Positions 1 through 37,919 of a DNA stretch of 37,919 nt are shown piece by piece. This stretch comes from Acidobacteriota bacterium (GTDB lineage Bacteria; Acidobacteriota; Aminicenantia; Aminicenantales; Saccharicenantaceae): positions 1 through 37,919 of the forward strand of contig JADBLN010000067.1 in NCBI GenBank assembly GCA_014894455.1, in the 5' to 3' direction. Made by a program: the position numbers and the translations under genes. Below the pieces are notes generated by a model, which was not told the origin of the DNA, made no database searches, and worked only from the letters and a program-made list of their open reading frames with translations. Position 1 is the stretch's first letter. Each line of letters begins with the position of its first letter.

Positions 1-1023
1 ATTATTATTAAGGGAGTCATTCCCGGCAGCCGCAACGAATAGAATGCCGCTTGCTTGCGCCCTTTCAATTGCCTGATATAGCGCGGTAGATATTCCGTAC
101 CCTCCCCAACTTGCGTTAATGACCTGAGCGCCCATGGTTATGGCATAGTCGATAGCATTAACCTCTGCAGCTGTATTCCCCCGCCCTTGATAATTAAAGG
201 CCTTCAAAGCTATAAGCTTGACGTTCCAACAAACGCCGGCTACGCCCGCGCCATCGTTCCCGCGTGCTCCAGCGATGCCGGCAACATGAGTGCCATGATA
301 GTAGGGATCAAAGTCGTCCATTGGGTTATTGTCATTGTTGACAAAATCCCACCCGTGCCAATCATCGATATAACCATTCCCATCGTTGTCGATCCCGTCA
401 GTCTCTTTTCCCCCGCCGGTCTCTCCAGGATTCGTCCAGATGTTTGGCTGAAGATCTACATGGGCATAATCTATGCCCGAATCGATGATAGCGATCGTAT
501 TGTCCGAGCTTCCCGTGAATATATTCCAAGCTTCGGGAGCATCGATATCCGCATCGGCAGTCCCGCCCGATTGGCCGGCATTGTGTAACCCCCATTGAAG
601 CGAGAAATGCGGATCGTTGGGAATCGTGTCGGCATAATAGATATAGTTTTTTTCCGCATACTCGACGTTGGCATTGGACATGAGCTCAACGATAGCCTTC
701 TCTGTTCCCAACGTCGGTGGAACCTTGACATGGAAGAGATCCGGGTCTCCGAGAAACGACCTGTAATCAGACTTATTCTCGGCCCATAGACCAGCGGATA
801 CGACTTCCCCCCGATGTGCAATAATCGCCCCTTGAACAGCATCGATCGCTTGTATGACAGCGGTTTCCGCAGTTGCCGTCTTGAATTTGACCAACAATTC
901 ATTCGGAACATATGCGGCCGAAACGCTCAGGTCTTGTTGAGTCGCCTCAGAATGTCGGAAGCCAAGAAAGCCTACAGCTAAAAAGACAGCCAATACAAAG
1001 CAAATACCCATGCGCGCTTTCAT
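1..1023 (-). CDS. S8 (subtilisin-like) serine peptidase, C-terminus truncated by window edge
   Basis: Hand translation of the minus strand from ATG at 1023 (RBS GGAGG just upstream) is open to position 1: signal peptide MKARMGICFVLAVFLAVGFLG, then IAIIDSGIDYAHVDL (catalytic Asp), DPYYHGTHVAGIAGA (catalytic His), INASWGGYG...FVAAAGNDSLNN. Absent from the ORF track because there is no stop in the window. Confidence 0.93.
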   Translation of the reverse strand, partial: MKARMGICFVLAVFLAVGFLGFRHSEATQQDLSVSAAYVPNELLVKFKTATAETAVIQAIDAVQGAIIAHRGEVVSAGLWAENKSDYRSFLGDPDLFHVKVPPTLGTEKAIVELMSNANVEYAEKNYIYYADTIPNDPHFSLQWGLHNAGQSGGTADADIDAPEAWNIFTGSSDNTIAIIDSGIDYAHVDLQPNIWTNPGETGGGKETDGIDNDGNGYIDDWHGWDFVNNDNNPMDDFDPYYHGTHVAGIAGARGNDGAGVAGVCWNVKLIALKAFNYQGRGNTAAEVNAIDYAITMGAQVINASWGGYGISTALYQAIERAQASGILFVAAAGNDSLNNN

Positions 1024-1482
1024 TTTATTCCTCCTTGAAAGCAGAAGAATCCGAGGTTAATAAGCCCTTGGTTACTCGGAAATGTTTATGTGCGCATGCC
1101 CCACCCCCTTTGGCTGTTTATCCAAGCTATCAGCCATCTGTTTTGCTGAACAGATTCTGCCGTTAGGCTAAAAAACTAATTTAATATCGATGTTCCCATA
1201 TCATCGATATTCCTCTTATTTTCTATATCATAATTAGATATCTATTTGTCAAGTTTTATTCCTACAAAATTTCGAGCTTGTTACCGTAGTAGAGGGTGTT
1301 TTCCATAAGACAAAACAGCAATCAGGAACATGAGCTTGCTATGTATTGGTCACTTCCAACGATACCAGATGGAATCCGAGCTTTTTATTAGAAGTCCTGC
1401 GATCGGCCCTGTCCCTCCCGGGTGCGCTGTGGTATAGTCCCGTCCGCGACAGAAACGATAGGAAGATGAGGAGGGGGGAACG

Positions 1483-3102
1483 ATGAACGTCCGCAGAGGG
1501 TTTTTCGGGCTTCTTAGCCTGGGCTTGCTCGCCGGCCCCTGGTCCTGTCAGGGTTCGCCGGACCGGATGGAACCCATCACGGTCCGGGAGATCGAATCCC
1601 ACATCCGCTATCTTTCCGCCGACCTCCTCGAGGGCCGGGCCGTGGGGACGAAGGGCATCGAGATGGCCGCCCGCTACCAGGAGGATTACTTCAAGACGAT
1701 GGGCCTCGAGCCGGCCTTCGGAGCGAGCTACAGACAGACGTTCCCCCTGAAAGGGTCCAAGCCCGACCCCGCGGCGACGCTCGAGTTCGTCGCGCCGGCC
1801 GTGGCCATCACGCCCATCCCGGGCGACGAGTTCGTCATCCGGACGGAGAGAGAAGACGCGCCGGCCGAAGCCGCCGGGGACCTCGTCTATTGCGGCTACC
1901 TCGTCCAGGCGCCCGAGCGGAACTGGGACGACATCAAGGGCATGGACCTCACGGGCAAGGTCCTCCTCGTCGAGGTCAACGAGCCGGGCAACCGCCCCGG
2001 CGGCGTCTTCGACGGCGAGGACATGACCTACTATGGCCGCTGGCCCTACAAGTTCGAAAAGGCCGAGGAGCTCGGCGCCGCCGGCGTCCTCATCATCCAC
2101 GACACGAAGGGCGCGGCCTACGGCTGGGACGTCCTCCGGGCCTCCTGGGGGAACGAGACCTTTTTCCTGCCCGATCGGAACCCCCGGCTCCTGTTCGAGG
2201 GCTGGGTCAACGGCGAGACGGCCGACAAGCTTCTGAGCGCCGCCAAGCTCGACCGGCAGGCGCTTCGGGAGAAGGCCGAGAGCGCGGATTTCGCGCCCGT
2301 CCCGCTCGGCCTCCGGGCCAAGGTCCGCCAGCACAGGATCTACCGCACGGTCGACGGCGTCAACGTCGCCAGCATCGTCCGGGCCAAGCACCCCGGCGCC
2401 CGGAAGCGGACGATCGTTCTCTCGGCCCATTACGACCACTTCGGCAAGGACGAAACGCTCCAGGGCGACCAGATCTACAACGGGGCCGTGGATAACTCGT
2501 CCGCCTCGGCCGCCCTCCTCGGTCTGGCCGGCTATTACGCCCAGAGGCCGGAGAAGCTCGAGGACGATCTCTGTTTCGTCGCCGTGACCGCCGAGGAGCA
2601 GCTCATCCTCGGGTCGGACTACTTCGCCCGGCACATGCTGTTCCCAAACGACATGGTCGTCGCGGACATCAACCTCGAGATGACCAACGTCTGGGGTGAG
2701 ACCGAGGACGTCTTCGCCATCGGCGCCCGGCACTCGGACCTCGACGAGGTCTGCCGGCAGGCGGCCGAAAAGCTGGGCCTCCGCTATATCCCCGAACGGA
2801 ACGGCGAGCTCGGCTTTTTCTACCGCTCCGACCAGTTGAGCTTCGCCCGGGCCGGGATCCCCGGCGTCTGGCTCAGCCAGGGGATCGTCGCCAAGGGGCC
2901 GGACAAGGACCTCGTCCAGCGGAAATTCGAGGACTACAGGAAGACGAAATACCACAAGGTGACCGACGAGATCCAGCCCGACTGGGACCTCCGCGGGGCG
3001 CTCCAGATCACCGACTGGGCCCGGGGGATCATCGCCATCCTCCAGGAGCGCGAGGCCCTGCCCCAGTTCCTGCCGACGAGCTCGTTCAAACGGAAAAACT
3101 GA
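1483..3102 (+). CDS. M28 family metallopeptidase with PA-like insert, secreted (possible lipoprotein)
   Basis: IVLSAHYDHFGKD, GAVDNSSASAALLGLAGYY, VAVTAEEQLILGSDYF metal-binding motifs; N-terminal hydrophobic segment ending in Cys. Confidence 0.92.
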   Translation: MNVRRGFFGLLSLGLLAGPWSCQGSPDRMEPITVREIESHIRYLSADLLEGRAVGTKGIEMAARYQEDYFKTMGLEPAFGASYRQTFPLKGSKPDPAATLEFVAPAVAITPIPGDEFVIRTEREDAPAEAAGDLVYCGYLVQAPERNWDDIKGMDLTGKVLLVEVNEPGNRPGGVFDGEDMTYYGRWPYKFEKAEELGAAGVLIIHDTKGAAYGWDVLRASWGNETFFLPDRNPRLLFEGWVNGETADKLLSAAKLDRQALREKAESADFAPVPLGLRAKVRQHRIYRTVDGVNVASIVRAKHPGARKRTIVLSAHYDHFGKDETLQGDQIYNGAVDNSSASAALLGLAGYYAQRPEKLEDDLCFVAVTAEEQLILGSDYFARHMLFPNDMVVADINLEMTNVWGETEDVFAIGARHSDLDEVCRQAAEKLGLRYIPERNGELGFFYRSDQLSFARAGIPGVWLSQGIVAKGPDKDLVQRKFEDYRKTKYHKVTDEIQPDWDLRGALQITDWARGIIAILQEREALPQFLPTSSFKRKN

Positions 3103-3140
3103 ATGTTGGCTTTTTCGGCGGAGTGTGCTAAACTCCCGCG

Positions 3141-3965
3141 GTGATGGAGAATAAAATCCTTTCCCGAAGCTGTTATTTTTCGGATTATCTCAAAGCCCCT
3201 CAAGTCATCTTCGACCTCAAGAACAAAGACAAGGTCGAGGCCATCGAAGAGCTTCTCGACGTCCTGGCCAAGCAGAAGCTCATCGACAACAAGAAGCTCA
3301 TCCTGACCCGGATCATCGACAGGGAGAACCTCGTCTCCACGGCCATCGGCTACGGCGTCGCTCTGCCGCATGCCCGTGTCGATTCCGGCGGCGAGATCGC
3401 CGTCGCCGTCGGCCGTTCGGAGAAGGGCATCGACTTCGACGCCCACGACGGTCAGAAGGTCCACCTGATCATCCTCGTCGTCTGGAACCCGACCCTGCCC
3501 GGTCTCTTCAACCATCTCTTCGCCGGGCTGGCCCGCTTCCTCATCCGGGCCGAGAACCGGGGCCGGATCCAGGCCGCCAAGGACAAGGCGGAGCTCTACG
3601 ACATCCTTTCCGAGATCGAGTTCAAGTTCGTCCACGAGGAAAAGATCGTCAGCAGGGCCCGGCTCCTCAAGAAGCTCCAGGAGATCGAGCTCAAGAAGAA
3701 GAAAGGCACGAAGGAACAGCAGAAGGAGCTCCATAAACAGGCGGCCATGATCCGCGAGGAGCTCGACCGCGACCTCGTCTCCCGTTTCGACCGGCTGATG
3801 GAGCGCTACGGGTTCGCCGTCGCCGACGCCGTCGACGGGGTCTGCCAGAGCTGCAACATCAACATCTCGACCCAGATGTATTCAGCCATGGAGGATTCGA
3901 ACGACATCTACGTGTGCGAGAACTGCGGCAAGTACCTGGTCTCGGCCAGGAAGAAGAAAAAGTAA
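3141..3965 (+). CDS. PTS EIIA type-2 (PtsN-like) domain fused to coiled coil and C4 zinc ribbon (zf-RING_7-like)
   Basis: ENLVSTAIGYGVALPHAR (phospho-His motif of EIIA-2) at N-terminus; C-terminal CQSCN...YVCENCGKYLV zinc ribbon following a charged helical linker. Confidence 0.88.
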   Translation: MMENKILSRSCYFSDYLKAPQVIFDLKNKDKVEAIEELLDVLAKQKLIDNKKLILTRIIDRENLVSTAIGYGVALPHARVDSGGEIAVAVGRSEKGIDFDAHDGQKVHLIILVVWNPTLPGLFNHLFAGLARFLIRAENRGRIQAAKDKAELYDILSEIEFKFVHEEKIVSRARLLKKLQEIELKKKKGTKEQQKELHKQAAMIREELDRDLVSRFDRLMERYGFAVADAVDGVCQSCNINISTQMYSAMEDSNDIYVCENCGKYLVSARKKKK

Positions 3966-5708
3966 TCAGTCGACGCCGGCGGCGGCCAGGCTCCGGGGGG
4001 TATAAAGCTTGTAGACCGGATAGGTCTGCGCCCCCCGCCCCCACTGGCTGACGATGTCCCTGTCGAAAAAATTCCAGACGAGAAGTCCGTCGTCGCTCTC
4101 CGGCTCGAGGAGATAGGCTGCCAGCCGGCCGAGGGCCTGGGCCGTCCGGACGACGAGCGTCCCCCTTGGGAACTCCCGCTTCTCGACGGCATATTCGCCC
4201 TTGACGGTGTTGGTCCGGTGGCCCTGGTAGAGGCGCTCGGCTCCCTTGATCTCCTTGAGCCGGAAGGCCTCGGTCTCGAGGACCACGGCTTCCGTCAGGC
4301 GCTCTACGGCGATCCCGTGCTGCCTCAGCTTGTCGAGGACGTCCGTGTCGAAGACGGGGATGAGATAAGCGTAGGGCAGGCGGACCGTGCGCTTGGGGAA
4401 GAAGTCGGCGAAGTAGGGCATGACGTAGGTCTTCTTGCGGTCGGTCCGTTTGACCTGTGGATAGGGACTCCCTTCGCGGGGCGTGACCTCCATCTCGTAG
4501 CCGCGGACGGACACTTTCTCGGGGAGGGCCTGGACGTCGATGTCCAATCCGAAGGTGTCGGTCTCCTTCGGGGCGAGCTCCCGGAGGACCGTCCGCGCGT
4601 CGGCGTCGGCGACGAGGCGGGAAAGCTCCGGAGCGTTCGCCTCGCAGTAATCCAGGATGGCTTTGAGCAAATTGTAGTTGCCGAGGACGCGCGTCTTGAA
4701 GTCGGCGTAGTTGTAGTTCTCGTCGAGGATGGAGAGCCGGTTGCGCAGGCCGACGTAGTTGGTCACGAAGCGGGGCTGGTGACTGAACGTCTGCCAGCCC
4801 TTTTCCATGTCCTGGAAATCCCGAGGATCGCCGTAGGGGATGGACAGGGTGCCGTATTTTTTCTCGAGCGTGGCGTCCACGGCCGGGAGCATTTTCTCGC
4901 GCACGTACTTGACGATCGCCGGATCGCCGTTCGGGCAGAGCGGCCAGGAGTAAGTGACCGGCTCCTCGTGGTAGGAGCCGTCGGTCGTGTGGCAGTCGAC
5001 GAGGACGAGCGGGTCCCAGCGGAGGAGGACGTTGCGGACGAGGCCGCGCATCTCGGGGCTTTCGAGCTTCATGGCGTCCCGGTTGAGGTCGAGATTCTGG
5101 CCGTTGTGGCGGACGCCCGAGCCTTTCTCGGGGCCGACCTGGCCGCGCCTGTTGTCGGGGCTCATCTTGTCGTTCCCGTCGGCGTTGAAAATGGGTGCGA
5201 TGAGGAGGACGATCTTGTCGAGATAGGGGAGCTTGGGGTCGAGGAGGATGTCCCGGGCGAGCATCAGCGTCGCCTCTTTGCCCTCGACCTCGCCGGCGTG
5301 GATATTGGCCTGGAAGTAGACGACGACGCGCTTGTCGTAGCGCAGGTCCAGCGGGTCCTGGGGCAGGGGTTTGCCGATGACGAGAAGCGGCACGTCCCGG
5401 CCTTCCGTCGAGGTGCAGATTGTCTCGACGCGGACGAGCGGCGAGAGCTTCTGGAGGTCACGGATGAAGGACAGCACGTCGGCGTAGGTCGACGTCGCCG
5501 CGTATTCGGTCGTTTCGGCGGTCGTCTTTGGGGCGGCAGGAGGGGTTTGGGATTGGGGCGGAGAGGGGGCGGTCGAGACGGCCTGAGCGGCGCCGGCGGA
5601 AGCGGGCTGACCGGCGGCCGAGACAGGGACTCCTAGGGCCGCGGCGACGAAAAGAACAAGTGCGAAATGACCTGTACGCGCTGGCCTCATGCGGGCCTCC
5701 TTGTCCAT
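3966..5708 (-). CDS. M14 family zinc carboxypeptidase, secreted
   Basis: ANIHAGEVEGKE (HxxE), NLDLNRDAMKLESPE, VDCHTTDGS; signal peptide in MRPARTGHFALVLFVAAALGVPVSA. Start placed at MDKEARM or MRPARTG rather than the ORF-track start (5765). Confidence 0.88.
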   Translation of the reverse strand: MDKEARMRPARTGHFALVLFVAAALGVPVSAAGQPASAGAAQAVSTAPSPPQSQTPPAAPKTTAETTEYAATSTYADVLSFIRDLQKLSPLVRVETICTSTEGRDVPLLVIGKPLPQDPLDLRYDKRVVVYFQANIHAGEVEGKEATLMLARDILLDPKLPYLDKIVLLIAPIFNADGNDKMSPDNRRGQVGPEKGSGVRHNGQNLDLNRDAMKLESPEMRGLVRNVLLRWDPLVLVDCHTTDGSYHEEPVTYSWPLCPNGDPAIVKYVREKMLPAVDATLEKKYGTLSIPYGDPRDFQDMEKGWQTFSHQPRFVTNYVGLRNRLSILDENYNYADFKTRVLGNYNLLKAILDYCEANAPELSRLVADADARTVLRELAPKETDTFGLDIDVQALPEKVSVRGYEMEVTPREGSPYPQVKRTDRKKTYVMPYFADFFPKRTVRLPYAYLIPVFDTDVLDKLRQHGIAVERLTEAVVLETEAFRLKEIKGAERLYQGHRTNTVKGEYAVEKREFPRGTLVVRTAQALGRLAAYLLEPESDDGLLVWNFFDRDIVSQWGRGAQTYPVYKLYTPRSLAAAGVD

Positions 5709-5767
5709 GACGATGCGAGTCTGTTTTAGAAAGAGGAGTTTATTCCAATTAATTCGGGGACACAATA

Positions 5768-6028
5768 CTAATAGATCTCTTCCCGATGTCCGATCCGGAC
5801 GATGATGATCACGAGCTCTTCCTTATCCTTTTTGAAGATGACCCGATAACTCCCCACTCTCAGGCGATAGAGGTCCTTAGCGGTTCCGCTCAGTCTCTTG
5901 ATGTTGTTTTTCAGGGCTTCGGGGTTCTCGGCCAGGATGAGCAGTTTTTCTTTGATGATTTTCTGGAGCGGGCGGTCGATCCTTCCGAAATCGTCGACGG
6001 CCCGGCCGAGGAAACGGAGTTTGAACAA
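5768..6028 (-). CDS. RelE/ParE superfamily toxin
   Basis: 86 aa, ...AKDLYRLRVGSYRVIFKKDKEELVIIIVRIGHREEIY, typical RelE C-terminus; directly downstream of RHH antitoxin. Confidence 0.88.
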   Translation of the reverse strand: MFKLRFLGRAVDDFGRIDRPLQKIIKEKLLILAENPEALKNNIKRLSGTAKDLYRLRVGSYRVIFKKDKEELVIIIVRIGHREEIY

Positions 6029-6029
6029 C

Positions 6030-6254
6030 CTAAATTCCCAGCTTTTTCCAGACTTCCTCTGAATCGAGGAGCCGGTCGCGTCCCTTTTCGAGGTCGGCCA
6101 GCCTTTTTTTGGCCAGGTTCAAGTCCAGCAGGTCGAAATAGGTTTCGAGGGCTTTCTCGATAATGGCGCTCTTTTTCTCCCCGAGTTCCTCGGCTACGCT
6201 GTCGAGCTCATTCGAGACGTCCGCGTCAAGTGTAATGTTATGTCTCACTTGCAT
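6030..6254 (-). CDS. Ribbon-helix-helix antitoxin of RelE/ParE toxin
   Basis: MQVRHNITLDADVSNELDSVAEELGEKKSAIIEKALETYFDLL; SD AAAGGAG upstream of ATG at 6254; the track's upstream extension would run into the operator palindrome. Confidence 0.85.
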   Translation of the reverse strand: MQVRHNITLDADVSNELDSVAEELGEKKSAIIEKALETYFDLLDLNLAKKRLADLEKGRDRLLDSEEVWKKLGI

Positions 6255-6269
6255 ATTCCGTCTCCTTTT

Positions 6270-6301
6270 TATACACATAATATACATAAAATATGTGTAT
6301 A
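6270..6301. promoter_or_regulatory. Inverted-repeat operator candidate for the toxin-antitoxin operon
   Basis: TATACACATA (6270-6279) / TATGTGTATA (6292-6301), perfect 10-bp arms, 12-nt AT-rich spacer, ~16 bp upstream of antitoxin ATG. Confidence 0.65.
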
Positions 6302-6397
6302 GTCAAGGAGCTTCTTTCCGGCCTCAGAAAAAATTGATTCCTCCTGTCGTTGGTTATATTATCTTTAGCGAGCACTGTCCGGAGGGAAAGCGATCAG

Positions 6398-6976
6398 ATG
6401 GCCAAAGACTGGCGGATTTCAATCTGTACCCGATATCGACCACTGGCTGTTCTTGTCCTGATAATTGCCGTCTGGGTGTCATCAATCCTTGCACTGGCCA
6501 CGATAGGGCGTGCCATATATCATCATCAGCGGAAAGTTTGGGACGCGAAGCTGGCAAGCATCAAGGTTGGAACGACAACAAATGAGCTGATCAGGACCTT
6601 GGGTAAACCCCGATGGACGGAGCGGGTCAAATCAGACCAAATCCAGCGGGTAAGAGGTACGGGCCTTGAGGGACTGGAGCGCGTGAAGGCCGTTCACCCT
6701 GAGTTGGTGATATATCATTATGAAAAAACATTCTTCGGCATGATGGGTTCAGAAGGCTATCGTGTTTACCTGGACGAAACCGAGGAAAGAACCGTGTTTA
6801 GGCCAGGACAATTGATAGAGTTTTGGGTTTTGGAGGGTGCCTCAGCCATGTTCATCTTTATTCTTTCATTGGGAGCACTGGCTTTCCTCGTCTGGCTTTG
6901 TTTTCGATTTTGGTGCGCGAGAAGACTGCGAATAGCAGGCTATGGGCATCCCCATAACGACACTCCTGTGATCTGA
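6398..6976 (+). CDS. Two-TM membrane protein with possible SmpA/OmlA(BamE)-like segment, hypothetical
   Basis: ORF with start MAKDWRIS; hydrophobic helices near both ends; central WDAKLASIKVGTTTNELIRTLGKPRW resembles the BamE-like motif. Confidence 0.6.
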   Translation: MAKDWRISICTRYRPLAVLVLIIAVWVSSILALATIGRAIYHHQRKVWDAKLASIKVGTTTNELIRTLGKPRWTERVKSDQIQRVRGTGLEGLERVKAVHPELVIYHYEKTFFGMMGSEGYRVYLDETEERTVFRPGQLIEFWVLEGASAMFIFILSLGALAFLVWLCFRFWCARRLRIAGYGHPHNDTPVI

Positions 6977-6984
6977 GAGAGAAT

Positions 6985-7407
6985 ATGGCGATATTCGGCG
7001 TCAGGCCCGACAAAGAGCAAGCCCTCGCGGAGCGGATGGAGAAGCTCGGCATCCGCGAGGCGGATATCGTCGAGAAATTCATCCGTTCGGGAGGCCACGG
7101 CGGCCAGAACGTCAATAAGGTCGCGACCTGCGTCTACCTCAAGCATCTGCCCACCGGGTTCGAGGTCAAGTGCCAGCAGGAGCGGCTGCAATCCCTCAAC
7201 CGGTTCCTGGCCCGCCGTATCCTGGTCGACAAGATCGAGACGGCGATCCTGGGGAAGAAAAGTGAAGTGGAGCAGAGGATCGCCAAGATCCGGCGTCAGA
7301 AGCGGAAGCGCTCGAAAAGGGCCAAGGAGAAGATGCTCGCCGACAAGCGCCATATCTCCGAGAAAAAGCAGGGCCGCACCTTCAAGCCGGACCTCTCGGA
7401 CGGCTAA
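6985..7407 (+). CDS. Release-factor-like GGQ domain protein (ribosome-rescue type)
   Basis: FIRSGGHGGQNVNKVATCVYLKHLPTGFEVKCQQERLQSLNR plus basic C-terminal tail RRQKRKRSKRAKEK; no codon-recognition domain. Confidence 0.88.
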   Translation: MAIFGVRPDKEQALAERMEKLGIREADIVEKFIRSGGHGGQNVNKVATCVYLKHLPTGFEVKCQQERLQSLNRFLARRILVDKIETAILGKKSEVEQRIAKIRRQKRKRSKRAKEKMLADKRHISEKKQGRTFKPDLSDG

Positions 7408-7429
7408 ATTCCTCCTTTACTTCACAAAA

Positions 7430-7465
7430 AAAAGCCCGTCCCGGCGCGAGCCGGGACGGGCTTTT
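7430..7465. terminator. Bidirectional intrinsic terminator between convergent genes
   Basis: 15-bp perfect stem AAAAGCCCGTCCCGG / CCGGGACGGGCTTTT, loop CGCGAG, A-tract on one side and T-tract on the other. Confidence 0.9.
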
Positions 7466-7484
7466 GTGCTTCAGCGTGTACTGC

Positions 7485-10400
7485 TTAGAACTCGAAGCGG
7501 ACGCCGAACCTCCAGATCCTGGGGTTGAGGATCTCGTACAGCGTATTGTTGAGAGCGTATGAGGAAGAGCTGTACTGCTGGAATTCTCCGTTGTTGTCAC
7601 AGAAGTACGCGGTGCCGGGATAGCGGCTGTACTGCCTGTTGGGCATGTTGGAGTTGAGCAGGTTGAAGACGTCGGCCATGAGGTAGAGCCGTCCGGCGCC
7701 GATGTTGATCTTCTTCTCGAGCCGGAGGGTGATGTTGTAGAACGTGGGCAGGCTGTCCGTCGTGATGGGCCGGGTGTACATGGTTGCGCTGTGGTCGGCG
7801 GCGTAGTTGGGAACGTTGGCGTCATTGATGACGAAATAGTTGGGGATCTTCCAGCCTTCGCGAGCGTTGAACGTCCCGGAGATGTTGAAGCCGAAGGGGA
7901 GCTGGTAGAGGCCGCTGAACTTGACCATCCAACTCGTGAACATGACGGCGTCGAGCTTGCCGCTCTGGGAACCCGACGGTTCTGCGAAGGTCTTGCCGTC
8001 CTGGCTCCACTGGTTGGTGGGGTCAAAGAAATCATTCCCCCAGTGGGTCCGCTGGTCCTGCCAGGTGAAGGAGCCGTTCATGAACCACTTGTTCGACAGT
8101 CTCTTGTTGAAGACGAGATCGACGCCATAATAAGTGTAGTACGCATCGGTCAATCGAACAAGTCTGTAACTCGTGGTGGTCGTGGGATAGTCGAGGCCGG
8201 CCACGTAGTAGGGCAATCCGGCCGCGTCGCCCGAAGAGTAGGTGGTGCCGCCCGTGTTGATCCAGTTGCCGGAAATGTCTTGCGACCACGTACCGCCGAT
8301 GATGTAGTTGTCGGGGATGGTTCCGCCCTCGACCCAATAGCCCCCGGCAGGCTGATCCGCCGGGTCGATGATTTCGGGGCCGGTGTACGTGGGATATTCC
8401 GACGAATGTTCCGCGGGGTAGTAGTTCAGCGTGGTCGTGTTGCGGTCGTATTTTCTGTAGGTTAAGTTGATTTGGGCGGAGAAGTCAGGGATGATCTCCC
8501 GTTCGAGGGTCAGCAGGATCTCGCGCGTCCGGCTGTCGGTCTGGGCGCCTCGGTCCTGGAAGTAGGTCGTGATGCCGCTCGTATAGTCCAGGGCGAGGGG
8601 ATCGTTCCAGTCGAAACCGCTGACGTAGCCGGCATAGTAGGCGTCGCTGTTCCAGATGCTGGCGCCGCCGAGCATGGCCGCGGCCGCCGCCGTGAGATTG
8701 CCGGAGTCGTCAAAGACGCGGTAGGGGACATAGCGGTAGGGCAGGCCGGGGTTGGCCGGGTCGGCGACGGGATTGCGGGCTGAATAGCCCCAGTACATCT
8801 CGTTGAACTGCGCCTTGCCGTCTTTGTTAGCGGTTACGCCGTTGCCGTCGTTCCACCAGTAGCGCATGGTGCCGCCGGTGCCGCGGGGCAGGGCCGAACG
8901 CCAGCCCGTCCCCATGACGTCGCCGTACTGGGACAGGGCTAGCTTGGCCACGGTCTTGCCGTCGCCGGTGATGTCCCAGGTCAGGCCGATGCGTGGCGAA
9001 AAGGTGTTCCACTGGTAGGGCCGGTCTTCGCCGTTGACGATCTGGCCGACGCCCTTGACCGGTTCGGTCGTGATGTCGGGCAGGACGGAATCGAGGGTGC
9101 TGATGACGCTATCGGAGAAGACCGTTTTCCAGGCCGTCTCGTAGGGGTCGCCAGCGTTGCCGAAGATGGCGCCGAAGGTGGTCGCCCCCGCGCCCGGCCA
9201 CTGCTTGTCGAAGCGCAGGCCGAGGGTTAGGGTGAAGTTGCCCTTGACCATCGTGTCCTGGAGGTAGGCGGCCCACTGGTCGGTCTGCTGGCTGAAGCGG
9301 GCGTCGCGGCTCATCCACAGATACTGCCAGCCGGCCATTTCGGAAGTGACCCTGCTGCCGTCAGCGTTGGCGTCGAGCTGCAGGCTGTTGTAGTTCCTGG
9401 TGACCGTATATCCCTGGAAGTGGCTCGACTGGCCGGTCTGGACCTTGTGGGAATATTCCGCGCCGACCTTGATCTCGTGGGATATGCCCAGGATCGTATC
9501 ATTGAAGTACGTGGCCTGGATTTGGTAGTTGTTCCGGGGACGCGAAACGAGGTACGACTGCCAGGTCAGGCCCATGCCCGAGGCATAGGGGATGTATTTG
9601 GAACCGGCGCTGTCGTACGTGACGGGGTACAGCAGGGATTCGTCTCCGATCGGCCGCCAGCCGAAGCCGGCGTCGTTGAACGAGTACTTCAGGGAGACGA
9701 AGAAGTTGTTGCCGAAGACGTGCTCGTCCTGCAGTTTGATGACCGGGCTGCCCCAGTGGTATTTGCCCGTCTGGTGGTCGCCGCCCGGCTTCTCGACGCT
9801 GTCGTTCCGGCCGAACTTCTCCTTCGCGCCCGAGCTGAGGAGCGCCTCGAACCGGTTGTTGGGCAGGAGCTGCGCGTTGACCTTTACGTTGTAGTTGTTG
9901 AGGAGCGACTGGTCCTTGGCCCCCGTGATGGTGTATACGAAGACGTCCTGGACGCCGTAGGCGCCCCACCACCACAGCTTATCCTTGATGATCGGGCCGC
10001 CGGCGTTGAAGCCGAAGTCCTTGATCTGCTGGATCTTGTTGGTGCGGGTGACCCCCCGAGCGATAAGGTCGGGGGTCAGGTTTTCGGACTGGAAGAAGTT
10101 GTCCGTCAGGTAGAACCGGCCGGCCAGGCTCATCTTGTTGCCGCCGCGGCGGGTGACCATGTTCAGGGCGACACCGCCCGTCTGGATGGTCACGTCGGCC
10201 GCGCCACCAGTCTGGATCTGCAGCTCTTCGAACATGTCGAAGTCGTAGTACCCGGCCGAGCCGCCGAGGGCCGACGGGTCGGTGACGTCGATGCCGTCGA
10301 CCGCCCAGAGATTGTTGGCGCCATCATTGCCCGAATAACGGGCGCCGGTGTTGTCGCCCTTGGTTAAGAAGGCCGACTGCTGGCCGGACTCGTTGCCGCC

Positions 10401-10895
10401 GACGTTCTCCCGGTCGATCATGATGGACGGAGCCAGCTGAATAACGACCCACGGGTCGCGGGCCGTCGGCAGGGACTGCATGATCTCCTTGTCGACGTTC
10501 TGCCCGACGGTCGTCTTCTTGGTGTCGATGACGGGCGTCTTGGCGACGACCGTGACCTGCTCTTCGAGGGTCCCGACCTCCATGATCAGGTTGATCTCGG
10601 CGTTCGACCCGATCTGGACGATGATGCCCGTCTGGGCCGCTTTCTTGAACCCGGTGAGCTCGGCCTTGATCTCATAGTAGTTGTTGGGAGACAGGGATAT
10701 GAACCGGTAGACCCCTGTCGCGCCCGTGACCGTCGTCAGGGCTCCTATCTGAGGACTCGTCAGCGTTATGCTCACGCCGGGAAGGGGATTCCCTTCGGTA
10801 TCCGTGACCTTCCCGTAGATCGTTCCAGTTCTGACCTGCGCTGTCAGCGTGACGGCGAACAGCAACAGGGATAGAACAATAAAGGACTTCTTCAT
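7485..10895 (-). CDS. TonB-dependent receptor with N-terminal carboxypeptidase-regulatory-like domain
   Basis: MKKSFIVLSLLLFAVTLTAQ signal; GTIYGKVTDTEGNPLPGVSITLTSP; plug-like region GNDGANNLWAVDGIDVTDPSALGG; ends IWRFGVRFEF. Confidence 0.92.
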   Translation of the reverse strand: MKKSFIVLSLLLFAVTLTAQVRTGTIYGKVTDTEGNPLPGVSITLTSPQIGALTTVTGATGVYRFISLSPNNYYEIKAELTGFKKAAQTGIIVQIGSNAEINLIMEVGTLEEQVTVVAKTPVIDTKKTTVGQNVDKEIMQSLPTARDPWVVIQLAPSIMIDRENVGGNESGQQSAFLTKGDNTGARYSGNDGANNLWAVDGIDVTDPSALGGSAGYYDFDMFEELQIQTGGAADVTIQTGGVALNMVTRRGGNKMSLAGRFYLTDNFFQSENLTPDLIARGVTRTNKIQQIKDFGFNAGGPIIKDKLWWWGAYGVQDVFVYTITGAKDQSLLNNYNVKVNAQLLPNNRFEALLSSGAKEKFGRNDSVEKPGGDHQTGKYHWGSPVIKLQDEHVFGNNFFVSLKYSFNDAGFGWRPIGDESLLYPVTYDSAGSKYIPYASGMGLTWQSYLVSRPRNNYQIQATYFNDTILGISHEIKVGAEYSHKVQTGQSSHFQGYTVTRNYNSLQLDANADGSRVTSEMAGWQYLWMSRDARFSQQTDQWAAYLQDTMVKGNFTLTLGLRFDKQWPGAGATTFGAIFGNAGDPYETAWKTVFSDSVISTLDSVLPDITTEPVKGVGQIVNGEDRPYQWNTFSPRIGLTWDITGDGKTVAKLALSQYGDVMGTGWRSALPRGTGGTMRYWWNDGNGVTANKDGKAQFNEMYWGYSARNPVADPANPGLPYRYVPYRVFDDSGNLTAAAAAMLGGASIWNSDAYYAGYVSGFDWNDPLALDYTSGITTYFQDRGAQTDSRTREILLTLEREIIPDFSAQINLTYRKYDRNTTTLNYYPAEHSSEYPTYTGPEIIDPADQPAGGYWVEGGTIPDNYIIGGTWSQDISGNWINTGGTTYSSGDAAGLPYYVAGLDYPTTTTSYRLVRLTDAYYTYYGVDLVFNKRLSNKWFMNGSFTWQDQRTHWGNDFFDPTNQWSQDGKTFAEPSGSQSGKLDAVMFTSWMVKFSGLYQLPFGFNISGTFNAREGWKIPNYFVINDANVPNYAADHSATMYTRPITTDSLPTFYNITLRLEKKINIGAGRLYLMADVFNLLNSNMPNRQYSRYPGTAYFCDNNGEFQQYSSSSYALNNTLYEILNPRIWRFGVRFEF

Positions 10896-11189
10896 GAGTG
10901 ATACCTCCTGTCGAAATAAACGCTTCCACTTTTGAATAGACAACCACTCAGCCCTTGCCCGATTAAGGGATCCCCTACCTCATTAACACCTCCGAGTTTT
11001 ATTAATAACGCAGTTTTTCCCGCCATATTGATATATTATATTTGCAATAACTGTGCCAAACATCTTTGGGCCAGTCCATAGCGCGCATGCTGTTTAAATT
11101 AAACAGCTTAGCAATTCAGGTGGGGTTGAGGGGGCGGCCGACGGCTTCAATTATTTGAATTATATTCAAATAATTGGATAGGTTTTCGG

Positions 11190-13259
11190 CTATTTGCTCA
11201 GCTCTTCGACTAGCTTTTTGATGGCTTCCTGGTTCGGGTTCAGCGTCAGCGAGGCCTTGAAAGCGTCCAGCGCTTCCGCTTTTTTCCCCATTCTCTGATA
11301 GCACGTCCCCAGGGCGTTCAGGACGTTCGTGTCGCTGTTGTACATCCTATTCGCGAGGAGGAGGTCCGTGAGGGCGTCCCCGAGTTTCTCCTGGCCCATG
11401 AGGGCCAGGCCCCGGATGACGTGATACGGGAACTGCCGCCTGTCGTCGGCGCGGAGGTGCTCGGCGACCTTCAGGGCCTCCTCGAACGCCCCGACCTTAT
11501 TGAGGAAGTTGCCGTACATGACGACCCCTTCCTTATAATCGGCGTTGAGCTGGAAGGCCTGTTCGTACAGGGACCCCGCCGCCTTGAGGCGGTTCATTTT
11601 TTCGGACTGCTGGGCCAACATGTAGCGGTACAGAAACTGGTTTGCCAAGGCGAGGCCTTTGGCGTTGGCGATGGGATGTCCGAGGGCCGGGCTCGGCGAG
11701 ACGATGAACGATTCCATTTTCTCGTCGAGGACCCCGCCGTCGGCGCCGACGAGCCGCACGAGGATCTCGTAATAGTCGGGGTCGAGGTCGGACGCGGGGA
11801 TGGACTGGGAGATGCTCAGGATCCGTCCGGAGGGATAGGCGCTGAGTCGGAGCGTGTAGGATTTCTGGACCGGGTTGGCTTCCCGGAGCCCCCGGACGAC
11901 GATCCTCGCCTCGCCGTTCCGGAGAAGGTCCTCGGTCGCGTTCAGGACGTTGAAGAGGACGGCGATCTCGTCCGCCCTGGCGTAGGTCTTCTTGGGGTCG
12001 GTGACGAGCTTCCGGTCATTGACCTTGAACGGGTAGTGGACGTCGCGCTGGATGGTCTCGAACCTGTAACCGAGGAAGGGGCCCTCGATCGACGGGGAGG
12101 CCTTCGCGGGCGGGACCTCGACGTCCTTTTCGAGGACGCTGAACTGCTTGCCGACCGTGTTTGTCAGGAGGACGCTCAGCTTGAACTTGCCCTCGATGAT
12201 GGGGAAGGAATCCTCCACGGCCAGGCCGTTGGCCTTGACCCGATCCCAGTCGCTTTCGGGGAAATAGAGGGGGAACTCCCGGCTGTACTGGAAGATGATG
12301 TCCTCGCCGTTCCTCAGGCTGATATCGGCCCGGAAGTTGCAGTAGAACTGGTTCTTCGGCACGTAGGCGTCGACGTTGACGTCGGTCGGGACGATGGAGA
12401 AATGGAGAAAGCGCAGGCCCGTGACCGGGTCCTGGATGAGGGCCGTCGACGAATGGCTTTCCACGAAGTTCGTCAGATACTCGGTCGACACGACGCCTTT
12501 GTAGTTGAGGAAATGCGAGGCGTAGGACGGGTTGACGTCTTTCTTGGGCGAATTCAGGATGTCGGCCAGGAGGATGGCGTTGCGCGGCGACGGGGAGAAA
12601 TCGTAGTTGAACTCGCCCGGGATTCGGGTGAGGGAGAGCTCGGCCAGGGTCGGAGCAAGATCGTAGATCTTGTCGTGGAGGCCCTCGTAGTCGAAGGGAT
12701 CCGAGATATCCCGCTGGTTTTGCAGGAGGCGGACCGGACCGTCCGAGACCGGGTCGTAGAGCTTGTACTCGCCGACGCCCCCCCTCTGGTAGAACAGGAG
12801 GATGTACTGCGGCGGGAGGTCCTTCCGCGCGTCGCCGTAGTAGCTCCAGGACTGGCAGGGGACGAGCCCGATCGTCGCATCGAAGCGTTCGATGCTGGCC
12901 GGAGGGCCGAGGACCATGTGGATGCGCCCCATGTCGGTCCGCCAGCCCTCGCGGGTGGTCGCCCGCCCCAGGAATTCGTTGACGTACTTGAAACGCTTGA
13001 GGAGCTCGTCCCGGTATTCGTTCTCGGGAGTCCCGGGCGTCGGGTCCCGCTGTTTCCAGAACGTCTCGATGAAGAGGTCCCGGTCCCGGCTGTTGGTGAG
13101 CTGCAGGAAGACGTCCCGCTCGACGGGTTGGATGTGGTAGACGACGAGGTTGAGCCAGTCTTTGTAGAGGTCCGGCAGGTTCTTTTCCGGGACTTTCTGG
13201 CCGGCGAGAAGCAGCGCCGGAACGAGAAAAACGAATGCCAGGCGGGTCAATATCCTCAT
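11190..13259 (-). CDS. GWxTD domain-containing protein with C-terminal TPR-like repeats
   Basis: ATG at 13259 (MRILTRLAFVFLVPALLLAG); ATTREGWRTDMGRIHMVLGPPASIERFD; C-terminal NALGTCYQRMGKKAEALDAFKASLTLNPNQEA. The track's upstream 323 residues are out-of-frame reading of the TPR gene. Confidence 0.9.
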   Translation of the reverse strand: MRILTRLAFVFLVPALLLAGQKVPEKNLPDLYKDWLNLVVYHIQPVERDVFLQLTNSRDRDLFIETFWKQRDPTPGTPENEYRDELLKRFKYVNEFLGRATTREGWRTDMGRIHMVLGPPASIERFDATIGLVPCQSWSYYGDARKDLPPQYILLFYQRGGVGEYKLYDPVSDGPVRLLQNQRDISDPFDYEGLHDKIYDLAPTLAELSLTRIPGEFNYDFSPSPRNAILLADILNSPKKDVNPSYASHFLNYKGVVSTEYLTNFVESHSSTALIQDPVTGLRFLHFSIVPTDVNVDAYVPKNQFYCNFRADISLRNGEDIIFQYSREFPLYFPESDWDRVKANGLAVEDSFPIIEGKFKLSVLLTNTVGKQFSVLEKDVEVPPAKASPSIEGPFLGYRFETIQRDVHYPFKVNDRKLVTDPKKTYARADEIAVLFNVLNATEDLLRNGEARIVVRGLREANPVQKSYTLRLSAYPSGRILSISQSIPASDLDPDYYEILVRLVGADGGVLDEKMESFIVSPSPALGHPIANAKGLALANQFLYRYMLAQQSEKMNRLKAAGSLYEQAFQLNADYKEGVVMYGNFLNKVGAFEEALKVAEHLRADDRRQFPYHVIRGLALMGQEKLGDALTDLLLANRMYNSDTNVLNALGTCYQRMGKKAEALDAFKASLTLNPNQEAIKKLVEELSK

Positions 13260-13324
13260 AGCCGATGATCCTTCACTTCGGTTCGTACTCACCGACCGAG
13301 CGCCCCTGGCGGCGGCCGGGAAGG

Positions 13325-14242
13325 CTACTTCTTCCTCAGGTAATCGAGGAAACCCTTGACCTGCGCGGCCCGCTGGGAATCGGCGTCGATCTTCAGGTAG
13401 TCCTCGAAGGCGGCGATGGCCTCGACGTTCTTTTGGAGGTTGAGATAGGTCAGGCCGAGCTGGTAGAGGGCGTCGGGAAAGTCTTTCTTTTTCTCCGTGG
13501 CCTTCCGGTAAAATTTCAGGGCGTCCTCGAATTTCGAATTGTTGTAATAGTTCGTCCCCAGGTTGTAGAGGACGATGGGGTCCTCGATCTTTTCGAACTC
13601 GACCTTGCCGTACCACTCCAGGGCCTTGGCCGTGTCGCCGCGGTTGGCGTAGCAATTGCCGACGGCGATCATGGCCTCGACGTTCTTCGGGTCTTTCTCG
13701 AGAAGCTTCAGGTAGGTCTCCTCGGCCAGGTCGTATTTCTCCTGGGCGAAGTAGCAGTTGCCGATGTTCCGGAGGAGCGGGTAGGCGTCCGGGTACTTGG
13801 CGATGATCTCCTGATACACGGCCAGGGCCCCGGCGTAGTCGTTCTTCTCGAAGAGCTCGTTGCCCTTGCCCAGGATGTCCTTGACCTCGTCCGTGACCAC
13901 CAGGCCCTCGACCTTGGTCAGGGCGATGGCGATGTCGGGGTTCTTCTTGTTCTCCGAGATCTCCACGGAGACCTTCTTCGGCGCGTAGCCGATCTTTTCG
14001 AAATCGATATTCCAACTGCCGCTCCGGATCCAGGCGCCGAGCCACTTGCCGTCCTTGTCCGTCTGGACCGTGAAGCCGCCCTGGGCCTTGGGCGAGAAGA
14101 GCTTGACGGTGACGCCTTCCAGGGGCTTGCCGGCTTCGTCGTTGATTATACCGGCGACGCGGCCTTTTCCCTTGTAGTCCTGAGCGGAAAGAACGAGAGC
14201 CAAAACGAGAAGGAAACTGCAGATCCAAGCGATCTTTTTCAT
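13325..14242 (-). CDS. Secreted TPR protein with N-terminal carboxypeptidase-regulatory-like domain
   Basis: MKKIAWICSFLLVLALVLSAQ; GRVAGIINDEAGKPLEGVTVKLFS; multiple TPRs (YPLLRNIGNCYFAQEKYDLAEETYLKLLEKDPKN). Confidence 0.9.
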   Translation of the reverse strand: MKKIAWICSFLLVLALVLSAQDYKGKGRVAGIINDEAGKPLEGVTVKLFSPKAQGGFTVQTDKDGKWLGAWIRSGSWNIDFEKIGYAPKKVSVEISENKKNPDIAIALTKVEGLVVTDEVKDILGKGNELFEKNDYAGALAVYQEIIAKYPDAYPLLRNIGNCYFAQEKYDLAEETYLKLLEKDPKNVEAMIAVGNCYANRGDTAKALEWYGKVEFEKIEDPIVLYNLGTNYYNNSKFEDALKFYRKATEKKKDFPDALYQLGLTYLNLQKNVEAIAAFEDYLKIDADSQRAAQVKGFLDYLRKK

Positions 14243-14308
14243 CGTGACCTCCTGCATCGTCATCTATGTTATCACGTTCGAAGGGGAAAGAAAAGCCGGC
14301 GGGCCGGG

Positions 14309-15574
14309 CTAGTCCGCGATGTAGCCCAGCCGGTGGCTGAGACGGTAGTTACCGCTCTTCAGTTTGACCCGGAGGCTGCGGAACTGCCCGTCGCTCTTGT
14401 ATTCCTTCGGCGTGTAGTACAGCAGATAATAGTTCTCGGAGGCGGCGACGGCGGATCTCATCGCGGCGTTGATGTTGGCCGTCGAAGCGATGTATCCCCC
14501 GGTCGCCCGGCTCATCTCCCGGAACGGCGTGAAGATGTCCTCCGACTGCTCCTGCATGGTCACGCCGGGGACCTTGGGCGCGGGGCGAGTCAAGAAGAGA
14601 AAATGGACGGACGCCCCGGAATCCGAGTAGGCATTCTTGACGACGTCGACGTCGAGCGGCGTTTCCCTTCGGAAAAACTCGAAGATGCTCGTCACCGTCT
14701 GGACGATGTCGGGCCGGTCGTTGAAGACGCTCATGTAGGCGTTGAGGACGATCGGGTCCAACTTGGGGATGAACTCCCGTTGGTAGAAGAGAAAGATCTC
14801 CTTCTGGCCGGACTGGCCGTGGAGGTGGTCGGCGAAGGCGGCTACCTGCGCCTTGTCCACCTGCCGCAAATTCTCGAGCCGGCTCAGGCAGGCCGCGTAC
14901 ATCTGGAGCTGCTCTTCGACGGAGGTGCCGACGTCGTAAACCGAGCCCGACGATCCGAAGGGGTCGCCCGCCATCGGCGATTGCGAATTGGTGCTGCTCA
15001 GCCCGACGGCCCCGACCATGGTCAAGGCCAGGGCTTTCATATCCTCCAGGACATCCTGGTATTCCGCGCTCCCGACCAGGATGTCGCGCCGCAGGATGCC
15101 CAGGAGCTGTTCGAACACCTTGGCCCGGCCCGCGTCGTTGAACATCTCGCTCTTCATCCGGTAGGTCTTCATCGGCGTGACGATGGCCAGCTCGTCGCCG
15201 GGGAGGAGGACCTCGTCGACGAAGTAGTTGAGGGCCTCCCGGATCTTGGGATCGTATTCGGTCATCTCGAAGAACAGGTAGAAATGCCGTTTCGTGTCGG
15301 GCAGGAACGGCGTCGTCTCCTCGCGGCGCTCGATGGCCGTCTTCTTGACGAGGTAGACCGCCTCGAGGGACTGGAGCTTGCCGTCCTCGTAGACCTCGAA
15401 ATCGGCGAGGGTCAGGTTGTCGATGAACGTGTCCCCCTTGAAGACGCGGACGGGGACCTCGACGTTGATGGTCGTTCGTTCATGCTGGATGTTCTGGGCG
15501 GCAAGAGAGACGGAGAAAATTGACGCCAGGACCAAAAGGAAAAACCACGCCGCCTTTTTTTTTATGAATATCAT
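14309..15574 (-). CDS. VWFA-related domain protein (acidobacterial type)
   Basis: TTINVEVPVRVFKGDTFIDNLTLADFEVYEDGKLQSLEAVYLVKK and YYLLYYTPKEYKSDGQFRSLRVKLKSGNYRLSHRLGY; signal peptide. Confidence 0.85.
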   Translation of the reverse strand: MIFIKKKAAWFFLLVLASIFSVSLAAQNIQHERTTINVEVPVRVFKGDTFIDNLTLADFEVYEDGKLQSLEAVYLVKKTAIERREETTPFLPDTKRHFYLFFEMTEYDPKIREALNYFVDEVLLPGDELAIVTPMKTYRMKSEMFNDAGRAKVFEQLLGILRRDILVGSAEYQDVLEDMKALALTMVGAVGLSSTNSQSPMAGDPFGSSGSVYDVGTSVEEQLQMYAACLSRLENLRQVDKAQVAAFADHLHGQSGQKEIFLFYQREFIPKLDPIVLNAYMSVFNDRPDIVQTVTSIFEFFRRETPLDVDVVKNAYSDSGASVHFLFLTRPAPKVPGVTMQEQSEDIFTPFREMSRATGGYIASTANINAAMRSAVAASENYYLLYYTPKEYKSDGQFRSLRVKLKSGNYRLSHRLGYIAD

Positions 15575-15668
15575 CCTTCTCAAGTCCGAAAAATCCGCCT
15601 CCGGACGCACCGTCATTATATCACACCCGGCAACGGATACTTCCCGGCTGTCGGGCGCGGCGATTGGC

Positions 15669-16163
15669 TCAGCCGCGGTGGGGCTTGGCGCACTCCGATG
15701 CCGCGCCCTTGAGGATCTCAATCCCGTGAGGGAGGGCCGGCAATATGGCCGCGAGGCTTTCGCGCACGGCCTTCTCGCTCCCCGGCAGGTTGACGATGAG
15801 GGTGCGTTTCCGGATCCCGGCGGCGGCCCGGCTGAGCATGGCCGTCGGCGTCTTCTCCATGCCGGTCCGGCGCATGACCTCGGGGATGCCCGGCGTTTCG
15901 CGGTCGATCACGGCCTTGGTCGCCTCAGGAGTCCAGTCGCGGGGGCTGAAGCCCGTCCCGCCGGTCGTCAAGATGAGGTCGAGCCCTTCGTCCGACCATT
16001 GAATGAGGGTGGCCCGGATCTCGTCCTGTTCGTCGGCGACGATTTTCGCGCGGACGATCTCCCCTCCGGCCGCCTCCATCATCTCCCGGATGGCCGGACC
16101 GCTCCTGTCTTCGCGCTCGCCGCGCGAGCCCTTATCGCTGACCGTGAGAATACCGACCTTCAT
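15669..16163 (-). CDS. mogA: MogA/MoaB family molybdopterin adenylyltransferase
   Basis: MKVGILTVSDKGSRGEREDRSGPAIREM; LILTTGGTGFSPRDWTPEAT; PGIPEVMR. Confidence 0.92.
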   Translation of the reverse strand: MKVGILTVSDKGSRGEREDRSGPAIREMMEAAGGEIVRAKIVADEQDEIRATLIQWSDEGLDLILTTGGTGFSPRDWTPEATKAVIDRETPGIPEVMRRTGMEKTPTAMLSRAAAGIRKRTLIVNLPGSEKAVRESLAAILPALPHGIEILKGAASECAKPHRG

Positions 16164-16165
16164 CG

Positions 16166-17137
16166 TCACCCTCCGATCCTGAACATGTCGCTCGACAGGG
16201 ACTCCAGGTCGCCGCGCTCCCAAGTCGTCTTCGTTTCGAAAGCCGCCCTCAGGATGGCCTCGAGCTCCACGTGGCCGGCTTTGTCCTCGCGCAGGGCTTT
16301 CCGGACGTCGACTCCGCCCCGGTCGAAGAGGCAGACCTTCAGCCTGCCGTCGGGGCCAAGCCGCAGCCGCTCACAGCCGCGGCAGAAGGGGTCCGAGACG
16401 GGCGTGATGAATCCCAGCCGCGTCGTCCCTTTGACGAGATAGATGTCCGCCACGCCGTCGGCGTCCGGAACCGGCTCGAGGGGCCCGAAGGCCTCGGCGA
16501 CGCGGGCCCTGACCTCCTCGCCCTTGACGAAGAGCGCCGGCCGCCAGCTCCCCAGTTCCTTGCACTCCGGGCTGAGCCCGCTCGTCGGCATGAGCTCGAT
16601 GAAGCGAACCTCGACGTTCTCCTTCTCGGCGAAGCGGACGAAGTCGAGGACCTCGTCGTCGTTGACGCCCCGGATGACGACGGTGTTGACCTTGACCGGC
16701 GCGAGTCCCGCCGCCCGGGCGGCGTCGAGGCCCTCGAAGATCCGGTCGAAACCCGTCCTCCGGGTGATCGTCTCGAAGCGGTCCCGGCGGAGCGTGTCCA
16801 GGCTGATGGTCACCCTTGTGAGGCCGGCCGCCTTGAGTCCGGCCGCGAATTCGGCGAGGCGCAGGCCGTTGGTCGTCATGGCCAAGTCCTCGGGTCCGAG
16901 CCGGGCGAGCTGGCCCACGAGCGAGACGACGCCGCGCCTCGCCAGGGGCTCGCCGCCCGTGAGTCGGAAACGCCGGACGCCAACGGCCATAGCCGCGCGG
17001 GCCACGGCTGCGATTTCCTCATAATTCAGCATGTCCGCCATCGGCACCAGGGGGACCCCCGATTCGGGCATGCAGTAGACGCAGCGGAGGTCGCAGCGGT
17101 CGGTGACCGAGATGCGCAGGACCTTACCGTTTTTCAA
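16166..17137 (-). CDS. moaA: GTP 3',8-cyclase (radical SAM)
   Basis: RISVTDRCDLRCVYCMPESG; RFRLTGGEPLARRGV; second cluster CRGCERLRLGPDGRLKVCLF. Confidence 0.95.
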   Translation of the reverse strand: MKNGKVLRISVTDRCDLRCVYCMPESGVPLVPMADMLNYEEIAAVARAAMAVGVRRFRLTGGEPLARRGVVSLVGQLARLGPEDLAMTTNGLRLAEFAAGLKAAGLTRVTISLDTLRRDRFETITRRTGFDRIFEGLDAARAAGLAPVKVNTVVIRGVNDDEVLDFVRFAEKENVEVRFIELMPTSGLSPECKELGSWRPALFVKGEEVRARVAEAFGPLEPVPDADGVADIYLVKGTTRLGFITPVSDPFCRGCERLRLGPDGRLKVCLFDRGGVDVRKALREDKAGHVELEAILRAAFETKTTWERGDLESLSSDMFRIGG

Positions 17138-17594
17138 GGACGTCTCCGGGGCGGACCGTCCCGCCCGCCAGGACCTCGCAGAAAATCCCCCGGACGGGCA
17201 TGATGCAGTCGCCCGTGAGATGGAAGACGGCGCACTTCGTGTGGCATTCCTTGCCGATCTGGCTGACCCTCAAGCGGATCCCGTCCGCGACGAGGAGCTC
17301 GTCGCCGACGGCAAGCCCGCCGAGGTCGATCCCCCCGGTGGTCAAGTTCTCGGCGAAGGCCCCCGGTCCGAGCGGGATGGCCGACCCTGTCCCGAGGCGG
17401 GCTTTCTGTTCCGCGATGTCTTCGATCATCAGGAGGGAAACCTGACGATGGGCGAATCCCAAGTGGGCGTCGCCGGCGATCCCCTTTCCGGCCACGAGTT
17501 CCGCGGACGGGACGGGCGTCTTGATCTGACCTTTCTTGCGGCTCGTGTTGACGGAGACGATCGTGCCTGCCTCCGCCGCGGCGGACGCCTTCAT
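17124..17594 (-). CDS. MOSC domain protein
   Basis: MKASAAAEAGTIVSVNTSRKKGQIKTPV...GIAGDAHLG...AENLTTGGIDLGGLAVGDELLV...CHTKC; start ATG 17594 overlaps moaC stop (ATGA). Confidence 0.9.
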   Translation of the reverse strand: MKASAAAEAGTIVSVNTSRKKGQIKTPVPSAELVAGKGIAGDAHLGFAHRQVSLLMIEDIAEQKARLGTGSAIPLGPGAFAENLTTGGIDLGGLAVGDELLVADGIRLRVSQIGKECHTKCAVFHLTGDCIMPVRGIFCEVLAGGTVRPGDVLEKR

Positions 17595-18064
17595 GTCCGT
17601 CTCCGAAAGACCCCGCTTTTCCCGCCGCTCTTGAAGTCGAGGCGCAGGCGGACGACCTCGGCCCCCCGCTCCACCGCCTTGACCATGTCGTAGACCGTGA
17701 GCGCGGCGAGGGCGGCGCCGGTCAGCGCCTCCATCTCGGCCCCGGTCTTCGCCGCGGCGGCGACGCGGCAGCGGATGCGGATGCCCGTCTTCAGGATCTC
17801 CAGGTCGACGGCCACGTTCTCCAGCGGGATGGGATGGGCGAGCGGGATGAGCTCGTGAGCCCTCTTCGCCGCCTGGATGCCGGCCAGCCGGGCCGTGTTC
17901 AGGACATCGCCCTTGGCGATCTTGTTTGCCTGGACGAGCCGGAGCGTTTGCGGGCCGAGCTTGATGAACGCCGAGGCGGCCGCCTCGCGCCGGGTGACGG
18001 CCTTGGCCCCGATGTCCACCATCCGGGCCTTGCCCTCGCGGTCGACGTGGCTGAGCTTGGCCAT
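17591..18064 (-). CDS. moaC: Cyclic pyranopterin monophosphate synthase
   Basis: LSHVDREGKARMVDIGAKAVTRREA...LIPLAHPIPLENV...TGAEMEALTGAALAALTVYDMVKA. Confidence 0.95.
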   Translation of the reverse strand: MAKLSHVDREGKARMVDIGAKAVTRREAAASAFIKLGPQTLRLVQANKIAKGDVLNTARLAGIQAAKRAHELIPLAHPIPLENVAVDLEILKTGIRIRCRVAAAAKTGAEMEALTGAALAALTVYDMVKAVERGAEVVRLRLDFKSGGKSGVFRRRT

Positions 18065-18067
18065 GGA

Positions 18068-19279
18068 TCATGCTCCATCTATGTACAGGATCTCGACGTC
18101 CCGGCCTTTTTCGAGACGCGAAACGTCGGCCGGGACGACGATGAGGACGCGGCTGTGGACCATGGACCGCAGGACGCCGCTTTTCTGGTCGGCATAGGGC
18201 GCGACGTTGAGGACCGCGCCCTCTGCGTCGAGGACACCGCGCAGGAACTGCGTCCGCCCCGGCTTGAGGACGACGTCCTCCGCGAGGACCGCCCGGCCGC
18301 CGCTCGGGCCGGGGTTTGTCCGGCCGAGCATGCGCTCGACGGCCGGCCGGACGAAGAGGAGGAACGTGACCATGGCGCTCGTCGGGTTGCCCGGCAGTCC
18401 GAAGACGAGCTGGCTTCCGCGCCGGCCGAAGAAGACGGGCTTGCCCGGCTTGATCCGGACCTGCCAGAAAACGGGCCTGACTCCGGCCGTCCGGAGCTCG
18501 TCCTTGACCAGGTCGTAGTCGCCGACCGAGACTCCACCGGACAGGACCAGGATGTCCGCTCCTTTCGCCCGGGCGAGCTTGGCGCGGAGCGAGGAGCTCC
18601 TGTCCCGGGCGATGCCGAGATATTTTGCGTCCGCTCCAGTCCGAAGGGCCATGGCCAGGAGAGCGGGGCCGTTGGAGTTTCGGATCTGGCCGGGGCCTTT
18701 CCTATCGCCCGGCTCGACGATCTCGTCGCCCGTGGCGATGACGGCCAGCTTCGGGCGACTGACGACCGGGACGCGGGCGAGCCCTGCCGCGGCCAACAGG
18801 CCGGTCTCGGCCGGCCCGATGACCGCGCCCCCCTCGAGGACGAGTTCGCCTTTCTTGAGATCTTCGCCGGCTTGACCGATGTTGGCGCCGGGCCCGACCT
18901 CGCGGCGGACTTTGACGCGGCCGCCGGATTTCTCTGTATCCTCGACCATGACCACGGCGTCGGCGCCTTTCGGCAGGGGAGCCCCGGTCATGATGCGGAC
19001 GGCCTGTCCCGGACCGACGGATTTTCGGGAGATACGGCCCGCGGGCAGGTCCTCCGTGACCTCGAGCTCTACGGCATTGTCCCTTCCGGCCGCCCGGGTG
19101 TCCTCGGCCCTGACGGCGTATCCGTCCATCGTCGCCTTGGTGAACGGTGGAACGTTCTCGCGGGCCTTGATGTCCTTGGCCAGCGTCCTGCCCAGTGCCT
19201 CGGCCAGGAGGACGGACTCGGGTGGGAGTGTCTTGCCGGAGGAGAGGACGAGGCTGCGGGCTACTTCGTACTCAATCAC
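18068..19279 (-). CDS. moeA: Molybdopterin molybdenumtransferase
   Basis: PPFTKATMDGYAVRAED; RIMTGAPLPKGADAVVMVEDT; ILVLSGGVSVGDYDLV; GLPGNPTSAMVTFLLFVRP. GTG at 19279 (GTGATTGA overlap with tupC stop) is a likelier start than the track ATG at 19330. Confidence 0.93.
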   Translation of the reverse strand: MIEYEVARSLVLSSGKTLPPESVLLAEALGRTLAKDIKARENVPPFTKATMDGYAVRAEDTRAAGRDNAVELEVTEDLPAGRISRKSVGPGQAVRIMTGAPLPKGADAVVMVEDTEKSGGRVKVRREVGPGANIGQAGEDLKKGELVLEGGAVIGPAETGLLAAAGLARVPVVSRPKLAVIATGDEIVEPGDRKGPGQIRNSNGPALLAMALRTGADAKYLGIARDRSSSLRAKLARAKGADILVLSGGVSVGDYDLVKDELRTAGVRPVFWQVRIKPGKPVFFGRRGSQLVFGLPGNPTSAMVTFLLFVRPAVERMLGRTNPGPSGGRAVLAEDVVLKPGRTQFLRGVLDAEGAVLNVAPYADQKSGVLRSMVHSRVLIVVPADVSRLEKGRDVEILYIDGA

Positions 19280-20336
19280 GAGGGTTTCCAGGCGTTCTTG
19301 GTCCGACGATCTTGACGGATTCAGGCTCAAATCTTAGCAGAACGTCCCGGGAAAGGGAAATGCCCTTGGCCTCGAGTTCGGCGACGGGCAGGGCAATACG
19401 GAACGTCAGACTGCCGCTCGCCCGGACGAGGGCCGTCGCCGCGTCCGTCGTCTCCATCCGGGTAACCCTGCCGCCGAAGACGTTCCGGCCGGGTGAGGGC
19501 TCCGCGGCTTCGCCTGCGGCGAACAATCGGATGTCCGCGGGGTTGATGACGCAGGTCACGTGACCGCGCGTCTCGCCGGGAAAGAAAATCCTGACGCCGG
19601 GCCGCGGCTCGATCCAGCTTCGCCGGCCGTCGGTCGCGGCCGTCCCGCTGAAGCAGTTTTCGTGGCTGAATTCGACACGCCGGCCGTCCGAGAGATAGAG
19701 GATGTCGTCGGCCAGGCGCGAGGCCTGGGAGAAGTTGTGGGTCGAGAAGACGACGGTCGTTCCCGATTCGCGGCTGACCTCGCGGAGGACGGCCTCCATC
19801 CGCAGGCCGAGGCCGGCGTCGATGTTGGCCGTCGGCTCGTCGAGGAGGAGGACCCGGGGCCTGAGGGCCAGGGCCCGGGCCAAGGCCACGCGCTGGGCCT
19901 GACCCGCGCTCAATCCCAAGACAGATTTTTTCTCCCAGCCCTCGAGCTCGACGAGGGCCAGGGCGGAGCGGAGCCGCGCCGGCCACTCCGCCTCCGGGAT
20001 GTTCCTGAGCCTGAGTCCGAACGACAAATTGTCGGCGACCGTCCCCTTGAAAAGGTAGGGATGATGGGTCACCAGGACCGCGTCCCGGCGGGCCCTGACG
20101 ACGCTCGCCTCGTTTGCCCAGGGGTCGCCGCCCAGGAATTCCAGCCGTCCCCGGCCGGGCCGGGCGAGAAAGGCCAGGAGCATCAGGAGGGTTGTTTTTC
20201 CCGCCCCATTGGGGCCGACGAGGGCCAGGATTTCGCCGGGGCCGACGCGGAGGGACTCGAGCTCGAGAGAGAAGGATGAGACCGGGCCGCGATAGGCGTA
20301 GCCCATGTCATCGAGCTTGTAGACGAATTCGTTCAT
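19272..20336 (-). CDS. tupC: ABC transporter ATP-binding protein, tungstate/molybdate type with TOBE-like C-terminus
   Basis: LVGPNGAGKTTLLMLLAFLARPGRG; LSAGQAQRVALARALALRPRVLLLDEPTANID; start MNEFVYKLDDMGYAYRG. Confidence 0.88.
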   Translation of the reverse strand: MNEFVYKLDDMGYAYRGPVSSFSLELESLRVGPGEILALVGPNGAGKTTLLMLLAFLARPGRGRLEFLGGDPWANEASVVRARRDAVLVTHHPYLFKGTVADNLSFGLRLRNIPEAEWPARLRSALALVELEGWEKKSVLGLSAGQAQRVALARALALRPRVLLLDEPTANIDAGLGLRMEAVLREVSRESGTTVVFSTHNFSQASRLADDILYLSDGRRVEFSHENCFSGTAATDGRRSWIEPRPGVRIFFPGETRGHVTCVINPADIRLFAAGEAAEPSPGRNVFGGRVTRMETTDAATALVRASGSLTFRIALPVAELEAKGISLSRDVLLRFEPESVKIVGPRTPGNPRD

Positions 20337-20337
20337 C

Positions 20338-20988
20338 TCAATCCTTGTCCTTGCCCCGGAGCCCCGTCTGGACGAGGAGGTTGATGCCGAGGGTGATGAC
20401 AAGAAGGACCGCGCCCAGGACGATGCCGTTCCGGAATTCCCCCTTGGCCGTTTCGAGGGCGATCGAGGTCGTGATGTTCCTGGTGGCGTTGCGGATGTTG
20501 CCGCCGAGCATCATGGCGATGCCGACTTCCGAGATGGCCCGGGCGAAACCGGCCAGGACGGCGATGAGCAGGGCGTACTTCGCCTCGCGGAGGACGACCC
20601 AGCCGGCCTGGCGGGGTGTGGCGCCCAGGGCGAGGGCGGTCAGGCGGGCGCGCTTGTCGACCTGGCGGAGGGCGGTGTACGAGAAACCGACGATGAGCGG
20701 CAGGATGAGGAAGACCTGGCCGACGGTCATGGCCGCCTGGGTGTAGAGGAGCCCCAAGCCGCCGAACGGGCCGCTCCGGCTGAGGAGCGAATAGAAGAGG
20801 AGGCCGATGACGACGGTCGGGGCGGCCATCCAGGTTTGATTGATGAGCAGAACGAGCCTTTTGCCGCGGAAGTCCCGTCCGGCGAGGAAGAGCGCGGCCG
20901 GGACGGCGATGGCGCTGGCGATGAGGGCCGCCAGCCCGCTCGTCTTGAGCGAAACCCAGATGGCCAGGGCGAGTTCGCGGAAGATCAT
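20338..20988 (-). CDS. tupB: ABC transporter permease, tungstate type
   Basis: GLLFYSLLSRSGPFGGLGLLYTQAAMTVGQVFLILPLIVGF; ALALGATPRQAGWVVLREAKYALLIAVLAGFARAISEVGIAMMLGGNI (permease EAA-like loop). Confidence 0.9.
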   Translation of the reverse strand: MIFRELALAIWVSLKTSGLAALIASAIAVPAALFLAGRDFRGKRLVLLINQTWMAAPTVVIGLLFYSLLSRSGPFGGLGLLYTQAAMTVGQVFLILPLIVGFSYTALRQVDKRARLTALALGATPRQAGWVVLREAKYALLIAVLAGFARAISEVGIAMMLGGNIRNATRNITTSIALETAKGEFRNGIVLGAVLLVITLGINLLVQTGLRGKDKD

Positions 20989-21899
20989 TTGACGAGGTCC
21001 ACACCGGGGGTCGCAGCCATCGGTTCGAAGAGCGGCCGTCCGCTTTTTCCCCTGAACTCTCCGATGAGCTGTTGGCCGTACGGCGAAGTGAGGAAGGCGA
21101 TGAAGGCCATGGCCTCGCCGTAGCGGGCCGTGGGGATGCGGGCCGGATTGACGGCGATGACGGAGTAGATGTTCTCGAGCTCGGGGGCGTTTTCGTAGAC
21201 GGGCTTGAGCCCGGTGAGCCCCTGAAGCCCGTAAAACGTCGCGGTGTCCGTCAGCGTGTAGCCGCGTCTTTCGGCGGCGATGCGCAAGGTTTCGGCCATG
21301 CCCTGGCCTGTTTCGAGGTAAGCGGTTTCCGGCTTGCCGCTGGCCAGGGCCCAGAGGTCGAGCTCGCGCGTGTGCGTGCCGGACTTATCGCCGCGGCTGA
21401 CGAACGGAACCCCGCTCGATTTGACGCGGCCGAGGGCTTCCGCCGCCGAGGATGAGCCGGCGGCGTGAGCGGGGTCGTCGACGGGCCCGACGATCATGAA
21501 ATAGTTTCGGGCGATCACCCGGCGGTTGACGCCGTAGCCGTCCCGGAGGAATTCGTCCTCGAGTTTTTTAGCGTGGACGATGACGACGTCGGCGTTCCCG
21601 TCCCGGGCCTGCTTGAGGGCGGCGCCGGTCCCGACCGCGATCCACTTGAGCGCGATCCCCGTGTCCTTCTTGAAAGCGTCGGCGAGGACGTCGAGGAGGC
21701 CCGTGGCATCGACGCTCGTCGTCGTGGCCAGCATAAGGCTTCGTTCGCTGATCGGGCTGATCGGGGACATGCACCGGAGGGACATGTCCCTCCGGTACGT
21801 GTCCCCATTCTTGGCCGAGAGCGTGGAACATAATATCAGGGCGATAACTATGGTCAAAGGGAAAAGGCGTTGACGACCCGGGAGAGAGAGGCGGCGCAC
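20985..21899 (-). CDS. tupA: Tungstate ABC transporter substrate-binding protein, with hairpin-encoded N-terminal insert
   Basis: LMLATTTSVDATGLLDVLADAFKKDTGIALKWIAVGTGAALKQARDGNADVVIVHAKK; SRGDKSGTHTRELDLW. GTG start at 21899, SD AAAAGGAG. Confidence 0.92.
   Translation of the reverse strand: MRRLSLPGRQRLFPLTIVIALILCSTLSAKNGDTYRRDMSLRCMSPISPISERSLMLATTTSVDATGLLDVLADAFKKDTGIALKWIAVGTGAALKQARDGNADVVIVHAKKLEDEFLRDGYGVNRRVIARNYFMIVGPVDDPAHAAGSSSAAEALGRVKSSGVPFVSRGDKSGTHTRELDLWALASGKPETAYLETGQGMAETLRIAAERRGYTLTDTATFYGLQGLTGLKPVYENAPELENIYSVIAVNPARIPTARYGEAMAFIAFLTSPYGQQLIGEFRGKSGRPLFEPMAATPGVDLVK
21763..21812 (-). repeat. Family A REP-like hairpin copy A1, inside tupA CDS
   Basis: Minus strand: AAGAATGGGGACACGTACCGGAGGGACATGTCCCTCCGGTGCATGTCCCC; contains a perfect 24-nt palindrome ACCGGAGGGACATGTCCCTCCGGT. 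Confidence 0.85.
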
Positions 21900-21913
21900 G
21901 GTGTCTCCTTTTC

Positions 21914-22010
21914 GAATACGGAAGGAGGAGCCGTTTCCCGCTCCTCCCTAACGGTCGAAGGGCCTGGCCGTCCCGGCTGTAGCTCTTTCGACTCGGAGCA
22001 CCGTCTTAGA
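21914..22010 (-). ncRNA. Molybdenum/tungsten cofactor (Moco/Tuco) riboswitch candidate upstream of tupA
   Basis: Minus strand: AAGACGGTGCTCCGAG...CCAGGCCC...TTAGGGAGGAGCGGGAAACGGCTCCTCCTTCCGTATTCGAAAAGGAG. Matches, from recall, the E. coli moaA leader pattern ACGGTGCT...GGGCGAAGGAAGAAATGACTTCGCCTCCCGTATCTGGAAAGGTG; ACGG/CCGT closing stem, GGAGGAGC hairpin, RBS just 3'. Confidence 0.75.
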
Positions 22011-22067
22011 TAGCACATCGGGCCCGGCCTGTAAAGAGTCGTTGGATGCAGGACGCCGCCCGTTTTG

Positions 22068-22103
22068 GCAGCGATAGGGGCTATGCATGGCCCCCATCAC
22101 TGC
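22068..22103. repeat. 36-nt imperfect palindrome in tupA/dusB intergenic region
   Basis: GCAGCGATAGGGGCTATGCATGGCCCCCATCACTGC; 15 of 18 positions Watson-Crick, the rest wobble-type mismatches. Confidence 0.7.
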
Positions 22104-22140
22104 CCGGGCAGCGTCCTGAGGTTAAGGGTGGGCCAGCCAT

Positions 22141-22186
22141 GGGGACATGCTCCGCTTCTCTTGAAGCGGTGCGTGTCCCCGTTCTT
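22141..22186 (-). repeat. Family A REP-like hairpin copy A2
   Basis: Minus strand: AAGAACGGGGACACGCACCGCTTCAAGAGAAGCGGAGCATGTCCCC; overlaps dusB stop codon TAA. Confidence 0.85.
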
Positions 22187-23168
22187 ATTGAGGCCCGCTG
22201 TAAAACGCGTCGATGACGGCGCGCCATTGCTCCTCGGTCCGGACGGCGACGAGCGCGTTCCGGAGATCGGTCCGGCGCGGATGCATCTTGGCGTACTGGA
22301 GGCTGAAATGGCGGAGGATCTTGAGGCCGCGTTGCGGGTCGTAGGCTTCGCAAGCCAGGCGGAAATGGCGGTAGATCACGTCTCTCTGTTCGTCGAGACC
22401 CGGCTTGCGGGGCGGCCGTCCGGCGGCGAGGTCGCGGGTCTGTTCGAAGAACCAGGGGTTGCCGATGGCCCCGCGCGCCGCCAGGACGCCGTCGACGCCC
22501 GTCTCGTCGAGCATCCGCAGAGCGTCGGCGGGGGACGTGACGTCGCCCGAGCCGAGGATCGTCCGGTCCGGGAACTCGCGCTTGAGGGCGGCGAGGAAGC
22601 CCCAATCGGCCCGGCCCGTGTACTTCTGCTCTACGCTCCGGGCGTGGACGGCGATTGCCGCGACGCCCGCCTCGAAGGCGCCGCGGGCGATTGTCCAAAA
22701 GACTTCGTGGGTTTTGTCCGCGTCCCGGAACGACCGTCTCAGCTTGACCGTCACCGGCCGGCCCGGGACGGCCTCGACGACGGCCCGGACGATGGCCAGT
22801 GCCCGGTCGGGGTCGTTCATCAAGGCGCCGCCGCGCTTGTGGGAAACGACTTTCCTCACGGGGCAGGCGAAATTAAGGTCGATGATATCGAAGCCCATCC
22901 CGTCGAGGGACCGTGCCGCTTCGGCCATGACTTCCGGCTCGGTGCCCATGATCTGACCGGCCACGGGGTGGTCGGCCGGGTCGAGCCGGATAAGCCGCTT
23001 GCGGAGCTTCCCTTCGAGGAGCACCTGGCGGTCGAGCATGGCTTCGGTGACGCAGTAAGGGACGCCTAGCGAGCGGCAGATGAGACGGTAGGGGAGGTCG
23101 CTGTATCCGGCCAACGCCCCGAGGCCGACCGGGAAATCGATAGGGATTGCGCCGATCCGGAGCGGCAT
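22185..23168 (-). CDS. dusB: tRNA-dihydrouridine synthase
   Basis: GALAGYSDLPYRLICRSLG; IIDLNFACPVRKVVSHKRGGALM; VTVKLRRSF; AIAVHARSVEQKYTGRADW; GSGDVTSPADALRML. Confidence 0.93.
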   Translation of the reverse strand: MPLRIGAIPIDFPVGLGALAGYSDLPYRLICRSLGVPYCVTEAMLDRQVLLEGKLRKRLIRLDPADHPVAGQIMGTEPEVMAEAARSLDGMGFDIIDLNFACPVRKVVSHKRGGALMNDPDRALAIVRAVVEAVPGRPVTVKLRRSFRDADKTHEVFWTIARGAFEAGVAAIAVHARSVEQKYTGRADWGFLAALKREFPDRTILGSGDVTSPADALRMLDETGVDGVLAARGAIGNPWFFEQTRDLAAGRPPRKPGLDEQRDVIYRHFRLACEAYDPQRGLKILRHFSLQYAKMHPRRTDLRNALVAVRTEEQWRAVIDAFYSGPQ

Positions 23169-24011
23169 CTATTTGATGTCCGCCAGCTTCACGTCCACAG
23201 CGAAGGAGTATTTCCCCGTGCCGATAGACGGGCGCGACATGGAATCGAAGGTGTCCAGGAATTCCTGTCCCCAGGTCCTTCCGGTGCCGGACACGTAGCC
23301 GCTCTCGGAGCTCGGGGCTTCCCGGCTGGCCTTGGTGGAGAGGCTTCCTCTAACAGTGCCGCCCCAGTCGAAGGAGATCCGGATGGTCTGTCCCGGCTCC
23401 GCGCCGATCCCGCCCGGGACGGACTCCGGGGACGCGAGGGGGATACGGAATTCGTAGGTCGCCTCGCCCGCTTCTCTGAAGACGACGAAATCCGGGGGGT
23501 CGGTATCGATCTGACGCCGGACGAGGGGCCCGTACATGCTTCCCTTCGCGCCGACGGCGAAGGCCAGGAAGAGCGGCTGCCGGGCGGATTTCCTGATCTC
23601 CGCCTTTTCCCCGTCCGTCAGGAGAGCGCCTTGGCTTTCGCGCCACCGGACGATATCTTCGGCCGGCACGTCTTTGGCCAGGAAAAAGACGCCGCTCCCG
23701 GGTTTTTTTCCTCTCAAGGGACGGTGAAAGACCGTCATTCCCGTGGCTTCGGCCGACTTCAGGGCCTCGAGCTTTTTTAGGACGAGGAGAATATAGAGAT
23801 TTCGGCCATCGTTCTGGAAACGGAGCTCCACCCCGGTTTTCATCTCCAGGACCGGGCTCGCGGGGGGCCAGTCGTCGCCTCGTCCGTCGATTTTGATGGG
23901 TCCCGGAGCCCTGCGGCTTCCGACGGCCAGGACTTCCGAAAAAATGGGGGCTGCCAGGAATACAGCCAATGCGGCTAAAACCAACGGACGATAGGACCAG
24001 GTTTTCGACAT
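23169..24011 (-). CDS. Secreted protein with CBM9-like fold (hypothetical)
   Basis: Signal peptide; APGPIKIDGRGDDWPPASPVLEMKTGVELRFQNDGRNLYILLVLK resembles the start of CBM9-like domains. Confidence 0.6.
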   Translation of the reverse strand: MSKTWSYRPLVLAALAVFLAAPIFSEVLAVGSRRAPGPIKIDGRGDDWPPASPVLEMKTGVELRFQNDGRNLYILLVLKKLEALKSAEATGMTVFHRPLRGKKPGSGVFFLAKDVPAEDIVRWRESQGALLTDGEKAEIRKSARQPLFLAFAVGAKGSMYGPLVRRQIDTDPPDFVVFREAGEATYEFRIPLASPESVPGGIGAEPGQTIRISFDWGGTVRGSLSTKASREAPSSESGYVSGTGRTWGQEFLDTFDSMSRPSIGTGKYSFAVDVKLADIK

Positions 24012-24091
24012 CTTCGGCCTCGGGATAATTCTACCATACAGCTTCCTGGCATCAAACTCGCGGCTGGCAAAAAGGGCAAGAAGGGAAAGCA

Positions 24092-24134
24092 GGGGTCAAA
24101 CCTACCTTTTGCTGCAAAAGGTAGGTTTGACCCC
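24092..24134. repeat. Family B hairpin copy B1
   Basis: GGGGTCAAACCTACCTTTTG-CTG-CAAAAGGTAGGTTTGACCCC, perfect 20-bp stem, 3-nt loop; extra half copy GGTTTGACCCC at 24139-24149. Confidence 0.9.
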
Positions 24135-24208
24135 CTCCGGTTTGACCCCTTCTGAGGCCTTGCGACCGACCGCGGATTAAATTATGATGCGCATCTCGGG
24201 AGAGACGC

Positions 24209-25411
24209 ATGAACGAAACTGGGCGGAAAATCGGTGTGTTCACGTTCGTGATTCTGGGGGTTGGCGTCATAAGCTGGCTCGCTGTCGCCGGGGCCGGGCA
24301 GGAGTCCATGTCCTCGCGGGCCTACGTCGGCCACGGAACAGACGCCGACATGAAGGGCTTCGTCCGGCAGTATCCGGCCGCGGCCGGGACGCGCCTGGAC
24401 GACTGCCAGACCTGCCACCGGGGCGGGGTCCGGGGGACGGACACGGAGCGGGAGTACAGCCCTTGCGGCTACTGCCATCTCCTAGTCTACCCGAATCAGA
24501 GATACGCGACCGGCGTGCCGAAGACGGCGACGGATACGCTCAACGCTTACGGGCTCGATTACAAGAAAGCCGGCCGGACATTCGACGCGTTCGCGGCCGC
24601 CGCCGGGCTCGATTCCGACGGCGACGGGCACCGGAACGGCGCCGAGATCGCAGACCTCCGGAATCCCGGCGACCCGGCCAGCCGGCCGGGGCTGCCGCAG
24701 GCCCCGACGATCGCCCTCGGCTGGGACGAGATCCGGAAGCTCCCCGTCCAGTCCCAGCTCATGCTGATGAACACGACCAAGGAACCCACGGACGATTACG
24801 TCGTCTACAAGGGCGTCAGGATCATCGATCTGCTCGCCTCGGCGAAGGTTTTCTTGACGGGGGCCACGGGCATCACCGTTTTCGCTCCCGACGGCTACAG
24901 CGTCGACTACAGCCTCGAGGACATCGACAGGCCTTTCCCCAAGGGCGTTTTCTACGAGGGGCCCCGGGCTTTCGACGGCTCCGACCGGGCCTTCGTCAAG
25001 TATCCCGGGAATCTGCCGTCCGGGGTCAAGGATGGGACGACGATCCCGACGGCACCCTGGCTCCTCCTCGCCTACGAGCGGGACGGCCAGCCACTCGATC
25101 CCTCCTCCTATGAAAAGGGGACGGGCCGGCTCACGGGCGAGGGCCCTTTCCGGTTAGTGAAACCCCAGCGCCACCTCATGGGAGACCGGATGAAACCGGG
25201 GCGGCCCGACCGGTCGCAGAAGTCAAGGACGTTCGGGGACGGCTGGGACTACGTTCCCGGCATCGACCACAACGCCGGGGTTTGCGTCCGCGGTGTCTGC
25301 GTCATCCGGATCAATCCCATGCCCGAGGGATACGAGGAATACGACTGGAAGAACGGCTGGCCGCTCATCGGGGAGAAAAAGATCGTGATCTTCGGCCGCG
25401 GCGTCCGCTGA
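24209..25411 (+). CDS. Diheme c-type protein with GEGP motif and molybdopterin-domain-like C-terminus
   Basis: Two CxxCH motifs (CQTCH, CGYCH); DSDGDGHRNGAEI Ca-binding-like repeat; YKGVRIIDLLASAKVFLTGATGITVFAPDGYSVDYSLEDI...LTGEGPFRLVKPQ. Confidence 0.85.
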   Translation: MNETGRKIGVFTFVILGVGVISWLAVAGAGQESMSSRAYVGHGTDADMKGFVRQYPAAAGTRLDDCQTCHRGGVRGTDTEREYSPCGYCHLLVYPNQRYATGVPKTATDTLNAYGLDYKKAGRTFDAFAAAAGLDSDGDGHRNGAEIADLRNPGDPASRPGLPQAPTIALGWDEIRKLPVQSQLMLMNTTKEPTDDYVVYKGVRIIDLLASAKVFLTGATGITVFAPDGYSVDYSLEDIDRPFPKGVFYEGPRAFDGSDRAFVKYPGNLPSGVKDGTTIPTAPWLLLAYERDGQPLDPSSYEKGTGRLTGEGPFRLVKPQRHLMGDRMKPGRPDRSQKSRTFGDGWDYVPGIDHNAGVCVRGVCVIRINPMPEGYEEYDWKNGWPLIGEKKIVIFGRGVR

Positions 25412-25417
25412 CGAGAA

Positions 25418-25460
25418 GGGGTCAAACCTACTTTTTTTCGAAAAAAGTAGGTTTGACCCC
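25418..25460. repeat. Family B hairpin copy B2, between convergent stops
   Basis: GGGGTCAAACCTACTTTTTT-TCG-AAAAAAGTAGGTTTGACCCC, 20-bp stem, 3-nt loop, same geometry as B1. Confidence 0.9.
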
Positions 25461-25463
25461 CTC

Positions 25464-26690
25464 TTAGGAGGCGAGGCGGACGAGAGTCCGGAGGAGGAGG
25501 TTGGCGCCCTTCTCCAGGTCGTCCCAGTCGACCGATTCGGCCGGGGAGTGGCTGACGCCGTCGGGCGAGGGAATGAAGATCAGGCCCGCGTCGCAGGCGC
25601 CGGCGAGGATCTGAGCGTCGTGGCCGGCCCCGCTCGTCAGCCGCATCGAAGGATAGCCGAGCGTCCGGCACTCTTCTTCCATCAGCTTCAACATCCGGGG
25701 AGCGATCGTCACCGGCGTTGTCTTGTCGACGACACGGGAGGCGAAGGTCAAGCCCCGCGTCGAAGCGATGTCCTCGGCCAGGGCGAAGACTTCTTTTTCG
25801 ATCGCGGCCAGGGCCTCGAGCGAGGCGCTGCGGAACTCCAGGGTGAAGTCGGCCCGGCCGGGGATGACGCTGAAGGAGCCGGGATGGAGGGCGGCCTTGC
25901 CGATGGTCAACATGCTGCCGTAGTGCTTCACGGCCACATGTTGTGTCGCCTTGAGGGCGAAATCGGCCAGCCCCAGGAAGGCGTCCCGCCGGAGCTCGAG
26001 GGGCGTCGTTCCGGCGTGTCCGGACTCCCCGATGAAGGCGCACTCCCGGTAGTGTTTCCCCGCGATCCTCTCGACGATGCCGATGGGTACGCCCTCGTCC
26101 TCGAGGACGGGCCCCTGTTCGATGTGAAGCTCGATGTAGCCCTCGAGCTCGGGCCTCTCCTTGTGCGCGGCCAGGATGCCGTCGGCTGTGAATTCCGTTC
26201 TCTTCAGGACGTCGTGGAAAGGCATGCCGAAAGACGTTCGGCCGCTCCGGATTTCACTTTCGTCGAGAAGGCCCAGGAAGGCCCGGCTGCCAAGGAAATC
26301 GCCGACGAGGTTTCCCTCTTCGTCCGTGAAGGAGGCGACTTCGAGGGCCTTCGTCGCCGGGATCTTTTCCTCCATGATCCGGCGCAGTGCTTCGAGCGCC
26401 GCGACGACGCCGACAGCGCCGTCGAACATGCCGCCGTTCGGCACGGTGTCGATGTGGGAGCCGGCCATGACGGTCTTGCCCTGGCACTCGACCCGGCCGA
26501 ACTGGTTGCCTGCGCCGTCCTGGCGATAGCAGAGGCCTGCCTCTTCGATCTTTTTCTTGAGCCAGGCCCGGGCTTCGAAGTCGGCCGGGCTGAACGAGGG
26601 CCGGCTGACGCCGCCGTGCTCGTCCCTCCCGATCCGGCCGAGCTCCTCGAGGTCCTGTTTTAAACGTTCGATATTGACGCGCATGTCCAT
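25464..26690 (-). CDS. M20 family Zn-dependent amidohydrolase (hydantoinase/carbamoylase type)
   Basis: GRVECQGKTVMAGSHIDTVPNGGMFDGAVGVVAALEALR; ASFTDEEGNLVGDFLGSRAFLG; LHIEQGPVLEDEGVPIGIVERI; TSGAGHDAQILA. Confidence 0.92.
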   Translation of the reverse strand: MDMRVNIERLKQDLEELGRIGRDEHGGVSRPSFSPADFEARAWLKKKIEEAGLCYRQDGAGNQFGRVECQGKTVMAGSHIDTVPNGGMFDGAVGVVAALEALRRIMEEKIPATKALEVASFTDEEGNLVGDFLGSRAFLGLLDESEIRSGRTSFGMPFHDVLKRTEFTADGILAAHKERPELEGYIELHIEQGPVLEDEGVPIGIVERIAGKHYRECAFIGESGHAGTTPLELRRDAFLGLADFALKATQHVAVKHYGSMLTIGKAALHPGSFSVIPGRADFTLEFRSASLEALAAIEKEVFALAEDIASTRGLTFASRVVDKTTPVTIAPRMLKLMEEECRTLGYPSMRLTSGAGHDAQILAGACDAGLIFIPSPDGVSHSPAESVDWDDLEKGANLLLRTLVRLAS

Positions 26691-26838
26691 GCCGGCCTCT
26701 TATTAGGACAAAGGCCTATCTCCCGATTCGTGATCGCCCTTCTTGATCAAGATATTTCCCAAAAACGCTCCTCCGAGCTGCTCCGTCGCGCTTTTGCCGG
26801 TCGCTCCTAAGATTCCGCTCCCTGCCGGACAGTCCTCG

Positions 26839-26857
26839 GGGGACTGAAGCAGTCCCC
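26839..26857. repeat. Small hairpin with an alternative overlapping hairpin
   Basis: GGGGACTG-AAG-CAGTCCCC (26839-26857) overlaps AGTCC-TCGGG-GGACT (26831-26845). Confidence 0.6.
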
Positions 26858-26865
26858 GTCGGGCC

Positions 26866-26920
26866 AAGAATGGGGACACGCCCTAAAGGGCCTTTACCGG
26901 GCCCTTTAGGACATGTCCCC
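26866..26920 (+). repeat. Family A REP-like hairpin copy A3, plus half copy at 26936-26950
   Basis: AAGAATGGGGACACGCCCTAAAGGGCCTTTACCGGGCCCTTTAGGACATGTCCCC; a minus-strand half copy GGGGACATGCACGTG overlaps the pdxJ stop. Confidence 0.85.
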
Positions 26921-26934
26921 CTTTATGAGCCCGT

Positions 26935-27654
26935 TCACGTGCATGTCCCCAGCAGGTCGAGCATCTCCCAAACCGCCCGTTCAAGGCCGACGACGGCCGC
27001 CCGGGCGACGATGGAAAAGCCGATGCTGAGTTCGCCGATCTCCGGGATGGCCACGATGGGGCCGACGTTCCTGTAGTCGAGGCCGTGCCCGCCGTGGACC
27101 TCGAGCCCGATCTTATGCCCGAACTCGGCCGCCTTCCGGACGGCTTCGAGCGCTTTCTCCCGGGCCCTCCCTTCCTTGAGCTCGGCGTACTTCCCGGTGT
27201 TGACTTCGATGAGGTCGACGCCGAGCTCCCGCGCCGCCGCGATCTCGTCGAGGTTCGTGTCGATGAAGATGCTCGTCCGGATGCCCGCCTTTCCGAGGGC
27301 CTTGATATGGGGGCCAAGAACCTTCCTATTCGCCGCGACCTTCAGCCCGCCCTCGGTCGTCAGCTCCTCGGGGCGCTCGGGGACGAGCGAAACGACGTCG
27401 GGCCCGATCTCGAGGGCGATCTTCTTCATCTCCTCGGTGGCCGCCATCTCCACGTTGAGCTTGGTCTTGACGGCGTCCCGGAGAAGGCGCAAGTCGCGTT
27501 CCTTGATGTGCCGCCTGTCGGTGCGGATGTGGCAGACGATGCCGTGGGCGCCCGCCTGCTCGGCGAGCAGGGCGACGAGGACGGGCTCCGGCTCCGTCGC
27601 TTTTCGGGCCTCCCGGAGCGTCGCGAAGTGGTCGATGTTGACGGCGAGTCTCAT
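26935..27654 (-). CDS. pdxJ: Pyridoxine 5'-phosphate synthase
   Basis: MRLAVNIDHFATLREAR; GIVCHIRTDRRHIKERDL; LNVEMAATEEM; GHGLDYRNV. Confidence 0.95.
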   Translation of the reverse strand: MRLAVNIDHFATLREARKATEPEPVLVALLAEQAGAHGIVCHIRTDRRHIKERDLRLLRDAVKTKLNVEMAATEEMKKIALEIGPDVVSLVPERPEELTTEGGLKVAANRKVLGPHIKALGKAGIRTSIFIDTNLDEIAAARELGVDLIEVNTGKYAELKEGRAREKALEAVRKAAEFGHKIGLEVHGGHGLDYRNVGPIVAIPEIGELSIGFSIVARAAVVGLERAVWEMLDLLGTCT

Positions 27655-27655
27655 G

Positions 27656-29002
27656 TTATTTCTCCCCAAGGTGTTTGCGAACGGCGTCGGCGACCCTTTT
27701 CGCGCAGGCGTCGACGAGGGCCCGGTCGCGCGCTTCGACCATGACCCGGGCCAAGGGCTCCGTCCCCGAATAGCGCAGGTCCAGGCGCCCTTCCCGGCCG
27801 AGGCGGGTCTGCGTCTCTTCCACGGCCGCCGTGATCTCCGGGAATTCCGCGAAGTCCGGTTTCCGCGTGACCCGGACGTTGACCAGCGTCTGCGGGAACT
27901 CGGTCATATCCTCGACGAGCGAAGCGAGCGTTTTGTCCCGCTCGACCATGACCTCGAGCATCCGCAGGGAGGTCAGGAGGCCGTCGCCGGTCGGGAAATC
28001 GTCGAGGAAGATCGTGTGGCCCGACTGTTCGCCGCCCAGGTTCGCCCCCCGCGCGACCATCTCTTCGTGGACGTACTTATCGCCGACCCTGGTCCGGACG
28101 AGCCCGAGGCCGGCTTTTCCTAAGGCCGCCTCGAGGCCCATGTTGCTCATGGTCGTGGCCACGACGTCGCTCGTCAGGAGCCTGCCGGTCTCCTTCATGT
28201 GCAGGGCCTGGACGAAAAGCGTGTGGTCGCCGCTAAGGAGGCGGCCGCTCGCGTCCACCCACAGGGCGCGGTCGGCGTCCCCGTCGTAGGCGACGCCCAG
28301 CGCCGCCCCCGTCTCTCTGACCCGCGCGGCCAGGCGTTCGGGATGGAGCGACCCGCAATCGAGGTTGATGTTCGTGCCGTCCGGCGCCGCGTGGAGCGCC
28401 TCGACCTCGAAGCCGAGCCCGCGGAGGATGCGGGGCGCCAGCGCGGAGCTCGCCCCGTTGGCGCAATCGACGACGACCTTGAGTCCGGACGGCGTCCCTA
28501 TCAGCCGGACGCGGCTCGTCAGGTAGTCGGCGTAGTCGCCGGCCAGCCCGGGGTTGACGGCGACGTCCAGGTCGTGGCCCGGCAGCCGCCCGCGTCCCCC
28601 CCAAACGTCGGCCTCGAGCTCGAACTCCCAGGCGTCGGGGATCTTGATGCCGAGCGGCGAGAAGACCTTGATCCCGTTGTCGCGGAACGGGTTGTGGGAG
28701 GCCGAGATGACCGCCCCAGCCGAAAAACCGTGCGTTTTCGTCAGGTAGGAGACGGCGGATGTCGGGATGACGCCGGCGGACACGGTCTCGCCCCCGGCGG
28801 CGCGCACACCGCGGGCCAGGGCCCGTTCCATCCAGGGCCCGGATTCCCGGGTGTCCCGGCCGATGAGGACCTTCGTTCCGAGCCCCTTCCTCTCGAGAAG
28901 TCCGACGAGGGCCTGGCCGAGCCGTGAGATGGTCGGCGGGTCGAGCGGAAAGGCGCCGGCGACCGCCCGTATTCCGTCGGTTCCGAAGAGCTTTTTCTTC
29001 AC
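27656..29002 (-). CDS. glmM: Phosphoglucosamine mutase
   Basis: GTG start at 29002: (V)KKKLFGTDGIRAVAG; AVISASHNPFRDNGIKVFS; VAYDGDADRAL; LRYSGTEPLARVMVEA. The track ORF start (29683) is an upstream artefact. Confidence 0.95.
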   Translation of the reverse strand: MKKKLFGTDGIRAVAGAFPLDPPTISRLGQALVGLLERKGLGTKVLIGRDTRESGPWMERALARGVRAAGGETVSAGVIPTSAVSYLTKTHGFSAGAVISASHNPFRDNGIKVFSPLGIKIPDAWEFELEADVWGGRGRLPGHDLDVAVNPGLAGDYADYLTSRVRLIGTPSGLKVVVDCANGASSALAPRILRGLGFEVEALHAAPDGTNINLDCGSLHPERLAARVRETGAALGVAYDGDADRALWVDASGRLLSGDHTLFVQALHMKETGRLLTSDVVATTMSNMGLEAALGKAGLGLVRTRVGDKYVHEEMVARGANLGGEQSGHTIFLDDFPTGDGLLTSLRMLEVMVERDKTLASLVEDMTEFPQTLVNVRVTRKPDFAEFPEITAAVEETQTRLGREGRLDLRYSGTEPLARVMVEARDRALVDACAKRVADAVRKHLGEK

Positions 29003-29703
29003 TATTTTTTCTTGGCGGGAGACGCTTTCGCCGCGTCCTTGTCCTGCTCGACGTGGACCGTGACCCGGGCGCTCGTCTGCGGCGAGACGAGGCGGAGTTC
29101 CGGCCGGGGGAGGATGATGTCCGCTTCGAAGACGGTGGATTCGGCCAGGCCCGACACGTCGACGGGCGCCGTCGTTGCCGCCTCCTTGCCACGGACCCGG
29201 CTTTCCGCTCCGCGCACGCGGACGCGCGACGGCTCGATCTCGGTCCGGGCGATCCGGAAACCCGGGGCCGCTTTTCCGCGGACCGTGGGATGGAGGTCGA
29301 GGGTCGCTTCGGCCGTCCTCTCCAGCTTGATCGTGACCTTGTTCGGCGTGATCTTCACGACTTCGGCGCCGAGGGGAACGGCGATCATGGAGTTGTTGAG
29401 GGGATATTCCTGCTGCAGGACCGTGGCCCGGTCGAGGTCGATCCTGGCCACGAGGCCCGACGGCCCGATCTCGCGGAGGAGCCGGTTGGGCGCCCGGAGC
29501 GTGACGTCGATCGTCGCGGTCAGTTTCTCGACGATCTCCAGCTCCGCCGGGATGTTCCGCGTTTCGAGGGGGATGGTCAGGGACTTCTCGGAGTACATTT
29601 TCTCGGCCGGGACGAGAATGAGCCAGAGGCCGAGGGCCAGGACGAGCGAGACGAGTTTCAACTTCCAGTCCTTGACGAGCCATCGCTCAGGGTGCCGCAT
29701 CAT
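29002..29703 (-). CDS. ybbR: YbbR-like (CdaR-type) domain protein
   Basis: N-terminal TM MMRHPERWLVKDWKLKLVSLVLALGLWLILVP; YbbR-like repeats; between cdaA and glmM; stop/start overlap TAGTG with glmM. Confidence 0.9.
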   Translation of the reverse strand: MMRHPERWLVKDWKLKLVSLVLALGLWLILVPAEKMYSEKSLTIPLETRNIPAELEIVEKLTATIDVTLRAPNRLLREIGPSGLVARIDLDRATVLQQEYPLNNSMIAVPLGAEVVKITPNKVTIKLERTAEATLDLHPTVRGKAAPGFRIARTEIEPSRVRVRGAESRVRGKEAATTAPVDVSGLAESTVFEADIILPRPELRLVSPQTSARVTVHVEQDKDAAKASPAKKK

Positions 29704-30473
29704 CTGTCTCTCAGGTAGCCGAGCAGGCGTTTTTCCATGGCGTCCTTGTCGTCGTGTTTTTCGAGCCGGCCCTTGATGGCCAGGGAAACCGTCCCCGTCT
29801 CCTCGGAGATGACGATGACCGCCGCGTCCGTCTCCTCCGACAGCCCGATGGCCGCTAGGTGCCGCGTCCTCGTCTGGAGCGGGCTTTTCAGCCGATGTGC
29901 GGCCGGCAGGGGCAGGAGGCATCCGGCCGCGACGATGCTGTCGCCCTTGATGATGACGGCCCCGTCGTGGAGGGGAGAATGGGGGAAGAAGATCGAAACG
30001 AGGAGGTCCTTGGAGAGGAGGGCGTCGACCTCGACGCCGCGGTCGGCGTAGGTCGAGAGGGAGATCTCCTTCTCGATGGCGATCAGGGCGCCGATCTTCT
30101 TCTGGGAGAGGAAGTCGATGGCCTGGAAGAGGTCCTCGATCTTCTCCTGGAAGGACCGGAGGACGAAAGGCTTGCGGAACGTCCGCGAACCGATCTCGGT
30201 CAGGAACCTCCGGATCTCGCTCTGGAAAAGGACGATGATGGCGATGATGACGTAGTTGATGAAGGACCGGATGATCCGGTTGGAAACGCCGAGGCGCCCC
30301 CACACCGTCAGTAAATAGAGGGCGCCGATCAGCGCCAGCCCGACGGCGGCCTGGTAGGCCTTGGTGTCCTTGATGAGCAGGATGACGTAGTAGATCATGA
30401 AGGCGATGAGGAGGATGTCGAGGACGTCGAGGACCGTCATCTGGCGGAGGATCGTCCAAATGTCAGCGAACAT
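29700..30473 (-). CDS. cdaA: Diadenylate cyclase (c-di-AMP synthase)
   Basis: Three N-terminal TM helices; HSPLHDGAVIIKGDSIVAAGCLLPL (DGA) and LQTRTRHLAAIGLSEETDA (RTRH). Confidence 0.95.
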   Translation of the reverse strand: MFADIWTILRQMTVLDVLDILLIAFMIYYVILLIKDTKAYQAAVGLALIGALYLLTVWGRLGVSNRIIRSFINYVIIAIIVLFQSEIRRFLTEIGSRTFRKPFVLRSFQEKIEDLFQAIDFLSQKKIGALIAIEKEISLSTYADRGVEVDALLSKDLLVSIFFPHSPLHDGAVIIKGDSIVAAGCLLPLPAAHRLKSPLQTRTRHLAAIGLSEETDAAVIVISEETGTVSLAIKGRLEKHDDKDAMEKRLLGYLRDR

Positions 30474-31380
30474 CGCTCGCCTTTCTCTCGACGGCGTTAT
30501 CGCTTATTTCGGCGGCCGCGGCGGCATCGGCTCCGAGGCCCAGGATGGCCTCAGCGGCGCGGACGGCCCGGACGACCGGCCCGACGTCGTGGACCCTCAG
30601 AATGTGGGCGCCACGCTCGACCGAGAGGACCGCCGCAGCGATCGTCCCCTCCAGCCTCTCCTCCGAGGGGAGGCCGAGGAGCCGGCCGAGGAACGCCTTT
30701 CGCGAGAAGCCTAGGAGGAGCGGCCGGCCGAGCTCGTGGAAGACCTCCTGGCGGCGGAGGAGGGCGAGGTTGTCCTCGAAAGTCTTGCCGAAGCCGATGC
30801 CCGGGTCGACGATGATACGCTCCCGGGGGATCCCTGCGACCTCGGCCACCCGGATCCTCTCCCCGAGGAAGGCGAGGACCTCGCCGAGGAGGTCGCCGTA
30901 GCGCGGCGACTGCTGCATGGTGAGGGGCGTGCCCTGCATGTGCATCAGGATGACGCCCGCCCCGGATCGGGCGACTTCTCCCGGCATGGCCGGGTCGCAA
31001 CGGAAGGCGCTCGTGTCGTTGACGATGTCGGCCCCGGCGTCGAGGGCGGCGCGGGCGACGGCCGCTTTCGTCGTGTCGACGGATAGAAGACAGGTGGTCC
31101 GCTTCCTCAGCGCTCCGATGACGGGGACGACCCGCCGGAGCTCCTCGGCCTCGGGCACGGGGAGCGAGCCGGGCCGTGTGCTCTCCCCGCCGACGTCGAG
31201 GATGTCCGCCCCGTCGGCGGCGAGCTCGAGGCCGTGGGCGACCGCTCGTTCGGTGTCGAAGTACCGCCCGCCGTCGGAGAACGAGTCGGGGGTGACGTTG
31301 ATGACGCCCATGATCCAGGTGCGAGGACCGAGAAAGAAACGCCGCCCCCGGATGTCCAGGCAGTGCGTTTCTCTGTCCAT
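30463..31380 (-). CDS. folP: Dihydropteroate synthase
   Basis: WIMGVINVTPDSFSDGGRYFD; ILDVGGESTRPGS; IVDPGIGFGKTFEDNLALL; LGFSRKAFLG. Confidence 0.95.
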   Translation of the reverse strand: MDRETHCLDIRGRRFFLGPRTWIMGVINVTPDSFSDGGRYFDTERAVAHGLELAADGADILDVGGESTRPGSLPVPEAEELRRVVPVIGALRKRTTCLLSVDTTKAAVARAALDAGADIVNDTSAFRCDPAMPGEVARSGAGVILMHMQGTPLTMQQSPRYGDLLGEVLAFLGERIRVAEVAGIPRERIIVDPGIGFGKTFEDNLALLRRQEVFHELGRPLLLGFSRKAFLGRLLGLPSEERLEGTIAAAVLSVERGAHILRVHDVGPVVRAVRAAEAILGLGADAAAAAEISDNAVERKASDVR

Positions 31381-31385
31381 CGTCC

Positions 31386-33290
<1,905 letters not shown>

Positions 33291-33334
33291 TCCTTTTTAG
33301 AGGCTATTTTAGCACGTTTTCCGGCGGATTAACA

Positions 33335-33369
33335 GGGGACATGTACTCTTTGTACGTGTCCCCATTCTT
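33335..33369 (-). repeat. Family A REP-like hairpin copy A4 upstream of ftsH
   Basis: Minus strand: AAGAATGGGGACACGTACAAAGAGTACATGTCCCC. Confidence 0.85.
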
Positions 33370-33489
33370 TTCCCGAGTTCAGAGGCCGAATGACCTCGCC
33401 TATCCCCGCCAAAGACCGGTAGCCTCCTCGGCCTAGAACGGGATTGTTTGCGTTTCGCTCAGAGTTGTTGATAGGATGGCCATAATTCA

Positions 33490-33778
33490 ATCGGGAATAG
33501 GCAATCGGACGAGATTCGGCTCTTCTATATCGAGGATGACTCGGATATGGCTATCAAGGTTTTTGATCAAACCGGAAAATTCCTGCGCGCGATGGGACGC
33601 CGCGGCGAGGGCCCGGGAGAGTTCACCTACATCGGCGACATGGTCCCGCTTCGCGGACAAGCCAGACAGCCCAGCGGCCAAGCTCTACCAGCAAATGGAG
33701 TTTCCCAAGGTCAAGATGATCACCAACCGCATGACCGTAGACAGAGAGGGCAACCTAATTATCTGGAGGGAACGTTAA
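33490..33778 (+). pseudogene. Decayed fragment of 6-bladed beta-propeller protein
   Basis: Frame 1: DEIRLFYIEDDSDMAIKVFDQTGKFLRAMGRRGEGPGEFTYIGDM; continues after a frameshift as LYQQMEFPKVKMITNRMTVDREGNLIIWRER. Confidence 0.7.
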
Positions 33779-33830
33779 GCCGGGGATCAATAAATCCCGA
33801 GCCGCTTCTCGGTGGTCAAATCGACCGCCA

Positions 33831-35465
33831 TTATTTCAACGGCTTGTGGTATTTCTTCTCCCCGAGCGGTGACCAAAGCCCGTAGCTCTCCTCTTGAATG
33901 CGGCATTTGCCTTCTGAAGTCCAATTAAAGCCGTAGTTATACCCGAACCAAAGGTATTTGTCTCCGCCGCCGTTTTCCGTGGTAATGATGTATCGGGCCG
34001 CGACGTTTCCGATGCCCATGACTTTGTCTCCGGGCGGGGCTCCTTCCCCCCTGTCTCCCTTGTTGGTGTCGAATGGAACCCAGCCGTAAGGAGGCAGGTA
34101 GACCTCTGTCCACCGATGAAAGACATCGTCAAAGCTGGCATCATCGCCCCGCAGGCTGACGACGCCGACATATCGGATGGGGACTCCGAGCGAGCGACAG
34201 AGTGCGATCATGGTATAGGAATATTCGGAGCAGGAAGCCGTTCCCCGTTTGAGGACGGTCGGAGCGGGATTCCAGCCCCCCACGGGCTTCAGGTTGTAAC
34301 TCAGGTGGTCCGCCAGGTATTCATAGATGCGGCGGACTATCCAGTAAGGATTTTTCTCCTTGCCGGCGATCTTCTGGGCGAGGTTCTGGATGAGGGGATC
34401 TGAGAGGCGGTATTTGTCGCCGTCCTGGGTGAATTTTTTTTTGATATCCAAGGGGATATCGTCGAGAGAACCGACTTTATCGGGATAGACGAAATACTCG
34501 ACCGCGGAGATTTTAGCGTCCACCTTCCATCCCGGCCGGACGATCGAGTAACCCTTGAGATCCTTGAATGCGAAATGGGCGATTTTCTGGCCCCAACTGT
34601 CTTCAATCATCTCGTCCGGCTTGGGGTCGAACTGGACCGGTCCGAGCAGAGTCTGGTTGTCCCGGTTCTCGGGGATCGGCAGGTAAATATCCAAAGTCTT
34701 GACCGTTCCCGGGCCGTAGTTCCGGAACTCTTTCACAAACTGGAGCGAGAGCCGATTCTCGTCCCACCTGGAAACGATATCGGCGTCGAAGACTTTGATC
34801 CTGTAAATCTCGTTATTTTCGTAGTCGACATTCCAGAGGGCGTCATTGCCCCAGGCGAGGCCGTATGGAAAGGGACCATAGGAGCGCAGCGAAGAAAGGC
34901 ACAGGCCGTCCGTCGGATCGACGAGATAAATCCGGTCTTCGCTTCGGTCGGAGACCCAGAGGTATTTTCCGTCAAAAGCAAGCCCGGCAGGCTCTCCGGC
35001 GGGCGAAGGAAAAGTCTGGACCATCATCCCGTCCACGGGCGAAACCTTGAGCAGAGTGTCACTCTTGAAATCCGCAATCCAGAGATATTCGCCGTCCCAG
35101 GTCAGGTCGCGCGGGTTGGGGCTGTTGGATTCGAGGATGGAGAGAGCGGTCCCCGTGGCCGGGTCGAGCCTGTACAGCAGCTTTTCTCCCGAGTCGATAT
35201 GCCAGAGGTATTTTCCATCCCAGGCCAGTCCCTCGGGGTGGTGGCCGGGAGATTCGAAGCTGGAAACCACCTTCCCGGTTTCAGGATCGATTTTGTAGAT
35301 CTTGTCCGTGTAGCCGTCGGCCAGCCAGAGATACGTGCCGTCGAAAGTCAGGCCGGTGGGGCACGGGCCGGGTGTTTTGATGATTTTTTGGATATCGCCG
35401 ACTTTGCCCCAGGAAAAGGCGACAAGAATAAGGCTAAGGCCGATGCAGAGGCTGAATTTTTTCAT
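33831..35465 (-). CDS. Secreted beta-propeller/transglutaminase-like fusion protein
   Basis: Five ~43-aa repeats of the type P.GLTFDGTYLWLADGYTDKIYKIDPETGKVVSSFESPG; catalytic region GTASCSEYSYTMIALCRSLGVPIRYV...HRWTEVYLPPYGWVPFD. Confidence 0.9.
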   Translation of the reverse strand: MKKFSLCIGLSLILVAFSWGKVGDIQKIIKTPGPCPTGLTFDGTYLWLADGYTDKIYKIDPETGKVVSSFESPGHHPEGLAWDGKYLWHIDSGEKLLYRLDPATGTALSILESNSPNPRDLTWDGEYLWIADFKSDTLLKVSPVDGMMVQTFPSPAGEPAGLAFDGKYLWVSDRSEDRIYLVDPTDGLCLSSLRSYGPFPYGLAWGNDALWNVDYENNEIYRIKVFDADIVSRWDENRLSLQFVKEFRNYGPGTVKTLDIYLPIPENRDNQTLLGPVQFDPKPDEMIEDSWGQKIAHFAFKDLKGYSIVRPGWKVDAKISAVEYFVYPDKVGSLDDIPLDIKKKFTQDGDKYRLSDPLIQNLAQKIAGKEKNPYWIVRRIYEYLADHLSYNLKPVGGWNPAPTVLKRGTASCSEYSYTMIALCRSLGVPIRYVGVVSLRGDDASFDDVFHRWTEVYLPPYGWVPFDTNKGDRGEGAPPGDKVMGIGNVAARYIITTENGGGDKYLWFGYNYGFNWTSEGKCRIQEESYGLWSPLGEKKYHKPLK

Positions 35466-35619
35466 GAGGGTCTCCTTTTGTTGCTTATGGACTGCAATGA
35501 TTATAGACAAATGGACATCGGTTTGCAAAAAGAGATACGGGAATCCCGCCCGGCGGACGTTCGTTGAAAGAGCGTAAAGCGATAGTATAATAATCGGGGG
35601 GCAGTTCAGAAGATAAATC

Positions 35620-35935
35620 ATGATACGCAATGTAAATATCGAAGATGCAGGGGCTATTTGCGATATCTACAACCATTCGAATTTCGGTGGAAAGCACCGT
35701 CAATCTCCATCCCGATTTCATTGGCAAAGGGATAGGAAGACGACTGTATGAATCTCTGATATCCGAGCTTCGCAACCGTTCCTTACGTGGGGTCATTGGC
35801 GGGATCGCCTTGCCCAAGGAAGGCAGTGTGGCTCTGCATGAAAGACTGGGATTTGTCAAGGTTGCACATATTAAAGAGGTTGGCTGAAAGTTTGGCCGGT
35901 GGATCGATGTGGGTTATTGGCAACTCCTCTTATAG
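35620..35935 (+). pseudogene. Degraded GNAT acetyltransferase (phosphinothricin acetyltransferase-like)
   Basis: MIRNVNIEDAGAICDIYNHSNFGGK in one frame, then after apparent deletion/frameshift VESTVNLHPDFIGKGIGRRLYESLISELRNRSLRGVIGGIALPKEGSVALHERLGFVKVAHIKEVG, in-frame TGA, then KFGRWIDVGYWQLLL-stop. Confidence 0.82.
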
Positions 35936-35938
35936 AAT

Positions 35939-35998
35939 GCCGAACAAAGTGCTGCGTTGGCCGCGGGCAAGCCGTGCGCCTGAGTTTCGTTGTTAGCT
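35939..35998 (+). repeat. Integron attC-like site
   Basis: GCCGAACAAAGTGCTGCGTTGGCCGCGGGCAAGCCGTGCGCCTGAGTTTCGTTGTTAGCT, 3 nt after the GNAT remnant stop; ends resemble R'' (RYYYAAC) and R' (GTTRRRY) with one mismatch each. Confidence 0.45.
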
Positions 35999-36132
35999 GG
36001 AAATCAGTATGCTCTAATTCGGACTTGTTGAGCCCCGGGCTATGATACGCCAACGTGATAATTTCCGCAGGGCGTGCGCGTTGACGCCCGGCGGCCCGAG
36101 ATGATATATCTTTTTGACGTGAAGCGTGAAGA

Positions 36133-36163
36133 GGGGACGCGTACCGGGGGGACATGTCCCCGG
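36133..36163 (+). repeat. Degenerate family A hairpin copy A5 upstream of symporter gene
   Basis: GGGGACGCGTACCGGGGGGACATGTCCCCGG, with core palindrome GGGGACATGTCCCC. Confidence 0.6.
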
Positions 36164-36177
36164 CTGAAAGGGCGCCC

Positions 36178-37919
36178 ATGAACCTCCATCCTATCGACCT
36201 CGCCATCATCGCCGTCTACCTCCTCGGTGTCGTAATGATCGGTGTCGTCGTCCGCAAGCGGGCGACGAAAAAGCTCGACTCCTTCTACCTCGCCGATCGG
36301 AACGTGCCCTGGTGGATGCTGGGCCTGTCCGGGTGCTCGAGCTACATCGACATCGGCGGGACGATGTCCATGATCGGGCTCATCTTCTACCTCGGCCTCA
36401 AGTCGATGTGGGCGACGCACATCTTCTGGGGCTGGTTCATGATCTCGTTCTACATGGCTTTCCAGGCCAAATACATCAGGCGGTCCGGGGTGATGACCTT
36501 CGCCGAGTGGAACGAGACGCGCTTCGGGGCGACGAAGGACGCCGAGGCGGCCCGCCTGGCGTCGTCGATCTTCCTCCTCGTCCTGATGATCTGTAACCTG
36601 ATGTTCATCAGCGTCGGGACGGGGAAGTTCGCCGAAGAGTTCCTGCCCCTGCCGCGCTGGGAGGCGACGCTCATCGTGCTCGCCGTCGTCGGTGTCTACG
36701 TGACCCTGGGCGGCTTCTTCGGCGTCATCCTGACCGACGTCTTCCAGACGATCCTCATCGGCGCCGGCGCCGTTATCCTGGGCGTCATGGTCTTCGCCCA
36801 GCCCGCGGCGACGACGTTCATCCACAAGGACCCGGCCTGGTTCTCGCTCGCCCCGACCTGGAAGCTGTGGACGGGCTTCATGACGGATACGCCGGCGGCC
36901 TACCAGCATTTCGGGCTCTTCGGCCCGCTCATGGCGGCGGGCTTTTTCTGGATGGTCTTCCGGCTCCTCGCCGGGCCGAACGTCTGGGACTTCCAGTTCT
37001 TCCTGACGACGCGGACGCCGCGCGACGCCCAGCTCGCGGCCGGGATGTGGACGGTCGGCTACAACCTGCGCTGGGTCCTCGGCTGCGCCTTCATGGTCCT
37101 GGGAATTTTCTACCTGGGGTCGCAGGCGGGCTTCGACGCCGAGAAGATCATGCCTCTCGTCCTCCTGAAGATGCCCGTCGGATTGCGGGGGCTTTTCATG
37201 GCCGTGCTCCTGGCCGCCCTGATGTCGACGATCAGCGCCATGATCAATGTGACGAGCTCGGTCGTCATCAACGATTTCATCAAGCGCTACTTCGCCAAGA
37301 ACATGACCCAGAAGAAGCTCGTCCGGCTGGGGCAGGCGGCTTCGGTCGTCGCGGTTCTCGTCGGATTCGTCTTCTCGCTGTCCTTCACGAACATCGTCAC
37401 GGCCTGGGAGACCATGGTCTTCGTCGTCGTCACGGTCATCCTGGTGCCGGCGACCCTGCGCTGGCATTACTGGCGGTTCGGGGCCAAGGCCTTCGTCTGG
37501 GGCATGGGCGCCTCGGCGGGACTGATCACGCTGCGGCTCCTTTTGCTGAAAGGCCTTCACGCCTCGGCCAGCCTGGCCCTCGACGTGAGCTTGAGCCTCG
37601 CGGCGACGCTCGTCGCCGCGGTCCTGACCAAGCCTGCGGACATGGAGGTCCTGGTCAAGTTCTACGCCAAGGTCCGGCCATTCGGGTTCTGGGGCCCGGT
37701 GCGGCGGGAGTGCGTGCGGCGGGGGCTCGTGCCGGCCAAGGACAAAATGCCGAAGATCGACATGCTCAACGGCCTGGTCACGGCCGTCTTCCAGTTCACG
37801 CTGGCCATCCTGCCGTTCTACCTTTTTCTCCGTAACTGGAAACAGCTCGGCCTTTGGGCCGGCGCCGCGGCCGGGCTCTCGGTCATCCTTTATTTCACGT
37901 GGTATAAGAATCTCCCGGC
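36178..37919 (+). CDS. Sodium:solute symporter (SSS) family protein, C-terminus truncated by window edge
   Basis: MNLHPIDLAIIAVYLLGVVMIGVVVRKRATKKLDSFYLADRNVPWWMLGLSGCSSYIDIGG; multiple TM helices; AVLLAALMSTISAMINVTSSVVINDF. Not in ORF track because no stop falls inside the window. Confidence 0.93.
   Translation, partial: MNLHPIDLAIIAVYLLGVVMIGVVVRKRATKKLDSFYLADRNVPWWMLGLSGCSSYIDIGGTMSMIGLIFYLGLKSMWATHIFWGWFMISFYMAFQAKYIRRSGVMTFAEWNETRFGATKDAEAARLASSIFLLVLMICNLMFISVGTGKFAEEFLPLPRWEATLIVLAVVGVYVTLGGFFGVILTDVFQTILIGAGAVILGVMVFAQPAATTFIHKDPAWFSLAPTWKLWTGFMTDTPAAYQHFGLFGPLMAAGFFWMVFRLLAGPNVWDFQFFLTTRTPRDAQLAAGMWTVGYNLRWVLGCAFMVLGIFYLGSQAGFDAEKIMPLVLLKMPVGLRGLFMAVLLAALMSTISAMINVTSSVVINDFIKRYFAKNMTQKKLVRLGQAASVVAVLVGFVFSLSFTNIVTAWETMVFVVVTVILVPATLRWHYWRFGAKAFVWGMGASAGLITLRLLLLKGLHASASLALDVSLSLAATLVAAVLTKPADMEVLVKFYAKVRPFGFWGPVRRECVRRGLVPAKDKMPKIDMLNGLVTAVFQFTLAILPFYLFLRNWKQLGLWAGAAAGLSVILYFTWYKNLP

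Follow-up and report, generated by a model that had tools for sequence, protein, structure and literature searches.

Palindromic repeats within protein-coding genes have been described previously. The Rickettsia palindromic elements (RPEs) are reported as in-frame palindromes that occur and are tolerated in many unrelated genes (PMC10969869, PMC3733652). The intragenic GTAG/CGTC REPs belong to repeats that are mostly intergenic, and some are found in frame, including in DnaE/DnaE2 and tRNA-modification genes; a same-site intragenic case is documented for recB of Xanthomonas (PMC3733652). Here, a REP-like palindrome is described within tupA of the source genome (G000), a 96% complete draft of 125 contigs from a Candidatus Aminicenantes genus of the Acidobacteriota. 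The database records of the orthologous loci identify them as Candidatus Aminicenantes metagenome assemblies. The window, which is the whole stretch of DNA that was analysed, has a length of 37,919 nucleotides, and the features of its tup region are as follows.

19272 to 20402, minus strand: tupC, ABC ATPase (ABC_tran); limits of the open reading frame, the true start may lie downstream
20338 to 20988, minus strand: tupB, ABC permease (BPD_transp_1), overlapping the stop codon of tupA
20985 to 21746, minus strand: mature TupA domain and stop codon; residue 53 opens the first strand in the model, and homology to PDB structures begins at residue 52
21747 to 21812, minus strand: segment of 66 nt (22 codons), KNGDTYRRDMSLRCMSPISPIS, with no counterpart in the sister species G004 in the orthologue alignment
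21763 to 21806, minus strand: REP-like palindrome, 44 bp, GGGGACACG...CATGTCCCC, giving (N)GDTYRRDMSLRCMSP in the tupA frame
21807 to 21812, minus strand: tag AAGAAT; the family has AAGAAN conserved at this 5' position
21813 to 21899, minus strand: predicted signal peptide MRRLSLPGRQRLFPLTIVIALILCSTLSA, with a GTG start at 21897 to 21899; cleavage site predicted from the sequence
21889 to 22010, minus strand: molybdenum/tungsten cofactor (Moco/Tuco) riboswitch RF01055, upstream of tupA (61.9 bits, E 1.1e-12)
21905 to 21910, minus strand: Shine-Dalgarno sequence AAGGAG, 5 nt 5' of the GTG start, conserved in the orthologues of the genus

Positions 21763 to 21812 on the minus strand constitute one complete element, a 44-bp hairpin with its 6-nt tag AAGAAT, because the tupA copy carries a tag of the AAGAAN type. 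A folding energy of -47.7 kcal/mol was obtained for the hairpin in an 81-nt stretch (z = -5.7), and none of 200 shuffles was equally good. The hairpin is located approximately 90 nt past the start codon and 3' of the riboswitch, and the tupA open reading frame (20985 to 21899, minus strand) continues through it with zero stops. The hairpin in tupA is real and non-random, and its in-frame placement is confirmed; the sequence, coordinates, and frame given in the initial annotation are all correct, and its description of a complete hairpin agrees with the tag and with a fold far below the shuffles. The 66-nt segment is composed of the 50-bp element and a 16-nt flank at 21747 to 21762 (GATCAGCCCGATCAGC), which is an imperfect 9-bp tandem duplication. 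The 50-bp element on its own does not preserve the frame; the net 66 nt with the flank does. A frame-preserving gap of about 45-55 nt had been anticipated in the relatives, and the gap relative to G004 preserves the frame but is longer, at 66 nt.

The TupA protein consists of a signal-peptide-like stretch ending in ...ILCSTLSA, followed by KNGDTYRRDMSLRCMSPISPIS and the conserved ERSLMLATTTSVDATGLLD. The NCBIfam TupA model NF041772 matches residues 51-296 with 219.7 bits and so falls short of its strict equivalog cut-off, which is 400 bits. Pfam PBP_like_2 gives a good match. TupA is defined as a tungstate ABC transporter substrate-binding protein encoded in an operon with a permease and an ATPase, and this arrangement is present here. 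PDB homology starts at residue 52-54, with 3lr1 as the best match (E 2e-61). In the AlphaFold model, the pLDDT is ~51-60 for residues 1-50 and >90 from approximately residue 51, and the first strand appears at residue 53. The TupA fold begins just after the hairpin, and the start of the conserved domain after the insert bears out the original placement of the hairpin between signal peptide and mature domain. A lipobox is not fitted by LILC, and a type I signal peptide was assumed for TupA rather than a lipoprotein; cleavage is predicted to occur after LSA. The initial annotation had also raised a later true start with its own signal peptide. A downstream start codon was excluded, as the riboswitch, the Shine-Dalgarno sequence, and the upstream GTG or TTG start are common to the orthologues, and no signal-peptide-like sequence was seen 3' of the hairpin in tupA. 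The tupA frame is intact over 304 codons, as are tupB and tupC. The dN/dS of mature TupA is 0.21 for G000 versus G004, and the mature domain is under purifying selection.

The element is a member of a GGGGACA...TGTCCCC palindromic repeat family with approximately 94 copies in the genome. The pattern GGGGACANG-N4-34-CNTGTCCCC gives 94 copies in G000 versus 0 for the reversed control pattern, and the polar form GGGGACACG...CATGTCCCC is found in 86 of these. The lengths among oriented, aligned copies are mostly 29-52 bp (29 bp, n = 49; 49 bp, n = 13; 40 bp, n = 8). The 5' flank has the consensus AAGAAN: at each of the positions -6 to -2 (A, A, G, A, and A), 63-80 of 88 copies agree. The 3' flank shows a weak NTTCTT. 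Eight pattern matches (four sites on two strands) are obtained in the window versus 0.00 in shuffles. The copies other than that in tupA are listed below.

22141 to 22180, minus strand: second copy, 40 bp, intergenic between dus and tup
26872 to 26920, plus strand: family member, 49 bp, intergenic
33335 to 33363, minus strand: family member, 29 bp, upstream of ftsH

A degenerate copy is located at 36133 to 36161 of the window, where the CATGTCCCC end provides an ATG in frame with a sodium/solute symporter reading frame from 36154 onward; the symporter start at 36154 may overlap the degenerate repeat. On another contig of the genome (C5, L046 2394-2674), two 52-bp hairpins with near-identical flanks are 229 bp apart and were apparently duplicated together. 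The number of copies per genome across the genus ranges from 4 to 94. At least one match to a loose pattern, which also includes a related GGGGACAGG form, appears in 43 of the 79 genomes examined in the order. Hairpins of this related form, GGGGACAGG...CCTGTCCCC, whose stems are rich in A/T, were observed in G063, G069, and G048, from other families of the order.

The tupA copy was initially treated as a single curiosity, a view that did not survive the survey of other genes: in-frame copies are a genus-wide pattern. The family is found in frame in TsaD, a DnaE-like polymerase, PgeF, a UbiE-type methyltransferase, and a GH38 alpha-mannosidase, with the protein families confirmed by Pfam. TsaD is a universally conserved tRNA-modification enzyme. 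A loop insert in the G000 protein provides 19 residues more than in G004 (contig C58, L069 2020-2066), and in TsaD of G005 this loop holds three copies (L114); the dN/dS of TsaD is 0.06 for G000 versus G004. An AlphaFold model of TsaD (11 sequences) had a mean pLDDT of 59 and was discarded as uninformative on the insert. The DnaE-like polymerase of G000 contains two in-frame hairpins just after the PHP domain (contig C53, L066 1981-2196), and approximately 60 residues of this insert region are missing in G004 and relatives. The same insert adds low-complexity residues, GDSPSGDVPPSGG..., which may represent another repeat family.

PgeF of G000 has 33 residues more than that of G004, with a repeat copy at L058 1994-2042. 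An RGHVPxVHVP segment is common to PgeF of several species (orthologues L144-L154), and the form RGHVPEVHVP of several relatives is exactly the peptide given by the repeat in one frame. From this match, RGHVPxVHVP is probably an old repeat-derived segment that was kept across the genus. In the UbiE-type methyltransferase of G000, a copy is located directly after DVCCGTG, and the G006 orthologue has two copies. The GH38 alpha-mannosidase, encoded just outside the window (G000 C79:36000-42400, L079 3615-4394), contains at least three in-frame hairpins, and the G010 enzyme has repeats at the same sites (L169). Two GH38 copies, one on the same contig as tupA and the other in G010, each differ from the 44-bp tupA copy by a single base. 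These near-identical copies are read in all three frames, as GDTYRRDMSLRCMSP (tupA), GTRTGGTCPSGACP (GH38, G000), and GHVPERHVPPVHVP (GH38, G010).

Approximately 9 of the 93 copies read (~10%) are coding, versus ~89% coding DNA in the window; the fraction of 0.89 is the window value and not a genome-wide one, and the copies were judged from the stretches around the repeats. From this difference, insertions into genes are mostly purged, and in-frame ones at loops and termini survive. The surviving coding copies are located at termini or in length-variable segments. All six frames are open in 58% of the copies; the corresponding values are 22% for flanking stretches and 6% for shuffles. Coding was called with a model against noncoding triplets together with stop checks, as codon-usage log-odds against background were too weak. 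The TsaD, second DnaE-like, and some of the GH38 copies were overlooked by the triplet model and recovered by reading of open frames and orthologue alignment. The preferred reading, to which we assign a probability of approximately 0.85, is that a mobile REP-like palindrome adds short peptides to working proteins, TupA included.

The hairpin is missing from 7 of the 11 tupA orthologues. The nearest, those of G004, G001, and G011, have mature TupA domains that are 93, 87, and 86% identical, and all three pass from the signal peptide to the mature domain without the hairpin segment, as expected from the initial annotation. The N-terminus of the sister species G004 (mature TupA 92.9% identical) reads ...SPVLPA-ERSLM and is free of the insert. 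The exact insertion joint is uncertain because the G000 and G004 signal peptides are barely alignable, and the N-terminal DNA alignment is too divergent to fix it. At the same site and in the same frame, tupA of G008 has one hairpin copy, SDGDTYQTYMSPRAAA, and tupA of G006 has two, KKGDTYPRHMSP... and DNGDTSQGHRPP. TupA of G012 has NEDTPPNMAP at the insert site, likely a decayed copy. A segment of similar length without the palindrome, the outcome proposed earlier as evidence against insertion, is absent from the nearest three orthologues but present in the distant G003, G009, and L139, whose linkers of ~20-28 residues have no intact hairpin. Because of these linkers, the boundary between signal peptide and domain varies in length even without the hairpin. 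A tree of TupA alone was poorly resolved, and a four-gene concatenation was used in its place. G000 and G004 are sisters in this tree, the hairpin carriers are scattered, and several nodes are weak; independent gains, or one gain with many losses, are both possible.

The strongest competing explanation, possible though less likely than not, is that the tupA hairpin is an ancestral trait of the genus that was lost by G004 and others. In favour of it, the hairpins of G000, G008, and G006 agree in site, orientation, and frame, and G012 has the putative relic, but the hairpin loops differ among species (CCGGAGGGACATGTCCCTCCGG, CCAAACG, and CCCGAGG). Similarly, the TsaD insert frame is common to G000 and the outgroup G010 and missing in G004, which therefore points to loss in G004. 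One gain of the tupA hairpin, however, needs approximately five losses versus three or four gains on a tree with several weak nodes, and the single-base distance from the GH38 copies suggests that the tupA copy is young.

It is unlikely that the element is kept as useful, with the mRNA hairpin or the N-terminal tail regulating or tuning TupA. The same site and frame in three species would have a probability of ~1/36 if the insertions were independent and random over six frames, and a very stable hairpin ~90 nt after the start and 3' of the riboswitch is suggestive of a role. Neither the sequence nor the length of the tail is conserved among the orthologues, however, most of which have no hairpin, and the same repeats are found in unrelated cytosolic enzymes in all frames. 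An assembly artefact or pseudogene is highly improbable: although the draft has 125 contigs with N gaps close to stretches rich in repeats, the element spans a mere 44 bp and no gap is nearby, the same arrangement appears in independent assemblies of other species, and the frame of 304 codons, the intact tupB and tupC, and the dN/dS of 0.21 argue for a working gene.

For the preferred reading of a mobile palindrome that adds peptides, a small repeat of the form AAGAAN plus GGGGACACG-core-CATGTCCCC would have spread through Candidatus Aminicenantes genomes. Gene-breaking copies would be removed by selection, and those that enter a flexible boundary and add a multiple of three nucleotides overall would survive. 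In-frame copies may persist because most versions are stop-free in most frames, so that only a hydrophilic peptide is added. The tupA copy would place ~22 residues after the export signal and ahead of the tungstate-binding domain; once the signal is cleaved off, these would form a flexible N-terminal tail with the transport function kept. Four points here are inferred: translation of the tail, its persistence in the cleaved protein, its neutrality, and transposition as the way in which the repeats move. The original suggestion of a repeat adding protein sequence at a tolerant boundary is supported by its absence from the sister species and by the start of the domain after the insert.

A bolder and less probable reading is that the palindromes have been shaped for compatibility with proteins, with few stops in either orientation in most frames, such that a selfish repeat colonises even essential genes and repeatedly extends the same loops and termini across species. 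If true, such palindromes would quite generally supply new segments to Aminicenantes proteins, and some of these, such as GHVPxVHVP of PgeF, would have been kept across the genus. As individual sites are filled in some species and empty in others, direct tests can be made of how repeat-derived peptides are gained, lost, tolerated, and possibly domesticated. Annotators of these genomes should be aware that an apparently 'extended' N-terminus or a loop insert can stem from a repeat.

GTAG or CGTC REPs are associated with a cognate Y1 transposase (RAYT) gene that the repeat flanks. No Y1_Tnp (PF01797) was found in the 96% complete G000, and at the six Y1_Tnp loci read in relatives no complete hairpin of the family lies on either side; a cognate transposase may still lie in the missing part of the assembly or at other Y1 loci. 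No prior description of the repeat in Aminicenantes was found in the limited literature searched. The family is described as working like RPE or intragenic REP elements and is not filed as a member of either, because GTAG/CGTC tags are absent and no flanking transposase was found.

The TupA proteins of PDB 3lr1 and 5my5 have the same domain, with homology from residue 52-54 onward, and the TupA described here differs by 22 additional residues, encoded by the repeat segment, that separate the signal peptide from the domain. The family resembles the GTAG/CGTC REPs as a short palindrome with many dispersed copies that are mostly intergenic (94 copies, ~10% coding), but it has AAGAAN as its flank and neither tetranucleotide at its end. 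Protein-coding palindromes are best known from Rickettsia, and the present case is from a distant phylum with many related species. The RPEs of the first report, from Ogata et al. in 2000 and followed by a later RPE report in 2002, were reportedly ~150 bp. As for the RPEs, the palindromes are in frame in unrelated protein genes and absent from orthologues, here for TupA, TsaD, the DnaE-like polymerase, and PgeF. This likeness is one of behaviour, and sequence homology to RPE families would not be expected: the RPEs of that first report are ~150 bp and from an intracellular alphaproteobacterium, whereas the repeats here are 29-52 bp with an AAGAA tag, from Acidobacteriota, and differ further in that all three frames are represented among copies that are nearly identical.
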